Assembly (NCBI RefSeq): GCF_029688735.1
Contig: NZ_JARULD010000002.1
Location: forward strand, 124,001-188,000
DNA: 64,000 nt
Reading direction: 5' to 3'
Origin: Qipengyuania flavescens
GTDB taxonomy: Bacteria; Pseudomonadota; Alphaproteobacteria; Sphingomonadales; Sphingomonadaceae
Made by a program: the position numbers and the translations under genes. A model generated the notes under the pieces. It saw only the letters and a program-made list of their open reading frames with translations, was not told the DNA's origin and made no database searches. Positions 1-64,000 of this stretch are shown here, piece after piece (within the stretch, counting starts at the first letter, position 1; each line of letters begins with the position of its first letter).

Positions 1-582
1 GTCATCGGTACGGGCGGCAAGGTAATCCGCGAGATCGTCGCCGAAACCGGTGCCAAGGTCGACATCGACGACGAAGGCGTGATCAAGATTTCGTCGAGCA
101 ATGCCGATGAGATCGAAGCCGCGAAGAAGTGGATCGAAGGCATCGTCGAAGAGGCGGAAGTCGGCAAGATCTACACCGGCAAGGTCGTCAACATCGTCGA
201 CTTCGGTGCATTCGTGAACTTCATGGGCGGCAAGGACGGTCTCGTCCACGTCAGCGAAATGAAGAACGAGCGCGTCGAAAAGCCCACTGACGTTGTCAGC
301 GAAGGCCAGGAAGTAAAGGTCAAGGTCCTCGAGATCGACCAGCGCGGCAAGGTCCGCCTGTCGATGCGCGTGGTCGACCAGGAAACCGGCGAAGAGCTGG
401 AAGACACCCGCCCGCCGCGCGAACCGCGCGGTGATCGCGGTCCGCGCGGCGGCGGCGGTGGTCGTGGCGGCGATCGTCGCGGCGGTCGCGGTGGCCCGCG
501 CGGCGGGAACCGCGGCGGAGATCGCGGCGGCAATAACGACGGGGGCGGCGAAGCCCACGTGCCGGACTTCCTGAAGGACTGA
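1..582 (+). CDS. pnp: Polyribonucleotide nucleotidyltransferase (PNPase), C-terminal part
   Basis: This is the 3' end of pnp, open from the first base of the window, so the catalytic RNase PH domains lie upstream. PNPase degrades RNA 3'-to-5' by phosphorolysis. Seen here are the end of the KH domain, with GTGG in the loop that usually reads GPGG or GxxG (residues 3-6 of the fragment), and a complete S1 domain with the [13 protein letters not shown] signature. An acidic stretch and a long Gly/Arg tail rich in RGG-like repeats follow (about residues 135-180). KH and S1 bind RNA in this family. The RGG tail probably adds RNA or protein contacts, which is inference. A hairpin follows 25 bases after the stop. 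Confidence 0.95.
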
Positions 583-606
583 TCTGCAACGCCTTTTGGC
601 AATGTG

Positions 607-643
607 GGGCCGCGAGGGTATAGACCTTCGCGGCCCTTCCTTT
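607..643 (+). terminator. Rho-independent-type terminator after pnp
   Basis: An inverted repeat (GGGCCGCGAGG at 607-617, CCTTCGCGGCCC at 625-636) forms a GC-rich stem with one bulged base and a short loop. It is followed by TTCCTTT. It lies just downstream of the pnp stop and before the kinase ribosome-binding site, so it should separate the two transcripts. Confidence 0.7.
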
Positions 644-679
644 ATGGGCCTGTTTTTGGGCGAGGAGACACGAGGATCG

Positions 680-1747
680 ATGTTCAGGGCGCTGCGGGAC
701 TTGCCACCGGACAGTCTCACATTCCTGCAAAGATTGCCGCTCGCCAAGCGCCGCCCGTGGATCGGCTATGGCGTCGCGATCGTCGCCAGCTTGGCCGGCC
801 TGCTGACCCGCTGGGCAGTTGGCGGAGCCTTGCCCGAAGGCTTTCCCTACATCACTTTCTTCCCCCCGGTCATTCTGACTGCCTTCTTCTTCGGCGTCGG
901 CCCCGGGGCGCTCGCTGCAGTCCTGTGCGGACTGTTGAGCTGGTATTTTTTCATCCCGCCGCTGGATAGTTTTGCGCTCGACTATCGCGCCGTGGTGGCG
1001 CTGCTCTTTTTCATCGGGATCGTCGTTGTCGATATCGCGCTCGTCCATTGGATGCAGATCGCCAATGCGCGGCTGGCGCTGGAGCAGCAACGCACCAGCC
1101 AGCTCGCGGAAACGCGCGAGATGCTGTTCAACGAGTTGCAGCACCGGGTCGGCAACAACATCCAGATGATCTCCTCGCTGCTCAATCTACAGCAGCGCGG
1201 ACTGCCGCAGGGCGATGGCAAGCAGGCGCTGACCGATGCAGCCCGGCGGCTTGGCCTAGTGGGCCGGCTCCAACGCACCCTCTACAGCGCCGATGGCGCA
1301 CAGCTGTCGCTGGCAAACTATATCGACCGCATCGCGCGTGATACGCTGGACGCCTCGGGCCGTGACGACATCTATTACGTCTTCGATGCCCAGGCGAGCG
1401 GTACGCTTGCGACCGAACATGCGGTTTCGACCGCGCTGGTCGTCGCCGAGGCGATCAGCAATTGCGTGGAACACGGCTATGCCAATTCGGGTGGGTCGCT
1501 TGAAGTGACGGTCGTGGACCGAGCCGATGACGAGCCGTGCTACATCATCTGCATTCAGGACGAAGGCACGGGCTTGCCGTTCGGGTTTGCGCTGGACAAT
1601 TCGGACAGCCTCGGCCTGAGGATTGCCACAAGCCTCGCCCGTAGCCTGAAAGGCGAATTTACTCTGTCCAACCGGGAAGACGGCAAGGGAGCTATTGCTC
1701 GCTTGGTCATTCCTCAATCCGAAGAGAATATCGATGCTGCCCCGTGA
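680..1747 (+). CDS. Membrane sensor histidine kinase, HisKA_2 type with DUF4118 region
   Basis: This is a 355-residue sensor kinase. Residues about 28-125 contain several hydrophobic helices resembling the KdpD-type DUF4118 membrane unit, with no obvious extracytoplasmic sensor. The H-box ELQHRVGNNIQMISSLLNLQ (phospho-acceptor His155) is typical of HisKA_2/HWE-related kinases. A GHKL ATPase domain follows, with an E-x4-N N-box (EAISNCVEHG) and a DEGTGLP G-box. In alphaproteobacteria such kinases often feed the general stress response through PhyR or single-domain regulators; that link is inferred here, as no partner is adjacent. I chose ATG 680 because GAGGAG lies upstream; the reading frame extends further 5' through the pnp terminator. 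The 3' end overlaps the next gene by 14 bases. Confidence 0.85.
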   Translation: MFRALRDLPPDSLTFLQRLPLAKRRPWIGYGVAIVASLAGLLTRWAVGGALPEGFPYITFFPPVILTAFFFGVGPGALAAVLCGLLSWYFFIPPLDSFALDYRAVVALLFFIGIVVVDIALVHWMQIANARLALEQQRTSQLAETREMLFNELQHRVGNNIQMISSLLNLQQRGLPQGDGKQALTDAARRLGLVGRLQRTLYSADGAQLSLANYIDRIARDTLDASGRDDIYYVFDAQASGTLATEHAVSTALVVAEAISNCVEHGYANSGGSLEVTVVDRADDEPCYIICIQDEGTGLPFGFALDNSDSLGLRIATSLARSLKGEFTLSNREDGKGAIARLVIPQSEENIDAAP

Positions 1748-2414
1748 GACCTTGGCGACCGCTGAAGTGCCCGACGGCGAAACGCTGACGCTCGTTAGCC
1801 ATGGCCGTGACTTCATCATCATGCTCGGCCGCGACGAGCTGATGGGCACGCGGATGCAGTTCTCCGAAGAGCAGCTTGCAGTGCTGACGCTAGCCGAACT
1901 CGAAGCGGCCAAGCCGCGCGTCCTGATCGGAGGCTACGGAATGGGGTTCACCTATCGTGCGGCGCTCGATCGGCTGCCCGAGGGCGGATCGGTGACCGTG
2001 GCCGAGATCGTGCCCGAAATTCTCGACTGGGCGAAGGGGCCGCTGGCGCACCTTACCGGAGAGAGCCTGGCCGATCCGCGCGGAGAAGTGGTGCTGTGCG
2101 ATGTCGCCGCGCTGATCGACGATGCGAATGACGGCACCAGCGAGAAATACGATGCCATTCTGCTCGACGTTGACAACGGACCCGACGGGATCGTGCGCGA
2201 TGCCAACTATCGCATCTACAGCAAGACCGGGCTCGGCAAGGCGCGCGACGCGCTGCGGCTCGGCGGCATCCTGGCGGTGTGGTCCGCCGCGCCCGACCAC
2301 AAGTTCACCGTTCGCCTGAAAGAAAGCGGCTTCGATGTGGAGGTGCGCGAAGTTCGCGCGCGGCCCAACAACAAGGGGCCGCGCCACACGATCTGGTTCG
2401 CCCGCAAGCGCTAG
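1734..2414 (+). CDS. Spermidine synthase-like methyltransferase-fold protein
   Basis: This 226-residue protein is of the spermidine/spermine synthase-like class. A glycine-rich nucleotide-binding loop (VLIGGYGMGFTYRAAL) is followed by an acidic residue after the next strand (TVAEIVPEIL) and a later LLDVDNGPDG segment, as in Rossmann-fold methyltransferases and aminopropyltransferases. It lacks the full N-terminal domain of true SpeE, so polyamine synthesis is not assured; a small-molecule methyltransferase is possible. ATG 1734 lies inside the 3' end of the kinase gene with GAAGAGA just upstream, which suggests translational coupling. Its stop TAG shares the bases CTAG (2411-2414) with the stop of the opposing DUF1993 gene. 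Confidence 0.75.
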   Translation: MLPRETLATAEVPDGETLTLVSHGRDFIIMLGRDELMGTRMQFSEEQLAVLTLAELEAAKPRVLIGGYGMGFTYRAALDRLPEGGSVTVAEIVPEILDWAKGPLAHLTGESLADPRGEVVLCDVAALIDDANDGTSEKYDAILLDVDNGPDGIVRDANYRIYSKTGLGKARDALRLGGILAVWSAAPDHKFTVRLKESGFDVEVREVRARPNNKGPRHTIWFARKR

Positions 2415-2932
2415 GTTTTGATCCGCACGCGGCCCATGAAATCGCCCTTGCCGACGGGCACGCCCTTCATGCGAAGGATGTCGTAGGCTGTCGCGCAGTG
2501 GAAATAAATGTTCGGCTGGCTGAAGCTGAGCAGGAAGTCCTCAGCGTCGAAGTCCATGCGACGATCCTTGAACTCGAACCGCATCGGTTGGCCAATAAAG
2601 GCTTCCATATCGTCCTCGGACAGAGCTTCCATCGCGTCCTTTGCCCGCGATAGCTTCTCCCGCAGAGCATCGAACGTCGTCGGCGGCGGATTGAGATCGG
2701 GAGAGTAAACGCCGGCGCGGACGCCTTCGATCGCGCCCTGCGTATGCTCGGCAACGCATTTCACCTGATAGCACCACGGCAGCATGTCCTCGATGATCCG
2801 CGCGCCGATGATCTCGGCTTCCGAAACGCCGTTCTCGCCGCACCATTTCTCTGCCGTGCCGACGAGGTGTCGCGCGGTGCCCAGCATTTGCAGGGCACTA
2901 GGGACATAGGCGGCGTGAAGCGAAAGAGGCAT
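2411..2932 (-). CDS. DUF1993 family protein
   Basis: This 173-residue protein resembles the DUF1993 family, small helical proteins related to the DinB/YfiT-like four-helix bundle. The N-terminal MPLSLHAAYVPSALQML and the C-terminal SFSQPNIYFHCATAYDILR segment (positions about 140-160) are characteristic, as is the closing Met-Lys-Gly-Val-Pro-Val-Gly-Lys-Gly-Asp-Phe block. No enzymatic role is established for the family. ATG 2932 is preferred over the upstream in-frame TTG at 2938 because GGGAG sits seven bases before the ATG. The gene is convergent with the spermidine-synthase-like gene and lies downstream of the gcrA terminator. Confidence 0.75.
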   Translation of the reverse strand: MPLSLHAAYVPSALQMLGTARHLVGTAEKWCGENGVSEAEIIGARIIEDMLPWCYQVKCVAEHTQGAIEGVRAGVYSPDLNPPPTTFDALREKLSRAKDAMEALSEDDMEAFIGQPMRFEFKDRRMDFDAEDFLLSFSQPNIYFHCATAYDILRMKGVPVGKGDFMGRVRIKT

Positions 2933-2957
2933 TGGCAAACTCCCGTCGGTCTAAAAG

Positions 2958-2992
2958 AAAGGCCCGGCGGTCGTGTGACTGCCGGGCCTTTT
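2958..2992 (-). terminator. Strong hairpin terminator after gcrA
   Basis: The arms AAAGGCCCGGC (2958-2968) and GCCGGGCCTTTT (2981-2992) make a perfect 11-bp stem with a 12-base loop. Read on the minus strand it ends in a T-rich run, so it terminates gcrA transcription before the DUF1993 gene. It has A/T flanks on both sides and could act in both directions. Confidence 0.85.
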
Positions 2993-3003
2993 GACATTTG
3001 AAT

Positions 3004-3678
3004 TTAGCGGACCCGAGGGCCGCCAAAGGGCAGGGGCGGAGGCGGACGGCGCGCACCGCGCGGAAGCTGTGCCTGATACGCCCGCCCGCAATGTTCGACG
3101 CAATAGGGGAAGCCGGGGTTCACGGCTTCTCCGCAGAAATGGAAATCGGGCTCGCCCGGATGGCCCATCGGCCAGCGGCATACCTTGTCCGACAGATCGA
3201 GCAGGCTGGTCTTGTCAGCGATGGACGGATCGGGCTTGGCCGGAACCAGGCGGCGCGGCGGAGCAGGCGGGATCGGCGGCTGCTGATCGCCGGGTCCCTG
3301 ACGCAGGAAGCCGCCGGGTCCGACGGAGACGATCTTGGGCAGGTCGGGCCGCTTGTCGGGCAGCGGCTGCGAGGGAACCGAAGCGCTGGGCGCAGGTGCA
3401 GGCGCAGCGGCGGGCTTTGCCGGTGCTGCGGCCTTCGGGGCGGGCGGCTTGGGCGCGGCCTTCGGGGCCGGCTTGGGCGGGGCCTTCGCCTTGGGCGCTG
3501 GCTTCTTCTTCTCGTTGGCCTTCACCGGCGAGGGGCGCGATTTCAGGCCGAGGCGATGGGCCTTGCCGATGACCGCATTGCGACTGACGCCGCCGAGTTC
3601 CTCCGCGATCTGGCTGGCGGTTGATCCGCCTTCCCACATCTTCTTGAGTGTTGCGATCCGTTCGTCGGTCCAGCTCAT
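3004..3678 (-). CDS. gcrA: GcrA cell cycle regulator
   Basis: GcrA is the alphaproteobacterial transcription factor that works with sigma-70 at promoters carrying CcrM-methylated GANTC sites. The 224-residue protein starts with the diagnostic N-terminal helix-turn-helix (SWTDERIATLKKMWEGGSTA through SRNAVIGKAHRLGL). A long Pro/Ala/Lys-rich linker follows (about residues 50-130). The C-terminal sigma-binding part has the cysteine/histidine block CRWPMGHPGEPDFHFCG and PYCVEHC. The linker is longer than in many homologues. A GANTC motif sits between its start codon and a TATACA -10-like element. The gene is monocistronic, ended by the hairpin at 2958-2992. Confidence 0.95.
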   Translation of the reverse strand: MSWTDERIATLKKMWEGGSTASQIAEELGGVSRNAVIGKAHRLGLKSRPSPVKANEKKKPAPKAKAPPKPAPKAAPKPPAPKAAAPAKPAAAPAPAPSASVPSQPLPDKRPDLPKIVSVGPGGFLRQGPGDQQPPIPPAPPRRLVPAKPDPSIADKTSLLDLSDKVCRWPMGHPGEPDFHFCGEAVNPGFPYCVEHCGRAYQAQLPRGARRPPPPLPFGGPRVR

Positions 3679-3682
3679 TCGT

Positions 3683-3694
3683 GAATCCTGTATA
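3683..3694 (-). promoter_or_regulatory. GANTC methylation motif and -10-like element upstream of gcrA
   Basis: On the minus strand TATACA (3689-3694) is followed by GATTC (3683-3687) a few bases before the gcrA ATG at 3678. GANTC is the CcrM target, and GcrA binds such sites near promoter -10 regions in the Caulobacter model. No convincing -35 was found (TTGGCA at 3714-3719 with 19-bp spacing is the nearest). Autoregulation is inference. Confidence 0.35.
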
Positions 3695-3749
3695 GTCCTG
3701 GCCGTCCGGAGCTTGCCAAGACGGGGTACGTGGCCCTAGGCGCGCAGCC

Positions 3750-4649
3750 ATGGCCGATCAAGTCAATCCTGCCCCCGCGGGCACCGAGCAACCCGACGCA
3801 AATTTCGTCGAGGATGGCGGCGCTGCGAAAGGCCGGTTCGCCGAACGCGGCAAGCCGGTTATCACAGGCATCAACCGCGTGGGTTTGTGGAGCCTCTATA
3901 TTAAGGAGGTCCGGCGGTTTCTCAAGGTGCAGACCCAGACAATCTGGGCTCCGGCAATCACTACACTGCTGTTCCTCGTCATTTTCTCGGTCGCCTTGGG
4001 GCGTGGCGGGCGCGAGGTGCTGGGCGTCAACTTCCCGACCTTCGTCGCACCCGGCCTGATCGCCATGGCGATGATGCAGAATTCCTTCGCCAATTCGAGC
4101 TTTTCGCTGCTGTCGGGCAAGATCCAGGGCACGATTATCGACCTGCTGATGCCGCCGCTGTCCGAAGGCGAGCTGATGACCGGCATCGTCGGCGCTGCCG
4201 TCACGCGCGCAATTGCGGTGGGCTTCGTCGTGGCTTTGGCCATGGCGCTCTATCCCGGCGTCAGTCTTGCCATGGCGCACCCTTGGGCGGTAATCTGGTT
4301 CGGCCTGATGGGCGCAGTCATGCTGGCGATCCTCGGCCTGATCGCGTCGATCTGGGCGGAGAAGTTCGATCACAACGCGGCGGTCACGAATTTCGTCATC
4401 ACGCCGCTCGCGATGCTGTCGGGCACGTTCTACATCATCGACCGGCTCGCACCCGCATTCCAGGCGGTCAGCCGCGCCAACCCGTTTTTCTACGTGATTT
4501 CGGGCTTCCGTTATGGATTTCTCGGGCAGAGCGATATCGGCGACGCAGCGCACGTCGCATGGGCAGCTGTCGGCCTGCTGGCGCTGAACGCCGTCCTGGC
4601 GGTTGTCGCCTACAGGCTGCTCAAGTCCGGCTGGAAGATAAAGAGCTGA
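3750..4649 (+). CDS. ABC-2 type transporter permease
   Basis: This 299-residue integral membrane protein is of the ABC-2 (NodJ/YadH-like) permease family. After a hydrophilic N-terminus of about 50 residues it has an amphipathic segment (LYIKEVRRFLKVQTQT) and six hydrophobic helices. The family pattern AMMQNSFANSSFS and the C-terminal LSGTFYIIDRLAP and ANPFFYVISGFRYGF motifs are present. Such permeases export polysaccharides, lipids or drugs together with a separate ATPase. No ATPase gene lies next to it, so the partner must be elsewhere and the substrate cannot be named. It is convergent with hspQ, with 24 bases between stops. Confidence 0.85.
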   Translation: MADQVNPAPAGTEQPDANFVEDGGAAKGRFAERGKPVITGINRVGLWSLYIKEVRRFLKVQTQTIWAPAITTLLFLVIFSVALGRGGREVLGVNFPTFVAPGLIAMAMMQNSFANSSFSLLSGKIQGTIIDLLMPPLSEGELMTGIVGAAVTRAIAVGFVVALAMALYPGVSLAMAHPWAVIWFGLMGAVMLAILGLIASIWAEKFDHNAAVTNFVITPLAMLSGTFYIIDRLAPAFQAVSRANPFFYVISGFRYGFLGQSDIGDAAHVAWAAVGLLALNAVLAVVAYRLLKSGWKIKS

Positions 4650-4673
4650 TCAAGCGCGCCAGCCCGACCGCAA

Positions 4674-5054
4674 TCAGTGCGTCAGGCTGCGCCGCATGCG
4701 GTAGCGACCGCTTTCGAACTGCTGAAAATAGATGTGCACGTCCGGGTGCTCGACCGGGCCGCTGACCGCATCGTTCAGCAGGTTCTGCTGACTGACATAG
4801 GCGACGTAGCTGTTCTCGTCGCTCTCTGCGAGCAGGTGATAGAACGGCTGGTCGCGATCAGGCCGGATGTCCTCCGGGATCGCCGCGTACCATTCTTCCG
4901 AATTGGCGAAGACCGGATCGATATCGAAGATCACTCCGCGAAAATCGAACACCTTGTGCTTGACTACATCGCCGATGGCGAAGCGGGTCTTGGCGCGGCG
5001 CGGTGCCTCGATCGTGCGACCGGCCTGGGCGGAGAAGAATTGAGCGCGTTCCAT
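4674..5054 (-). CDS. hspQ: Heat shock protein HspQ (YccV-like, hemimethylated-DNA-binding family)
   Basis: This 126-residue protein carries the YccV-like domain (residues about 20-115): RFAIGDVVKHKVFDFRGVIF, then the EEWYAAIPEDIRPDRDQPFY block and a conserved YVSQQNLL. In enterobacteria HspQ influences DnaA stability and acts as a Lon specificity factor; the role here is inferred from the family. The frame stays open upstream to 5306, but that stretch runs through tRNA-Ser on the opposite strand and gives the well-known false N-terminus beginning MAEREGFEPS. I therefore start at ATG 5054, where homology begins. Confidence 0.85.
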   Translation of the reverse strand: MERAQFFSAQAGRTIEAPRRAKTRFAIGDVVKHKVFDFRGVIFDIDPVFANSEEWYAAIPEDIRPDRDQPFYHLLAESDENSYVAYVSQQNLLNDAVSGPVEHPDVHIYFQQFESGRYRMRRSLTH

Positions 5055-5215
5055 AGGTGCGAAGGATATGGTGCGCTGTGACAAGTAAACAAGGCGGGGA
5101 GGCAGCCCGTCCCCCGAAATCGCACCCAAAAGGGCTTGGCAAGGCCGGGCTGCTCCGCTAATCGGCGCGCCTCGCTTCGACCGCGGGCCTGTGCCCGGAA
5201 GCGCACCCGACATGC

Positions 5216-5305
5216 GGAGAGGTGGCAGAGTGGTCGAATGCGCTGCACTCGAAATGCAGTATAGGTGCAAGCCTATCGAGGGTTCGAATCCCTCCCTCTC
5301 CGCCA
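5216..5305 (+). tRNA. tRNA-Ser (anticodon CGA)
   Basis: This 90-base tRNA includes an encoded CCA. The acceptor stem GGAGAGG (5216-5222) pairs with CCTCTCC (5295-5301), followed by discriminator G and CCA. The anticodon stem CTGCA/TGCAG encloses loop CTCGAAA with anticodon CGA at 5250-5252, reading UCG codons. A long variable arm, as expected for serine tRNA, lies between the anticodon arm and the T arm (GGTTCGAATCC). No integrase or attachment-site duplication is visible beside it. Confidence 0.97.
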
Positions 5306-5393
5306 CGTCGCCTCGCCGCGCAGACCTTGTATCCAGTTACGAGCGATGGTTGCCGAGGTGGGAAGGATCGCGCGGCGGCGTCGGCGCGACAGC

Positions 5394-5960
5394 CTATGTG
5401 TCCGAGGCCAATTTCTCGAGGTCTCGAACCGTATCGATATCTGCAAGTTCGCGACTGTCCGACGGTGAGATGAGACTGATCTCACCAAGCTCGAGACTGC
5501 GCGCACCCCGCTCGCCCGTCAGTCCTCGAAGCTTTACGAAAGCCGATTGTGGGAAAGCTGCAGGACAGCCGGGCATGCCTCCCTCATAGCTGGAGAATGC
5601 AGGCCCACCTGCACCCGCCAGGCGCGCGAGGTGCTCTGGCGTAACGAATGGCATGTCGGCCAGCATTATGACGACTTGCTCGCAGGCGGATATTGCGGCT
5701 ACGCCCGCAGCGATCGAGCTTCCCATTCCTGTTGCTGCATCGGAATTTTCGACCTGCAGCCAGCCGGGACGACTGTGTAGAGCGCTTCCCGGCGCGACAA
5801 CAAGGATGCGTTCCGCAAAGTCGATCGCTTCGGCGGCTTCCGCCGCCCACTCCCACAGGTGGCATCCCCGTAAATCGGCCGTCAGCTTGCCGCCCCCGAA
5901 CCGCTCTGCCCGGCCGGCAGCGAGCAGGACGACGGCGGTCTTTTTTTCAAGGCGACGCAC
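5394..5960 (-). CDS. mocA: MocA-like molybdenum cofactor cytidylyltransferase / nucleotidyltransferase
   Basis: This 188-residue NTP-transferase of the MobA/MocA type would attach CMP to molybdopterin to make the cytosine dinucleotide cofactor used by xanthine-oxidase-family enzymes such as PaoABC. The N-terminal motif VVLLAAGRAERFGGGKL (residues 10-26) is the nucleotide-binding LAAGxSxRxGxxK loop. ADMPFVTPEHL is the metal-binding DMP motif. The start is GTG 5960 inside the 3' end of paoD (14-base overlap), making it the last gene of the pao operon. A run of seven T at 5941-5947 falls within the overlap but leaves both frames intact. Confidence 0.8.
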   Translation of the reverse strand: MRRLEKKTAVVLLAAGRAERFGGGKLTADLRGCHLWEWAAEAAEAIDFAERILVVAPGSALHSRPGWLQVENSDAATGMGSSIAAGVAAISACEQVVIMLADMPFVTPEHLARLAGAGGPAFSSYEGGMPGCPAAFPQSAFVKLRGLTGERGARSLELGEISLISPSDSRELADIDTVRDLEKLASDT

Positions 5961-6798
5961 GCAGTTGCTCGTAACCGGCGACGATTTCGGAGACTGCCGA
6001 AAGCGCCAGTGCCCGCGGCGACTTGCAACTGGGTATGAGCCCCACCGGACTTGTCAGCCGCGCGACGCATTCTTCGCCAAGCCCGCGTGCGACGAGCGCC
6101 AGATGGCGATCCGCGCGCGCCATCTCTCCGCCCTGCGCACCGATGTAGAAGGCCGCGCTCGTCAGAGCCTGCTCGAGCAGGGCCAATTCCCATTCGTGAT
6201 CATGAAACAGCAAGAGGCAGGCAGTCCACGCATCGTAAGAGAGGGTGTCCGGCATCCGACCTAGCGTCAGATCATCCATTCGAACGATTTCTGTCTCTAT
6301 GGCCATTGCTTCGCACAGAGAGGCTACGGCTTCGATCTCAGGGCCCTCACCCATGGCAATGATCTTGAGCGAAGGATGGTAGGTCCGCTGAAGCGTATAG
6401 TCATCACAGGCATAGCGGATTCGGGCGGGTTGGCGCTGCCGCAGGGTTTCCAACGCTTTACGAATTTCCGCACGATCCGGCGCGGGATCGAGCAAGATAT
6501 CCAAACCGCCGCCACAGGGGAGGCGGAAGTCGATTGTGGAGGAGCCACGTCCGTAGCGGACGACTTGCCGGTCTTTGCAAGCCTCGATGTCGGAGGCAAG
6601 TTGCCGCTCAAGGCAAGTGTCGGCCAGATCGCCTACCGTCGAACCGTCCGGTCGCACAGCAAGCTGCGCACCCTTCTGGCGCGAGAAACTGCCTTCGATC
6701 CCGACGATAGTGCAGAGGCCGACCCCCGGCTCACTGGCTGCAGCGAGCGCCACGTGGTCCTCGTCGCGCACGGTCTCACCGGCATATTCGGCGAGCAT
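5947..6798 (-). CDS. paoD: XdhC/PaoD-type molybdenum cofactor insertion chaperone
   Basis: This 283-residue protein is of the XdhC/CoxI family, which binds molybdenum cofactor and delivers its sulfurated form to xanthine-oxidase-family enzymes. The N-terminal XdhC/CoxI domain (VALAAASEPGVGLCTIVGIE, then GSFSRQKGAQLAVRPDG) and the C-terminal Rossmann-like XdhC_C domain (AAFYIGAQGGEMARADR, then LTSPVGLIPSCKSPRALALS) are both recognisable. ATG 6798 shares one base with the TGA of paoC (TGATG), so the two are translationally coupled. Given its place after a PaoABC-type enzyme it most likely serves that enzyme, as PaoD does in E. coli. Confidence 0.82.
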   Translation of the reverse strand: MLAEYAGETVRDEDHVALAAASEPGVGLCTIVGIEGSFSRQKGAQLAVRPDGSTVGDLADTCLERQLASDIEACKDRQVVRYGRGSSTIDFRLPCGGGLDILLDPAPDRAEIRKALETLRQRQPARIRYACDDYTLQRTYHPSLKIIAMGEGPEIEAVASLCEAMAIETEIVRMDDLTLGRMPDTLSYDAWTACLLLFHDHEWELALLEQALTSAAFYIGAQGGEMARADRHLALVARGLGEECVARLTSPVGLIPSCKSPRALALSAVSEIVAGYEQLRASP

Positions 6799-8987
6799 CA
6801 ATCGGGCATCGCTGCGAGAACGCGATCCGGTGTCATCGGGTAATCGTATAGCCGCGCCCCGCAGGCGTTGTAGATCGCGTTGGCGATGGCTGCCGCTCCG
6901 CCGCACATGCCGAGTTCGCCGATGCCCTTGGCCTGGATCGGGCTGGCTGCGGCATCACGTTCCTCGACCAGAACCACGTCCAGATCGGGGACATCGCGGT
7001 GAACGGGCACGTGATATTCGGCAAGGTCGCAATTGACGAGGTGTCCGTCCCGCGGATCGAACTCCAGCGCCTCTGTCAGCGCGAGGCCGATGCTCCAGGT
7101 GATGCCGCCGATGCATTGCGAGCGGGCTGTCTTGGCATTCAGTACGCGCCCGAAGCCGAAAGCACCGAGCATGCGCTCGACACGGGTTTCGCCGGTGTAG
7201 TGGTTGACGCGCACTTCGGCGAAGAACGCACCGAAGCCGGACGCGGTGTAATCGTCCTCGATATCGCCCGGTTCGTAATGGCCCTCGCGGGCGAGGTCCT
7301 TGCCTTCGAGAAGGTCTGTCAGAGATTCACCGGTAGCGGTTTTGCCTTCGTTTAGCTCGAGTTTGTCCTCGCTCGTGCCGATCTTTGCGGCCAGTTCCTC
7401 GCGGATCGCCTTGCATGCGACGTAAACTGCCGAGCCGATCGAAGCCGCACCCCAGCTGCCGCCCGAGCCGGGCCCGCGCGGGTGTCGCGTGTCGCCCAGC
7501 TCGACCAGAACCCGCTTCGGATCGAGTCCGAGCATCTCTCCGGCGATCTGTGCGAGGATGGTATAGGTCCCGGTGCCGATATCCGTCATGTCGGTTTCGA
7601 CGAGTGCCGTCCCATCGGCTTTCAGCGTCACACGGGCCTTGGCTTCTGAAATGTTATGCACCCTTGCGGCGCTGGCCATGCCAGTACCGACCCACCACTC
7701 GCCCTCACGCCGCTGGCGTGGTTTGCGAAGACCTTTGTCCCAGCCGAAAGCATCCGCCCCTTGCTTCAGGCATTCGGCGAGTTTGTGAGAGGAAAACTGC
7801 AGACCTTCTTCAGGATCGTCTTCGGGTATGTTGCGCAAGCGCAGCTCGACCGGATCGATACCGGCCTTTTTGGCGAGCACATCCATCGCGCCCTCGAGCG
7901 CCGGCATGCCCACCGCCTCGCCCGGAGCGCGCACCGACCCCGCCGTCATGCGGTGGATACGGGCGACCTTGAGCATCAGTTCGCGGTTTTCGCCGCCATA
8001 GAGGAAGTGCGACGATTGCAGCACAGGCTCGGCGAAGCTCTCACCGGGGAGGTTCGAGACCAACGCCTCGTGGCCAAATCCGACAAGCTTTCCATTGTCG
8101 TCGGCCGCCAGACGCAGATGTTGCGTGGTTTCGCTCCGGCGCATGACCGTCTGGAAAACCTGCTGTCGCGACTGCACGACGCGAACCGGGCGGCCCACCT
8201 GTTTTGCCGCCAGCGCAGCTGCGACCACTTCCTCGCTGATCCCCAGTTTGGAACCAAACCCGCCCCCGACATAGCGGGATATGAGGCGGACATCGTCCTC
8301 TTCCATATCGAGCGCATCGGCCAGTTCGGTGATGTTGTAGTTGAGCATCTGCAGCGAAGCATGGACGGTCAGCTTGTCGCCGTCCCACTCGGCGATTGCA
8401 GCGTGCGGCTCCATGGCGGCGGACGCGTGGCCCTTGGTGGTGTAGGTGACGTCGATGCTGTGCGCGGCCTCGACCATGGCATGGGCCAGATCGCCCTGGT
8501 GAACCGTCTCGCCCTCCTGCTCCTCCGGTTCGACCGCGCCGGGGTCGAGGGGGGCGCCCTCTTCCACGCGATACTCGACATTGAGGTGCTTGGCAGCGTC
8601 GCGCGCCTGTTCGAAGGTTTCGGCCACCACCAGAGCGATCGGCTGGCCCCAGTAGCAGACCTGCGCCGGTCCCTGCATGGGCGCTTCGTTGGCCGTTCCC
8701 TGCGCCGCGCGGGTGCAGAGCTTCTCGTCGTCGATCACCGCGATCACGCCGGGCATGGAAAGCACGCTCTCGCGATCGATGGACGTGACCTCGCCGCGCG
8801 TAATCGTGGCTGTGACCAAGACACCTTCGGCGCAGTTCTCGACCGGATATTCGGCCGCGTAGGGCGCGGTTCCGGTGACCTTTGCCAGCCCCTCGATGCG
8901 CGGTAAGGGCTTGCCCAGCACACCCTGTTTCATGCCGTCGAGGCGGTTGGAATTGTCGGGTTCGTCTTGCTTGAAATGGACCGTCAT
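6798..8987 (-). CDS. paoC: Molybdenum-binding subunit of PaoABC-type aldehyde oxidoreductase
   Basis: This is the large subunit (729 residues) of a xanthine-oxidase-family molybdoenzyme. Residues about 35-140 are the Ald_Xan_dh N-terminal domain (LPRIEGLAKVTGTAPYAAEY), and the rest is the cofactor-binding domain. Visible motifs are GGGFGSKLG, APGEAVGMPALEGAMD, and near the C-terminus KGIGELGMCGG, whose Glu is the catalytic base in this family. PaoC oxidises aldehydes, often aromatic, to acids. The frame is open to 9167, but ATG 8987 overlaps the paoB stop as ATGA and is the natural start. No Tat signal is seen on it or its partners, so the location may be cytoplasmic, unlike E. coli PaoABC. 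Confidence 0.88.
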   Translation of the reverse strand: MTVHFKQDEPDNSNRLDGMKQGVLGKPLPRIEGLAKVTGTAPYAAEYPVENCAEGVLVTATITRGEVTSIDRESVLSMPGVIAVIDDEKLCTRAAQGTANEAPMQGPAQVCYWGQPIALVVAETFEQARDAAKHLNVEYRVEEGAPLDPGAVEPEEQEGETVHQGDLAHAMVEAAHSIDVTYTTKGHASAAMEPHAAIAEWDGDKLTVHASLQMLNYNITELADALDMEEDDVRLISRYVGGGFGSKLGISEEVVAAALAAKQVGRPVRVVQSRQQVFQTVMRRSETTQHLRLAADDNGKLVGFGHEALVSNLPGESFAEPVLQSSHFLYGGENRELMLKVARIHRMTAGSVRAPGEAVGMPALEGAMDVLAKKAGIDPVELRLRNIPEDDPEEGLQFSSHKLAECLKQGADAFGWDKGLRKPRQRREGEWWVGTGMASAARVHNISEAKARVTLKADGTALVETDMTDIGTGTYTILAQIAGEMLGLDPKRVLVELGDTRHPRGPGSGGSWGAASIGSAVYVACKAIREELAAKIGTSEDKLELNEGKTATGESLTDLLEGKDLAREGHYEPGDIEDDYTASGFGAFFAEVRVNHYTGETRVERMLGAFGFGRVLNAKTARSQCIGGITWSIGLALTEALEFDPRDGHLVNCDLAEYHVPVHRDVPDLDVVLVEERDAAASPIQAKGIGELGMCGGAAAIANAIYNACGARLYDYPMTPDRVLAAMPD

Positions 8988-9967
8988 GCTGCGTCCTCCG
9001 TCGCCTGTGAAAGGACGGCGTGAAGCGTGCGCCGTGTCAGCGGTATCTTGAAGTCGTTCTCGCCAAACCCGCGTGCATCTTCCAGCAGGATGTCGGCTGC
9101 CTTGTCGAACAACGCATCCGAAGGAACCTGGCCCAGCAGGCATTCTCCGACGCGCGGGTCGTGCCACGGTTTGTGCGCCAATCCGCCGAAAGCGAGGTCG
9201 GCGCGGGAAAACCTGCCGTTGGTCAGCTCCAATACGGCCGCGACGGAAACCAGCGCAAAGGCATAGGAGGAACGCTCGCGCACCTTGCGGTAGATTTGCT
9301 TGCCGCCCACGGGAGCAGGCAGAACGATGCCGGTGATGATTTCACCAGGCTCAAGGATGTTCTCGATCCATGGCGTATCGCCGGGCAAGCAATGGAAGTC
9401 GCATACCGGAACGCTGCGCTCGCCCTTGTCGCCGGAAATTTCGACCGTTGCGCCGAGCGCGCTGAGCGCCACGGCCATGTCGCCCGGATAGGTGGCGATA
9501 CACTGGTCGCTCGTGCCAAGGATCGCGTGCAGTTTCGCGATCCCGTCGATCGCCCCGCAACCGCTGCCGGGCTCGCGCTTGTTACAGGGCTGGTCGATAT
9601 TGGTGAAATAGAAGCACCGCGTGCGCTGGCACAGGTTACCGCCGTTTGTGGCCTTGTTGCGCAACTGCTGCGTCGCTCCGGCCAGGATCGCGCGTGAGAG
9701 CACCGGATAATCGGACCGCACGCGCGGATGGACGGCGGTCTCGGTATTCGTGGCGAGTGCGCCGAGCCGCAGGCCGCCGTCACCCGTGTCCTCGATATCC
9801 GCGAAACCAAGCCGGTTGATGTCGGCCAGCTTACCCGGTTTTTCCACCTGCAGCTTCATGAGGTCGAGCAGGTTGGTCCCGCCGGCGATAGCAAGCGTAT
9901 CCTTGCCCGCGGTCAGGTTCGAAGCTTCGGCCAGCGAAGGCGCTCGGGTGTATTGAAACGGCCTCAT
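8984..9967 (-). CDS. paoB: FAD-binding subunit of PaoABC-type aldehyde oxidoreductase
   Basis: This 327-residue subunit carries FAD between the iron-sulfur and molybdenum subunits. The FAD-binding motif [13 protein letters not shown] lies at residues about 28-40, with a later NGGNLCQ segment. The insertion [11 protein letters not shown] with [11 protein letters not shown] is characteristic of PaoB, where these cysteines hold an extra [4Fe-4S] cluster not found in xanthine dehydrogenases. This is the main reason for calling a Pao-type rather than an Xdh-type enzyme. The start is ATG 9967, overlapping the paoA stop as ATGA. Confidence 0.88.
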
Positions 9968-10473
9968 GACTGGCCTCCCCCTGCGACGTCCTCGATCGCA
10001 GCCACGATATTCGCATAAGCGCCGCAGCGACACAGGTTTCCGCTCATCCGCTCGCGGATTTCCTCGCCGGATATGCGGACCTTGCCGTTAAGTGCTTCGC
10101 TCGCATCGCTAGGCCAATCGGCGGCAATTTCCTCCAGCATGGCAGTGGCCGAACAGATCTGGCCCGGAGTGCAATAGCCGCATTGGTAACCGTCGTGTTC
10201 GAGAAACGCGCGCTGCAATGCCGAGGGCTTTTCGGGTGTGCCGAGACCCTCGATGGTCGTCACGTCGTCGCCATCGTGCATGGCCGCGAGCGTCAGGCAG
10301 CTGTTGATCCGGACGCCGTTGACCAGCACCGTACAAGCGCCGCACTGGCCATGGTCGCAGCCCTTCTTTGTGCCGGTCAGGCCGATGTGCTGGCGCAGGA
10401 AGTCGAGAAGACTGACCCGCGGATCGTCTGGAATGGGATAAGCGGTTTCGTTTACGGTAATTGTATCGGCCAA
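9964..10473 (-). CDS. paoA: [2Fe-2S] subunit of PaoABC-type aldehyde oxidoreductase
   Basis: This 169-residue small subunit holds two [2Fe-2S] clusters. The plant-ferredoxin-like cluster motif is [15 protein letters not shown] plus a later Cys (INSC). The second, helical domain has [10 protein letters not shown] and [10 protein letters not shown] place the start at TTG 10473 because AGGAGGTG (10477-10484) lies three bases upstream; the ATG at 10500 has no recognisable ribosome-binding site. With TTG the protein begins directly at the ferredoxin domain and has no Tat signal. First gene of the pao operon; 58 bases separate it from ligD upstream, so it may be co-transcribed with ku-ligD or have its own promoter. 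Confidence 0.87.
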
Positions 10474-10476
10474 GCG

Positions 10477-10484
10477 CACCTCCT
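10477..10484 (-). promoter_or_regulatory. Near-perfect Shine-Dalgarno site that fixes a TTG start for paoA
   Basis: AGGAGGTG on the minus strand, three bases before TTG 10473. It lies inside the longer ATG-initiated reading and would be wasted if translation began at ATG 10500. Confidence 0.7.
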
Positions 10485-10531
10485 GTCCCTGTAGAACCAT
10501 CGCGCGTCGAAAGGTGTCCGAAAATCGATTT

Positions 10532-12988
10532 TTAGAGGTCCGGAAGGCGCTGGTCGGCGAAACCCCACCCATGCAACGCTTTCGATGAAGCACGCCGCAA
10601 CAGCGTCTCCGCCTGATCGATGGAGAACGGCTTGGCATCGTCCATCCCCTTGAGTTCGTTCCATGTGACAGGAACCGCGACTGGCGCGCCGGATCGTGCA
10701 CGCGCCGAGTAAGGTAGCACTGCCGTCGCGCCGCGCTGATTGCGCAGCCAGTCGATGAAGATGCGACCCTTGCGTTTTGCCTTGCTCATGTTCGCGGTGA
10801 AGCGGTCGGGTTCGGCAAGACTCAGCGCTTCGGAGAAGCGCCGGGCGAAATCCTTGTGTTCGCCCCAGCTGTCACCCGGCGTGAGCGGCACCACGACATG
10901 GACACCCTTTCCTCCCGAAAGCATGGCAAAGCTGGTCAGCCCGAGGTCGGCAAGCCGGTCGTGAATGTCGCGCGCGGCTGTCTTCACTTCGGTAAAACCA
11001 AGCCCCTCGTCGGGGTCGAGATCGAAGATCATCCGATCGGGCTGCTCGACATCGTCAGAGCGCGCGCCCCAGCCATGAAACTCGATCGTGCCCATCTGGA
11101 CGCACTGCAGGAGGCCGCGCTGGTCCTCGACATAGAGGTAATCCTCGTGCCCACCGTCCTTTTCGCGGATCGGAACGTGGTGAACGGCATCGCCGAAGGC
11201 ACCGCTGTCATGCTTCTGGAAGAAACACTTCTCCGCTCTTCCTTGCGGACAACGGACCAGGCTGACGGGGCGCCGCGCGGCGAATGGAAGCATGACCGGT
11301 GCGATCGCGGCGTAGTAATCGGCCAGTTCCCCTTTCGTCTGACCGCTGTCTGGAAAAATGACACGGTCGCGGCTGGAGATCGCGACATCCTCTTCCGCAG
11401 GAGCAGATGCGGGTTTCTCGGGAACGACCATCTTCGCCGGTTTATCGCTACGCAGGCCGAGGAAACTGCCGTGACGTACGTTCCCGTCGGCGGTAAACTC
11501 GGCAAAAGCGATCTCCGCCACGAGCTTCGGGGTCACCCAGGTCACGTTGCGCGACGATGCCTTCTCCACCTCCGCAGGCGGGGTCTTGCGCTCCAGCCGT
11601 TTCAGTTTCCCCGCCAGTTCATCGAGATCGTCGGCAGAAAAGCCGGTGCCGACATTGCCCTTGTAGACAAGCTCACCGCCTTCGTGCTGAGCGAGCAGAA
11701 GAGAAGCGAAGGGGCGCCCCTTCGCGCTCGAGGCCTTCCAGCCAATGATCACGAATTCCTGCCTGCGGGTGCATTTGACCTTCACCCAGGCTTTCGACCG
11801 GCGGCCGGAATATTTCCCGTCCACGGTTTTGGAGATGATACCTTCCTGTTTCGCATCGCACATCGCCCGGTACAGGGTTTCGCCTGCCCCCAGGACGTGT
11901 TCGGCCACATGGATCGGCGCCTCCGCATTCGCGAGCAAGGCCTCGAGCCGTTCCTTGCGCTCGATATTCGGAAGGTCGCTCAAATCGTCTCCCTCCAGTT
12001 CCAGCAAGTCGAAAGTGTGCAATGCCAGTTTGTCGGATGGCTGCTGTGATCCGGAACCTCGCTTCAAGACCTTTTGCAGGGTCGAGAAGTCCGGATTGCC
12101 CTTGTCGTCATAGGCCACGATTTCGCTGTCGATCAGGGCCGAAGGCAGGTCCAGCGCAGCAATGGCATCGACCAGAGGTCCGAACTTGTCCGTCCAGTCC
12201 TTGCCGTTTCGCGTATAGATGCGGACGTCCTTGCCGCGCACTGCCACCAGCGCGCGGTAGCCGTCGAACTTGATCTCGTGCATCCAGCGATTGCCCGTCG
12301 GCACATCGTCGACCAGAGTGGCAAGCTGAGGTTTCCGATACTTCGGCAGCGCAGCGGTTTTCGTCTTGCGGGATTTCTTAGTGCCTGCGCTGGGCCGCGC
12401 GCCATCCTTCCCGGCTGCGATTTCCGCCATCGAACGACCGGTCGCAACGCTGGTCAATTCGCGTTGCACCAGCGCATCGCCCGCTTCCGCGTGCTCATCC
12501 TGCAGCTTGCGCAAAAGCCAGTTCTCGCGCTTCTCGCCCGGCTTTTGTTTCAGGCGGATCAGCAGCCACTCACCGCGCATCCGCTCGCCTTGCAAGGTGA
12601 AATGGAGATGCCCCTTTTCGAGGTCCTTCGCGCTTTTGCCCTCGACAGGCGCCCAGCTTCCGCGGTCCCACAGCATCACCGTCCCGCCGCCATATTCCCC
12701 CTTGGGAATGACGCCTTCGAACTCCGCGTAGGACATGGGATGGTCCTCGGTCCGGACCGCCAGTCGCTTGATGTCCGGATCTGGGGAAGGACCCTTGGTG
12801 ACCGCCCAGCTCTTCAGCACACCATCCACTTCGAGCCGCAAGTCCCAATGCAGCCTGGTCGCGTCATGCTTCTGGACGATGAAGAGGTTGCCCGATTTGC
12901 TGGCCTCGCGCTTGCCCGCAGGCTCGGGCGTTCGCCTGAAGTCCCGCTTTGCGTTGTACTCGGTCAGAGGATCCTTGCGCGCGGCCAT
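10532..12988 (-). CDS. ligD: ATP-dependent DNA ligase D (phosphoesterase-ligase-polymerase)
   Basis: This 818-residue multidomain ligase of bacterial non-homologous end joining has the order PE-LIG-POL, as in Pseudomonas. The N-terminal 3'-phosphoesterase (about 1-190) keeps H41, H47, D49, R51, H83 and Y87, matching the known active-site set. The ligase domain has the nucleotidyl-lysine motif KFDG at 240-243 and an OB-fold after it (KGNVGTGF). The C-terminal archaeo-eukaryotic primase-like polymerase starts near residue 555 ([20 protein letters not shown]) and includes the metal-binding [11 protein letters not shown]. It follows ku by 3 bases, so the pair is one operon. Confidence 0.95.
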
Positions 12989-12991
12989 GGA

Positions 12992-13822
12992 TCAGGCGGA
13001 TTTCTTGCGCTTTGCAGGTTTCTTCGCCTTGTCGCCCTCGACCGATTTCTTGAGAGCGGCCATCAGGTCGATGACGTTGGAACCCGGCGGGGCGTCCGGA
13101 TCGTCCACATCCTCGATGACCGCTTTTTTACTCTTCGATTTGGCCTTCTTGTCGATCAGCTTCTTCAGCGCTTCGGCATAGCGGTCCTCGAACTCGCCCG
13201 CATCGAAGGGCGCGCTCTTCTGTTCGATCAGCGTATTGGCCAGGTCGAGCAATTCTTTCTTCGGCTTGGCATCCTCGATCTCATCGAAAAAGCTCTGGCC
13301 CGCGCGCACTTCATCGGCATAGCGCAGCGTTTCGAGCAGCAGCCCCTTGCCGCACGGTTTGATCGCGACCAGCTTCTCCCGCCCGCGCACCGATAGCTGG
13401 CCCAGCGCGACCTTCTTGGCCTTTCGCAGCGCCTCGCGCAGCACAATGAACGCTTCTTCGGCCAATTCGTCCTGCGGCGCGACGTAATAGGGCTTCTCGA
13501 AATAGAGCGGATCGATCTCGCAGGCATCGACGAACTGGACCAGCTCGAGCGTGCGCTTGCTCTCGATCTTGACAGCCTCGATTTCCTCGTCCTCGAGCAG
13601 GACGTAATTGCCCTTGGATATCTCGTAGCCACGGATGATCTCGTCGCGGTCGATGGGGCCGATACCGGGCACGACCTTCTCGTAGGAGATGCGTTTGCCG
13701 CTCGGCTCGTGGATCTGATTGAAGCTGATCCTCGAACCGGATTTGGATGCCGAATAGATTTCGACCGGGATCGAAACCAGGGCCAGCCGAATCTGTCCTT
13801 GCCAATAAGCTCGTGCAGCCAT
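12992..13822 (-). CDS. ku: Non-homologous end joining protein Ku
   Basis: Bacterial Ku, 276 residues, binds DNA double-strand ends as a homodimer and recruits LigD. The N-terminal core (ARAYWQGQIRLALVSIPVEI) and the central bridge region (YEISKGNYVLLEDEEIEAV) are typical. The C-terminus is lysine-rich (KKAKSKSKK near 230, then AKKPAKRKK at the end), as in many bacterial Ku proteins, where it adds DNA binding. ATG 13822 is chosen over the preceding in-frame TTG. A perfect 6-bp inverted repeat lies 12 bases upstream of the start. ligD follows at once on the same strand. Confidence 0.95.
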   Translation of the reverse strand: MAARAYWQGQIRLALVSIPVEIYSASKSGSRISFNQIHEPSGKRISYEKVVPGIGPIDRDEIIRGYEISKGNYVLLEDEEIEAVKIESKRTLELVQFVDACEIDPLYFEKPYYVAPQDELAEEAFIVLREALRKAKKVALGQLSVRGREKLVAIKPCGKGLLLETLRYADEVRAGQSFFDEIEDAKPKKELLDLANTLIEQKSAPFDAGEFEDRYAEALKKLIDKKAKSKSKKAVIEDVDDPDAPPGSNVIDLMAALKKSVEGDKAKKPAKRKKSA

Positions 13823-13834
13823 CAAAATTCTCCG

Positions 13835-13854
13835 TTCGCATGTGAACGTGCGAA
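13835..13854. promoter_or_regulatory. Inverted repeat in the ku leader
   Basis: TTCGCA (13835-13840) and TGCGAA (13849-13854) form a perfect 6-bp inverted repeat with an 8-base spacer; inside it CGTTC and GAACG form an overlapping shorter repeat. It begins 12 bases upstream of the ku ATG, so it could be a repressor operator or an mRNA hairpin near the ribosome-binding site. Confidence 0.4.
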
Positions 13855-13940
13855 GGGGACGGAATGTTTCGCATCCAGTTGTTCTTCACGACCAAGGTAC
13901 CATCCGCCGATTCATGCGTTGACGATCGGTTGCACGGCTT

Positions 13941-13950
13941 TTGTGCACAA
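13941..13950. promoter_or_regulatory. Perfect 10-bp palindrome in the ku/moaA intergenic region
   Basis: TTGTGCACAA is a perfect palindrome roughly midway between the divergent genes ku (start 13822) and moaA (start 14046), with a related TTGCAC seven bases before it. It could be a regulator site for either gene. No clear sigma-70 promoter was found next to it. Confidence 0.3.
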
Positions 13951-14045
13951 GGTCGGCTCAAAGCCGCTCGGATGGCCCCCTTACGCGCCGAGGTTGCAGC
14001 AGACCCGCTGTAGCTTTTGTACGCTAGGCAGCCTATCCCCGCGCG

Positions 14046-15080
14046 ATGCCGCCGCTCGAACCTACGAAGAACCCGCTGCCAGTGCCCGCGACTCGGCGCG
14101 ACGGCCTGGCGGACGGCCATGGTCGGCAATTCTCTTATTTGCGACTGTCCGTCACCGATCGCTGCAATTTCCGCTGCACCTATTGCTTGCCGAACGGCTT
14201 CAAGAAGCAGGCAGGCCTCGCGCCGGAACTTTCGGTGGACGAGATGGTCCGCGCTGTACGCGCATTCGCAAACCTCGGTCTGTGGAAGCTGCGCCTGACC
14301 GGCGGCGAGCCGACGGTGCGCCACGACTTTACCGCGATCGCGCGCGCAATGTCGGGAGTGCCGGGCGTCCAGCGGTTGGCGATGACGACCAATGGCTACC
14401 GCCTTGCCGAGAGAGCGCAGGAATGGCGGGATGCGGGGCTCGACGCGGTCAATGTCAGCATCGACACGCTCGACTCCGCAAGTTTCGCGCGCATCACCGG
14501 GCACGACCGGCTGGCCGATGTGGTGCGCGGCGTCGATCGGGCGGTCGAAGTCGGGTTCGAAGCGGTGAAGGTCAACACCGTGCTGATGAGCGGGGTGGAC
14601 GATGCCGAGTGGGACCGCATTCGCGCCTTTGTGGCCGACCGACCGGTCGCATGGCGATTTATCGAATTGATGCGGACCAACGAAAATGCAGAGTGGCAGG
14701 CGGGCGAAGCTCAGTCGGGCGATCTGGTCCGAACGCGTCTGGCACGCGAAGGGTGGGTTGCGAGGCCGCGCAAGGCTGGCGCTGGTCCGGCCGTCGATTA
14801 CGCACATCCCGATTATGCCGGGGCCATCGGCCTGATCGCACCCTATGCCCATGGGTTTTGCGACAGTTGCAACCGCCTGCGTTTCTCGAGCCGCGGTAAG
14901 TTGCATCTCTGCCTGTTCGGGGAGGGCGGGCTCGATCTGCGTCCGCTGCTCCAAGATGATGACCAGCATGAGGAGCTGATCGCAGCCATTCGCCGCGCAA
15001 TGCCGGACAAGGCCGCGGGCCACCGGCTGCGCGAAGGCGATAGCGGCGCGACCCCGCATCTCGCATCGATTGGCGGGTAG
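14046..15080 (+). CDS. moaA: GTP 3',8-cyclase MoaA
   Basis: This 344-residue radical SAM enzyme catalyses the first step of molybdenum cofactor synthesis, turning GTP into 3',8-cyclo-7,8-dihydro-GTP. The N-terminal SAM cluster motif CNFRCTYC is at residues about 39-46, followed by LTGGEPTVRHDF. The C-terminal second [4Fe-4S] cluster has CDSCNRLRFSSRGKLHLC. The C-terminus ends in GG (IGG), matching the GG tail of MoaA needed for activity. moeA follows with overlapping or adjacent start, and the paoABCD-mocA operon lies just beyond ku-ligD. Confidence 0.95.
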   Translation: MPPLEPTKNPLPVPATRRDGLADGHGRQFSYLRLSVTDRCNFRCTYCLPNGFKKQAGLAPELSVDEMVRAVRAFANLGLWKLRLTGGEPTVRHDFTAIARAMSGVPGVQRLAMTTNGYRLAERAQEWRDAGLDAVNVSIDTLDSASFARITGHDRLADVVRGVDRAVEVGFEAVKVNTVLMSGVDDAEWDRIRAFVADRPVAWRFIELMRTNENAEWQAGEAQSGDLVRTRLAREGWVARPRKAGAGPAVDYAHPDYAGAIGLIAPYAHGFCDSCNRLRFSSRGKLHLCLFGEGGLDLRPLLQDDDQHEELIAAIRRAMPDKAAGHRLREGDSGATPHLASIGG

Positions 15081-15090
15081 GCGAGGGCCG

Positions 15091-16275
15091 GTGCCGGATT
15101 TCGACGAGGCCATAGCGCTGCTGGAGGCTGCCGTTTCGCCGCTCGGAACGGAAACTTTACCGCTTGAACACGTGGCGGGGCGTTACCTTGCCGAGAGGCT
15201 GACTGCGTGCAGCGATGCGCCGCGCCGCGCTTGCTCGGTCATGGATGGCTATGCGGTAGTGGAAGCGAGCACGCAGGCTGGCGACTGGCTCGACTGCATC
15301 GGCGAGGTGCGGGCCGGGCAGCTACCTAAGCGAGCGTTAAAGCCCGGACAGGCTATGCGCATCTTCACCGGCGCCTTCCTGCCGGACGGCGCGGACTGCG
15401 TCATCATGCAGGAATATGCCGAGCGCGACGGCGACCGGCTAAGGTTTCGCGAGGGCTTCGGGCCGGCACGCCATGTGCGCGAGGCCGGGAGCGATTTCCG
15501 TCGCGGAGATGTGCTGGTCCCCGAAGGTTCACGGTTAACTCCGCAGGCGATGGTGGCCGCGGCTGCGGCCGATCGGGCAGAGGTCGAGGTTCGGCGACGC
15601 CCACGGGTGGCGATCATTGCGACGGGTGACGAGCTCGTCCAGCCTGGCGATGCTCATGCGGATGAAGCTACGCTGGCCGACAGTGCGAGCTATGGCGTTG
15701 CTGCCATGGCGAGAGCTGCAGGTGGCGAAATGGCGTACACCGCGCGCGGCGGCGACGATCTGGAGCAACTGTCGCAATTGGCCGGCGCCGCTCTGGACGC
15801 GGCGGACTGTGTAGTCGTCACCGGCGGAGCGTCGGTCGGGGACTACGACTTCGCGCGGCCTATGTTTGCGGACCACGGTCTGGAAGAAAACTTCGCGCGG
15901 CTGCCGATCCGACCCGGGCGTCCGGTGTGGTTCGGCATGGCGCAGGGCAAGCCGGTGCTCGGCCTGCCGGGCAATCCGACATCTGCCATGGTTACCGCGC
16001 GCTTGTTCCTGCGGCCCCTGCTGGCCTGCCTGCAAGGCGGCTCGGCGGCGTCGGAGCTGGCGTTCATGCCGATGGTTCTGGGCGCGGAGCTGGGAGAAAC
16101 GGGCTCGCGCGAAACCTTCGTCAGGGCTGCCTTCGGGGCCAGCGGCCTGCTGCCACTCGGCAACCAGCAGAGCGGTGCACAGGCGCCCCTGCTGGACGCC
16201 CGCTGGCTCATCCGCCGCCCTCCCGGCTCGGGTGCCGAGCAAGCCGGCGCGATCGTCTCCGCGCTCGCTTTCTGA
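15091..16275 (+). CDS. moeA: Molybdopterin molybdenumtransferase MoeA
   Basis: MoeA inserts molybdate into adenylated molybdopterin, the last step of basic cofactor synthesis. Motifs seen: SVMDGYAV near residue 50, GEVRAGQLPKRALKPGQAMR, FTGAFLPDGADCVI, and the MoaB/Mog-like central domain with VTGGASVGDYDF and GLPGNPTSA. The protein is 394 residues from GTG 15091, preceded by GAGGG. A TTG at 15070 overlapping the moaA stop would add seven residues and remains possible. The two genes form a cofactor operon. Confidence 0.92.
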   Translation: MPDFDEAIALLEAAVSPLGTETLPLEHVAGRYLAERLTACSDAPRRACSVMDGYAVVEASTQAGDWLDCIGEVRAGQLPKRALKPGQAMRIFTGAFLPDGADCVIMQEYAERDGDRLRFREGFGPARHVREAGSDFRRGDVLVPEGSRLTPQAMVAAAAADRAEVEVRRRPRVAIIATGDELVQPGDAHADEATLADSASYGVAAMARAAGGEMAYTARGGDDLEQLSQLAGAALDAADCVVVTGGASVGDYDFARPMFADHGLEENFARLPIRPGRPVWFGMAQGKPVLGLPGNPTSAMVTARLFLRPLLACLQGGSAASELAFMPMVLGAELGETGSRETFVRAAFGASGLLPLGNQQSGAQAPLLDARWLIRRPPGSGAEQAGAIVSALAF

Positions 16276-16352
16276 TTGCGCCCACGCCTTCGGCGGTTGA
16301 CCGCGCGCAGATGATGTCTCAATCGCGCCGCTCCGAAACGAGAGGCCACACC

Positions 16353-18368
16353 GTGATCCGATCGCCGATATTTGCTTCGACCGCCTCCCTTGCCGCTGTG
16401 CTTGCAGCCCCTGCCGCAGCGCGGGAGAGCGACGATGGACCGGTCATCGTCGTGACTGGCGAAGGCCTTGCCGAAACGCCCGCCGCACCGGCTTACGACG
16501 TTCAGGTGATCGAGCGCGAGACGCTGGTCTCGACCTCGTCGGGCAGGATCGAGGACGCGCTTGCCGCCGTACCGGGGTTCCAGCAGTTCCGCCGTTCCGA
16601 CAGTCGCTCGGCCAATCCATCGGCGCAGGGAGCGACCTTGCGTGCGCTTGGCGGCAATGCGACCAGCCGCGCGCTAATGCTGCTCGATGGCGTGCCGATG
16701 GCCGATCCCTTCTTCGGCTTCATCCCCTTCAGCGCGCTTGCCCCCGAGAGGCTGGCCGCGATCCGCGTCACGCGCGGCGGCGGCTCCGGCCCCTTCGGCG
16801 CGGGCGCGCTGGCTGGCACGATCGAATTGCAGAGCGCAGGGATCGACACGCTCGGCACGCTCGATGCCCAATTGCTTGCCAACGAACGCGGCGAAACCGA
16901 GGCAAGCGCCAGCGTGGCGTCGCGCCTTGGCGCAGGTTTCGGCGTGATCTCCGGCCGCTGGGACCGGGGGAAGGGCTTCTTCACCACGCCCGTCGGCGAC
17001 CGCGTGCCTGCCACGGCCCGCGCTGCCTTCGATGGCTATTCGCTGCAAGTTCGCGGCGTTGCTCCGCTGACCGAAACGATCGAACTGCAAGCGCGCGGCC
17101 TGATCTTCGAGGACGACCGGACCTTGCGCTTCGAAGGGGCGGACAGCCGGATCGAGGGGCAGGATGCGAGCCTGCGCCTGATCGGGCGCGGGGCATGGGA
17201 ATTCGACGTGCTCGGCTATGTCCAGGCGCGCAATTTCGCCAACCGGGTGATCAGCTCGACCCGCTTCGTGCCCGTCCTCGACCAGCGCAATACGCCCTCG
17301 ACCGGCATCGGCGGCAAGATCGAAGTCCGCCCGCCGACGGGTGAGCGCAACGTCCTGCGCCTCGGCCTCGATTACCGCCGGAGCGATGGCGAACTGTTCG
17401 AGACCGCGATCAGCGCCTTCAGTGGGGAAGTCAGCGCACGGCGCAACGCGGGCGGGACGACCACCGATCTCGGCCTGTTCGTGGAGAACGACCTGACGCT
17501 GGGCGGGCTGACGCTGACCGGCGGAGCGCGGCTCGATCGCTACACGATCCGCAACGGCTTCTTCACCGAGCGCGATTCCTCGGGCGCCATCCAGATCGAC
17601 GATCGGTTTGCGGATCGCGCGGGCTGGGAGGCGTCTTTCCGCGCCGGCGCGCTCTATCGTCTCGGCGGCGGCGCAAGCCTGCGCGCGGCGGCCTACACCG
17701 GTCTTCGCCTGCCGACGCTCAATGAACTCTACCGGCCGTTCGTGGTCTTTCCGGTGGTCACGCAGGCGAACGCGGCGCTCGAAAACGAGCGGCTCGAAGG
17801 TTTCGAGGTGGGGATCGATTTTGCGCCCTCCGATCGTATCGCGTTGGGCCTCACGGCTTTCGACAACCGCGTGAAGGATGCGGTCGCTAATGTGACGATT
17901 GCCGAAAACCTGCGCCAGCGCCGCAATATCGACGCGGTCCGCGCGCGCGGGATCGAAGCGAATGCGAAACTCTCGCTCGGCAAGGTGAGCTTCGATGGCG
18001 GCCTCGCTTACACCGATGCAGAGGCGCGAGGATCGGGCGCTGCGGCCGCGCTCGACGGCAACCGCCCGGCGCAGACGCCGCGCTGGGTTGCAGGTGCAAC
18101 GCTGTCCTGGCGTCCGGCTCAGGATTGGCTGCTGTCGGCCACACTGCGCCAGGTCGGCGCGCAATTCGAGGACGATCTCGAGACTGACTTATTGCCCGCC
18201 GCGACCACGCTGGGCGCCTTCGCGCAGGTGCCACTCTGCCAGGGCATATCGCTAGTGCTGCGGGGCGAGAACCTGACCGACGAAACCATCGTCACGCGCG
18301 ACCAGGGCGGCTCGATCGATCTCGGCGCACCTCGCACTGTCTGGGCCGGAGTGCGCCTCGGCTTCTAG
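16353..18368 (+). CDS. TonB-dependent outer membrane receptor
   Basis: This 671-residue outer-membrane transporter begins with a signal peptide (MIRSPIFASTASLAAVLAAP, cleavage near AAA). The TonB-box-like PVIVVTG segment and the plug domain follow (QVIERETLVS, PGFQQFRRSD, LMLLDGVPMADPFFGF). The barrel ends with Phe (WAGVRLGF), as required for outer-membrane insertion. GTG 16353 is preferred because AGAGG lies seven bases upstream; in-frame ATGs at 16311 and 16314 lack a site. Substrate unknown; iron chelates, vitamins or glycans are all possible. It follows moeA on the same strand after 77 bases. Confidence 0.88.
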   Translation: MIRSPIFASTASLAAVLAAPAAARESDDGPVIVVTGEGLAETPAAPAYDVQVIERETLVSTSSGRIEDALAAVPGFQQFRRSDSRSANPSAQGATLRALGGNATSRALMLLDGVPMADPFFGFIPFSALAPERLAAIRVTRGGGSGPFGAGALAGTIELQSAGIDTLGTLDAQLLANERGETEASASVASRLGAGFGVISGRWDRGKGFFTTPVGDRVPATARAAFDGYSLQVRGVAPLTETIELQARGLIFEDDRTLRFEGADSRIEGQDASLRLIGRGAWEFDVLGYVQARNFANRVISSTRFVPVLDQRNTPSTGIGGKIEVRPPTGERNVLRLGLDYRRSDGELFETAISAFSGEVSARRNAGGTTTDLGLFVENDLTLGGLTLTGGARLDRYTIRNGFFTERDSSGAIQIDDRFADRAGWEASFRAGALYRLGGGASLRAAAYTGLRLPTLNELYRPFVVFPVVTQANAALENERLEGFEVGIDFAPSDRIALGLTAFDNRVKDAVANVTIAENLRQRRNIDAVRARGIEANAKLSLGKVSFDGGLAYTDAEARGSGAAAALDGNRPAQTPRWVAGATLSWRPAQDWLLSATLRQVGAQFEDDLETDLLPAATTLGAFAQVPLCQGISLVLRGENLTDETIVTRDQGGSIDLGAPRTVWAGVRLGF

Positions 18369-18384
18369 AAAGAAAGCGCTCGCT

Positions 18385-19023
18385 TCAACTGAGCGGGCGG
18401 TCGACTCCGGGCGCGAGCAATCCACGCACCACGAGTTCGGCCGTGCTGGCAGCGAACCGCTCGACCAGCGCCTGATCGAGGTCCCCCGAACCCAGCAGGG
18501 CGCGGCGCGAGGCGGCAGAGGTGAAGATGTTCGCACATGCCCCCTCGATCGCATAGCCGACCAGATTGGTGTCGACGGGCCGGAAGAGCCCTTGCGCCAC
18601 GCCTTCTTCGATGATCGTCCGGCGGGCATCGGCCACCGGAATGCTGAAGAAGCCGGTGACCAGCGTGGCCGCCTCGCGCGATCCTTCGCGGATCAGCTTT
18701 TGCAGCAGGCGGTGGAGGTAGGGCCGGCGGAAATAGGCGCGGACCATGCCGATGACGTGATGCGCGATCTTGTCGGGCGGGCTCATGCCGGAGGCGAGCA
18801 ACTTGTCGAGCTCGCCGATGGCAAAATCCGCATCGGCGCGGGCGATGGACACCATCAGCCCCTCGCGCCCGCCGAAGTGATAGCTGACGGATGCAATATT
18901 GGTGCCGGCCTTGCGCGTGATCTCGGAGATCGAGATCTCCAGGCTGTCCTGCTCCACCATCAACTCGCGCGCGGCATCGATGATCTTCTGCCGCGTGGGC
19001 CTTTTCGTGGGAGACCCGCTCAA
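18385..19023 (-). CDS. TetR family transcriptional regulator
   Basis: This 212-residue regulator has an N-terminal TetR helix-turn-helix (residues about 9-55: RQKIIDAARELMVEQ, then ISEITRKAGTNIASVSYHFG). The C-terminal ligand and dimerisation domain has no named family that I recognise. The start is TTG 19023, overlapping the TGA of the CoA-transferase gene (TTGA), with GAGGAG eight bases upstream. It is the last gene of the thiolase-like/CoA-transferase operon and is the natural candidate to bind the inverted repeat in that operon's promoter. The ligand is probably an acyl-CoA or related compound, by inference. Confidence 0.85.
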   Translation of the reverse strand: MSGSPTKRPTRQKIIDAARELMVEQDSLEISISEITRKAGTNIASVSYHFGGREGLMVSIARADADFAIGELDKLLASGMSPPDKIAHHVIGMVRAYFRRPYLHRLLQKLIREGSREAATLVTGFFSIPVADARRTIIEEGVAQGLFRPVDTNLVGYAIEGACANIFTSAASRRALLGSGDLDQALVERFAASTAELVVRGLLAPGVDRPLS

Positions 19024-20183
19024 GGGCCCGGCTCCTCACTGTTGGCTTCGCCGAGCAAGGGCGGTGGCGCGAGTTCGGGCATATCATAATCGCCGAAGGC
19101 GAAGGGCGGCCGCATCTCGCGATAGCCGCCCTCGGTAGGGTGGGTGCGCTTGCGGAAAAAACCGGTTGCGGCGAGGTGGGGGTCGTCCAGCATATCGTCG
19201 AGATTGCGCACTGCCTGAGCCGGGAGCTGCGCGGCATGGCATTTCTCAAGCAGCTCCTGCGTCGTGAAGCTAGCGGTCAGCCCTGCCATCTCGCGGTAGA
19301 GTGCGCCGATATTGGCAAAGCGGCTCGCCGGGTCGGCGAACCGCTCGTCGTCGAGCACCTCGGGCGCGCCGAGCACGGCGAATACCTTGGGCCAACTCGC
19401 ATCGGTATAAGGCACGATGGAAATGTACCCGTCGCTGGTCGGGAAGGGCTGGCGGTCGGGATCGATCTGCCGCTCGTAACCTGCGAGTGCATTCGGCGGA
19501 TCGTAGGTAAGCCCGCCGAGATGTTCGAGCAGAATGAAGCCGGTGAAGGCCTCGAACATCGGCACTTCGACATGCTGGCCGCGACCAGTGCGCAGTTTGT
19601 GGACGATGGCTGCCAAGGCAGCGTGGGCGGCGTGAAGCCCCGCCACCTTGTCGGCGATGAGCGACGGCAGATAGCGTGCTCGCGGCTCGCCATCGACTCT
19701 CGGCAGCAGACTCGCGGCACCGCTCGCGGCCTGGATCACGTCGTCATAGGCCTGCAGATCGGCGTAGGGGCCGTCCTGCCCGAAGCCGATGCAATGGATG
19801 TAGATCAGCTCCGGATTAATTGCTGTGAGGCTTTCGTAATCGAGGCCGAGCCGCTCCAGCGCCTTGCCGCGCACATTGACCACGAACAGGTCGGCCTCGC
19901 GCAGCAGGTCGAGCATCCTTGCCCGGTCACCGTCCTGCTTGAGATCGAGCGCGAGCGACCGCTTGCCGCGATTGATGGCGAAGAAGCCCGGCCCCATGCC
20001 CTTGCTCGCCGCCGGTTTACCCGCCCAGCGATAGGCGTCGCCGATGCCGGGCGCTTCGATCTTGGTGACCTCGGCACCGAGATCGGCGAGCATCTGCGTA
20101 CAATATGGCCCGAAGACGACGCTTGTGAGATCGACCACCTTGATGCCTTCGAGCATCGGTCGATTGTCCCCGGCATGCGCCAC
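19020..20183 (-). CDS. CaiB/BaiF family (class III) CoA-transferase
   Basis: This 387-residue class III CoA-transferase moves CoA between carboxylic acids. The N-terminal GIKVVDLTSVVFGPYCTQML and DLGAEVTKIEAPGIGD segments are family hallmarks. The catalytic Asp is probably the one in LIADKVAGLHAAHAAL (about residue 178). Start GTG 20183 lies two bases after the upstream stop; ATG 20156 (MLEGIKVVDL) is an alternative. Class III enzymes in such settings activate branched, aromatic or terpenoid acids for beta-oxidation-like breakdown. Co-transcribed with the thiolase-like gene and the TetR gene. Confidence 0.88.
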   Translation of the reverse strand: MAHAGDNRPMLEGIKVVDLTSVVFGPYCTQMLADLGAEVTKIEAPGIGDAYRWAGKPAASKGMGPGFFAINRGKRSLALDLKQDGDRARMLDLLREADLFVVNVRGKALERLGLDYESLTAINPELIYIHCIGFGQDGPYADLQAYDDVIQAASGAASLLPRVDGEPRARYLPSLIADKVAGLHAAHAALAAIVHKLRTGRGQHVEVPMFEAFTGFILLEHLGGLTYDPPNALAGYERQIDPDRQPFPTSDGYISIVPYTDASWPKVFAVLGAPEVLDDERFADPASRFANIGALYREMAGLTASFTTQELLEKCHAAQLPAQAVRNLDDMLDDPHLAATGFFRKRTHPTEGGYREMRPPFAFGDYDMPELAPPPLLGEANSEEPGP

Positions 20184-20185
20184 GA

Positions 20186-21730
20186 TCAGTCGATCCCCGC
20201 GATGATATTGGTATCGTCGCGCACTTCGATCCGGGCGCGCTTGCCGACGGGATCTTCAGCCAGCAGCGCCGTCAGCGTCGCGTCGTCGCCCTTGGCGATC
20301 CGGGCGAGGACACGGCTCTCCGCCCCGTCGCCGATGACGTAGCCGCGGGTCGGCACGCCTTTCTGGAAGACCACTGTATAGGTCGCGATGTCGATTTCGC
20401 CATTGGCCTGTTGCGGCTCCGGCAGCAGCTGGGCGTTGATTTCCCGCTGGATGGTTTCGCTGGAGACCGGCGTCCAATTCTCCGGCGGCGTAGTCGAATA
20501 GACGCCGACAGCTTCCTTGGTCAGGAAGCCGCCATTGGCCATTATCAGGCCGAAGTCGCCTGGTTGTTCGCGCAGCCGCTCGGTCATGGTCGCGATGGCG
20601 TGCAGCGAGTAATTATTACCCGGTCCGCCGAAGAAGGGAAGGCCGCCGGTCAAGGTTACCGGCGTCTCGCGCCAGTCGATGCCGAGCGCTTCGGTCGCGA
20701 GCAGCACGGCGCAGGGAAAGCAACTGTAGATGTCGAACAGTGCGATGTCGCTCGCCTGCTTGCCACTGGTGCGCAGCGCCTGATGCAGCGTCTTCTCGAT
20801 CGGCAGGGAGCGCGACAGGTCTTGCCGACGGATGACGAAACCGTCCTTCGCCTCTGCATGGCCGTGGAGGAAGACCCACTTGGACCGGTCAATGCCCATC
20901 CGCTCGGCCTCGCCCACGGTGGTCATAACCACGGCAGCGGCCTGGTTCACCGCATCCTGCGCGACGTGCCATTTGAGATAGGGGTCGGCGACGGGGTAAT
21001 TTTCCGCGCTGGGCGTCGAGAGAAATTCCTCGCTGCGCGCGGTGGGAAACTGAGCATGCGGATTGTCCGCAGCGACCTGCGAGAAGGCTGCCCACAGCTC
21101 GCTCATCAGCGCCATATGCTCTTCGCGGCTGTTGCCGAGGCGACGGCGCAGCGCGTGTTCGAAGGCAGGATAGGTCTGCGTCGGCGCTCCCAGCCCGTTG
21201 CGGATCTCGTAAGGCGAGAGCAGCGCGCCGCCATAGCCGCGGTCGGTCTGCGGGCCGGCGGCAGAACGGCTCCAGTCGAGCGTCATCCCGGCCCGCACCG
21301 CAGCCTTGAGCGCGCGTGTCGCCTCCGCTCCCACGATCAGGGCCGCGCGACACTCGCCCGCGTGCAGGGCAGCGGCAAGTTCGTTGACCAGTTCCTGCGG
21401 CTGGTTGCCGCCGAGTTCGGAATAGATGTTCTCGGTGTTCGCAATACCGAGGTCGGCCGCGACGGTGGCGGGCGGGTTCTCGCACCGGCCGAAGGGTTGC
21501 GGCGCGCCGGGGATCGAGTCGGGCGTCGTGCGCACGGCGACGATCCGGTCGATTGTTTCGCATAAGGCATCCGGCGCGCCGCTGTCGTCGAACGCGATCC
21601 GGGCGGCTTCCCGGCGCAAGTCCTGCGGCGAAGGTGGGCCGGCCGCATCCTCGCCGTACCAGTGATCCGTTATCTGACCCGTACCTATCAGAACGGGGGT
21701 ATTGGCGGGAATCGCGCTTGCGTCGGCCAT
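20186..21730 (-). CDS. Thiolase-superfamily acetyl-CoA acetyltransferase-like protein without the usual nucleophilic cysteine
   Basis: This 514-residue thiolase-fold protein (SCP-x/thiolase-like class) has an extra C-terminal domain of about 100 residues. The fold is indicated by VLIGTGQITD, IVGAEATRALK, FDIYSCFPCAVLLATEALG and GGLPFFGGPGNNYSLHAIAT. Where classical thiolases have the nucleophilic Cys, this one reads YSELGGNQPQELVN, so the condensing cysteine appears to be missing. The protein may cleave a substrate differently or act as a non-catalytic partner. ATG 21730 is preceded by GGAGAG. It is the first gene of the operon behind the TetR-type operator. Confidence 0.8.
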   Translation of the reverse strand: MADASAIPANTPVLIGTGQITDHWYGEDAAGPPSPQDLRREAARIAFDDSGAPDALCETIDRIVAVRTTPDSIPGAPQPFGRCENPPATVAADLGIANTENIYSELGGNQPQELVNELAAALHAGECRAALIVGAEATRALKAAVRAGMTLDWSRSAAGPQTDRGYGGALLSPYEIRNGLGAPTQTYPAFEHALRRRLGNSREEHMALMSELWAAFSQVAADNPHAQFPTARSEEFLSTPSAENYPVADPYLKWHVAQDAVNQAAAVVMTTVGEAERMGIDRSKWVFLHGHAEAKDGFVIRRQDLSRSLPIEKTLHQALRTSGKQASDIALFDIYSCFPCAVLLATEALGIDWRETPVTLTGGLPFFGGPGNNYSLHAIATMTERLREQPGDFGLIMANGGFLTKEAVGVYSTTPPENWTPVSSETIQREINAQLLPEPQQANGEIDIATYTVVFQKGVPTRGYVIGDGAESRVLARIAKGDDATLTALLAEDPVGKRARIEVRDDTNIIAGID

Positions 21731-21745
21731 CTTCTCTCCTTCTCT

Positions 21746-21781
21746 CAAACGATTATTTCAAAAGGTCGTTTGGTTAGTCAA
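21746..21781 (-). promoter_or_regulatory. Sigma-70-like promoter with overlapping inverted-repeat operator
   Basis: On the minus strand TTGACT (21776-21781) and AATAAT (21752-21757) are separated by 18 bases. This matches the sigma-70 consensus in five of six positions each. The inverted repeat CAAACGA (21746-21752) / TCGTTTG (21766-21772), spacer 13, covers the spacer and the -10 region. This is a typical repressor geometry for the TetR gene that ends the operon. Confidence 0.6.
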
Positions 21782-21859
21782 GCGCGCGGATTTCGTCGGT
21801 GGGTTTTGTTCGCTCGACAGATCCCACTGGCTCTTCAATGCCGAGGTGCCGGTAAATAA

Positions 21860-22226
21860 CTCCCCCATCATCATACGGGTGCGTAGTCGGGAAAAATTGC
21901 GCGCGCATGCGGCCAGCATGGCACGCGTCTGCTCCACGTCAGCCACGGCTAGGCCGGATGGCGTGCCTGCATCTTGGCTTCGGGCGGAAAGGTGCCGTAG
22001 CCGGTGAAAAGACCGTGCCAGCTCATGTTAGGTAATGCAGATGAGGGTCATGCTGGCGCGCGTTGAGCTAGCCGATGTACTCATGCGTGAATCAGGCGGA
22101 CATCATTCCCTTGAGATTAGCCGACAGAACATGGTTCGCCACATTGTCCCGCCAGTATTGCGTGTCGCTGGACCGGTTAAGCCGGTAATGCGTGACGATA
22201 CAGTCGCGAATTCGGCTTTCGGACCG
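21860..22226 (-). pseudogene. Decayed C-terminal remnant, probably tryptophan halogenase-like
   Basis: Three short minus-strand reading segments join into one protein-like sequence. The first (22226 to 22027) reads RIRDCIVTHYRLNRSSDTQY, then WRDNVANHVLSANLKGMMSA, and is broken by TGA (22092-22094) and TAG (22068-22070) before NARQHDPHLHYL. The second (22026 to 21949) reads SWHGLFTGYGTFPPEAKMQ. The third (from about 21954 down) reads LADVEQTRAMLAACARNF. Removing four bases (AACA, about 22026-22029) would join the first two as Tyr-Leu-Ser-Trp-His-Gly. The HYxLN...YWR and SWHxLxxGYGxFPP patterns recall the C-terminus of FAD-dependent tryptophan halogenases; the family call is from memory. Not functional. 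Confidence 0.5.
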
Positions 22227-22386
22227 TCACCGCGATGCTGACCAGCGGCTTGCCGGTCGGGACCTATGCCGAATTTCCGCTCCGCCGCGAGGTGACGATC
22301 GGGGAAGGCGAGACGATTGAACTGCTCGCCTTGGCTGGTACCTGTTTGCGAGCGGCAGTGAGTAAGCACGCTGCCGCCCGGCAAGG
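22209..22386 (+). other. Possible second gene fragment of unknown origin
   Basis: On the plus strand the frame containing ATG 22235 reads EFGFRTVTAMLTSG, LPVGTYAEFPLRREVTIGEG and ETIELLALAG, with G/C-rich third codon positions like a real gene. It then runs into the 3' end of the thiolase gene, where it is only a shadow. It has no ribosome-binding site and a stop lies just upstream. It abuts the halogenase remnant, so the two may be debris joined by a deletion. I do not recognise the family. The rest of the 656-base gap between 21731 and 22386 holds only the promoter and the remnant. Confidence 0.25.
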
Positions 22387-23655
22387 TCAGCCGACAAAAT
22401 CGTCGACCCGCTCGATGATGATGGCAGGTGCCATGCCGCCCGCCGCGCACATGGTGACGAGGCCGTAGCGCTTGTCCTGCCGCTCCAGCTCGTCGACCAT
22501 GGTCCCGATGAGGATCGATCCGGTCGCGCCGATGGGATGGCCGAGCGCGATCGAGCCGCCATTGACGTTCACCTTGTCCCAGTCGAGCTCGAGGTCTTTG
22601 ACGAATTTCGCCGCAACGACGGCAAAGGCCTCGTTGATCTCGTAAAGATCGATGTCGTCCTTGGTCATGCCGGCCTTTTCGAGAACCTTCTTGGCCGCCG
22701 GGACGGGGGCATTGAGCATCAGCGTCGGATCGTCGCCCATGTTTGCCGTCGCCACAATTCGCGCGCGCGGTTTGAGGCCGTGCTTTTGCGCATAGTCCTT
22801 GCTGGCGACCAGCACGGCCGCCGCGCCGTCGACTACGCCGGAGCTGTTGCCCGCATGGTGGAAGTGCTTGATTTCGAGATCGGGATATTTGGCATTTACC
22901 AGCCCGGCAAAGGTCGTCCCGTCCTTGTCCAGCGGGACGTTGGCGATCTTGCCGAAGGCGGGCTCCAGTTCGGCCAGCCCTTCGCGGGTGGTCTGGGGAC
23001 GCGGATATTCCTCCTTGTCGAGGATTACATTGCCTTCGTCGTCCTTTACCGGAACCACCGATTTGTCGAATCGGCCTTCCTCGATCGCCTTGGCTGCGCG
23101 CTGCTGGCTGCGATAGCCGACCTCGTCCAGCTCCTCGCGGGTGAAGCCTTCCAGCGTGGCGATGGCATCGCCGCACACGCCCTGGTGGCTCTGCGGATGG
23201 CTCGCCTGCAGGCGCTGGTTGTAGCTGCCCATCATTGGCGGCTTGAGCCCGGCAGCCATTTTGTCCTTCGACATTTGCGCGGTCAGGCTCATCATCTCGG
23301 TGCCGCCTGCGACGACGCAGTCTTCCATACCGCTCATCACCTGTGCCGCGGCCAGGGCGACCGAAGTGATGCCGCCGCCGCAGAAGCGGTCCAGCGTCGT
23401 GCCCGAAGAGGTGACGTCGAAGCCGGCGTCGAGCGCGGCCATGCGGCCCATGTCGCCTGCCTGCATGCCATCTTGAGTGCTGACCGACCAGATCACGTCG
23501 TCCACCGTGCTGGTGTCGAGATCGTTGCGCTCCTTGATAGCCTTGAGGCAGGTCGCTGCGAGATGCTGCGGATGCATATGCGCCAGCGCGCCCTTGCCCT
23601 GCTTGCCGATTCCGCGGGGGGTGCGGACTGCGTCGATGATATAGGCTTCGGCCAT
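22387..23655 (-). CDS. Acetyl-CoA C-acyltransferase (thiolase II family)
   Basis: This 422-residue classical thiolase carries out the last step of beta-oxidation, or acetoacetyl-CoA formation. The nucleophilic Cys92 is in DRFCGGGITS, the His in GGSIALGHPIGATG, the second Cys in CAAGGMAPAIIIER, and NEAFAVV is also present. ATG 23655 follows GAGAGGAAA; the longer frame upstream is not needed. The gene is divergent from the crotonase/acyl-CoA dehydrogenase pair, with 99 bases between starts and an imperfect palindrome in that gap. The three genes together cover dehydrogenation, hydration and thiolysis; a hydroxyacyl-CoA dehydrogenase is not in this cluster. Confidence 0.92.
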   Translation of the reverse strand: MAEAYIIDAVRTPRGIGKQGKGALAHMHPQHLAATCLKAIKERNDLDTSTVDDVIWSVSTQDGMQAGDMGRMAALDAGFDVTSSGTTLDRFCGGGITSVALAAAQVMSGMEDCVVAGGTEMMSLTAQMSKDKMAAGLKPPMMGSYNQRLQASHPQSHQGVCGDAIATLEGFTREELDEVGYRSQQRAAKAIEEGRFDKSVVPVKDDEGNVILDKEEYPRPQTTREGLAELEPAFGKIANVPLDKDGTTFAGLVNAKYPDLEIKHFHHAGNSSGVVDGAAAVLVASKDYAQKHGLKPRARIVATANMGDDPTLMLNAPVPAAKKVLEKAGMTKDDIDLYEINEAFAVVAAKFVKDLELDWDKVNVNGGSIALGHPIGATGSILIGTMVDELERQDKRYGLVTMCAAGGMAPAIIIERVDDFVG

Positions 23656-23685
23656 GGTGTTTCCTCTCAGCTCTGATAACGGTTG

Positions 23686-23701
23686 ACGTTTGCGTAAGCG
23701 T
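23686..23701. promoter_or_regulatory. Imperfect 16-bp palindrome in the divergent thiolase/crotonase promoter region
   Basis: ACGTTTGCGTAAGCGT matches its own reverse complement at 12 of 16 positions, and TTGACG just overlaps it on the plus strand as a possible -35. Shared control of both acyl-CoA genes by a MerR- or TetR-type fatty-acid regulator is inference. Confidence 0.35.
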
Positions 23702-23754
23702 ACCCCAGCAATGGCGCAAGGCAAGTTTCATTTTGCAATTGGAGAGAGAACCCG

Positions 23755-24516
23755 ATGTCCGAGGAAGTCCTCACGAGCGTTGAAGACGGCATTCTGGTCG
23801 TCACGATCAACCGGCCCGATGCGAAGAACGCGATGACCAAGGCGGCCGCCGAAGGCATTGCCGCGGCGATGGACCGCCTCGACAGCGAGGACGATTTGCG
23901 GGTCGGCATTTTGACCGGCGCGGGTGGGACATTCTGCTCCGGAATGGACCTCAAGGGCTTCCTGCGCGGTGAAAGCCCGGTGGTCGAAGGGCGCGGTTTC
24001 GGCGGCGTCGTGCAAGCTCCGCCGAAGAAACCCCTGATCGCCGCCGTCGACGGCTATGCACTGGCTGGCGGCCTCGAACTCATGATCGCCTGCGATCTGG
24101 TCGTGGCCAATGACGGCGCGAAATTTGGCATTCCCGAAGTGAAGCGTGGTCTCGTTGCCGCAGCGGGCGGAGTGATGATGCTGCCCGACCAGATCCCCGA
24201 GCGGATAGCGATGGAACTGGCGCTGACCGGCGACTTCATTGATGCCGCGCGCGCTTACGAACTCGGTCTCATCAACCGTGTCACGAATGGCTCTGCGCTC
24301 GATGGGGCGAAGGAACTGGCCGCCAAGATCGTGGCCAACGGTCCGCTCGCCGTAAAGGTTTCGAAGGCCGTCATCAAGGAATCGCGCGGCTGGCCGATGG
24401 ACGAGCGCTACGAGCGCCAGACCCAGCTCATCGCGCCCGTTTTCGTCAGCGAGGATGCGCGTGAAGGCGCCGCAGCTTTCGCCGAGAAGCGCGCGCCGAA
24501 CTGGAAGGGCAAGTAA
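23755..24516 (+). CDS. Enoyl-CoA hydratase/isomerase (crotonase) family protein
   Basis: This 253-residue crotonase-fold enzyme has the acyl-CoA-binding and oxyanion-hole segments FCSGMDLKGF (residues about 61-70) and AVDGYALAGGLELMIACDL (about 98-116). Residues FGIPEVKRGLVAAAGGVMML contain the glutamate position used by hydratases (Glu in PEVK). A hydratase acting on short or medium acyl-CoAs is likely, but crotonase sub-activities cannot be told apart by eye. GGAGAGAGA precedes the ATG. An acyl-CoA dehydrogenase follows after 39 bases. Confidence 0.88.
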   Translation: MSEEVLTSVEDGILVVTINRPDAKNAMTKAAAEGIAAAMDRLDSEDDLRVGILTGAGGTFCSGMDLKGFLRGESPVVEGRGFGGVVQAPPKKPLIAAVDGYALAGGLELMIACDLVVANDGAKFGIPEVKRGLVAAAGGVMMLPDQIPERIAMELALTGDFIDAARAYELGLINRVTNGSALDGAKELAAKIVANGPLAVKVSKAVIKESRGWPMDERYERQTQLIAPVFVSEDAREGAAAFAEKRAPNWKGK

Positions 24517-24555
24517 GCCCGCCAGCACACAGAATTACCGGAGAGGACCCAAACA

Positions 24556-25719
24556 ATGCCCGTTATCGACGTAGCCCAGCCCGAATTCATGGAAGACGAG
24601 GAAATCTCGATCTTCGCCGATGCCGTCGGCAAGTTCTACCAGCAGCACGCGCCGGAGAAACGCGTGCTGAAATGGCGCGAGAACGGTCAGGTCGAGCGCG
24701 AGTTCTGGAACGAGGCAGGCGAAGCCGGGCTGCTCGGCGTGTCGGTGCCGGAAGAATACGGCGGCCATGGCGGCGACTTTCGCCACGAGATGGTGGTGAT
24801 CGACCAGCAGGCGAAGCACAATGTCGAAGGCTTCGCGGCCAGCCTGCATAATACGGTGATCCTGCCATATCTCGTGCGCCACGGTACCGAGGAGCAGAAG
24901 AAGAAATACCTCCCCAAGCTGGTAACCGGCGAGCTCGTCAGTGCAATCGCCATGACCGAGCCGGGCGTCGGTTCCGACCTCCAGAGCATCACGACTACGG
25001 CTCTCAAGGACGGCAATGGCTATCGCATCAACGGAGCCAAGACCTATATCTCCAACGGCCAGACCGCTGATTTCATCATCGTTGTCGCCAAGACCGATCC
25101 CAAGGAGCGGGCGAAGGGCATCTCGCTCATGCTGCTTGAAACCGAGGGCGCGGAAGGGTTCCAGCGTGGCAAGAAGCTCGACAAGGTCGGGCTCGATGCG
25201 GCGGATACGTCGGAACTGTTCTTCGACGATGTGTTCGTACCGGCAGAGAACGTGCTCGGCGGAGAGGAAGGCAAGGGCTTCTACCAGCTGATGGGCGAAT
25301 TGCCGCAAGAGCGCCTCATCATCGCCATGGGCGCGATGACCGGGATCGAGAAGGCACTCGAAACCACGATGGAATTCGTCAAGGGGCGCAAGGCGTTCGG
25401 GCAGACGATCTGGGATTTTCAGAACACGCAATTCGTCATGGCCGACCTGAAGGCGCGCGGCACGGCGGCGCGAGTGTTCGTGAACGATTGCATCGCCAAG
25501 CACCTCAAGGGCGAGCTCGACGTGCCGACCGCCTGTATGGCCAAGTATTGGGTCACCGAGCTTCAAGGCGAGGTCGTCGACAAATGCCTCCAGTTCCATG
25601 GCGGCGCAGGCTTCATCAACGACTACCCGATCGCGCGCATGTATCGCGACAGCCGGATCACCCGCATCTTCGGCGGGTCGAACGAAGTCATGAAAATGGT
25701 GATCTCCCGCTCGATGTAG
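24556..25719 (+). CDS. Acyl-CoA dehydrogenase
   Basis: This 387-residue flavoenzyme oxidises acyl-CoA to trans-2-enoyl-CoA and passes electrons to electron-transfer flavoprotein. Family motifs: AMTEPGVGSDLQSI (FAD and substrate binding, about 133-146), YISNGQTADFIIV, QTIWDFQNTQFVMADL, FHGGAGFINDYPIARMYRDS, and the C-terminal IFGGSNEVMK with the catalytic-region Glu. An FGGxxEVM ending is shared with long-chain and branched-chain members. The gene follows the crotonase gene and is probably the end of that operon. A hairpin at 25730-25757 follows the stop. Confidence 0.92.
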   Translation: MPVIDVAQPEFMEDEEISIFADAVGKFYQQHAPEKRVLKWRENGQVEREFWNEAGEAGLLGVSVPEEYGGHGGDFRHEMVVIDQQAKHNVEGFAASLHNTVILPYLVRHGTEEQKKKYLPKLVTGELVSAIAMTEPGVGSDLQSITTTALKDGNGYRINGAKTYISNGQTADFIIVVAKTDPKERAKGISLMLLETEGAEGFQRGKKLDKVGLDAADTSELFFDDVFVPAENVLGGEEGKGFYQLMGELPQERLIIAMGAMTGIEKALETTMEFVKGRKAFGQTIWDFQNTQFVMADLKARGTAARVFVNDCIAKHLKGELDVPTACMAKYWVTELQGEVVDKCLQFHGGAGFINDYPIARMYRDSRITRIFGGSNEVMKMVISRSM

Positions 25720-25729
25720 GCACGATATC

Positions 25730-25757
25730 GGGGAAAGCGCGTAAGCTGCGCTTCCCC
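25730..25757 (+). terminator. Hairpin after the acyl-CoA dehydrogenase gene
   Basis: GGGGAAAGCGC (25730-25740) and GCGCTTCCCC (25748-25757) pair with one bulge around a 7-base loop. There is no T run after it, so it is a possible intrinsic terminator or a mRNA 3' stabiliser. Confidence 0.45.
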
Positions 25758-25811
25758 CCGACAGGCCGATCTGCCTAAGCCGGTCCCGAAGGGGATCGGG
25801 AAGGGAGGATC

Positions 25812-27188
25812 ATGCGCGGCCTGAAGCATCGCCTGCCCGAGACGCGACGGGGGCTGCTGGTCGCGGCCTTCGTCGCGGTCGCGCTTGTTTTAGGGGGCGG
25901 CGGCACCCCAAGCGCGATCGCCGAGATCGTTGTGCAGCTCGCCTTTACTGGGGCAGTAATCCTGTGGATCTGGTGGGCACGAGATAGCGGCGCCGAAATT
26001 CGACGCATCCCGCGATTGCTCATTGCGCTCGCCGGTATGATCATCGTCCTGCCCCTCCTTCAGCTGATACCTTTGCCGCCACCGCTGTGGCAGGCGCTTC
26101 CCGGGCGGGACCTTGTCGCGGACGCTCTCGCGCAAGTCGATGAGGCGGAGAGCTGGCGAGCACTATCCGTTGCGCCGTTCGCAACCCTCGCTGCTCTGCT
26201 GGCATTGATTCCTGCAGTCGGGACCATGCTTGCTGTGAGCACGCTGGACCGCAAGGACCAGCGCTTCCTGATTGCCCTGATCGCCGTCCTGTCGCTGGCT
26301 GGCGCGGCGCTTGGCGTCGTCCAGATGGCGAGCGGTCCCGGTTCTTTCCGGCTCTACGAGATCAGCCACAATTACTGGCTGACAGCCTTTTATGCGAACC
26401 GGAACGCGGCGGTCGACTTCCTTCTGATCGGGATGATGGCGCTGACAGTATGGCTGGCGAGCGTTGCGCGCCGGCGACCGCTCGTTCGGTCCGACACCGG
26501 CATCTTCGCAATCCTTCAGGTCTTTCTCCTGCTCGCCGTCGTCCTTACGGGATCGCGCGCCGGCATCGCTTTGCTGCCGCTCGTACTTATCGTCCAATTC
26601 ACGATTCTTCGCGTCGCAGGCGTTGCGCGAAAGTTGTCGGACGGGATCGCGGCTGTCGGGGGGCTGGTGGCGCTCGTCGCCGCGGGCGCGTTGGCTTTCG
26701 CCGGCAATGCACGGATCGGATCGGTACTCGCGCGATTCGATGCGAGCGGCGATGCGCGCTTCGATCTGTGGCAGGACACGTTAGCGGCTATCGGAAATTT
26801 CTGGCCTGTCGGCAGCGGTCTCGGCAGCTTTTCAAGGGCCTTTCTTCCGTTTGAACGGTTTGCCATCATCGACGAAACCTTCCCGAATCGTGCACATAAC
26901 GATTACCTCGAGTTCCTGCTCGAAGCTGGCCTCGCCGGAGCCGCCCTTCTGCTCGCTGCGGCGATGCTGTTGGCGATCCTGGCGTTCAAGGCCTGGCAAA
27001 CGAGCCCCGATCACCGGCCGACGACCGTTTCTGCGCTAGGCATTTTGATGGTGATCGGCTTGCACAGCCTTGTTGATTATCCCCTGCGGACCATGGCATT
27101 AGCGTGCCTGGCAGGGGTAGCCGCCGGTCTGCTCGGCGGACTGGCACGAAAAGAACCGGATGGTCGCGCAATGGACGGGAAGCAATGA
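25812..27188 (+). CDS. O-antigen ligase / Wzy-like polysaccharide polymerase
   Basis: This 458-residue membrane protein has about 10-12 hydrophobic helices and a large loop between positions about 320 and 365. That loop carries SGLGSFSRAF and the PNRAHNDYLEFLLEAGLAG motif, the conserved O-antigen ligase (PF04932) signature. Such proteins polymerise or ligate undecaprenyl-linked glycans in the periplasm. It starts the exopolysaccharide operon and its TGA overlaps the start of the export lipoprotein gene (ATGA). With a Wza-like and a Wzc-like gene directly downstream, the role is more likely Wzy-type polymerisation than lipid A ligation. Confidence 0.85.
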   Translation: MRGLKHRLPETRRGLLVAAFVAVALVLGGGGTPSAIAEIVVQLAFTGAVILWIWWARDSGAEIRRIPRLLIALAGMIIVLPLLQLIPLPPPLWQALPGRDLVADALAQVDEAESWRALSVAPFATLAALLALIPAVGTMLAVSTLDRKDQRFLIALIAVLSLAGAALGVVQMASGPGSFRLYEISHNYWLTAFYANRNAAVDFLLIGMMALTVWLASVARRRPLVRSDTGIFAILQVFLLLAVVLTGSRAGIALLPLVLIVQFTILRVAGVARKLSDGIAAVGGLVALVAAGALAFAGNARIGSVLARFDASGDARFDLWQDTLAAIGNFWPVGSGLGSFSRAFLPFERFAIIDETFPNRAHNDYLEFLLEAGLAGAALLLAAAMLLAILAFKAWQTSPDHRPTTVSALGILMVIGLHSLVDYPLRTMALACLAGVAAGLLGGLARKEPDGRAMDGKQ

Positions 27189-27895
27189 TGCCAGCATGGA
27201 CCGGTAGATGCCCTGCGGCCACGGTCGCTCTGTGCGCCGCGCTTGCCCTGTCGGCTTGCCAGCGCGGTGCCGATCCTGTCGTGCCTGCGGGGCAGGCCGG
27301 TTACGATGCGATCGCGATGCCCAGCGGCGTGATGCAGACGCAGCGCTACACCTTCCAGCCCGGCGATATTCTGTCCGTGCGCGTCTACGACGAGCCCGAG
27401 CTGAGCGTCGAGGAAATCGCGGTCGACAACGCCGGGATCGTCAGTCTCCCACTGATCGGTGACGTGACGGCCCGCGGCCTTACTGCAAGCGAATTGGCTC
27501 GCACGGTAGAGGCGGCCTACGCCGCCGAGTATCTGCGCGATCCGCGTGTGAGCGTGCTCGTCAAGAAAGCGCAGACTCGCACCATCGCGGTCGAAGGAGA
27601 AGTCGAACTTCCCGGTGTCTACCCGTTCGCGGAGGGCCAGACCTTGCTTACCGCGCTGGCGCTTGCCCGCAGCCCCACCGAAAAAGCCAAGCTCGACGAG
27701 ATCATGATTTTCCGCATGATCGACGGACAGCGCATGGCCGGCCGCTTCGATGCGCTGGCGATCAGGGGCGGACGCATGCCCGATGTGGCGCTGCTTCCTG
27801 GAGACACTGTCGTCGTCGGCTTCTCCAGCAGCCGCGCAGCCTTCCTGGATGCAGTGCGGGCGCTTCCGGTGCTCGGCGTGTTCCGGCCGTTCTGA
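27185..27895 (+). CDS. Polysaccharide export outer-membrane lipoprotein (Wza/GumB-like)
   Basis: This 236-residue lipoprotein carries the capsular or exopolysaccharide chain across the outer membrane. A signal peptide ends in LSAC (Cys about residue 23). The Poly_export domain starts at YTFQPGDILSVRVYDEPELS (about 55-74). A SLBB-like domain follows (QTRTIAVEGEVELPGVYPF through LLPGDTVVVG). The protein is shorter than Wza and similar in size to GumB-type exporters. ATG 27185 overlaps the TGA of the polymerase gene; ATG 27188 is equally possible. Confidence 0.9.
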   Translation: MMPAWTGRCPAATVALCAALALSACQRGADPVVPAGQAGYDAIAMPSGVMQTQRYTFQPGDILSVRVYDEPELSVEEIAVDNAGIVSLPLIGDVTARGLTASELARTVEAAYAAEYLRDPRVSVLVKKAQTRTIAVEGEVELPGVYPFAEGQTLLTALALARSPTEKAKLDEIMIFRMIDGQRMAGRFDALAIRGGRMPDVALLPGDTVVVGFSSSRAAFLDAVRALPVLGVFRPF

Positions 27896-30111
27896 TGAAT
27901 ACCGAGCCAGCCTTCCAGCCGCAAACCGGCATGAATGCGCAAGGGCGCTACCAGGCAGCCTATCTCGCGGCTGGTGAGAATCCGATCAGCGCCAATATCC
28001 GCCAGGCGCTTGCCGCGGTCCGTCGCCATTTATGGATTGCGCTGGCGATCGTCGGGGCGGTGGTCGTGCTCGCGCTCATTTCCACGCTCCTCGACACGCC
28101 GCGCTACACCGCCGACACCAGCGTCCAGATCAATGACCAGAGCGACGAAGTGCTCGGCAGCCAGTTCGAAGGCGCGAATGCTACCGGCCCGTCGGACTGG
28201 GACATCGACCGCTTTCTCAACACGCAACTCGACGTGCTGCAGAGCCGCGGTCTTGCGGAACGCGTCGCTGACCGGCTGGAACTTGGCACGAGCGAGCGAT
28301 TCTTCAACGCGATGGAGGTGCCGACTTCTGCGCTCGCCGGCGACCAGGCGCAGGATCGCTCTCTTGCAGTCGACCTCCTGCGGTCGAATCTGGAGATAGA
28401 CCTTCCGCGGGCCACCCGCGTCGCAACGATCAGCTTTACGTCAACCGACGCGGCGCTGTCGGCGGACATCGCCAATGCCTTTGCCGAAGAGTTCATTCAG
28501 GCGAACTTGCAGCGCCGTTTCGATAGCACCTCCTATGCGCGCGACTTCGTGGCCGAGCAGCTCGAAGAAGCGCGCGTCGATCTCGAGGACTCGGAGCGGG
28601 AACTCAACGACTATGCCAAGAGCGCAGGACTTATCCGGACCTATGATGCGCTGACCCCGGACGGCCGCGACAGGCTTACCGGGACAGTCACAGCGTCCAG
28701 TCTTGTCCAGCTCAACGACGCCGCAATTGCCGCGCGCGCGGACCGCATTGCCGCGCAGTCGCGGTGGGAAGCCATCCAAGGGACGCCGCTGCTCGCCTCG
28801 CAACCGGTGCTCAACAATCCCACCGTCCAGGCGCTGATGACGCGCCGCGCCGAATTGCAGAGCGAATTGCAGACAGCACGCGATCGCTATCTCGACAATC
28901 ATCCTGCCATCAATCGGCTGGAGGCGGACTCCGCAGCCATCAACCGCCAGCTGGAGATGACCGCGCGGCAGGTCCGCGAGTCGATCCGTGCCGAATATCG
29001 CGCGGCGCAATCGGCGGAGAACCAGCTCGACAGCCAGGTCGATCGGGCGCGCGGGAATTCGCTGGCGGAACAGGACCAGTCGGTCCGCTACAACGTGCTC
29101 GCCCGGCAGGCGGATACGGCGCGTTCGATCTACGACGGGCTGCTCCAGCGCTATCGCGAGCTCAACGCCTCGGCGGGTATCGCCTCGAGCAATATTGCGA
29201 TCATCGACCGTGCCGAAACGCCGACCTCGCCGTCGTCTCCTAACGTTCCGCGCAATCTTGCGCTTGGGCTGCTCATCGGCCTCGGCCTGGCGGGCATGGC
29301 GGTGTTCCTGCGCGACCAGCTCGACGATGTGATCCACACGCCCGAAGATGTCGAAGACAAGCTCGATCTCGCGCTGCTCGGCGTCGTACCGCGGGCCGAA
29401 GACACGACCCCGCTCGAGGCGCTGGAAGAACCGAAATCGCCGATCTCGGAAGCTTACAACTCGCTGCGCGGGGCACTGCTCTATTCGACGCCCCAGGGCT
29501 TGCCGAAGATCATCGCGGTGACCAGCGCGCAGGCGCATGAGGGCAAGAGCACCACCAGCCTCGCCATTGCGACGGGCTTCGCCCGCATTGGCATGCGTCC
29601 ACTGCTGATCGACGCCGATCTGCGCCGTCCGGCCCTGCACAAGGTGCTTGGGATCGCAGGCGAGCGGGGGCTGACCGACCTGCTCGTGTCGCAGGACGAC
29701 CCGAAGAGCGCTGTGGTGAAAGTGAAAGGTCTCAAGATCGATTTGCTGCCTGCGGGCCCGCTTCCACCGAGTCCTTCCGAGCTGCTCTCCTCGCCGCGCA
29801 TGGCACAACTGCTCGAACATTTCGCGCAAAGCCACGATGTCGTCATCGTCGATAGCCCGCCGGTGCTCGGCCTAGCCGATGCGCCGATGCTCGCTGCCAT
29901 CGCCGATGGCACCGTCTTCGTGGTCGAGGCGGAGCGTGGCCGCAGCGGTTCGCTGAAGGCAGCGCTGCGCCGTCTGCGCTCGATGAAACCGGTGCTGCTT
30001 GGCGCGGTGCTGGCGAAATTCGATCCGACACGCTCGGGTAATCGTTACTCGGCCTATTACGGCTACGATTATTACCAGTATTCGAGCGGCGAGCGCCGCA
30101 GCAAGGCATGA
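27895..30111 (+). CDS. Exopolysaccharide copolymerase with fused tyrosine autokinase (Wzc/GumC-like)
   Basis: This 738-residue inner-membrane protein controls chain length and export. An N-terminal membrane helix (HLWIALAIVGAVVVLALIST) opens the Wzz domain. A long periplasmic coiled-coil region (about 200-430) and a second helix (LALGLLIGLGLAGMAVFL) follow. The cytoplasmic bacterial tyrosine kinase domain has Walker A AHEGKSTTS (about 546-554), the A' motif LLIDADLRRP and Walker B VVIVDSPPV. The C-terminus has seven tyrosines in about 14 residues (RYSAYYGYDYYQY), the expected autophosphorylation cluster. ATG overlaps the preceding stop (TGATG). Confidence 0.93.
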   Translation: MNTEPAFQPQTGMNAQGRYQAAYLAAGENPISANIRQALAAVRRHLWIALAIVGAVVVLALISTLLDTPRYTADTSVQINDQSDEVLGSQFEGANATGPSDWDIDRFLNTQLDVLQSRGLAERVADRLELGTSERFFNAMEVPTSALAGDQAQDRSLAVDLLRSNLEIDLPRATRVATISFTSTDAALSADIANAFAEEFIQANLQRRFDSTSYARDFVAEQLEEARVDLEDSERELNDYAKSAGLIRTYDALTPDGRDRLTGTVTASSLVQLNDAAIAARADRIAAQSRWEAIQGTPLLASQPVLNNPTVQALMTRRAELQSELQTARDRYLDNHPAINRLEADSAAINRQLEMTARQVRESIRAEYRAAQSAENQLDSQVDRARGNSLAEQDQSVRYNVLARQADTARSIYDGLLQRYRELNASAGIASSNIAIIDRAETPTSPSSPNVPRNLALGLLIGLGLAGMAVFLRDQLDDVIHTPEDVEDKLDLALLGVVPRAEDTTPLEALEEPKSPISEAYNSLRGALLYSTPQGLPKIIAVTSAQAHEGKSTTSLAIATGFARIGMRPLLIDADLRRPALHKVLGIAGERGLTDLLVSQDDPKSAVVKVKGLKIDLLPAGPLPPSPSELLSSPRMAQLLEHFAQSHDVVIVDSPPVLGLADAPMLAAIADGTVFVVEAERGRSGSLKAALRRLRSMKPVLLGAVLAKFDPTRSGNRYSAYYGYDYYQYSSGERRSKA

Positions 30112-31259
30112 ACGCCGCGCGCCTTCAGGTCGCTGCGACCTTCGGCGTTATCCTGTTCGTCGCGCTCATCCTTCTGAGCGGTTTCGATCGCGTGAGCGAG
30201 ACGCGCCAGTCCTTTGCGCGCTTCGTGCCGGACTCGTTCCAAGTCGGGGCAGCCAAACGGCTGGCAGCAGCGCGGCTGAGCGAGGGCGACGCCGGAGCAG
30301 CGGCACGTTTTGCCCGACTTGCGGTAGCGCTTGATCCGCTCGATCCCCGCGGACTCTCCTTCCTCGGTGTAGCAGTCACATTGCAGGGTGAGGGGCCGCG
30401 CGCCGATGCGATCTTTTCCGTGACCGAGCGGATCAGCCGCCGCGAACCGATGACGCAAATCCACTTCTTCGAGCGAGAGCTGGCCAGCGGCGACTATGCT
30501 GGAGCTGCCGGCCGGCTGGACGCGGTATTGCGGGCTGGCAAGGACAATTCGGTGACACAGGCCATGCTGTCCCTGCTCGAACGCAGCGCAGAAGGGCGCT
30601 CTGCTCTCGCCCGCCGCCTTTCCGACAGTCCGCGCTGGGCGGATGCCTATCTACGCCGAACCGGCGCGCCGACGCCGGACTTGCGGGCACGCGCGCAAAT
30701 CCTCGGCCGCGCCGACGGGGGTATCGCCGTGCTGGGCTGCGAGGCCACGTTGCCCATGATCGGCGAGCTGGCACGCCGCAATTTCCGTTCCGATGCCGAG
30801 GCCATCGCAGCCCGACATTGCTCCGAGGCCGATCCGGGAGGCGTTCTCGCGGATGCGGAGTTCAAGAATTTCGGTGCCGAGGGACCGGCAACGGCGATCG
30901 GCTGGCGGCGTTACCGGACCGGCGATTTGCGCGTCACCCGCCTGTCGGGCGACGAAGCGCGGATCGAGATCGAGAACCGCTCCAGTGTCACGCGGCTGGT
31001 GATCTCGCAGCCGCTGGCTGTCGACGCGGGAAGCTATCTCGTCAAAGCCAAGGTCGATGGACCGGGCGGACAGAGGGTGCTGGCCAAGATCGATTGCACG
31101 ACGCCGTCACGTCCGCGGGCAAGCCGTCAGCGGATCGATCGCGAGGGGCAGCGCGTCTCTGCGCCCGACTGCGACGATGCGATCCTCAGTCTCTGGCTGC
31201 GGCCCGGCAACGGCAGGGTGGTGATCGATCGCATCGAATTGGAACGGGTCAGCCCTTGA
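30108..31259 (+). CDS. Membrane-anchored TPR-like protein of the exopolysaccharide operon
   Basis: This 383-residue protein of unknown function has one N-terminal membrane helix (LQVAATFGVILFVALILLSG). An alanine-rich helical region like tetratricopeptide repeats follows (about 50-160: AAARFARLAVALDPLDPRG and similar). The C-terminal part (about 245-380) is predicted beta-rich, with cysteines at KIDCTTP and APDCDD; it may be a carbohydrate-binding-like sandwich, which is a guess. The start overlaps the kinase stop (ATGA), so it belongs to the export operon and may help assembly of the secretion complex. Confidence 0.7.
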   Translation: MNAARLQVAATFGVILFVALILLSGFDRVSETRQSFARFVPDSFQVGAAKRLAAARLSEGDAGAAARFARLAVALDPLDPRGLSFLGVAVTLQGEGPRADAIFSVTERISRREPMTQIHFFERELASGDYAGAAGRLDAVLRAGKDNSVTQAMLSLLERSAEGRSALARRLSDSPRWADAYLRRTGAPTPDLRARAQILGRADGGIAVLGCEATLPMIGELARRNFRSDAEAIAARHCSEADPGGVLADAEFKNFGAEGPATAIGWRRYRTGDLRVTRLSGDEARIEIENRSSVTRLVISQPLAVDAGSYLVKAKVDGPGGQRVLAKIDCTTPSRPRASRQRIDREGQRVSAPDCDDAILSLWLRPGNGRVVIDRIELERVSP

Positions 31260-32370
31260 GGAAATTTCCGTAAAGCTGCTCCCATTGCCCGGCGACCTCT
31301 TCCGGGCCGAACGGGCCGGACGCCAGGGCCTGCGCGGATTGCGACCTCGATAGCCATTCCGGCTCATCCAGTGCGAACCCGCTGACCAGTGCGCGGGCGA
31401 TGCTTGCCTTGTCGGTTCCGCAACGCAGAGCAGCGCCGGCGTCATATCCGTCGGGAAGATGGCACGCGTTGCTCATCACAGTCGGTACGCCTGCAGCCCA
31501 GCTGTCGAGCATCGCCATCGGCAGGCCTTCGCTCAGCGAGGGCAGCACGGTGAACCGCGCCACATCGAACAGCGCCGCTTTTTGCGATCCGAATGCTGCG
31601 CCGATGAACTGGATCGACGGACCGACGGGCTCGAGGAAGCGTTCGAGTGCTGCAACGCCCTCCTCGTCGCCCCATCCGGCGATGGTCAGGCTCGCATCGG
31701 GCGGCAAGTCGGGCAGGGCCGCCAGCCACCCTTCCATCAGCGCGATCAGGTTCTTCTTCTCGTGAATGCGGCCGAGATAGAGCGCCATGGGCGGCGCGAT
31801 CCGCTCGCGCGGGGGCGATGGCTTTGGCGCGGGATTGGGGATGACGCCGATCTCTGCCCCGCCGGCTTCGCGGCGGATGTCTGCCGCCTCGTCCTGCGTA
31901 AGAGCATGGAAGGCGGTCGCACTTTTCCAGGCGTCTCTCTCCCACGCGAACCGCGCGAGGTTCTTCTTCCAGCGATTGCGTTCTGTAATCCACGGGTCGA
32001 GCATGCCGTGCGGGCTGATAACCAAGGGGCCGCCGCTATTGTTCGCCCAGTGGGCCGCCGCACGGCTGGCGTAAGTCCAGATGCCGTGAAGGTGGAGCAG
32101 GTCGAGCTTTGCTTCCTTAAGCTGAATCGCAAGCTGCGGCGCGAAGCCGGGCTGGTCCGGCCCGACCTGCTTCGCAAGCCTCACCTCGGCATCGTCGAGC
32201 CGCCAGGCATCGGCAACATGCGCTTCGTCCTCTACGGCGATCACGACCGGCACGGCTCCCAGCCGCTTCAGCAAGCCGACCTGCCCGACGACCGCTTCGA
32301 ATACGCCGCCATTCGCACGGCTGGCGCGGGCTGTCAGCAGGCCGATCCGCTTGCCGGCCAAAGCGGCCAT
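31249..32370 (-). CDS. Glycosyltransferase family 4/1
   Basis: This 373-residue GT-B glycosyltransferase. The N-terminal domain contains HLHGIWTYASRAA and PHGMLDPW. The C-terminal donor domain has ALYLGRIHEKKNLIALMEGW (about 195-214) and the E-x7-E-type region LSEGLPMAMLDSWAAGVP. It probably adds a sugar to the lipid-linked exopolysaccharide precursor, judging by its position beside the export operon. It runs opposite to that operon, overlapping its last gene by 11 bases, and lies two bases after the FAH-family gene, so it may be expressed from the catabolic operon's promoter. Confidence 0.85.
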   Translation of the reverse strand: MAALAGKRIGLLTARASRANGGVFEAVVGQVGLLKRLGAVPVVIAVEDEAHVADAWRLDDAEVRLAKQVGPDQPGFAPQLAIQLKEAKLDLLHLHGIWTYASRAAAHWANNSGGPLVISPHGMLDPWITERNRWKKNLARFAWERDAWKSATAFHALTQDEAADIRREAGGAEIGVIPNPAPKPSPPRERIAPPMALYLGRIHEKKNLIALMEGWLAALPDLPPDASLTIAGWGDEEGVAALERFLEPVGPSIQFIGAAFGSQKAALFDVARFTVLPSLSEGLPMAMLDSWAAGVPTVMSNACHLPDGYDAGAALRCGTDKASIARALVSGFALDEPEWLSRSQSAQALASGPFGPEEVAGQWEQLYGNFLKG

Positions 32371-32372
32371 GG

Positions 32373-33383
32373 TCAGGCCTCGACGACTTTCTGTTCGATG
32401 GCGCCGAAGATCGAATGGCCGTCTTCGTCCTTCATCTCGACCCGAACGGTGTCGCCCGGTGCCATGAAGCGTGTCCTGGCCTCGCCATCGGCGATCGTCT
32501 CGATCATGCGGATTTCGGCGATGCAGCTATAGCCGAGACCGCCCTCGGCGACCGGCTTGCCCGGGTCGCCATCGGGACCCTGATTGGAGACAGTGCCCGA
32601 GCCGATGATCGTGCCAGCGCCCAAATCGCGCGTCTTGGCAGCATGGGCGACGAGGTCGGCAAGGCTGAAGGTGGCATCGACGCCTGCATTCGCGCGACCA
32701 AAGGCTTCGCCATTGTAATCGACCATCAGTGGCAGGTGGATGACGCAGCCCTTCCACGCATCGCCGAGTTCGTCGGGGGTCACCGCGACGGGGCTGAAGG
32801 CGCTGGCGGGCTTGGACTGGAAGAAGCCGAACCCCTTGGCAAGCTCGCCCGGGATCAGACCGCGCAAGGACACGTCGTTGACCAGCATTACCAGCTTGAT
32901 GTGACCTGCGGCCTGATCGCTCGAGACGCCCATGGGCACATCGTCGGTGACGACCGCGATCTCGCCCTCCATGTCGCAGCCCCACTTGGTGTCCTTCAGC
33001 GGAATGTCGTCTCGCGGGGCGAGGAAGCCATCGCTGCCGCCCTGGTACATCAGCGGATCGTGATAGAAGCTTTCCGGCACCTCCGCGCCGCGCGCCTTTC
33101 GGACCAGTTCGACGTGATTGATGTAGGCCGAACCGTCGGCCCACTGATAGGCGCGGGGAAGGGGCGAATGTGCCTCGCGCTCGTGGAAGCGCTCGCACGG
33201 AACGGCTTCGTGCTGGACGTCGGTATAAAGCGCCTCCAGCTTCGGTGCGATCTCGTCCCAATTATCGAGCGCGGCCTGCAGGGTCGGCGCAATATTGTCG
33301 GCGGCGCAGTAGCGGGTAAGGTCCTTGGACACGACCACCAGCTTGCCGTCGCGGGTTCCGTCCTTGAGCGTGGCGAGTTTCAT
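32373..33383 (-). CDS. Fumarylacetoacetate hydrolase family protein
   Basis: This 336-residue FAH-family enzyme would split fumarylacetoacetate to fumarate and acetoacetate, the last step of homogentisate (tyrosine) breakdown. An N-terminal FAH-like domain precedes the catalytic fold. Metal and active-site signatures include WGCDMEGEIAVVTDDVPMG (Glu and Asp ligands) and GLGYSCIAEIRMIE. ATG 33383 follows GAGAGGACC. Maleylacetoacetate isomerase lies 13 bases upstream, which supports this specific role over other FAH-family hydrolases. Confidence 0.85.
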   Translation of the reverse strand: MKLATLKDGTRDGKLVVVSKDLTRYCAADNIAPTLQAALDNWDEIAPKLEALYTDVQHEAVPCERFHEREAHSPLPRAYQWADGSAYINHVELVRKARGAEVPESFYHDPLMYQGGSDGFLAPRDDIPLKDTKWGCDMEGEIAVVTDDVPMGVSSDQAAGHIKLVMLVNDVSLRGLIPGELAKGFGFFQSKPASAFSPVAVTPDELGDAWKGCVIHLPLMVDYNGEAFGRANAGVDATFSLADLVAHAAKTRDLGAGTIIGSGTVSNQGPDGDPGKPVAEGGLGYSCIAEIRMIETIADGEARTRFMAPGDTVRVEMKDEDGHSIFGAIEQKVVEA

Positions 33384-33396
33384 GGGTGGTCCTCTC

Positions 33397-34041
33397 TTAT
33401 TGTCGTTCGGGATTGTCGGGTTGCGCATCCGGATGGGCGCGCTGGAATTCTGGCAATGCAAGGCAGGCCTGTTCGATCCGCGTGATGTGCGGCTTGTCGC
33501 CGAAATCGAAGCCGAAGCGCTGCGCGTTGTAGACCTGCGGCAGCAGGCAGACCTCGAAAAAGCCGGGCCGGTCGAACAGGAAATCGCTTGTGCCGAGCTG
33601 CGCCAGCCGTGCTTCCAGCGGGTCGAGCGTGCGGGCGAGCCAATGGCGGTACCAGGCGCCGATCTCGTCCTGCGATTTGCCGTATTCGTTTGCGAGATAC
33701 TTCAGCACCGGCAGGTTGAGCGGCGCGTGCAGCTCGGTCGCGATGGCATAGGCCAATTCACGCGCGACATAGCGGTCGTGGGTGTCGGAGGGCAGCAGGG
33801 GGCGCGCGGCATATGCCTCGTCCAGCCATTCGATCTGCGCCATCGATTGGACGTAATCCTTGCCGTCGACTTCGAGCAGCGGGACCGAACCGAAAGGATT
33901 GCGGCTGGTGAAGGCGGCACCCTTCTGTTCGTTCTCCAGCAGGTTCACCGGGACGTATTCGAAGTCCAGCCCCTTCAACTCCAGCGCGATGCGCAGGCGA
34001 TAGCTGGTGGAGCTGCGGTAATAGCCGTGAAGGCGGATCAT
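33397..34041 (-). CDS. maiA: Maleylacetoacetate isomerase (zeta-class glutathione S-transferase)
   Basis: This 214-residue glutathione-dependent isomerase converts maleylacetoacetate to fumarylacetoacetate. The zeta-class active-site motif SSTSYRLRIALELKG (residues 10-24; SSxxYRVRIAL in the family) is present, followed by NPFGSVPLLEVDG. The C-terminal all-helical domain is complete. With the FAH gene directly downstream this makes a two-step module of tyrosine/homogentisate catabolism. Homogentisate dioxygenase is not in the window. Confidence 0.88.
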   Translation of the reverse strand: MIRLHGYYRSSTSYRLRIALELKGLDFEYVPVNLLENEQKGAAFTSRNPFGSVPLLEVDGKDYVQSMAQIEWLDEAYAARPLLPSDTHDRYVARELAYAIATELHAPLNLPVLKYLANEYGKSQDEIGAWYRHWLARTLDPLEARLAQLGTSDFLFDRPGFFEVCLLPQVYNAQRFGFDFGDKPHITRIEQACLALPEFQRAHPDAQPDNPERQ

Positions 34042-34237
34042 GGCGTGACTGCCTTCCCGTTGGAATTGTCGAGGGCGAGTTCACGACATGGACCGCATGT
34101 TACACGGTCCAAGCGCAAAAAAGCCCGACTGCCGATGGAAGCGGCAAAAGTGACATCGGAAAGGGCGCGGGTGCTGTTCATCCGGACCCTATCGCACACC
34201 CGGACCATGTAGGACAGAACGCGGTCGAGCAGGACCA

Positions 34238-35422
34238 TCAGAACGCGGCAATGCCCGTGATCGCCCGGCCCAGGATCAGCGCATGGACGTCATGCGTGCC
34301 CTCATATGTGTTGACCGTCTCGAGATTCACCATGTGGCGGATGACCTGGTATTCTTCGGAAATGCCGTTGCCGCCGTGCATGTCGCGGGCCTTACGCGCG
34401 ATATCGAGCGCCTTGCCGACATTGTTGCGCTTGACGATCGAAATCATATCGGGCGCGAACTTGCCTTCGTCCATCAGCCGCCCGACGCGCAAGGAACCCT
34501 GCAGGCCCAACGCGATCTCGGTCATCATGTCGGCCAGCTTCAGCTGGAACAGCTGCTTGCTGGCAAGCGGCACGCCGAACTGCTCACGGTCGAGGCCGTA
34601 CTGGCGCGCGGCGTGCATGCAGAATTCGGCCGCGCCCAGTGCGCCCCAGCTGATGCCGTAGCGTGCCCGGTTGAGGCAGCCGAAGGGCCCCTTCAGGCCT
34701 TGGACCTCGGGAAGCAGGGCGTCCTCGCCCACCTCGACCTCGTCCATCACGATCATGCCCGTCGTGCTGGCCCGCAGGCTGAGCTTGCCCGCGATCTTGG
34801 GGGCGGAGAGGCCCTTCATGCCCTTTTCGAGGATGAAGCCGCGGATGCCGCCGCCATGCTCTTCGCTCTTGGCCCAGACGACGAAGACGTCGGCAAAGGG
34901 CGAGTTGGAAATCCACGTCTTGGAGCCGGAGATCACATAGCCGCCGTCGACCTTCTTCGCGGTCGTCTTCATGCCCGCCGGATCGCTGCCGGCATCGGGT
35001 TCGGTCAGGCCGAAACAGCCGATCAGCTGTCCGCTGGCGAGGCCGGGAAGGTATTTCTGCTTCTGCGCTTCGGAGCCGTAGGCGTGGATCGGATACATCA
35101 CGAGGCTGGATTGCACCGAGGCCATCGAACGATAGCCGCTATCGACCCGCTCGATCTCGCGCGCGATCAGGCCGTAGGCGACATAGCTTGCGCCCGCCCC
35201 GCCATATTCTTCCGGCACGGTCGCACCGAGCAAGCCCGCCTCGCCCATGAGGGGGAAGAGCTCGGGCGCGTCGGTTTCCTCGCGATAGGCATCGGTGACG
35301 CGCGGTTGCAGCTCGCCCTGCGCAAAGGCGTGCGCGGCGTCGCGGATCATCCGCTCTTCCTCGGTCAGCTGCTCATCGAGATTGAAGGGATCGTCCCAGG
35401 CGAAAGGCACCATACCGGCCAT
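34238..35422 (-). CDS. gcdH: Glutaryl-CoA dehydrogenase
   Basis: This 394-residue acyl-CoA dehydrogenase of the glutaryl-CoA type oxidises and decarboxylates glutaryl-CoA to crotonyl-CoA in lysine and tryptophan breakdown. Distinguishing features are [33 protein letters not shown], the segment [16 protein letters not shown], and the C-terminal [20 protein letters not shown]. The Glu in TYEGT is the catalytic base. Family length is about 390-400, as here. It lies upstream of maiA by 196 bases in which I see no gene. Confidence 0.88.
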
Positions 35423-35481
35423 GTGGTCTCCTTAGTTGCCCATGTGCGATGGCAGGCTTGCGGGCGCTCCGCAAGAGGGCG

Positions 35482-35931
35482 TCAGGCCGCGTTGCTACCG
35501 TCCGGCAGGAGCAGGGCGTAGCGCTCTTCGTCGCATAGTCCGGTCACCCATTCGGAACCGACTTTCAGCCAGGCGTGAAAGTGGGTTTTGCCCTCCGCAT
35601 CGCGTTCGGCCCCGATAAAAAGGGACGATTCGATCCCGCGGCGATCCAGCATCCGGCGCGCAGCGAGGGCCTGGGGCAGGCAATTGGGGTCGGTCGGTAG
35701 ATTGCGGGCCGCGCGGGCGATGGCAAAGCGGACGCGGCGCACGGGTTCCAGCTGGTCCTTGCCGATGGCACCGCTGGCCGACAGGGAGCTGGAAGGGCCG
35801 AACCTGTTACGCCATTTGCGGGGCGGCACGATGCGCACCAGGGCTTGGGCAGCGGCGAGCGCAGACAGTGCTTCGAACGAGGCTACGCGATCGCGGCGGT
35901 CGAGCGCTAGAAGAGTACCGAGCTTGCCCAT
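35482..35931 (-). CDS. Orphan lasso peptide biosynthesis B2-like (transglutaminase-like) protein
   Basis: This 149-residue protein resembles the B2 (Transglut_core3) leader-peptidase component of lasso peptide pathways. The catalytic Cys84 lies in NCLPQALAARRMLDRRGI and His119 in HFHAWLKVG. About 70 residues of helical N-terminus come first. B2 normally works with a RiPP recognition protein (B1), a cyclase (C) and a precursor peptide; none of these is visible within 10 kb either side. It may act alone or with distant partners. It follows the response regulator by 49 bases on the same strand. Confidence 0.72.
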   Translation of the reverse strand: MGKLGTLLALDRRDRVASFEALSALAAAQALVRIVPPRKWRNRFGPSSSLSASGAIGKDQLEPVRRVRFAIARAARNLPTDPNCLPQALAARRMLDRRGIESSLFIGAERDAEGKTHFHAWLKVGSEWVTGLCDEERYALLLPDGSNAA

Positions 35932-35980
35932 GTCCGCACCATAGCATGGCCGAATGGTTTGGGTATTATTGGCGTTGGCG

Positions 35981-36343
35981 TCAGCCTTGGGCGAGGGCGC
36001 GCTGCACGTTGGCGATCATCTCGGCCGGGGGACTGGGTTTCTGGACGGCCAGCGCTTTTGGAAAGCGGATGGCGACATCGTCCGGCGTTAGTTGGCCCGA
36101 GTGGAAAATCACCGGTACATCCTCGGCTATCATCTGCTCGGCGAGCGGATAGACGATGCCATCGCCCAACTGCACATCGAGAATCGCAAGGTCGGGCTTG
36201 TGCTTCTGATAGGCCAGCATGGTCGATTGGATGTCCATGAACGGACCTTCCACGACATACCCCGCCTCGGCGACGGTCTGGCACAGATCCTCACCGATAA
36301 TCGTCTCGTCTTCGGCGACGAGGATGCGCATTTGCTGTCCCAT
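35981..36343 (-). CDS. Single-domain response regulator
   Basis: This 120-residue stand-alone receiver domain has intact residues: E11/D12 acid pocket (VAEDE), phospho-acceptor D56 (LAILDVQLGDG), S82 (VIFHSG) and K102 (VQKPSPP). It has no output domain, so it should act by protein contact, for example in a phosphorelay or on a kinase. ATG 36343 is preferred (GGGAGAG seven bases upstream); ATG 36331 would give the minimal domain. Partner unknown. Confidence 0.88.
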   Translation of the reverse strand: MGQQMRILVAEDETIIGEDLCQTVAEAGYVVEGPFMDIQSTMLAYQKHKPDLAILDVQLGDGIVYPLAEQMIAEDVPVIFHSGQLTPDDVAIRFPKALAVQKPSPPAEMIANVQRALAQG

Positions 36344-36406
36344 AGGAAACTCTCCCAAACCATCGACCCATTCGATCAACAGGCCCGGTTTGGATTCGTT
36401 CCCCGA

Positions 36407-36889
36407 TCAGGAAATCTTGCCGTATCTGCTCGCAAAGCCGCTTTCGTCGCCATCGGCCAGAAGGCGCGCCTGGCCGACCCAGTCGTCGCGCCGAATACGC
36501 CCTTCGAAACGGCCCAGAGTCGGGTCGATCCGGTCGATGTCATCATCGGTCCACGCCGCGATCTGCGCAAAACCGGTGATCCCCTGTTCGCGGAGCAGTG
36601 CCGCGAGCTTCGGGCCGACGCCCTTGATCCGGGTGAGATCGTCGCCGCCGGTTGTCTGCGGTTCAGGCGGCGGCACAGCGGCCGTCGGCTGCATCGGAGT
36701 GGCGGCAGGCGCGCTGTCGATCAGCGCCTTATTGCGTGCCGCGGGGGCTGCGCCTTCGTCGAGCACATCTTTGCTCGTTCCCGTGACGCGAGTGCGGCGC
36801 GAGGCGTGGAAGATGTACCAGGCGATCACCAGCCCGACGACGAGCGCGATCACGATGGCGGGCCAATAGGCCTCGAGCAATTCGATCAT
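36407..36889 (-). CDS. Membrane-anchored helix-hairpin-helix protein
   Basis: This 160-residue protein has one N-terminal membrane helix (AIVIALVVGLVIAWYIF), a Pro/Ala-rich linker (about 55-85) and a C-terminal helix-hairpin-helix domain. The domain reads LTRIKGVGPKLAALLREQG followed by IAAWTDDDIDRIDP and RDDWVGQARLL. The same domain occurs as a C-terminal extension of alphaproteobacterial NuoE and L21 proteins. The HhH fold usually binds DNA or proteins; tethering at the membrane is unusual. ATG 36889 overlaps the stop of the 44-residue gene (ATGA). Confidence 0.75.
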   Translation of the reverse strand: MIELLEAYWPAIVIALVVGLVIAWYIFHASRRTRVTGTSKDVLDEGAAPAARNKALIDSAPAATPMQPTAAVPPPEPQTTGGDDLTRIKGVGPKLAALLREQGITGFAQIAAWTDDDIDRIDPTLGRFEGRIRRDDWVGQARLLADGDESGFASRYGKIS

Positions 36890-37020
36890 TTGGGATCCTT
36901 CATGGTTCCGTCGGTTTCGATATCGCCCCGCTCCGTGCGGCCCCACAGGCCCCAGCCGATCCCGATACCGGCGAAGTAGCCGACCAGCGTCAGCACAACG
37001 ACTTCGAACCAGATCGGCAT
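36886..37020 (-). CDS. 44-residue single-pass membrane protein
   Basis: A short gene between the OmpA-like and HhH genes. Its ATG (37018-37020) overlaps the upstream TGA as TGATG, and its TGA (36886-36888) overlaps the next ATG as ATGA. The product begins MPIWFEVVVLTLVGYFAGIG, continues IGWGLWGRTE and ends in a charged tail GDIETDGTMKDPK. One glycine-rich membrane helix fills residues 4-26. Overlaps at both ends argue that it is translated. The family is not recognised; it may help assemble its two membrane neighbours. Confidence 0.65.
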   Translation of the reverse strand: MPIWFEVVVLTLVGYFAGIGIGWGLWGRTERGDIETDGTMKDPK

Positions 37021-37760
37021 CAGCGAGCTCCCGGCGTGTCGACGGGGGTGGGGCGCAGCGGCTCGGTGCGGATCACGGCGAATTCGATGCGGCGGTTGGC
37101 CGGATCGCCGGGGGCCAGGCCTTCGACCGGCTCGGACGAGCCCATGCCGCGCGCCCGGAGGCCGTCGCGCGGGATGCCGCGGCTGACCAAGGCCTCGCGC
37201 ACCGCCCGCGCGCGTTCCATGCTTAAAGCGAGATTGCCGGGCTCGGTGCCCGACTTGTCGGTATGGCCGGTGATCGAAATGATCGCGCCGAGGCAGGGCT
37301 GCAAGGCTTCGGCCACTTCGTCGAGCAGGATGCGGCTTGCCGGCAGCAGCGCGCTAGAAGCTTCCTCGAAGCGGATCGAGCGACTCCGCAACAGGCCGTC
37401 GACGTCCTCCTGGCAATGCAGCGGTTCGAAAGTAGGCGCATCTGTTTCCGCGCGCGCGGTTCCGTCGCTCCAGACCACGCCGCCCACGCCGGGCATCCCG
37501 GCCACGGCCTGCGCCACGCGGGCGCGGGTCTGTTCGGGCAGGTCCTCGCCATTGCTGAGCAACGGATGGCGCGTCGGGGAGCCGTTAGCGCCCGTAAAGC
37601 GCGCGGTTACGCCGCCTCCGCCGTTCTCGGTGATCGCCTGCGCTGCACTCTCCTCGAGCGGCACGACGAAGGCCTCGTCGGTCTTCGTAGCATAGCCATA
37701 GCCGGCCACCGCGACGAGCGCGGCACCGGCGACGATGGCAAGGGCAGGGCGGATCGACAT
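37020..37760 (-). CDS. OmpA family protein
   Basis: This 246-residue envelope protein has an N-terminal helix (MSIRPALAIVAGAALVAVAG) as membrane anchor or uncleaved signal. The C-terminal OmpA-like peptidoglycan-binding domain (about 120-235) shows ISITGHTDKSGTEPGNLALS, RARAVREALVSRGIP and DPANRRIEFAV. There is no beta-barrel, so it is probably an inner-membrane or periplasmic protein that grips the cell wall. It heads a three-gene overlapping set with the 44-residue protein and the HhH protein. Confidence 0.85.
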   Translation of the reverse strand: MSIRPALAIVAGAALVAVAGYGYATKTDEAFVVPLEESAAQAITENGGGGVTARFTGANGSPTRHPLLSNGEDLPEQTRARVAQAVAGMPGVGGVVWSDGTARAETDAPTFEPLHCQEDVDGLLRSRSIRFEEASSALLPASRILLDEVAEALQPCLGAIISITGHTDKSGTEPGNLALSMERARAVREALVSRGIPRDGLRARGMGSSEPVEGLAPGDPANRRIEFAVIRTEPLRPTPVDTPGAR

Positions 37761-37802
37761 GCTGCGGCTCTTAGCCGCCCTGCGCCCTGCCTGCCAAGGC
37801 CG

Positions 37803-39518
37803 CTAGTCGAGCGAGTCAGCCGTCTTCACCAGCTGGACGAATTCCTGTCTCCAGAAATCGCGCGGATTGCCGGCCAGTCCTGCAATCTGGCCGTATCCGA
37901 AGCTTTCCAGCATGGGGTCGCCGCGCAGCTTCTGGCCAAACGCCGCCACTGCGCTGGCGAAGGCGAAGTCGCCGCCCGGCAGGCTGCCGGTCTCCAAGGC
38001 GCGTGCCGGGAGCGTATAGGTGATGAGCGAGCTCTTCTCGCCATCGGGCATCTTGTAGCGCAGCTTGATATAGGCCGCCTCGGCGGCCAGGTCGCGAGCG
38101 CGCGTATCGACCTTATCCTCGTAGCGCCGCTGCCCGATCCAGCCCTCGGCGCCGACCGGCACGATTTCGTAGAGCGCCGTCACCTGATGGCCTGCGCCGA
38201 TGTCGCCCGCATCGACGGCGTCGTTGTCGAAATCTTCCTCGCGCAGGATGCGGTTCTCGTAGCCGACCAGCCGGTACTGGCTGACCACGGCGGGATTGAA
38301 CTCGACCTGAATCTTCACGTCCTTGGCGATGGTGAACAGCGTCGCGCCCATCTCGTCGCCGAGCACCTTGCGGGCTTCCAGAGCGCTGTCGATATAGGAA
38401 TAATTGCCGTTCCCGTTGTTGGCGATCTGCTCCATCATCGCATCGTTCAGATTGCCGCGTCCGAAGCCGAGCACCGACAGCGTCACGCCGGTTTCGCGCT
38501 TTTCCTCGATCAGCTCGACCAGCGCGTCGCGGTCCGACGTGCCGACGTTGAAATCGCCGTCGGTCGCCAGGATGACGCGGTTGACGCCGGCCTCGATCCG
38601 GTTCGCTTCGGCGACGCGGTAGGCCAGCTCGATACCGGCACCGCCTGCCGTCGATCCGCCAGCCTGAAGTTGCTCGATCGCGTCCTTGATCTTGCGCTCG
38701 TCATTTGTCGGCTCGAGCACGAGGCCCGCGGCTCCGGCATAGACGACGATGGAGACCCGGTCGCGCTCTGTCAGCTGCCCCGCGAGCTGGCGCATGGCCG
38801 TCTTCACCAGCGGCAGCTTGTCCGCGCTGTACATCGATCCCGATACGTCGAGCAGGAAGACGAGGTTGGCCGCCGGACGAGTTTCCTCCGGCATCTCGTA
38901 TCCCGCTAGCCCGATCCGGACGAGGCGCGTCTCCGGATTCCACGGCGACACTGCGACATCGGTATTGACCGTGAAGGGCTGCGAGCGGTCCGCCGGGAGA
39001 TCGTAATCGTAGCGGAAGTAATTGACGAACTCCTCGGTCCGCACGGCGGCTTTGGGAGGCATTGCGCCCTCGGAAATGAAGCGCCGCGCGTTGGCATAAG
39101 CGCCCGTGTCGACATCGACCGAGAAGGTGGACACCGGCTCGTTCGCGACGAGCTTCACCGGCGAGACTTCCTCGCCGTCATACTGGTCGCGGCTCGGCAC
39201 CGTCGGCACGAAGACCGGCGGAAAATAGCGATACGTGTTGTCTGACGCGCTCGTAGTGGTCGCCACGTCGGCCGCTTCCGCAGCAGGAGCGGCAATCCTA
39301 GAACCCGTCACCGCGATTGGCGCGGACTGGCTGTAAGCGGCCGGTGGCGGAGGCGGAGGAGGTGGCGGCGGTGGCGGAGGCGGAGGCGGTGCCGACCGGT
39401 CCGCACTCGGGGACGCTTTCGATCCGGTAAGGACAATCTCCTCGCCCCCTTGCTGCGAGGCGCATCCGGCAAGCAGTGCAGCGGCGGCGCAAGTGGCGAA
39501 CAGGTTCCTCGAACGCAT
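37803..39518 (-). CDS. VWA-domain lipoprotein (YfbK-like) with polyproline tract
   Basis: This 571-residue lipoprotein has the lipobox LAGC (Cys19), a 16-proline run (about residues 44-59), and an N-terminal von-Willebrand-associated region (VSTFSVDVDTGAYANARRFI). The VWA domain (about 220-400) has an intact MIDAS: DVSGSM, later T in STAGGAG and D in ILATDGDFNVG. A C-terminal DUF3520-like region completes the YfbK family layout. These proteins are envelope factors of poorly known role; metal-dependent protein binding is expected. No MoxR ATPase is next to it, though VWA proteins often pair with one. Confidence 0.87.
   Translation of the reverse strand: MRSRNLFATCAAAALLAGCASQQGGEEIVLTGSKASPSADRSAPPPPPPPPPPPPPPPPAAYSQSAPIAVTGSRIAAPAAEAADVATTTSASDNTYRYFPPVFVPTVPSRDQYDGEEVSPVKLVANEPVSTFSVDVDTGAYANARRFISEGAMPPKAAVRTEEFVNYFRYDYDLPADRSQPFTVNTDVAVSPWNPETRLVRIGLAGYEMPEETRPAANLVFLLDVSGSMYSADKLPLVKTAMRQLAGQLTERDRVSIVVYAGAAGLVLEPTNDERKIKDAIEQLQAGGSTAGGAGIELAYRVAEANRIEAGVNRVILATDGDFNVGTSDRDALVELIEEKRETGVTLSVLGFGRGNLNDAMMEQIANNGNGNYSYIDSALEARKVLGDEMGATLFTIAKDVKIQVEFNPAVVSQYRLVGYENRILREEDFDNDAVDAGDIGAGHQVTALYEIVPVGAEGWIGQRRYEDKVDTRARDLAAEAAYIKLRYKMPDGEKSSLITYTLPARALETGSLPGGDFAFASAVAAFGQKLRGDPMLESFGYGQIAGLAGNPRDFWRQEFVQLVKTADSLD
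39342..39389 (-). repeat. 48-base CCN codon tract coding 16 prolines
   Basis: Sixteen successive proline codons using CCG, CCA and CCT in irregular order. The mix of codons suggests selection for the peptide rather than simple slippage of one trinucleotide. Such runs normally need EF-P for translation. Confidence 0.9.
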
Positions 39519-39606
39519 CGGCAGTCCTCCCTATTTCTGAAGAGATAACATTACATGGCCGGCGCGTGAATGCCGACTGAACGTTCATCAGTAGCGACGA
39601 GCTGCC

Positions 39607-41109
39607 TCAGGCTTGCTTGTCCGAAGGTTTGTCCAGATTGCGACGGAACAGCACGCGATCTTCCGGACCGAAGCCGCGTTTCCAGATGATCCAACCATAG
39701 ACCAGCAGGATCGCGGGGACGCCGAATGCGAGCTCCGCCCATTCTGGAAGCCGTGTTGCGAGCCAGCCGACCACCACGGCGGGCGCGATGGCGTAGACCA
39801 GTGCCCAGCGGAAATTGTTGATCGAATGGCCGAGGATTTTCGAAAGCAAAACGGCTTTGATCAGGCTTGCCGTACCGAGCGCGATGGCGAGGGCGAGGGC
39901 AGCGGCAGCCGCCTTGTACGGCTCACCATAGTCCGCTGCGACGACGACCTCGATCAACACAACGGTCAGCACGGCCTGGAACGCGATCGTGCCGATGGAA
40001 ATCCACAAATTGCGGACGCGCGCGACGTAGATCAGCACGGCTTCGGAGACTACCGCCGTCGCGGCCACCACTTCGGCAGCCAGCAGTAGCGCGAGCGCCC
40101 CGGTGCCGCCGACGAATTCCGGCCCGACCAACCCCATCACCGCCTCGCCCGGCACGCCGAGCGCCAGTGCAATGCCGGCCTGCATGGCGATGATCCAGAA
40201 GCCGACCTGGCAGACCTGTCTGGCGATCGCCTCGTAATTTTTCGTCTTAAGGTTCTTGGTGATGACCGGGCCGAGGATCGGCTCGAAACTGGTCTTGAGC
40301 TTTTGCGGCAGGCTCGCGACCTGTTGCGCGACATAATAGACACCCACCGCACTGGGCGCTGCGAATAGGCCGAGGATGAAGATGTCGACACGCCGCGTAC
40401 CCCATTCGATCGCGTCGGCGGTTGCCAGCGGCAGCGCGCGGGCGGTCGTGCGGGCCATATAGGGCAGCTCGATCCGCCACTGGCGCGGCAAGCCGTAGGT
40501 GCGCAGGAAGGTCCAGAGGCCCGTCGCCAGTCCTGCATAGATCGAGAGAAGGTATGCCAGCGAGAGGCCGGCCTCCTGCAGCGAAGGCACGAACCAGAAC
40601 ACGCCCGCCATGATCGAGATCGTCCACGGTTCTACCACGGCACGGGCGCGCACGGTCGTGGCGATATCGTATTTGTAGGCTTGCGCCGCGAGCACGACTT
40701 CGGTCAGCGCATAGCCGGGGATGGCGAGGACGATGAGCCGGTCGAGATCGGAATACTGTCCGCTCGGGAAGAGCGGTGCGGGGACGAACCAGAAGAAGAT
40801 CGCTGCAAGGGTCGAGAAAAACAGCGCCAGCAACATGCCGTCGAATGCGAGGTTGGCCGGATGAATGCCCTCACCGTCGGACATGCGCTGCGCCAGCCCG
40901 CGCTTTTCGCCCATCGCGCAGACCAGCGCGACCAGCTCGACCACGACGAGCGCGGATGCGAACACGCCCAGCGCCTCCGGGCCGTAGAGGCGGCCCGCGA
41001 TGAACAGGAAGGGCAGGCGCGCCAGCAGGCGCAGCAGAAACCCGAAGAAGTTCTGCCGTCCGCCCTTGGCGAGGGCCGTCATGTCCTCGTCGGATTGTCC
41101 GGCTGTCAC
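39607..41109 (-). CDS. Polysaccharide flippase (Wzx/oligosaccharide translocase family)
   Basis: This 500-residue membrane protein has about 12-14 hydrophobic helices. It has the N-terminal RLLARLPFLFIAGRLYGPEALG pattern of polysaccharide biosynthesis flippases and a central segment DAIEWGTRRVDIFILG. It would flip lipid-linked sugar repeats across the inner membrane. It is 8 kb from the export operon but is a likely functional partner. The start is GTG 41109, overlapping the gpsA stop (GTGA), so it is translated with tsaD and gpsA rather than with polysaccharide genes. A 22-residue quote limit prevents giving more; the ends are clear. Confidence 0.83.
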   Translation of the reverse strand: MTAGQSDEDMTALAKGGRQNFFGFLLRLLARLPFLFIAGRLYGPEALGVFASALVVVELVALVCAMGEKRGLAQRMSDGEGIHPANLAFDGMLLALFFSTLAAIFFWFVPAPLFPSGQYSDLDRLIVLAIPGYALTEVVLAAQAYKYDIATTVRARAVVEPWTISIMAGVFWFVPSLQEAGLSLAYLLSIYAGLATGLWTFLRTYGLPRQWRIELPYMARTTARALPLATADAIEWGTRRVDIFILGLFAAPSAVGVYYVAQQVASLPQKLKTSFEPILGPVITKNLKTKNYEAIARQVCQVGFWIIAMQAGIALALGVPGEAVMGLVGPEFVGGTGALALLLAAEVVAATAVVSEAVLIYVARVRNLWISIGTIAFQAVLTVVLIEVVVAADYGEPYKAAAAALALAIALGTASLIKAVLLSKILGHSINNFRWALVYAIAPAVVVGWLATRLPEWAELAFGVPAILLVYGWIIWKRGFGPEDRVLFRRNLDKPSDKQA

Positions 41110-42098
41110 CCGGCGCTGCCCTGTTCGGCCTTGAGCGGGCGGGCGAGGATGCCCGATACGGTTGTGCGCGGATCGTCGCCCTTGATGAGGCCGTAGACCG
41201 CCTCGACGATCGGCATCGCGACCCCGTGCCGCGCCGCCAGTTCGACGAGCACGGGTGCGGTATGCGCGCCTTCCGCCACGGTCCGGCGGTCGGCCATCAG
41301 CTCTTCAGCCTTTTGCCCTTCGCCCAGCGCCTTGCCGAGCGAGAAATTGCGGCTCGAGGTGGAGGAGCAGGTCAGCACGAGATCGCCAAGGCCGCACAGA
41401 CCCGCTAGTGTCTCAGCCCGCGCGCCGAGCGCCTCGCCGAAGCGCAGCATTTCGGCATAGCCGCGCGCGATCAGCGCCGCCCGGGCGTTCTGGCCGAGGC
41501 CGAGCCCGTCGACCACGCCGCAAGCGATCGCGAGCACGTTCTTGACCGCGCCGCCGATCTCCGCGCCGGTGACATCGTCGGTGTAATAGGGGCGGAAGGT
41601 GTTCCGAGCGACGACCGGCGAAATGCGATCCCACTGATCCTCGCCGCCCGAGCAGGCGAGGGTGACGGCCGTCGGTAGGCCTGCCGCGACCTCATGCGCG
41701 AAGGTCGGGCCGGAAAGAACCGCGACCGCGCTTCCCGGTGCCGCGTCGCGCGCGACATCGTTCATCAACCGGCCGCTGCTCGCCTCGATGCCCTTGGAGC
41801 AGAGCAGCAGGTCCGCCGGATGCGCGGGCATGTCGGCCAGCACGCTGCCCATATGCTGTGCGGGCGTGACGACGAGCAGGACGTCGAGCTGTGCCATCTC
41901 GGCCAGATCGCCGGTGGCCCGCACGGTCTTCGCCAGCGTCGCCGAGGGCAGGAACAGCGTGTTGGTATGGTGCGCGTTAATTTCTTCGACCAGTTCCGGC
42001 TCGCGCGCCCAGAGCAGCACGTCGCGCCCGTCGCTGGCGAGCATCTGGGCAAGTGCCGTGCCCCAGGCACCCGCTCCGAGCACGCCGACGCTGGTCAT
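41106..42098 (-). CDS. gpsA: NAD(P)H-dependent glycerol-3-phosphate dehydrogenase
   Basis: GpsA (330 residues) reduces dihydroxyacetone phosphate to sn-glycerol-3-phosphate for phospholipid synthesis. The N-terminal Rossmann loop [14 protein letters not shown] is at residues 5-18. The conserved [15 protein letters not shown] and the catalytic [12 protein letters not shown] (Lys about 185) are present, as is [18 protein letters not shown] 42098 overlaps the tsaD stop as ATGA. Confidence 0.95.
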
Positions 42099-43123
42099 GC
42101 CTTCACTCCAGCGCCGCGGACGGGCTCTGCGTCGGGATCGAGCGGCCAGCGCGGGCGGGCGGCAATGTCGAGCGGGTCGGATTGCCCGAGGCGCTCGACA
42201 CCCGCCCAGGCGATCATCGCTGCATTGTCGGTGCACAGAGCGGGCGGGGGAGCGGCAAAGCGCATGCCGTGGTCTGCGGCGAGGCTTTCGAGGGCCGCGC
42301 GGACGGTCGCATTGGCCGCGACGCCTCCGGCAACGACCAGGGTATCCACATCGTCCATGCTCTCGAGCGCGATCCGCAGCCGGTCGACCACGCAGTCGAC
42401 GGCGGCCTGTTGGAAGCTCGCGGCGAGATCTGGAGCCGTGTGCTTACCGCTCTCATGGGCGCGCAGGACCGCGCTCTTGAGACCCGCGAAGGAGAAATGC
42501 GGTTCGCCGCTGCCGACCATGGGGCGGGGCAGGGGCACCGCGGTGAGGTCGCCGTCTTTCGCCACGCGCTCAACCGCAGGGCCCCCGGGGAAGCCGAGGC
42601 CGAGGATCTTGGCGGTCTTGTCGAAGGCCTCGCCCAGCGCGTCGTCGATGGTGGTGGCGAGGCGCTTATATTGCCCGACGCCGTCGACGCGCAGGATCTG
42701 GCAATGCCCGCCCGAAACGAGCAGCAGGGCGTAGGGAAACTCGATCGAGCTATCGGCAAGGCGCGGGCTGAGCGCATGGCCTTCGAGATGGTTCACCGCG
42801 ATCAGCGGCGTATCGCTCGCCATCGCGAGCGCCTTGGCGCTGACGAGGCCGACCATCACGCCGCCGATCAGTCCCGGACCCGCCGTGGCGGCGATCGCAT
42901 CGCAATCGGCGAGGTCCACACCGGCATCCGCCAGCACGCCCTCGATCATCGGGGCCAGCCGCTCGGCATGGGCGCGGGCCGCGATCTCCGGCACCACGCC
43001 GCCATAGGGCGCATGTTCCGCGTCCTGCGAGGCGATACGCTGCGCCACGATGCGGCCTTCGCCATCGACCAGCGCGGCGGCGGTTTCGTCGCAGGAACTT
43101 TCTATGCCGAGCACGAGTACCAT
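42095..43123 (-). CDS. tsaD: tRNA N6-adenosine threonylcarbamoyltransferase TsaD
   Basis: TsaD (342 residues) transfers the threonylcarbamoyl group to A37 of ANN-decoding tRNAs with TsaB and TsaE. The signature [14 protein letters not shown] opens the protein. The metal-binding histidines lie in [10 protein letters not shown] (about 110-119), and ASKH-fold ATP motifs include [22 protein letters not shown] and VVAGGVAAN. It lies 46 bases from the divergent hemC start and is followed by gpsA and the flippase in one overlapping operon. Confidence 0.96.
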
Positions 43124-43169
43124 CGCGCTTTCCCTTAGCGGTATCGCTCGCTAGGGCAAGCGAACCTCT

Positions 43170-44099
43170 ATGGCCGACACACCGCTCATCCGCCTCGGAA
43201 CCCGCCAGTCGCCGCTCGCCATGGCGCAAGCGCACGAGACTCGCGCGCGTCTGTGTGCAGCGCATGGCTGGGACGAGGCGGCGGTCGAACTCGTGCCGGT
43301 GATTGCCAGCGGTGACAGGATACAGGACCGCCCGCTGGCCGAAATCGGGGGCAAGGCCCTGTGGACACGCGAACTCGATATATGGCTGGCGGAAGGCCGG
43401 ATCGACGCGGCGGTGCATTCGATGAAGGATGTCGAAACGCTGCGCCCCGAAACGCTGACGATCGCCGCGATACTGCCGCGCGCGGACAAGGCGGACGTGC
43501 TTCTCGGCGCGGCTTCGCTCGATACCATTCCCGAAGGCGCGCGGGTGGGGACGAGTGCGCCGCGCCGCGCGGCTCAGTTGCTGCATCGCCGGCCCGATCT
43601 CCGCGTGGTCGGCATTCGGGGCAACGTGGCGACACGCATGGCCAAGCTCGAGGGCGGAGAGGCCGATGCGACCTTTCTTGCGGCGGCAGGGCTGCAGCGC
43701 CTTGGTGAGGAGCAGGTCGGAACGCGGCTCATGCCCGAGGACTGGCTGCCCGCACCGGCACAGGCGGCGATCGGGATCGAATGCCGGGCCGACAATGCCA
43801 AGGCCCGCGACTATCTGGCAGCTATCGACCACGGGCCAAGCCATGCGGAAATCCTCGCCGAGCGTCGCCTACTGGAAGGGCTCGGCGGCGGCTGCAGCAG
43901 CCCGATCGCGGCGCTGACCACGACCGAAGGCGATACGCTGGCCCTGCGAGCGGCGATCTTCAGCGCCGACGGACGCGAGCGGATCGAGGACAGCGCCAGC
44001 TTTGCCAGCGACGATGCCGATGCGCCGCGCGAGCTGGCGGCGCGTTTGCTCGGTCGGGCGCCGCCTGCGGTGCGCGCGCTCTTCGAGGGCGGGGCGTGA
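43170..44099 (+). CDS. hemC: Porphobilinogen deaminase (hydroxymethylbilane synthase)
   Basis: HemC (309 residues) joins four porphobilinogens into hydroxymethylbilane. Motifs: IRLGTRQSPLAMAQA, VHSMKDVETL, and the dipyrromethane cofactor-carrying cysteine in GLGGGCSSPIAAL, which falls at Cys242 as in the E. coli enzyme. First gene of hemC-hemD-mitofilin; hemD starts inside its last codons (GTGA overlap). Only 46 bases separate it from tsaD, so both promoters must be packed there or inside the opposite gene. Confidence 0.96.
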   Translation: MADTPLIRLGTRQSPLAMAQAHETRARLCAAHGWDEAAVELVPVIASGDRIQDRPLAEIGGKALWTRELDIWLAEGRIDAAVHSMKDVETLRPETLTIAAILPRADKADVLLGAASLDTIPEGARVGTSAPRRAAQLLHRRPDLRVVGIRGNVATRMAKLEGGEADATFLAAAGLQRLGEEQVGTRLMPEDWLPAPAQAAIGIECRADNAKARDYLAAIDHGPSHAEILAERRLLEGLGGGCSSPIAALTTTEGDTLALRAAIFSADGRERIEDSASFASDDADAPRELAARLLGRAPPAVRALFEGGA

Positions 44100-44788
44100 A
44101 GCCACTCCTTCTTTTGCGACCCGAACCGGGCTGGACGGTGTCGGCGAAGACCGCTCGCGATATGGGCATGGAGGTGGTTGGCGCACCGCTGTTCGAGATC
44201 GAAACGGTTGCCTGGGACCCACCGGAGCAGGGCCAGTTCGACGGACTTCTGATCGGCAGCGCCAATGCCTTCCGCCATGCCGGCGACAGCCTTAAGCGTT
44301 ATGCGAAGCTGCCGGTTCACGTCGTCGGACAGGCGACTGCCGATGCTGCACGCAGCGCCGGACTGATGGTCGGACAAGTGGGCAAGGGCGGGCTTCAGTC
44401 CGTACTCGACCGGCTCGAAGGCCGCAAACTGCGCCTGCTGCGGCTAGCGGGCGAAGATCGGGTTCCGCTCAAGGCTCCCGAGGGGGTTCGTGTCGAGGCG
44501 CGGGTGGTCTATCGCGCCGTCCCGCAATCGCTGGAATTGCCCAAACCCTTGCTGCGCGGGACGGTCGTTGCCCTTCATTCGGGTGCCGCTGCCGAACGTT
44601 TCACGCAAGAATGCGACCGGCTGAAGGTCGACCGCACAAAGTTTATCGTCGTCGCAATCGGTTCGCGCGTTGCCGAAATGGTCGGCGAAGGCTGGGCCTC
44701 GGTCCACGTCGCCTGGACGCCCGACGATGGTGCAATGCTGGCCTTGGCGAAATCTTTGTGCCAAGAATCCTCGGACGGGGATGGATAG
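44096..44788 (+). CDS. hemD: Uroporphyrinogen-III synthase
   Basis: HemD (230 residues) cyclises hydroxymethylbilane to uroporphyrinogen III. Sequence conservation in this family is low, but the start LLLLRPEPGWTVSAKTA, the FDGLLIGSANAFRHAG segment (about 42-57) and the two-domain pattern with VALHSGAAAERF are typical, and the position after hemC settles it. The start is GTG 44096, overlapping the hemC TGA. Confidence 0.9.
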   Translation: MKPLLLLRPEPGWTVSAKTARDMGMEVVGAPLFEIETVAWDPPEQGQFDGLLIGSANAFRHAGDSLKRYAKLPVHVVGQATADAARSAGLMVGQVGKGGLQSVLDRLEGRKLRLLRLAGEDRVPLKAPEGVRVEARVVYRAVPQSLELPKPLLRGTVVALHSGAAAERFTQECDRLKVDRTKFIVVAIGSRVAEMVGEGWASVHVAWTPDDGAMLALAKSLCQESSDGDG

Positions 44789-44827
44789 GTCCGGAATACC
44801 GGGCATCGGGTCGCAGAACGGAAGTCG

Positions 44828-45718
44828 ATGAAAGAATTCACCAGCAGCTCGCGCAAGGGGCCGTCCGTGCGGCCCGTGCTCGCAGCGGTCCTTGCCTCTT
44901 TCCTGCTCGGCGGCGCCGTGGCGGGATACGCCGTCTACAAGATGCAGGACCGCGAGCCAGAGGTCGTGCAGCTGCCTCCGCCCTCGAATGCCGGCGAACC
45001 TTCCGCCGATCCATCCGCCTCGCCGACCCCGACGCCGTCTGCCACGGCTAGCCAGGCGGCGGAGCAGGCCGTCGCCCGTGTGGAAGAGCAGCAGGGCGGC
45101 ATCGACCAGCGGCTGGCCGCGGCGGAGCAACGACTCTCGCGGCTCGATCTGCAGGCACAGGCTGCGGCGGGCAATGCCGCGCGGGCAGAGGGACTGCTCA
45201 TCGCCTTTGCTACGCGGCGAGCGTTGGAGAAAGGCGCGGAACTTGGCTTCCTTGCCGACCAGCTGCGGCTCCGCTTCGGCGATGCCATGCCCAATGCGGT
45301 CGACACGCTGATCCGCACCAGCCGTAACCCGATCACGCTCGACGTTTTGATCGCGCGGCTCGAGGGTCTTGCGCCGCGCCTTGCCGAACCGTCGCAGGCT
45401 GGTGGCTTCGAGCGGTTTCAGGAAGAGCTCTCGCAGCTGTTCATTATCCGCAGCGAAAGCGCCCCGTCGCCGCAGCCCGAACGGCGGCTGGAACGCGCGC
45501 GTCTGTTCCTCGAGAGCGGACGGACGGAGGCGGCCATCGCCGAGGTACGCAATCTGCCGGGAGCGCAGAATGCGCGCAGCTGGATTCGCGATGCGGAGCG
45601 GTTCGCCGCCATGCAGCAGGCGCTCGACCTGATCGAAACGGCCGCCGTGCTGGAGCCCCGCCGCCTGCGCGACGGGGCGGGCAACCGGATCGAACAGCCG
45701 AGTCCGGTCGAAGAATAG
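44828..45718 (+). CDS. Mitofilin-like inner membrane protein of the hem operon
   Basis: This 296-residue protein has one N-terminal membrane helix (about residues 15-38), a Pro/Ser/Thr-rich spacer and a coiled-coil (VARVEEQQGGIDQRLAAAEQ onward, about 82-115). A helical C-terminal domain follows (RALEKGAELGFLADQLRLRF and on). This layout and the position after hemC-hemD match alphaproteobacterial mitofilin homologues, relatives of mitochondrial Mic60 that shape membranes at cristae junctions. Sequence identity in the family is low, so the call rests on architecture and synteny. It replaces HemX seen in gammaproteobacteria. Confidence 0.72.
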   Translation: MKEFTSSSRKGPSVRPVLAAVLASFLLGGAVAGYAVYKMQDREPEVVQLPPPSNAGEPSADPSASPTPTPSATASQAAEQAVARVEEQQGGIDQRLAAAEQRLSRLDLQAQAAAGNAARAEGLLIAFATRRALEKGAELGFLADQLRLRFGDAMPNAVDTLIRTSRNPITLDVLIARLEGLAPRLAEPSQAGGFERFQEELSQLFIIRSESAPSPQPERRLERARLFLESGRTEAAIAEVRNLPGAQNARSWIRDAERFAAMQQALDLIETAAVLEPRRLRDGAGNRIEQPSPVEE

Positions 45719-45724
45719 CCAGCT

Positions 45725-46948
45725 TTAAGCCTTCAGCATTTCCGGCAAATCGCCGGAGACCCCCCGCGCCTCGTCCATGAAGAAGCGCTTGAGCCAGCTC
45801 GACCGCTGGACCCCGGCCATACCGAAGCGGCGCAGTGCGCTCGCCGCCTTGCCGGGAACGCCGAAGAGCCGCGTCAGACTGTCGGTTGCGCCCATGACCA
45901 TCAGCGAATCGAGTGCGCGCCATTCCTCGTATTTCTTCAGGACCTGCGCATCGCCGAGATCGAGGCCGAGCCGCAGCGCCTCGTCCAGCACTTCGACCAG
46001 CGCACCCACATCGCGCAGGCCGAGATTGAGGCCCTGTCCGGCGATCGGATGCATGCCGTGGGCGCTGTCGCCCACCAGCGCCAGGCGGTCCTCCACGATG
46101 CGCGCCGTGTGCTGGAAACTAAGCGGATAGGAAGAGCGCCGGCTGTTGAGCGCCAGCTCGCCCAGCAGATCGCCCATGCGCTTGCGGATTTCCGCAAGGA
46201 AGGCGCGGTCGGACAGCTTGAGGACGCCGGCGGCATCCTTCTCGTCCACCGTCCAGACCAGCGCGCTGCGGTGCGTGCCGTCCGGCCTGTCGAGCATCGG
46301 AAGGAGCGCGAAGGGGCCTTCGGGATAGAATATTTCCCAGGCGACATTCTCGTGCGGTTTGGTGTGATCCAGCCCTGCGATGATCGCGCGGTGGCTGTAA
46401 TCCCAGCTCGCCATCTTGAGCCCGGCATCCTCGCGCGAGGGAGAACCGCGGCCTTCCGCGCCGACCATCAGCGCGGCCTTCAGCACCGTCCCGTCGCCCA
46501 GCGTCGCCGAAACGCCGAACTCGCCGCGATCCCGGGCGACGACATCGACCGGGGCGTGCCAGGAAATGAGCGGTTCCTTCGCCGCCGCCTCGTGCAGCGC
46601 GAGGCGCAGTTGGCGGTTGGCGAACATACGGCCGAGCGTGCCCTCGTGCGGTTCGGGCCGGAAGTCGAGCTGGCCGGGCTTCATCTGGTCGACCACTGCA
46701 ATGGCGGCGATGTCACAGCCATGCGGTTCGAGTACGTCTTCCACCCCGATCTTGCGGAACAGGCGCCAGCTGGCCGTCGATATGGCGGAGGCTCGCCCGT
46801 CGAAGCCTTCCGCCGTCAGCGAGGCCGGATCGGCGCGGTCGACGAGATGGCTCGAAATGCCCTTGCTCGCCGCGGCCAGCGCCAGCGTCATCCCGACCAG
46901 ACCCCCGCCGAGGATCAGCAGATCGCGAGTGTCGTTTGCCTGTGTCAC
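45725..46948 (-). CDS. UbiH/UbiF/Coq6-family FAD-dependent hydroxylase
   Basis: This 407-residue flavoprotein monooxygenase of the ubiquinone biosynthesis hydroxylase family has the N-terminal FAD motif LLILGGGLVGMTLALAAASK (GxGxxG variant) and a mid-protein VGAEGRGSPSRE. The C-terminal ALVGDSAHGMHPIAGQGLNLGLRDVGAL, quoted here in part, is the second FAD motif and is highly typical. It would hydroxylate the ubiquinone ring, but C5, C6 and C1 specificity cannot be decided by eye. The start is GTG 46948. It is divergent from the DsbD-like gene. Confidence 0.87.
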   Translation of the reverse strand: MTQANDTRDLLILGGGLVGMTLALAAASKGISSHLVDRADPASLTAEGFDGRASAISTASWRLFRKIGVEDVLEPHGCDIAAIAVVDQMKPGQLDFRPEPHEGTLGRMFANRQLRLALHEAAAKEPLISWHAPVDVVARDRGEFGVSATLGDGTVLKAALMVGAEGRGSPSREDAGLKMASWDYSHRAIIAGLDHTKPHENVAWEIFYPEGPFALLPMLDRPDGTHRSALVWTVDEKDAAGVLKLSDRAFLAEIRKRMGDLLGELALNSRRSSYPLSFQHTARIVEDRLALVGDSAHGMHPIAGQGLNLGLRDVGALVEVLDEALRLGLDLGDAQVLKKYEEWRALDSLMVMGATDSLTRLFGVPGKAASALRRFGMAGVQRSSWLKRFFMDEARGVSGDLPEMLKA

Positions 46949-47016
46949 GTTTCAGCGCCTCGTTGCGAATAGCCTGTCATGGCCCTAGATGCGCATCCGT
47001 GGACGAAGCAAGGACA

Positions 47017-49086
47017 ATGACCGGTTTGCGCGCCTTTCTGGGTGCCCTGCTTTTAGCTGTCCTTGCGCTTTTCGCCGTGCCTGCCGCTGCGCAATCGCAG
47101 CCCGGCGGACCGAACGATATCGCGGTCGAGATATTCTCCGACCGACAGCAGCGCGCCGAGGACGGCTCCGTCCAGATGACCGTCGCGCTGCGCTTCACGC
47201 CGCGATCCAAGGAATGGCACGGTTATTGGTCAAATCCCGGCGATGCCGGGCTCGGCATGCAGGTCGAGTGGTCCTGGCCCGAGGAGTGGTTCGGCGAAGC
47301 GCAATATCCGCTGCCCAAGCGCCTCGTCATCGCCGACCTCATGAACCACGTCTATGAAGGCGAGTATGCGGTTCTCTATCCGGTCACGATCCCTGCCGAT
47401 GTAGCCTTGGACGATCTCGGCCCCCTCGAAGCGACGGTCGACTACCTTGCCTGCACCGATGTGATCTGCGTGCCGCAGACCGCGCAGGTGCGGCTGACGG
47501 CGGAGCGAACGGGTGCTTGGCTCGACCGTTGGCGCGCCGATGTGGTCCCGCCGCTCGGCACTGAGGCAGGGTTCGAGATCGCCGGGGATCGACTGCGGAT
47601 CGGCATACCGCTTCCTGCAGCGAGCGATCTTGGCGATGTGCATGCGTTTCTCGCGACGAGTGATCTCGGTGGCGGCAAACGGCCTCGCTATGCCGCGGTC
47701 CAGACCTTCGTGCGCGAGGGCGATTTGCTGGTCGCCGAAATCCCCTTGCAGCAAACACCGCTCGCCGATGAGACCGGCGCACCAAACCGGGTCGAAGGTA
47801 TCCTCGATCTCGGAAACGGGCGCGGCGTAAGCTTTACGGCGACACCATCGGATGTACCGCTCGAAGGCGTTAAGCCGATCCGCAGCGGCGCGGCCACGCC
47901 GAAGCTTTGGCAATTGCTGCTCGCCGCGCTGGCCGGCGGACTACTGCTCAACATCATGCCCTGCGTGTTCCCGATCCTCAGCCTGAAGGCGCTGGCGCTG
48001 GCCAAGGCCGGCGGGGAGCAGGCGTCGGCGCGCTCCGATGCGCTGGCCTATACGGCGGGAGTCGTGCTGGCCTGCGCCGGGCTGGGCTTGCTCATTCTCG
48101 CCTTGCGGTCCGCGGGCGAGCAGGTCGGCTGGGCCTTCCAGTTGCAGGAGCCGGTCGTTCTGGTCGGGCTGTTCCTGCTCGCCCTAGCGATAACCGCCAA
48201 TTTCCTCGGCCTGTTCGACGTGCCCGGTCTTGCCGTATCGGGCCACGGCCCCTCGCGCGGCGGTTCGTTCGCAACAGGCCTGCTCGCAGCCTTCGTCGCG
48301 ACGCCATGCACGGGGCCATTCATGGCGCTGGCGCTGGGTGCGGCGCTGGTGATCCCGCCACTCGACGGCCTGCTTGTCTTCGTCGCACTAGGCGTGGGGC
48401 TCGCGCTGCCTTTCCTCCTGATCGGGTTCGTCCCCGCGCTCCGCAGGCGCTTGCCGAAGCCGGGTCCGTGGATGGAGCGCTTCCGCCGCTGGATGGCGCT
48501 GCCGATGGGGCTGACGGCGCTCGCACTGGGCTGGTTACTCTGGCGCGTCGGCGGCTGGGAATACCTCGCGCTGGTCGGGGCTGTCGGCATCTTCGCGGTG
48601 CTCGGCCTCGCGCTGGTCGGCCTGTTCCAGCGCCGTGGGCGGAGCGGAGCGGGCGTCGTCGCTGTCGCCCTCGTCGCGGTGCTCGCGCTGGGGACTGCGC
48701 TTTTGCCGGCTCCGCAAGCTCAGGCGAACAGTCCCGAAAGCCTACTCGATCCTGTCGCGTTCTCCGAAACCGCGCTCGCCGATGCGCGGGCGAGCGGACG
48801 GCCGGTATTCGTCTGGTTCACCGCCGACTGGTGCGTCACCTGCAAGGTCAACGAGAGCGTTGCGATCGAACGGGAGACAACACGAGCAGCCTTCGAGGAC
48901 GCAGGCGTCGTCGCCATCCGAGCCGACTGGACCCGACGCGACGAGGAAATTTCGCGTATCCTGACGCGGCAGGGCGCGGCGGGCGTCCCACTATATCTCT
49001 GGTACGAACCCGGTGCCGATGCCGAGCAATTGCCGCAAGTTCTTACGCCGGACCTTCTGGTTCGGAAGGCGCAGGCTCCGCGCTAG
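47017..49086 (+). CDS. DsbD/ScsB-like thiol:disulfide interchange protein
   Basis: This 689-residue membrane protein moves reducing power from the cytoplasm to the periplasm. It has a signal peptide, a periplasmic N-terminal domain (about 30-280) with the cysteine pair LACTDVIC, and an eight-helix membrane domain with NIMPCVFPILSLKALAL and FVATPCTGPFM, the two redox cysteines. The C-terminal thioredoxin domain has WCVTCK (about 605-610). The long N-terminal domain points to the ScsB-like group rather than classical DsbD. Start ATG 47017 after AGGA. Its 3' end overlaps the opposing lipoprotein gene by 44 bases. Confidence 0.9.
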   Translation: MTGLRAFLGALLLAVLALFAVPAAAQSQPGGPNDIAVEIFSDRQQRAEDGSVQMTVALRFTPRSKEWHGYWSNPGDAGLGMQVEWSWPEEWFGEAQYPLPKRLVIADLMNHVYEGEYAVLYPVTIPADVALDDLGPLEATVDYLACTDVICVPQTAQVRLTAERTGAWLDRWRADVVPPLGTEAGFEIAGDRLRIGIPLPAASDLGDVHAFLATSDLGGGKRPRYAAVQTFVREGDLLVAEIPLQQTPLADETGAPNRVEGILDLGNGRGVSFTATPSDVPLEGVKPIRSGAATPKLWQLLLAALAGGLLLNIMPCVFPILSLKALALAKAGGEQASARSDALAYTAGVVLACAGLGLLILALRSAGEQVGWAFQLQEPVVLVGLFLLALAITANFLGLFDVPGLAVSGHGPSRGGSFATGLLAAFVATPCTGPFMALALGAALVIPPLDGLLVFVALGVGLALPFLLIGFVPALRRRLPKPGPWMERFRRWMALPMGLTALALGWLLWRVGGWEYLALVGAVGIFAVLGLALVGLFQRRGRSGAGVVAVALVAVLALGTALLPAPQAQANSPESLLDPVAFSETALADARASGRPVFVWFTADWCVTCKVNESVAIERETTRAAFEDAGVVAIRADWTRRDEEISRILTRQGAAGVPLYLWYEPGADAEQLPQVLTPDLLVRKAQAPR

Positions 49087-49624
49087 TTTCCTCGGGTTGG
49101 GCGTCGTTTTGCAAACGACAACGCTCCACCAGCTCGCCCGGCAGTGCACTCGGGTTGAGGATCAGGCTTCCCGCACCCGGCACGGTCGCTTCGACCTGCC
49201 GCGTGCCGGTGAGCACATCGAGCGCCGGGTCCTCGGCCTCGACTGCGCCTTCCCATCGCCAGACTTCGCCGCGCTCAATCGCATCGATTTTGAGCCGCGA
49301 GACATGGCCGTTGCCGATCAGTGCCAGTATCGCCTTCGCATGGGCATCGGCCCTGGCAAAGCGCGTGTAGGCGACCAGCGGCAGGCCGCCCTGGTCGGTG
49401 CACTCGAGCGCGAAAAACGGTCGCTCGCCCGGTTTGCCGTAGAGCAATCGGTCGGCATTGTCCGTCGCGGCCCACACCGCACCTTCGGTATCGGGAGACC
49501 GGATCGGTTCGGACGGCGCCTCGGCGCGCGGCGCAATGCGCGTGCGCTCGGTATATTCGTCCGAGGCCGGCGGCTTGCAGGCTGCCAGCGCGAGGATGAA
49601 TAGCGGTGCAAGGGTGCGAACCAT
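49043..49624 (-). CDS. Hypothetical lipoprotein
   Basis: This 193-residue protein has a lipoprotein signal (MVRTLAPLFILALAACKPP, Cys16). The mature part begins with a low-complexity Pro/Glu/Arg stretch, then a beta-rich region (AVWAATDNADRLLYGKPGER, later LECTDQGGLPLVAYTRF) and an acidic C-terminal tail. Family not recognised. Its last 44 bases overlap the end of the DsbD-like gene on the other strand. It lies downstream of the S10 peptidase start and could share that transcript. Confidence 0.65.
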   Translation of the reverse strand: MVRTLAPLFILALAACKPPASDEYTERTRIAPRAEAPSEPIRSPDTEGAVWAATDNADRLLYGKPGERPFFALECTDQGGLPLVAYTRFARADAHAKAILALIGNGHVSRLKIDAIERGEVWRWEGAVEAEDPALDVLTGTRQVEATVPGAGSLILNPSALPGELVERCRLQNDAQPEETSAEPAPSEPEGPA

Positions 49625-49679
49625 CGCTGCGGCTATGGCACAGCGCTTCGCACGATCAAGCGGAGAGGCAAAACTGTCC

Positions 49680-51170
49680 TCAGCGCTCGCGAATGAAAGC
49701 GCGGATGTCGGCCGAAAGCTTCGCCCGGTCCTCGTCGCGCACATACATCATGTGGCCCGCATCGTAATAGCGGAAGGTCAGCCGGTCCTGCGGGATGCCG
49801 AAGCGGTTGAGCGAATATTCCGCGCCGAAGAAGGGCGTCGCGAAATCGTACCACCCCTGCGCGTTGAACAGGCGCAGTTGCGAATTCTCGCGCATGGCTT
49901 TGCCGATGAAGGGCGCGACGTTGAGATAGGCATTCCGGCCACCGCCCAGCGACCAGTCCCAATTACGGCCCGGTTCGCTGCCGATGGACTGGTATTCGCG
50001 GTCGGTTTCGAAGCCCAGCCCCTCGCGCAGCCATTCGTTGATGGCGGCGGTGTAGCCTGCGTCAATGCCATAGAAGCTGGGGTCGTTGTCGGGTGTCTCG
50101 CCCGCATTGTCGAAATCCGTTCCCGTGTAGCGTGCATCGAGCCGACCGATGGTCAGCCCCCGATCGCGCAGCAGTTCCTTGTAAAAGCGCTGGCTGGTAA
50201 CGCGCAAATTGGCCTGGTCAAGATAGGTCTCCGACAGGCCGGTCAGCCGTGAGAGTTCCGCGCGCACTGCGGCGCGTTCCGCATCGGGCAGGTCCTGCCC
50301 CTTGAGCAGCGCAGTGGCGAAGGGGCCGATGGCGAACTGTCTCGCTTCCTCGGCGATCGCTTCGACCGACGGCGCCTGCACCTTGCCATGGTAGTAGGCC
50401 GCAGCGGCCATGTTCGGCAGGGTGACGATATAGGCCATCTCGTTGCCCGGCGTCGGCTCGCGCGCCGCGAAGTCGAGGATGGTGGACACGAGGATCAATC
50501 CGTTGAGGCCGACATCGTTGAAGGTGCCGCCTTCCAGCTCGTCCACCACCATGGCGGTGCGCGTCGTGCCGTAGCTCTCACCGCCGAGGTATTTCGGGCT
50601 GTTCCAGCGGCCATTGTCGTTGATCCAACGACGGATCACCTCGGCAACGGCCTGCGCATCCTGGCGCAAGCCGTAATATTTCTCGGGATCGGTGCCTTGG
50701 GTCAGATGGCTGAAACCCGTGCCCGGCGGATCGATGAAGACGAGGTCCGCCACGTCCAGCAGGCTGTCCGGATTGTCGAGCAGCGGGTAGGGCGGCGCAC
50801 CGTCGTCGCGCGCATCGGAGGGGATGGCGACGCGTTTCGGCCCCCATGCGCCCATCTGTAGCCAGACCGAGCCCGACCCCGGCCCGCCATTGTAGATAAA
50901 GAACACCGGCCGCGAAGTGTCGCGGGGATTTTTGACGTAGCTGGTGGTGACGATGACAGCTTCGGGCTTGCCCTCGTCGCTCTCCAGCACGGTTTCTCTC
51001 ACCGTGGCCCGGTAGGCGATGCGCTGGCCGCCAAAGGTGCCGGTCAGATTGCGCGTGCGCACCTGGGGATCGACAGGCGCTCCAGTCTCGGCTTCGGAAG
51101 GGTTGTCCAGCGCCGACAGCGGCAAGGGAAGGGCGAGCGATGCGGCGGCAGCCAGGAGCAAATGTCTCAT
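49680..51170 (-). CDS. Serine carboxypeptidase-like peptidase (S10 family)
   Basis: This 496-residue secreted enzyme with an N-terminal signal peptide (RHLLLAAAASLALPLPLSA). S10 hallmarks: the oxyanion segment FFIYNGGPGSGSVWLQMG (about 91-108), catalytic Ser in YLGGESYGTTR (about 196-206), catalytic Asp region GWYDFATPFFGAEY and His in YYDAGHMMYV near the C-terminus. It would remove C-terminal residues from peptides in the periplasm. Substrate not predicted. Confidence 0.88.
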   Translation of the reverse strand: MRHLLLAAAASLALPLPLSALDNPSEAETGAPVDPQVRTRNLTGTFGGQRIAYRATVRETVLESDEGKPEAVIVTTSYVKNPRDTSRPVFFIYNGGPGSGSVWLQMGAWGPKRVAIPSDARDDGAPPYPLLDNPDSLLDVADLVFIDPPGTGFSHLTQGTDPEKYYGLRQDAQAVAEVIRRWINDNGRWNSPKYLGGESYGTTRTAMVVDELEGGTFNDVGLNGLILVSTILDFAAREPTPGNEMAYIVTLPNMAAAAYYHGKVQAPSVEAIAEEARQFAIGPFATALLKGQDLPDAERAAVRAELSRLTGLSETYLDQANLRVTSQRFYKELLRDRGLTIGRLDARYTGTDFDNAGETPDNDPSFYGIDAGYTAAINEWLREGLGFETDREYQSIGSEPGRNWDWSLGGGRNAYLNVAPFIGKAMRENSQLRLFNAQGWYDFATPFFGAEYSLNRFGIPQDRLTFRYYDAGHMMYVRDEDRAKLSADIRAFIRER

Positions 51171-51220
51171 GCGCCCGGCTATGCCGCCTTCACCGCATTA
51201 CGTAAATGCGCTTCGCCCGC

Positions 51221-51769
51221 TTAGGAACTCGACATGCAGGCATCGAGCGCGGCGGTCAGCTGCTCCGAGGCTGGCACGGTGATCGAACGCTCGCCCAGCG
51301 TCAGCGTGGTCGGCGTAGTCGCACCGGCCAGCAGCATGTAGGCCTCGCTGCCTTGCGGCACATCGCCCTGCCAGATTGCGTCGGGCCCGAGGACGCTGGC
51401 AACGCCTTCGACTGCGACTTCGGCAGTTTCGTCGCCATTGCGGATCGCGAGCGTTTCGGTCGCATCGGCAGTCGCCTGCTCGATCCACTGGAAGACCAGC
51501 GTCTCCTCGCCAGTCACAGCGCCATTGCAGGAGAAGGAAATCACGCCTTCGCTTTCCGCCGTGCCGTAGAGCGCGGTGCGGGTCGACGGCTTGTAGAACC
51601 AGCGCCGGCCTTCTTCGTCGAATTCGATATTCTCGCCCGAGCGCGGGCCTTCGATGGGCCGGTTCTCGGCAATGGCAGCCGCTTCTTCGCTGACATCGCC
51701 ATCGCCTTCACCGGAATCACCACACGCAGCGAGGGCCAGCACGGCAACGGAAGCAAGCAGGATACGCAT
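51221..51769 (-). CDS. Hypothetical lipoprotein
   Basis: This 182-residue lipoprotein has the signal MRILLASVAVLALAACGDSG (Cys16). An acidic segment and a beta-rich region follow (EEGRRWFYKPSTRTALYGTA, then ISFSCNGAVTGEETLVFQWI). It resembles in outline the lipoprotein at 49043-49624 (Tyr-Gly repeat region followed by a Cys strand and a damage-like 'FALEC'/'SFSCN' strand), so the two may be distant paralogues flanking the S10 peptidase. Function unknown. ATG 51769 is preferred over the longer frame. Confidence 0.65.
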   Translation of the reverse strand: MRILLASVAVLALAACGDSGEGDGDVSEEAAAIAENRPIEGPRSGENIEFDEEGRRWFYKPSTRTALYGTAESEGVISFSCNGAVTGEETLVFQWIEQATADATETLAIRNGDETAEVAVEGVASVLGPDAIWQGDVPQGSEAYMLLAGATTPTTLTLGERSITVPASEQLTAALDACMSSS

Positions 51770-51850
51770 CGTAATCTCCGAATAGTTCGCTGGATAAACT
51801 CGGGCAAAGCGCATCGGGTTCCAAAAACGATGGTTAATCAGGTGTTTACC

Positions 51851-54046
<2,196 letters not shown>

Positions 54047-54144
54047 GCGCGCACATATGGGGAACGGCGGCGCGGCGATCAACGCCCGGTTGCGCGAAGC
54101 GTCATGGCTGCTAGCTTGCGGTGCTCATCAGGGGAGAATTGGCC

Positions 54145-54684
54145 ATGCACAAACATCTTTTGGCAAGCGTTGCGGCGCTCGGCCTCGCGGCATGCGGCGG
54201 AAACACCAGTGCCGATGCGGACGGCGATGGCGAGATCACGGGTGCAGAGGTCGCCGAGATGGCCGACGAAATGGTCAAGCCCGAAGCCGGCCAGTATCGC
54301 GCCACCACCGAACTGGTCGAACTGGAGGCGCCCGGCGCGCCGCCGGAAGCGGTCGAGATGATGCGCGGCATGATGAGCCGCAGTTTCGAATACTGCCTCA
54401 CCCAGGAGGAAGCCGACCGGGGCTTCGAGGAAATGGCGCGCGAGTCCCAGGACGAGAATTGCTCGTTCGAGAAGTTCGACGTCGATGGCGGCGATATCGA
54501 CGCTGTCATGACCTGCTCCGGCCAAAGCGAGGGCACGATGCGCATGACCATGCAGGGCAGCGGCGGCCGGACGAGTTCCGAAATGACCATGACCATGGAA
54601 GGCAATATACCGGGCCAGGGCGAAGGCAGGATGGTCATGAACACCAGCCACGAACGCATCGGCGATTGTCCGGCCGAGGGCTGA
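54145..54684 (+). CDS. DUF3617 lipoprotein with EF-hand-like loop
   Basis: This 179-residue lipoprotein (Cys17 in LAAC) belongs to the DUF3617 group: PEAGQYRATTELVELEAPGA, a Cys pair around FEYCLTQEEAD and DENCSFEKFDVDGG, and a Met/Thr-rich beta region ending in HERIGDC. Unusually, residues 24-35 (DADGDGEITGAE) fit the 12-residue EF-hand loop consensus exactly. Calcium binding by the mature N-terminus is therefore possible. ATG 54145 follows GGGGAGAA. Methionine-rich segments (about 130-155) are notable. Confidence 0.75.
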   Translation: MHKHLLASVAALGLAACGGNTSADADGDGEITGAEVAEMADEMVKPEAGQYRATTELVELEAPGAPPEAVEMMRGMMSRSFEYCLTQEEADRGFEEMARESQDENCSFEKFDVDGGDIDAVMTCSGQSEGTMRMTMQGSGGRTSSEMTMTMEGNIPGQGEGRMVMNTSHERIGDCPAEG

Positions 54685-54749
54685 TGACATCTCGGTGACA
54701 GTTTGAAATTCGGGACCCGTTAATCGCGGCCGTGCATTATGACGCGGTG

Positions 54750-55517
54750 ATGGCAACGTTACCGTTCAAAGACAGCGCACTCCAACATGGCGAGGAACTC
54801 GCGCGCCGCTGGGCGCTCGCGAAAGAGCCGTGCCCCGACGATGCCCGTGGGCCGCGCTGGCAATTGCTGCTCCGCGAATTTCTCTGGCCGTTCGAGCCGC
54901 TGCGTAGACGGCTTGGCGACGCTCTGGAAATCGCCCCGGCTGCCGATCCCAAGCACATCATGCTGCTGCCGGGTTTCGGCGCCCATCCGATCCGCATGCG
55001 CTGGATGGCGCGGCGGCTGGAAGAGGCCGGGCATACCGCCAAGCGCTGGGGCCTCGGTTACAACCTCGGCGCCACGGCCGACCGTTTCGCGCGCGTCGAG
55101 AAGCGCTTGCTCGCCCTGCATGAGCGGCATGGCGAGCCGATCGTGCTGGTCGGCTGGAGCCTCGGCGGGGTGATGGCGCGCGAACTTGCCAAGCAGCATC
55201 CCGACAAGGTCGCGAAGGTCGTCACCATGGGCTCGCCCTTTTCCGGCAGCCCGCGGGCGAACAACGGCTGGCGCGCCTATCAGGCGATCGCGGGCCACCG
55301 CGTCGACGAGCCGGAAATCGACACGGTCGTCGCTGAAAAGCCGCCGGTGGAGACGGTCGCGATCTGGAGCCCGTGCGATGGGGTCGTCCATCCGAAGTCG
55401 GCCTGCGGCCGTCCTGGCGAACGCGACCGCGCCATCCCCGTGCGTTGCTCGCACATGGGCCTCGTGATGACCAATGAGGCGATGGCGGCGCTTCTCGCGG
55501 AACTTGATCGCGCCTGA
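54750..55517 (+). CDS. Alpha/beta hydrolase, lipase-like
   Basis: This 255-residue alpha/beta-fold protein carries the nucleophile elbow GWSLGG (Ser about 139), preceded by IMLLPGFGAHPIRM as the oxyanion strand. A C-terminal His in RCSHMGLV (about 238) and Asp in SPCDGVVHP (about 212) complete a triad. There is no signal peptide. PGAP1/lipase-like members of this type act on esters; substrate unknown. GTG 54732 is an alternative start. It lies 59 bases before the Anbu operon on the same strand, so shared expression is possible. Confidence 0.8.
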   Translation: MATLPFKDSALQHGEELARRWALAKEPCPDDARGPRWQLLLREFLWPFEPLRRRLGDALEIAPAADPKHIMLLPGFGAHPIRMRWMARRLEEAGHTAKRWGLGYNLGATADRFARVEKRLLALHERHGEPIVLVGWSLGGVMARELAKQHPDKVAKVVTMGSPFSGSPRANNGWRAYQAIAGHRVDEPEIDTVVAEKPPVETVAIWSPCDGVVHPKSACGRPGERDRAIPVRCSHMGLVMTNEAMAALLAELDRA

Positions 55518-55576
55518 AAGCTTGTGTTCCTGTAGGATCACGGCATGTCCTGTGCCGTGAACATCCCCGGGGGACA

Positions 55577-57004
55577 ATGACGGGCAACGCCGAATTCTTC
55601 GACGAAATGCATGGTGCCGATGGTAGCGTGCGTGATGCCTATGAGCGGTATTGCGACTGGTTCGACGAACAGAAGACCGGCCTGCTGAAGCGCAAGCATG
55701 CCGAGGCGGAGACGAACTTCCGCAAGACCGGCATCACCTTCAATGTCTATGGCGAGGACGAGGCCGAAGAGCGGCTGATCCCCTTCGACATGGTGCCGCG
55801 CGTGATTACCGCGGCCGAGTGGCGCAAGCTGACCCGCGGGATCGAGCAGCGCGTGTCGGCGCTCAATGCCTTCATGCACGACCTATATCACCGACAGGAA
55901 ATCATTCGCGCCGGGCGCATTCCGGAGCGGCTGTTCCGCGACAACGCCGCGTGGCTGCCGAACATGGTCGGCTTCACTCCGCCGGGCGGGGTTTACACGC
56001 ATATCGTCGGCATCGACCTGGTCCGCACCGGGCCGGACGAATTCTACGTGCTCGAAGACAATGCGCGCACACCGTCGGGCGTCAGCTACATGCTGGAAAA
56101 TCGCGAAACCATGATGGCGATGTTTCCGGAGCTGTTCATGCGCGTGCCGGTGGAACAAGTCTCCGACTATCCGCGTCGGCTGGCCAAGAGTCTCGCCGCC
56201 TGCGCACCCGATTGCACCGAGGGTAAGCCCACGGTCGCGGTGCTCACCCCGGGGATCTATAACTCTGCCTATTTCGAACACGCCTTCCTCGCCGACCAGA
56301 TGGGCGCGGAACTGATCGAAGGCAGCGATCTGAGGGTGATCGACGGGCGCGTCGCCATGCGCACGACGCGCGGATTCCAGCCGGTCGATGTGATCTATCG
56401 CCGGGTGGACGACAAATTCCTCGACCCGCTGACCTTCAACGAGGACAGCGTGCTCGGCGTGCCGGGGATCATGGATGTGTACCGCGCGGGCGGCGTCACC
56501 ATCGCCAACGCCCCGGGAACCGGGGTTGCCGACGATAAGGCGATCTATTCCTTCATGCCGGAGATCGTCGAGTTCTATACTGGCGAGAAACCACTGCTTC
56601 CCAATGTGGAGACGCATCGCTGCGCCGATGAAGAAACCCTGAAATACGTCCTCGACAATCTGGAGGAGCTGGTCGTCAAGGAGGTGCATGGCTCCGGCGG
56701 CTATGGCATGCTCATCGGCCCGGCTGCCTCGAAGAAAGAGATCGACGAGTTTCGCAAAAAGCTGGTGGAGAAGCCCGAGAATTACATCGCGCAGCCGACG
56801 CTGTCGCTGTCGACCTGCCCGATCTTCACCAAGAAGGGCCTCGCGCCGCGCCATGTCGACTTGCGACCCTTCGTGCTGGTGTCGCCCGACAAGGTCGACA
56901 TCACGCCGGGCGGCCTGACGCGCGTGGCGCTGAAAGAGGGCTCGCTTGTGGTGAACTCGAGCCAGGGCGGCGGCACCAAGGACACTTGGGTGCTTAAAGA
57001 CTGA
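55577..57004 (+). CDS. Circularly permuted ATP-grasp protein (COG2308 type)
   Basis: This 475-residue circularly permuted ATP-grasp protein probably forms peptide or amide bonds using ATP. Characteristic blocks: RVSALNAFMHDLYHRQEIIR, FTPPGGVYTHIVGIDLVRTG, YVLEDNARTPSGVSYMLENR and VKEVHGSGGYGMLIGP. It is the first of four genes (with alpha-E, transglutaminase and Anbu) that occur together in many proteobacteria. Its stop overlaps the next start (TGATG). The product may build or modify a small peptide linked to the system; that is inference from the family. Confidence 0.9.
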   Translation: MTGNAEFFDEMHGADGSVRDAYERYCDWFDEQKTGLLKRKHAEAETNFRKTGITFNVYGEDEAEERLIPFDMVPRVITAAEWRKLTRGIEQRVSALNAFMHDLYHRQEIIRAGRIPERLFRDNAAWLPNMVGFTPPGGVYTHIVGIDLVRTGPDEFYVLEDNARTPSGVSYMLENRETMMAMFPELFMRVPVEQVSDYPRRLAKSLAACAPDCTEGKPTVAVLTPGIYNSAYFEHAFLADQMGAELIEGSDLRVIDGRVAMRTTRGFQPVDVIYRRVDDKFLDPLTFNEDSVLGVPGIMDVYRAGGVTIANAPGTGVADDKAIYSFMPEIVEFYTGEKPLLPNVETHRCADEETLKYVLDNLEELVVKEVHGSGGYGMLIGPAASKKEIDEFRKKLVEKPENYIAQPTLSLSTCPIFTKKGLAPRHVDLRPFVLVSPDKVDITPGGLTRVALKEGSLVVNSSQGGGTKDTWVLKD

Positions 57005-57948
57005 TGCTGGGAAGAACCGCCAACGGCCTGTTCTGGATGTTCCGCTATCTCGAGCGGGCTGAGAATACTGCGCGCTTGCTCGACGCAGGCCTGCGCATGG
57101 CGCTGACCCGCGACCTCGTCACGGCCGAGGAAGAATGGCGATCGGTCATGGCCACTGCCGGACAGAAGCAGGGCTACGAGTCCAAGCACGGTACCTACAC
57201 CGGCATGCAGGCCTGGAACTACATGCTGCGCGACAAGGGCAATCCCGCCTCGATCCTCTCCATGTTCGGGCAGGTCCGCCAGAATGCCCGCCTCGCCCGC
57301 AACGCCATCAGCGGCGAGCTGTGGGAAGCGATCAACGAGAACTGGCTGGTCATGGAGAAACAGCTGGGGAAGCCGGTGGGCGAGAACCGCGTGCTCGACA
57401 CGGTGGCCACCATTCGCCGCGCCGGAACGTTGGCGCACGGCGCGATGGAAGGCTCCATGTTGCGCGACGAAGGCTATCATTTCGCCCAGGCCGGTACGTT
57501 CATCGAGCGCGCCGACAGCATCGCGCGCATCCTAGATATCAAGTATTACCTGCTGTTGCCCTCGCTGTCCTATGTCGGGTCGAGCCTCGATACCGGGCAG
57601 TGGGACCAGGTGTTGCGCTCGGTGTCCGGGGACCGCGCCTATCGCTGGCTCAATGCCGGACAGATCGACGCGAAGGGTATTTGCGAGTTCCTGATCCTCG
57701 ACGATGCCTTCCCGCGCAGCCTGGCCTTCTGCCATTCCGAACTTCGCGCCAACCTTGCAGCGCTCGCCCGCCTCCATGGGCGAGAGGGCCAGAGCAACGA
57801 GTTGATGCGCGAAGCCGATACGCGCATCACCGACCTCACCATCGATGAGGTTTTCGACCAGGGACTGCACGAATTCCTGCTCGAATTCATGTCCAGCAAC
57901 GCAGCGATCGGCCAGGCGATTGCGCAAGATTACCGGTTCCTTGCCTGA
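57004..57948 (+). CDS. Alpha-E domain protein (DUF403, COG2307 type)
   Basis: This 314-residue all-helical alpha-E domain protein starts MLGRTANGLFWMFRYLERAE, the family's opening motif, and includes RAGTLAHGAMEGSM and FIERADSIARILDIKYY. No biochemical activity is firmly assigned; alpha-E proteins almost always follow the permuted ATP-grasp gene and are probably a partner of it. Start and stop both overlap neighbours (TGATG), so the four genes are translationally linked. Confidence 0.9.
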   Translation: MLGRTANGLFWMFRYLERAENTARLLDAGLRMALTRDLVTAEEEWRSVMATAGQKQGYESKHGTYTGMQAWNYMLRDKGNPASILSMFGQVRQNARLARNAISGELWEAINENWLVMEKQLGKPVGENRVLDTVATIRRAGTLAHGAMEGSMLRDEGYHFAQAGTFIERADSIARILDIKYYLLLPSLSYVGSSLDTGQWDQVLRSVSGDRAYRWLNAGQIDAKGICEFLILDDAFPRSLAFCHSELRANLAALARLHGREGQSNELMREADTRITDLTIDEVFDQGLHEFLLEFMSSNAAIGQAIAQDYRFLA

Positions 57949-58766
57949 TGCGCCTCTCCATTCGCCATACCACCCGCTATCGCTTCGACACTCCGGTCGT
58001 GCACGCTCTACAGCGTTTGCGCCTGACGCCCAAGGAGACGCAGGGGCAGGAAATCCTCGAATGGGAAATGGAATATGAGAACGCCCATCCCGAGCTGACC
58101 TACGAAGACCAGCATCACAACACCACCACGCTGGTTTCCGTGGAAAGCGGATCGCAGGAAGTGCGCGTAACCTGCCATGGCAAGGTCGATACGCATGATC
58201 ATGCGGGAGTCATCGGGCGCCATGCAGGCCATCTTCCGCTCTGGAGTTTTCAGGGACAGACGGATCTCACGCGTCCGGGGCCGGGCATGAAGAAACTGCT
58301 CAAGGAGATCGAGAAGAGCGAGGACAGCGGCCTCGATCGCCTCCACCGGTTGTCGGCAACGATCCTGGAGCGGGTGGAGTATCAAACCGGGACCACCCAT
58401 TCGCGCACCAGCGCGGAGGAATCCTTCGCCTCGGCCCACGGCGTTTGCCAGGACCATGCGCATATCTTCATCGGCTCCGCCCGCGCGCTGGGCATTCCCG
58501 CGCGCTATGTCAGCGGCTATCTGATGATGAACGACCGGATCGACCAGGAAGCGAGCCATGCCTGGGCCGAAGCGCATGTCGAAGGACTCGGCTGGGTCGG
58601 CTTCGATATTTCGAACGGGATAAGTCCCGACGAGCGTTATGTCCGCGTTGCAACGGGCCGAGATTATCGCGATGCAGCGCCGGTAACAGGGATCAGTTTC
58701 GGCACGACATCGACCGTGCTCGAAGTCGATGTCGCGGTCGAACAACAGCAGATACAGCAGCAATAG
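57948..58766 (+). CDS. Transglutaminase-like cysteine peptidase (COG1305 type)
   Basis: This 272-residue protein has an N-terminal transglutaminase-like beta domain (about 1-80, opening IRHTTRYRFDTPVVHALQRL) and a C-terminal papain-like core. The catalytic Cys is in GVCQDHAHIFIG (about 166), His in EASHAWAEAHVEGLGWVGFD (about 205) and Asp in the same stretch. It probably cleaves or crosslinks a peptide produced by the ATP-grasp enzyme. The C-terminus is Gln-rich. Anbu follows after 19 bases. Confidence 0.9.
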   Translation: MRLSIRHTTRYRFDTPVVHALQRLRLTPKETQGQEILEWEMEYENAHPELTYEDQHHNTTTLVSVESGSQEVRVTCHGKVDTHDHAGVIGRHAGHLPLWSFQGQTDLTRPGPGMKKLLKEIEKSEDSGLDRLHRLSATILERVEYQTGTTHSRTSAEESFASAHGVCQDHAHIFIGSARALGIPARYVSGYLMMNDRIDQEASHAWAEAHVEGLGWVGFDISNGISPDERYVRVATGRDYRDAAPVTGISFGTTSTVLEVDVAVEQQQIQQQ

Positions 58767-58785
58767 CTGCCGAGGGTAATTTTCG

Positions 58786-59535
58786 ATGACCTATTGCGTA
58801 GGCATGATGCTCGACAAGGGCCTCGTCCTGATGAGCGACACCCGCACCAACTCGGGCGTCGACAACATTTCCGTGTTCCGCAAGATGTTCACCTGGCAGG
58901 AACCGGGCGAGCGGATCATCACGGTGATGACGGCGGGTAATCTCGCTTCTACCCAGGCTGTCGTCAGCCAGCTCGAAGAGCGGATGAAGGAGCCGGGCGA
59001 GCGCGAGAACATCCTGTTCGAGGCGCCGACCATGTTCAACGTCGCGACCGAAATCGGCAAGCTATTACGCTCGACTATCGGAGAGCGGCAGTCGGCCAAT
59101 GGCGCGCGGGGGCAGGGCAAGTTCACTGCGTCCATCATCGTGGCCGGCCAGATCAAGGGCATGGAGCCGCGCCTGTTCATGGTGTATCCCGAAGGCAATT
59201 TCATCGAGGCGAGCCTCGACACGCCCTTCTTCCAGATCGGCGAGACGAAATACGGCCGCCCCATCATCATTCGCGGCTACGACCGGGAAATGAGCCTGGA
59301 GGACGGGGTCAAGCTTCTGATGGTGAGCTTCGATTCCACACTGAAGGCGAACCTTTCGGTCGGCTTGCCACTGGACCTCCAGGTGATCGAGCGCGACATG
59401 TTCGAGCCCAAGCACCAACACCGCATCACACATGACGATTCGTATTTCCAGGCAATCTCGGCTGGCTGGGGCGATGCTCTCAAGCATGCCTTCCACTCGC
59501 TGCCGGACTACAGCTTCTATCGCGAGGACGAATGA
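58786..59535 (+). CDS. Anbu, ancestral proteasome beta-subunit-like peptidase
   Basis: This 249-residue Ntn-hydrolase-fold protein of the Anbu family. After removal of Met1 the N-terminus is Thr2 (TYCVGMMLDKGLVLMSDTRT), the proteasome-type nucleophile. The conserved Asp in SDTRTNSGVDNI and Lys in RKMFTW fit the active site. The family forms open helical or ring assemblies and its substrate is unknown. It is the fourth gene of the ATP-grasp/alpha-E/transglutaminase set, the usual Anbu neighbourhood. The regulator at 59652 lies 116 bases downstream. Confidence 0.92.
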   Translation: MTYCVGMMLDKGLVLMSDTRTNSGVDNISVFRKMFTWQEPGERIITVMTAGNLASTQAVVSQLEERMKEPGERENILFEAPTMFNVATEIGKLLRSTIGERQSANGARGQGKFTASIIVAGQIKGMEPRLFMVYPEGNFIEASLDTPFFQIGETKYGRPIIIRGYDREMSLEDGVKLLMVSFDSTLKANLSVGLPLDLQVIERDMFEPKHQHRITHDDSYFQAISAGWGDALKHAFHSLPDYSFYREDE

Positions 59536-59608
59536 TGGCTCCGATACGGAGGTAATCCCGCCCTCGACCATAGCGGCATGCGCGCGTTTCGCGTATCCGT
59601 AAGGGTCC

Positions 59609-59623
59609 GAATAGGTAGTATTC
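59609..59623. promoter_or_regulatory. Short inverted repeat upstream of the LuxR-type regulator
   Basis: GAATA (59609-59613) and TATTC (59619-59623) form a 5-bp inverted repeat with a 5-base spacer in the 116-base gap between the Anbu gene and the regulator. It may be an operator, possibly for autoregulation. Weak, because short repeats are common. Confidence 0.25.
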
Positions 59624-59651
59624 CGAATTACGCATTTACCCCGATTGCGCC

Positions 59652-60293
59652 ATGCCTAAGTGCATGGAACAGCGTCAAACTCTCCACATCGTCGGCGGCT
59701 CCAGCCGCTCCCGCGCCGAGCAATCTCACCTGGGATTTGCTCTCGGCCACCACTGCGAAGTCTATGCCGGTACAGGTGAGCTGGTCGAACATGTGCCGGA
59801 CCACGGCATCATCCTTGCTTTCGACGATCCTGCCGATGGCGGAGTCGCGCGTGTGCTGCGGGCATTGTCGGTGATCGGTAAATGGCTTCCGGTCGTCGCC
59901 ACATCCTTCGATCCCCGTCCGACCTGCGTCGTCGAGGCGATCAAGGCAGGCGCGCTCGATTATCTGCGCCTGCCCTTGCAGGAAGAGCGCCTCGACAGCG
60001 CCATCGCCCGGATCAGCGGGGAGGCGGATGCCTATGCGAAGGCGCGACGCAAGATAGTCGAGGCCCGCAACCGCATCGCCGCCCTGTCTCCGCGGGAGCG
60101 CGAAGTCCTGGACTGGCTGGCCGAAGGGTGCAGTAACAAGATGATCGCGCGAGAATTGTCGATCAGTCCGCGCACGGTGGAAATCCATCGCGCCAACATG
60201 ATGACCAAGCTGGGCGCGGACCATCCGAGTCAGGCCGTCCGCTTGCGGCTAGAGGCGCAACTCGACCCGGGCGGTCAGATGGCGACCGGATAG
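59652..60293 (+). CDS. LuxR/FixJ-type regulator with degenerate receiver domain
   Basis: This 213-residue regulator joins a receiver-like domain (about 10-125) to a LuxR helix-turn-helix (about 145-205: LSPREREVLDWLAEGCSNKM, then RELSISPRTVEIHRANMMTK). The receiver lacks its key residues: the acid pocket reads IVGGSSRS rather than IVDDDxxx, the phospho-acceptor position at the end of beta-3 is Ala (ILAFDDP), and the conserved Lys of the KP motif is Leu (RLPLQ). Only the Thr in VVATSFDP is kept. Control by phosphorylation is therefore unlikely. ATG 59652 or 59664 may start it. Confidence 0.82.
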   Translation: MPKCMEQRQTLHIVGGSSRSRAEQSHLGFALGHHCEVYAGTGELVEHVPDHGIILAFDDPADGGVARVLRALSVIGKWLPVVATSFDPRPTCVVEAIKAGALDYLRLPLQEERLDSAIARISGEADAYAKARRKIVEARNRIAALSPREREVLDWLAEGCSNKMIARELSISPRTVEIHRANMMTKLGADHPSQAVRLRLEAQLDPGGQMATG

Positions 60294-60306
60294 TCGCCCG
60301 GGCCGT

Positions 60307-60975
60307 TTAGCGGCAGAAAGACCCGTTACCGAATTCCAGATGCAGGTGATCGCGGTGCGCCGCGTTGTAATCCGGGCCGAGGACCGTGCCGAAGCGCTTG
60401 CAGGCGCTGGCATGGACCGTGCGCAGGAACTCGCGCTCGCGCGGAGATGCGTGCCAGTCGTCCTTCACCGAAATACGGCGGCCATCGGCGAGGACGAAGC
60501 CCGAAACGTCGATCGCTTCCGCCCTTGCGTGGGCCGAGCGTCGGCCCGTCCCGGCGACATTGCGGCAGGAGTAACTTCCGAAGGTCTCGATACGCGCCAG
60601 AGGACTGCCGAGGATCTGCCGCGCTGCCCGGTCGACACCGAAACGGGCCCAGCCGGCCAGCGTATTGGCCGCGGGGCAGGCGAGCGGGCCGAGATTAGTG
60701 ATGGCGAAACTGCTCTCGTCCCCCCCGATACCGTCCAGCTTCACGGTGTTGAGATTGCTGCAGCCTGCGCCGAAAAAGCGGTCGGGCAGGGGCGCGAAAC
60801 TCGAACCGGTCTTGCCGAGCTCGACATGGCACTGGCGCGCCTCCGGCCGGGGCTGGGCGATGGCGGGCACCGCGCTTTCAGTGCGCACCCGCTCGGGCGC
60901 CTCGCGATCGGGAATAGCGCCGCATCCTGCCACCAACAGGAGGAGAGGAGAAAGAATGGCAGGATGCGAACGCAT
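60307..60975 (-). CDS. Extensin-like family lipoprotein
   Basis: This 222-residue protein has a lipoprotein signal (LLLLVAGCGAIP, Cys about 19) and an extensin-like C-terminal domain (DUF/Extensin-like_C). It contains FGSYSCRNVAGTGRRSAHAR, the DVSGFVLADGRRISV segment and the closing HRDHLHLEFG. The paired Arg/His/Asp arrangement resembles D-Ala-D-Ala carboxypeptidase-like zinc folds (SxHxxAxAxD and HxH), so cell-wall peptide binding or cleavage is plausible. It is convergent with the LuxR gene, 13 bases apart. Confidence 0.82.
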   Translation of the reverse strand: MRSHPAILSPLLLLVAGCGAIPDREAPERVRTESAVPAIAQPRPEARQCHVELGKTGSSFAPLPDRFFGAGCSNLNTVKLDGIGGDESSFAITNLGPLACPAANTLAGWARFGVDRAARQILGSPLARIETFGSYSCRNVAGTGRRSAHARAEAIDVSGFVLADGRRISVKDDWHASPREREFLRTVHASACKRFGTVLGPDYNAAHRDHLHLEFGNGSFCR

Positions 60976-61029
60976 GCCTGCGAGTATCACCAAATATGGT
61001 TAACGTAACGCTAACCCGTTCGCTTTCGG

Positions 61030-62508
61030 TCAGGCGGCGGTTGCTACTCGGTCGCGATAAGTCGCCTTGCTGACCAGTACGATGGCCAGCCACGCCGCGA
61101 TGAAGCCGGGCACAATCTCGTACAGTCCGCCGTCGAAACCGGGCAGCTCCGAATTCCAGCCAAGCGCGATCCACGCCACGACGACAGCCGCACCGGTAAC
61201 TAGGCCCGCGAGGGCTCCGGCGCCGGTCATCCGGTCCCAGGTCAGCGAGAGGATGATCAGCGGACCGAAGGCCGCCCCGAAGCCTGCCCAGGCATTGGAC
61301 ACGAGGCCGAGAACCTCGCTTTCGGGATCGCTCGCGATCAGGATGGCTGCAAGCGCCACCAGCGCGACGCAGATGCGGCCGACATTCACGCTCTCGCGCT
61401 CGCTGGCGTTCTTGCGGAAGAACAGCTTGTAGAAATCCTCGGTCAGCGAGGACGAGGCCACCAGCAGCTGCGAACTGATCGTCGACATGATTGCGGCGAG
61501 CAGCGCGGCCAGCAGGAAGCCCGTAATCAGCGGGTGGAACAGCAGATTCGCCAAGACGATGAAGATCGTCTCCGGATTGTCTACCGCCAACCCATTGCGC
61601 TCCACGTACGCGCGGCCGGCGATGCCGATGCCGATCGAACCCAGCAGCGCGACGCCCATCCAGGTCATGCCGATGTTGCGCGCGGTCTTTACCTTGTCGA
61701 TGGTGTCGATGGCCATGAAACGCACGATGATATGCGGCTGGCCGAAATAGCCGAGGCCCCACGTGACCGCGCTGATGAAGCCGAGCAGCGTGAGTCCTTG
61801 CGTCAGGCTGAGGAAGCCTTCCACCGGCACATCGGACAGCGAGCCGCCGCCTTCGCCACCGGCGCCGAACATTACCACGATTGGCATCAGCACCAGCGCC
61901 ACCACCATGATGCAGCCCTGCACGAAGTCCGTCAGGCTGACCGCGAGGAACCCGCCGACCATGGTATAGGCGAGGACCACCAGCGCGGTGATCCAGATGC
62001 CCATCATGTAATCGCTCATGCCGACATCGGGCAGGATGCCTGCGAAACTCGTTTCGAACAACAGGCCCCCGCCGACGAGGCCGGCAGCGGTGTAGACCGA
62101 GAAGAACACGACGACGATCAGCGCACTCGCGACCCGCAGGGCGACGGCCTTGTCGGGAAAGCGGTTGGCGAGGAATTCGGGGATGGTCAGCGCATTGCCA
62201 TAGCTTTCCGTCTGGGCGCGCAGGCGCGGCGCGACGACGATCCAGTTGACCAGCGCGCCGACGAACAAGCCGATCCCGATCCATGCCTCGACCAGCCCGC
62301 TGGCGTAGAGCGCGCCGGGCAGGCCAAGCAGCAGCCAGCCGCTCATGTCCGAGGCACCGGCGGACAGCGCAGCGACCGCCGGCGGCAAATTGCGTCCGGC
62401 CAGCAGATAGCCTTCGCTAGTGTCGGTCGAGCGCTTCCAGGCCCACAGGCCGATGGCGATCATGAGCACGAAATAAAGCGCGAGGCTGACGAGTGTTCCT
62501 GTTTCCAT
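61030..62508 (-). CDS. putP: Sodium/proline symporter
   Basis: PutP (492 residues) imports proline with Na+ and has 13 membrane helices. The N-terminal YFVLMIAIGLWAWKR, the Na+/proline-binding segment LSAGASDMSGWLLLGLPGA (about 51-69), GGFLAVSLTDFVQG and the STISSQLLVASSSLTEDFYK motif are all as in SSS-family proline transporters. ATG 62508 is chosen; the open frame upstream reads through the divergent glycosyltransferase start region and is not needed. Family length matches. Confidence 0.92.
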   Translation of the reverse strand: METGTLVSLALYFVLMIAIGLWAWKRSTDTSEGYLLAGRNLPPAVAALSAGASDMSGWLLLGLPGALYASGLVEAWIGIGLFVGALVNWIVVAPRLRAQTESYGNALTIPEFLANRFPDKAVALRVASALIVVVFFSVYTAAGLVGGGLLFETSFAGILPDVGMSDYMMGIWITALVVLAYTMVGGFLAVSLTDFVQGCIMVVALVLMPIVVMFGAGGEGGGSLSDVPVEGFLSLTQGLTLLGFISAVTWGLGYFGQPHIIVRFMAIDTIDKVKTARNIGMTWMGVALLGSIGIGIAGRAYVERNGLAVDNPETIFIVLANLLFHPLITGFLLAALLAAIMSTISSQLLVASSSLTEDFYKLFFRKNASERESVNVGRICVALVALAAILIASDPESEVLGLVSNAWAGFGAAFGPLIILSLTWDRMTGAGALAGLVTGAAVVVAWIALGWNSELPGFDGGLYEIVPGFIAAWLAIVLVSKATYRDRVATAA

Positions 62509-62608
62509 GCGGGCGCTGGTAACAAACGCAACCGGGATGGTCCACCGCCACTCCGAACCACGGTAGCGACGGGTTGCGCGGGCCACTTCGAGCGGGCAAG
62601 CGAAGCGG

Positions 62609-63745
62609 GTGAAGCTCGACATCTGGCACAATCTGGCGTGGTCTCGATACAAGGGCGCCGTCTTCACCGCGCTAGCGCGGCAGGGGGCTGGTACGGCCGT
62701 GGATGTGCATGTAACCCAGATTGCGCTCACCGACAGCCGACGGGCGGCCCTGTCGGACGTGGCGATGGAGCGGTTCGATTATCCGCACGAAGTGCTCTTT
62801 CGCGAGAGCTACGAAGAGATCTCCCGACTGATTTTGTATCGCCGCGTTCTGCGCGAAATTTGGCGGAGCAATGCGGATGTTACGATCATACCCGGGGTCG
62901 ATCGGCCAGAATACTGGCTGCAGGCGCTGGTTCTTGCGATCCGTGGCCGCAACCGGGCCGTGTTCTTCGATTCCACTCGTTATGATCGTCCGCAAAGGCC
63001 GCTGCGGCGCTTGGCAAAGCGACTGTTTTTCAAGCTGGTGCCGTGGACGCTATCATACGGCGAGCGTTCGCGTGCTTTTGCCATGTCGCTCGGCATCCGA
63101 GCGGAGCGTGCGCTGGTTCGGCCGCAGGCTGCCTATCTCCCAGGGGGGTACGACGCTCGCCATATACCGGCCCAGAGAAAGGAACATGGAGATCCGGGTA
63201 ACCGCGTATTTCTCTACGTCGGTCGGCTCTCGCCGGAGAAAGGGATCGACACGCTGATCGACGCCTTTTCGCAATATCGGTCGGTCGATCCGCAGGCGCA
63301 ATTGCGGATCGTAGGTTCGGGGCCGGAAGAGGCGGCGCTCAAGGCGCTCACCGCAGAGCGCGGCGTCGAGGGTTCGGTCGTCTTCCCCGGCGCGATGCAG
63401 GACGACGCCCTGCAGAAGGAATATCTCCGCGCGACCGCACTCGTCTTGCCCAGCCGTAGCGAGCCGTGGGGGCTGGTCGTGAACGAGGCGCTCCATCACG
63501 GCTGTCCGGTCATCGTGTCCGACCGGTGCGGCTGCGTGCCGGAACTGGTGGCCGGATCGCCTTGCGGGATCGTGGTGCCGGCGGGTGACGCAAGCGCGCT
63601 GGCAAAGGCCATGGCTGAAGCGGCGAGTGCTTTTGCAGATCGAAGCGCGACCGCGCTTCGGTGCCTGGAAAAAATCGCGCCCTATTCTCCCGGTGCCGCA
63701 GCAGCAGCCATCCTGGCGGCCGCGCGAACGATATCGGCGGACTGA
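62609..63745 (+). CDS. Glycosyltransferase family 4/1
   Basis: This 378-residue GT-B glycosyltransferase. The donor-binding half has FLYVGRLSPEKGIDTLIDAF (about 200-219), RIVGSGPEEAALKAL, and the E-x7-E pattern in SRSEPWGLVVNEALHHGCPV (about 285-304). The N-terminal acceptor half is variable. The start is GTG 62609, the first plausible codon with AGCGGG before it; ATGs lie far inside. It is divergent from putP with 100 bases between starts. It may add sugars to surface polysaccharide, but no other polysaccharide gene is adjacent. Confidence 0.82.
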   Translation: MKLDIWHNLAWSRYKGAVFTALARQGAGTAVDVHVTQIALTDSRRAALSDVAMERFDYPHEVLFRESYEEISRLILYRRVLREIWRSNADVTIIPGVDRPEYWLQALVLAIRGRNRAVFFDSTRYDRPQRPLRRLAKRLFFKLVPWTLSYGERSRAFAMSLGIRAERALVRPQAAYLPGGYDARHIPAQRKEHGDPGNRVFLYVGRLSPEKGIDTLIDAFSQYRSVDPQAQLRIVGSGPEEAALKALTAERGVEGSVVFPGAMQDDALQKEYLRATALVLPSRSEPWGLVVNEALHHGCPVIVSDRCGCVPELVAGSPCGIVVPAGDASALAKAMAEAASAFADRSATALRCLEKIAPYSPGAAAAAILAAARTISAD

Positions 63746-63826
63746 ACTTCGTTAAGGCGGTAAGGCGGCACAATTGCCAGGTCGGCTCATTGAGAGGCTG
63801 AGGTCAATCAACACAGGAGTGCGGCA

Positions 63827-64000
63827 GTGCAGAGGTTTGCAGGAACGACAGTCATCGTAACGGGTTCGTCCTCGGGTATCGGGGAGGGCATCGCGCGGCG
63901 CTTCGCCGAAGAAGGCGCCAATGTCGTGCTCAATTCGCGCAGCCGCGACGATCTGGAGAAAGTCGCGAAAGACCTGGACGGTGACCGGACGCTGATCGCC
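63827..64000 (+). CDS. Short-chain dehydrogenase/reductase, N-terminal part
   Basis: The first 58 residues of an SDR oxidoreductase cut off by the window end. The Rossmann motif TGSSSGIGEGIA (TGxxxGIG) sits at residues about 12-23, followed by NVVLNSRSRDDLEK, whose Arg after the second strand suggests NADP(H) preference. The start is GTG 63827 with AGGAG seven bases upstream. Substrate cannot be predicted from this part. Confidence 0.88.
   Translation, partial: MQRFAGTTVIVTGSSSGIGEGIARRFAEEGANVVLNSRSRDDLEKVAKDLDGDRTLIA

Follow-up and report, generated by a model that had tools for sequence, protein, structure and literature searches.

Three consecutive genes on the minus strand of the Qipengyuania flavescens window (the whole 64,000-nucleotide stretch of DNA that was analysed) encode, in this order, an OmpA-domain protein, a 44-residue membrane protein and a membrane-anchored helix-hairpin-helix (HhH) protein, as read from the sequence and its open reading frames. 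We judge the chance about even that the three products form one inner-membrane complex tying the cell wall to a cytoplasmic or membrane complex. This reading draws on the gene order, the coding status of the small gene, conserved motifs, natural fusions and a glycine lost together with the partners, all of them seen in the sequences; the fusions and the sequence covariation point to one membrane complex. The features are collected in Table 1.

Table 1. Features of the trio in the window, with positions, strand and basis of assignment
Feature	Position	Strand	Basis
OmpA-domain protein, 246 aa	37020..37760	-	Pfam OmpA, PDB sequence relatives, AlphaFold model, fold searches
BON-like unit, residues 27-97, helix-strand-strand-helix-strand	37470..37682	-	Model topology; Pfam BON in homologues
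OmpA domain, residues 114-230, invariant C116, C156, D168, R183	37071..37421	-	Pfam, fold, homologues
OmpA C-terminal peptide PTPVDTPG[AP]R	37052-37023	-	Core P[VI]DxP in 79/80 named loci (best 80 of 203)
OmpA stop/small-protein start overlap, TGATG, 1 base (small-gene ATG)	37020..37020	-	Sequence
Single-helix membrane protein, 44 aa	36886..37020	-	MPIWxELxxLxLxAYxxGLGIGWxLWGR motif, then mostly acidic tail; coding signature
GxxxG, residues 18-22, in small-protein helix	36955..36969	-	80/80 named loci (best 80 of 203); lost in L078, L080
Small-protein stop/HhH start overlap, ATGA, 4 bases	36886..36889	-	Sequence
Membrane-anchored HhH protein, 160 aa	36407..36889	-	Helix 9-30; linker with RNxALID (52-58); HhH module 83-157
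HhH-protein membrane helix, A15xxxG19xxxA23 face	36800..36865	-	Homologue alignments
HhH module common to NuoE, L21, S2, PhaH and protein-O tails	36419..36643	-	NCBIfam, PDB sequence matches

Gene order and conservation of the trio

As the first-pass annotation had described, the genes overlap at both junctions; the overlaps measure 1 and 4 bases. SD-like motifs can be read in the sequence ahead of the small-protein start (GGGAG, 37032-37028) and ahead of the HhH start (AAGGA, 36900-36896). A promoter and terminator scan found none of either, with 0.3 and 1.1 expected from shuffles.

Conservation was followed in two overlapping sets of relatives, namely a family sample of 149 genomes, in which a close OmpA homologue was defined by E ≤ 1e-40, and a set of named loci, the best 80 of 203 relatives from a scan of 84,980 species genomes. 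A close OmpA homologue is found in 57 of the 149 family genomes, the window's own included (58 matches at E ≤ 1e-40). In all 57, the small and HhH genes adjoin the OmpA gene in order, although in L064 the stretch examined ends within the HhH gene; conservation of the three-gene order, which had been set beforehand as a test, thus held in every OmpA-positive family genome. The trio is also present at all of the best 80 of 203 loci. There, judged by the starts of profile hits, the small gene starts between -1 and +4 from the OmpA stop in 57 of 80, and the HhH gene between -8 and +4 from the small-protein stop in 64 of 80. In contrast to the OmpA gene, the HhH-module protein occurs in 146 of the 149 family genomes (E ≤ 1e-12). 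HhH proteins exist without these partners in most of the family, and the module therefore has work of its own.

Several neighbouring genes on the same strand recur among the best 80 of 203 loci. A polysaccharide-type flippase (39607-41109; Pfam Polysacc_synt_3) precedes the trio in 77 of 80, and in several partner-less genomes it stands directly upstream of a lone HhH gene. A YfbK-type VWA protein with a 16-proline run near its N terminus (37803-39518) ends 42 bases upstream of the OmpA gene; such a gene is found between flippase and OmpA in 44 of 80 and therefore comes and goes. Just downstream of the HhH gene, a stand-alone response-regulator receiver domain (35981-36379) recurs in 59 of 80. 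The window also carries a transglutaminase-like gene (35482-35931) that scores above the NCBIfam lasso-peptide B2 cut-off (60.1 vs 33 bits).

Coding status of the 44-residue gene

By itself, an open reading frame of 44 codons is uninformative because small frames are common by chance: 129 frames of at least 40 aa overlap the 14-kb stretch around the trio. We regard the gene as real because it is conserved beside the OmpA and HhH genes across relatives, being kept in 57 of 57 and 80 of 80 loci of the two overlapping sets (the latter the best 80 of 203), and its substitutions follow the frame. Over the first 28 codons of 80 sequences (79 named loci, L212 being dropped, plus the window), pN/pS is 0.44 in frame vs 0.76-1.73 in the five other frames. 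The entropy by codon position is 0.83/0.47/1.18, position two being the least variable. Thus, the small gene that the first-pass annotation had picked out as easily missed is, on the sequence record, real and conserved.

Among the best 80 of 203 loci, Glu6, Gly18 and Gly22 of the small protein are invariant, while Trp23 and Trp26 are kept in 78 and 79, respectively. The protein has a single predicted helix, one face of which is fixed, and then a tail whose net charge is negative in 26 of 30 sequences. In L078 and L080, it gives only a weak profile match (E 0.31 and 0.0018), at the right place; a hand-picked alignment of divergent small proteins left out both, which are without the glycines, and the invariance of Gly18 in that alignment was not used.

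NCBIfam and Pfam searches with the small protein returned nothing useful; a Pfam FtsX match (E 0.013) fell below the cut-off and was rejected. As a lone query, the protein matches 85 of 149 genomes at E ≤ 10, many by chance. Two small-profile matches, L094 and L100, were dropped since neither OmpA nor HhH stands beside them, and many of the order- and class-wide small-profile loci examined were chance matches or N-termini of HhH or coiled-coil membrane proteins.

The OmpA-domain protein and its relation to Rv0899

The OmpA-domain protein is built from an N-terminal membrane helix (about residues 5-25), a BON-like unit, an OmpA domain and a C-terminal peptide. The Pfam OmpA match (PF00691) is clear (E 1.1e-18, 67.8 vs cut-off 27.2 bits). 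The AlphaFold model (mean pLDDT 78, pTM 0.48) contains a long N-terminal helix, the middle unit and the OmpA domain. The helix is predicted from residue 5 in the model, and a hydrophobic window lies near the N terminus of both the window protein and a homologue; alternatively, this segment may be a cleaved signal peptide. As for the middle unit, a Pfam BON search of the organism's own genome did not match the window protein, and among 29 homologues only L095 and L098 match BON (5.8e-5 and 4e-5), both below the cut-off. The region of L111 aligned to the unit matches Pfam BON above the cut-off. We call the unit BON-like because of these weak matches and the clear one.

Cys116, Cys156, Asp168 and Arg183 are invariant in 45 of 45 close homologues, and in a wider set the equivalents of Asp168 and Arg183 are kept in 27 of 29 and 29 of 29, respectively. 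We take the latter two to be the Asp/Arg pair that binds diaminopimelate in OmpA domains, and judging from these residues the domain probably binds peptidoglycan. The C-terminal peptide, a possible candidate binding motif, lies in a region of very low model confidence. It is retained also at loci without the gene overlap and is missing from divergent copies of the trio. Among the best 80 of 203 loci, the identity of the OmpA protein is 96-98% in the three nearest (Erythrobacter), followed by Qipengyuania at 83% and below. No plasmid record held 80% of the protein in one place, and 16 stretches of viral contigs matching a pattern encoded no relative.

The four best PDB sequence relatives are all chains of Rv0899 (OmpATb/ArfA) of Mycobacterium tuberculosis, which resembles the window protein in having an N-terminal membrane anchor and an OmpA domain; its BON-type central unit may correspond to the BON-like unit. 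The window protein differs in its single BON-like unit, its Gram-negative host and the cytoplasmic HhH module carried by a third protein. In the VIA fold comparison, the OmpA domain aligns best with 5wtp (Z 17.8, rmsd 1.7, 117 aligned), followed by 5wtl (Z 17.3) and the Rv0899 C domain (Z 15.9, rmsd 2.8, 121 aligned). By fold it is one among many OmpA domains, and many others score close behind. The two-domain Rv0899 entry aligns over 204 columns with a poor rmsd of 12.3, and the region of the model ahead of residue 104 was hardly probed by the list of fold matches.

This likeness raises the question of whether the trio works in the manner of the mycobacterial ompATb/arf operon, as a module for growth under acid or envelope stress in which the BON-OmpA protein is active and two small membrane proteins help. 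Besides the PDB matches, the TM-BON-OmpA proteins of same-order and rhizobial relatives, with clear or several BON units, speak for this. The mycobacterial operon presumably includes a small membrane protein of about 50 residues. However, the OmpA domain, a common one, dominates the sequence match, 5wtp stands above Rv0899 by fold with the many other domains close behind, and the HhH protein occurs in more genomes than does the OmpA gene (146 vs 57 of 149). We know of no HhH domain in the companion proteins of the mycobacterial operon. On balance, we consider this explanation unlikely and do not class the trio as an arf operon. According to its title, one study places the Rv0899 gene in a named ompATb operon (Song et al. 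2011), and two reviews state that the operon affects acid survival and ammonia secretion (PMC6151718, PMC3816664).

The HhH module

The HhH protein carries a membrane helix with a small-residue face, a linker of variable length that starts with RNxALID, and the C-terminal module. The module matches the NCBIfam tails of NuoE, ribosomal L21 and S2, and phasin PhaH (E 3.2e-25 to 1.4e-11), and protein-O of RC-LH1 with E 8.8e-18 over a best stretch of 76 residues. Both Pfam matches are below the curated cut-offs (HHH_5, E 2.7e-5, 25 vs 27 bits; HHH, 14.6 vs 24 bits). A fold search with the module found no match at E ≤ 0.001. In VIA, it aligns with the RadA N-terminal domain (Z 7.6, rmsd 3.0, 62 aligned) and with NusA AR2, which was solved bound to protein (Z 7.4, rmsd 2.1, 61 aligned), all Z values being below 8 and so not diagnostic. 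The functions of such HhH domains are called obscure in print (PMC12079452, section 2.3), and a literature search for an HhH tail with NuoE in Alphaproteobacteria found none.

The first-pass annotation had suggested that an OmpA domain gripping the wall next to a membrane-tied HhH domain could link the envelope to DNA or to a large complex. If the module bound DNA, the trio would tie the chromosome to the wall, and the weak fold likeness to RadA speaks for this. However, the protein-bound NusA AR2 scores the same within this undiagnostic range, the module is mostly acidic (mean net charge -1.6, range -4 to +1, mean pI 5.4, in 45 of 46 homologues), and its close sequence relatives are parts of metabolic, ribosomal and photosynthetic proteins, not of DNA enzymes. 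Because of the acidic character, the DNA link is not supported, and we regard it as highly improbable. From the earlier reading, the gene coupling, the small gene and the pairing of a wall-binding OmpA domain with a membrane-tied HhH domain stand, and of the two links that it guessed at, the putative one to a large complex is the more plausible.

Fusions and variants of the locus

Variants of the locus bear on whether the products work together. In L089, L097 and L114/L277 (the last two from one genome, so that fusions occur in three genomes in total), the TM-BON-like part is fused with the small helix, giving TM, BON-like unit and second TM in one chain; the OmpA domain is absent. In L096, the first gene is without an OmpA domain, and the small gene is separate. 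Divergent second copies of the trio are found in L090, L091 and L098. A BON-OmpA and HhH pair without a separate small gene occurs inside the family (L280, L291) and outside it, in L111 (same order) and in L240 and L246 (same class). In same-order and rhizobial relatives, the BON units of the TM-BON-OmpA proteins are clear or number several.

On a Rhizobium lusitanum plasmid, the gene for a two-HhH membrane protein (L226:3714-4853, plus strand) immediately follows that for a multi-BON OmpA protein of about 500 aa. Three genomes of one class-level family (L122, L123, L125) have, behind the BON-OmpA gene, a gene for a membrane protein that lacks HhH and has a tail judged by eye to be coiled-coil-like; the helix of this membrane protein matches the small-protein profile. 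A class-wide HhH search gave 25 of 289 genomes at E ≤ 1e-8, and many of these loci read by eye as NuoE-, L21- or S2-like.

These variants must be weighed against the possibility that the trio is an ordinary operon whose three envelope proteins do not associate physically. Neighbouring genes are nearly as syntenic by descent among the best 80 of 203 loci, the flippase in 77 and an acyl-CoA dehydrogenase in 63 (some loci end too early), as would be expected if shared ancestry kept the genes together. In contrast, mere neighbours account poorly for the fusions and for a glycine loss that tracks partner loss (see below), and they do not readily explain why BON-OmpA stands beside a membrane HhH or TM protein also at other loci, in a different family of the order and on a Hyphomicrobiales plasmid. 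We thus hold this explanation to be very unlikely.

Covariation of Gly19 with the partner genes

Genomes that have the HhH gene and lack the partners offer a natural control. The partner-less sample comprised 60 of the 81 HhH-bearing family genomes without a close OmpA gene or divergent copy, of which four had a BON-type partner. Gly19 of the HhH-protein helix is kept at 69 of 72 loci with partners vs 9 of 56 without; among rows with RNxALID, the counts are 50 of 53 vs 1 of 11, and at the flippase locus 90 of 93 vs 0 of 10. The one partner-less protein with both RNxALID and Gly19, L302, is encoded immediately after a YfbK-like gene, an arrangement that a recent deletion would leave; the glycine is also kept by eight further HhH proteins without partners.

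The HhH-module tree is too poorly resolved for a covariation test, and a flippase tree was therefore used. From 110 input loci, 6 were without a usable flippase and 23 more, all with partners and glycine, were dropped by hand to thin close relatives; the tree holds 81 of 104 rows and was built by a quick method with SH-aLRT support only. L321, for which the wrong helix was picked, was scored as lacking the glycine on the tree and was excluded from the per-column table, and the helix of L284, from the same genome, is without the glycine. Partner presence changes nine times on this tree. Six independent pairs fall on supported branches, and in 6 of 6 the glycine changes in step with the partners (sign test, median p 0.031, range 0.031-0.0625). 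The HhH-module tree gives three supported pairs among orthologues, on average 2.8 going the same way and none opposite, which is not significant. The covariation was both noticed and tested on one and the same data set.

Other columns of the HhH helix also differ between partnered and partner-less rows at the flippase locus: Leu4 falls from 79 of 93 to 0 of 10, Trp9 from 91 of 93 to 6 of 10, Ala23 from 89 of 93 to 4 of 10, and Trp24 and Phe27 each from 80 of 93 to 5 of 10. Arg31 and Thr33, at the cytoplasmic end, are present in 10 of 10 partner-less rows. Gly19 shows the sharpest change among the best-kept columns, and the loss is not limited to the small-residue face. Without partners the whole helix is under less constraint, and since other columns drift too, the change may in part reflect a general relaxation.

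Several loci indicate which partner the glycine follows. In genus g37 (L078, L080), the small protein is without both GxxxG glycines, the HhH helix is without its glycine, and Gly12 of the OmpA protein is kept. L062 and L205, from one genome, have all partners and an intact GxxxG, and the HhH glycine is absent. Gly19 persists in L280, L291, L111 and L226, where there is a BON-OmpA protein and no separate small gene; the main contact may therefore be the helix of the OmpA protein or the HhH helix itself. As the alignments read, the HhH glycine is a reporter of the BON-OmpA partnership; for a putative contact with the small protein, genus g37 is the main evidence. That the glycine disappears together with the partners predicts that the helices pack against each other within a single complex.

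The same data bear on a narrower role for the 44-residue protein, which would act in the membrane as a chaperone or regulator and stabilise or insert the OmpA protein, with the HhH protein as a separate neighbour. Such a role would fit the fusions, which join BON with the small protein, and the small start close to the OmpA stop in 57 of the best 80 of 203 loci. However, it leaves unexplained why the HhH helix changes with partner loss and, in one genus, with loss of GxxxG, and why the HhH gene follows in 80 of 80 loci of that set. We consider it decidedly unlikely.

Model of the complex and comparison with known systems

In the favoured reading of a single inner-membrane complex, the OmpA-domain protein would be anchored in the inner membrane through its N-terminal helix, with the BON-like unit and the OmpA domain in the periplasm, where the latter would grip peptidoglycan. 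The 44-residue protein would add a helix whose GxxxG face packs on the small-residue face of the HhH-protein helix and would help to join the HhH protein to the OmpA protein. The HhH protein would bear, on a flexible cytoplasmic linker, a docking module like those that alphaproteobacteria attach to complex I, ribosomal, phasin and photosynthetic proteins. The result would be an assembly of three helices with one arm on the wall and one flexible arm in the cytoplasm; with a wall-gripping arm and a docking module, such a complex would tie a cytoplasmic or membrane complex to the wall. We infer the topology from a positive-inside pattern, Arg/Lys residues following the helix of both the small and the HhH protein, and the helix packing from the loss of the glycine with the partners. 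The docking target of the HhH module and the physiological purpose are guesses.

Among known proteins, protein-O of the Dinoroseobacter shibae RC-LH1 complex (PDB 8yy9) is similar to the HhH protein in its N-terminal membrane part, long flexible loop and C-terminal HhH module. It differs in that the membrane part has two helices, located between the reaction centre and the light-harvesting ring, and section 2.3 of its paper describes no OmpA or small partner for it (PMC12079452). The tails of NuoE, L21, S2 and PhaH in alphaproteobacteria have the module in common, but they are attached to other proteins of other complexes. The BON lipoprotein DolP also places a BON-type unit in the envelope; to our knowledge, it lacks both an OmpA domain and coupled membrane partners. 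DolP is a lipoprotein with two BON domains and is reported to bind phospholipid.

Each domain of the trio has been described before. Within the literature searched, what appears to be new is their fixed combination, the small protein as a separate helix subunit and the dependence of the HhH helix on its partners; in a search combining BON/OmpA domains, small membrane protein, Sphingomonadales and Erythrobacter, the matches listed contained only the two taxon names.

The trio places an HhH module of obscure function within a membrane protein that has two fixed partners. Because the partner-less orthologues are ready natural controls, the binding partner of the module and the role of the membrane helix become directly testable. 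The small membrane protein is a conserved product of a kind that an annotation length cut-off could drop. More broadly, and tentatively, BON-OmpA together with a membrane HhH or TM-coiled-coil protein might be an ancient pair, present also in rhizobia, that tethers wall to cytoplasm and from which sphingomonads split off a separate helix subunit, roughly 30-50 residues long, with the HhH module as a common docking tag. If this tether reading is true, complexes bearing the HhH tag, or the same binder, would be fixed to the wall.
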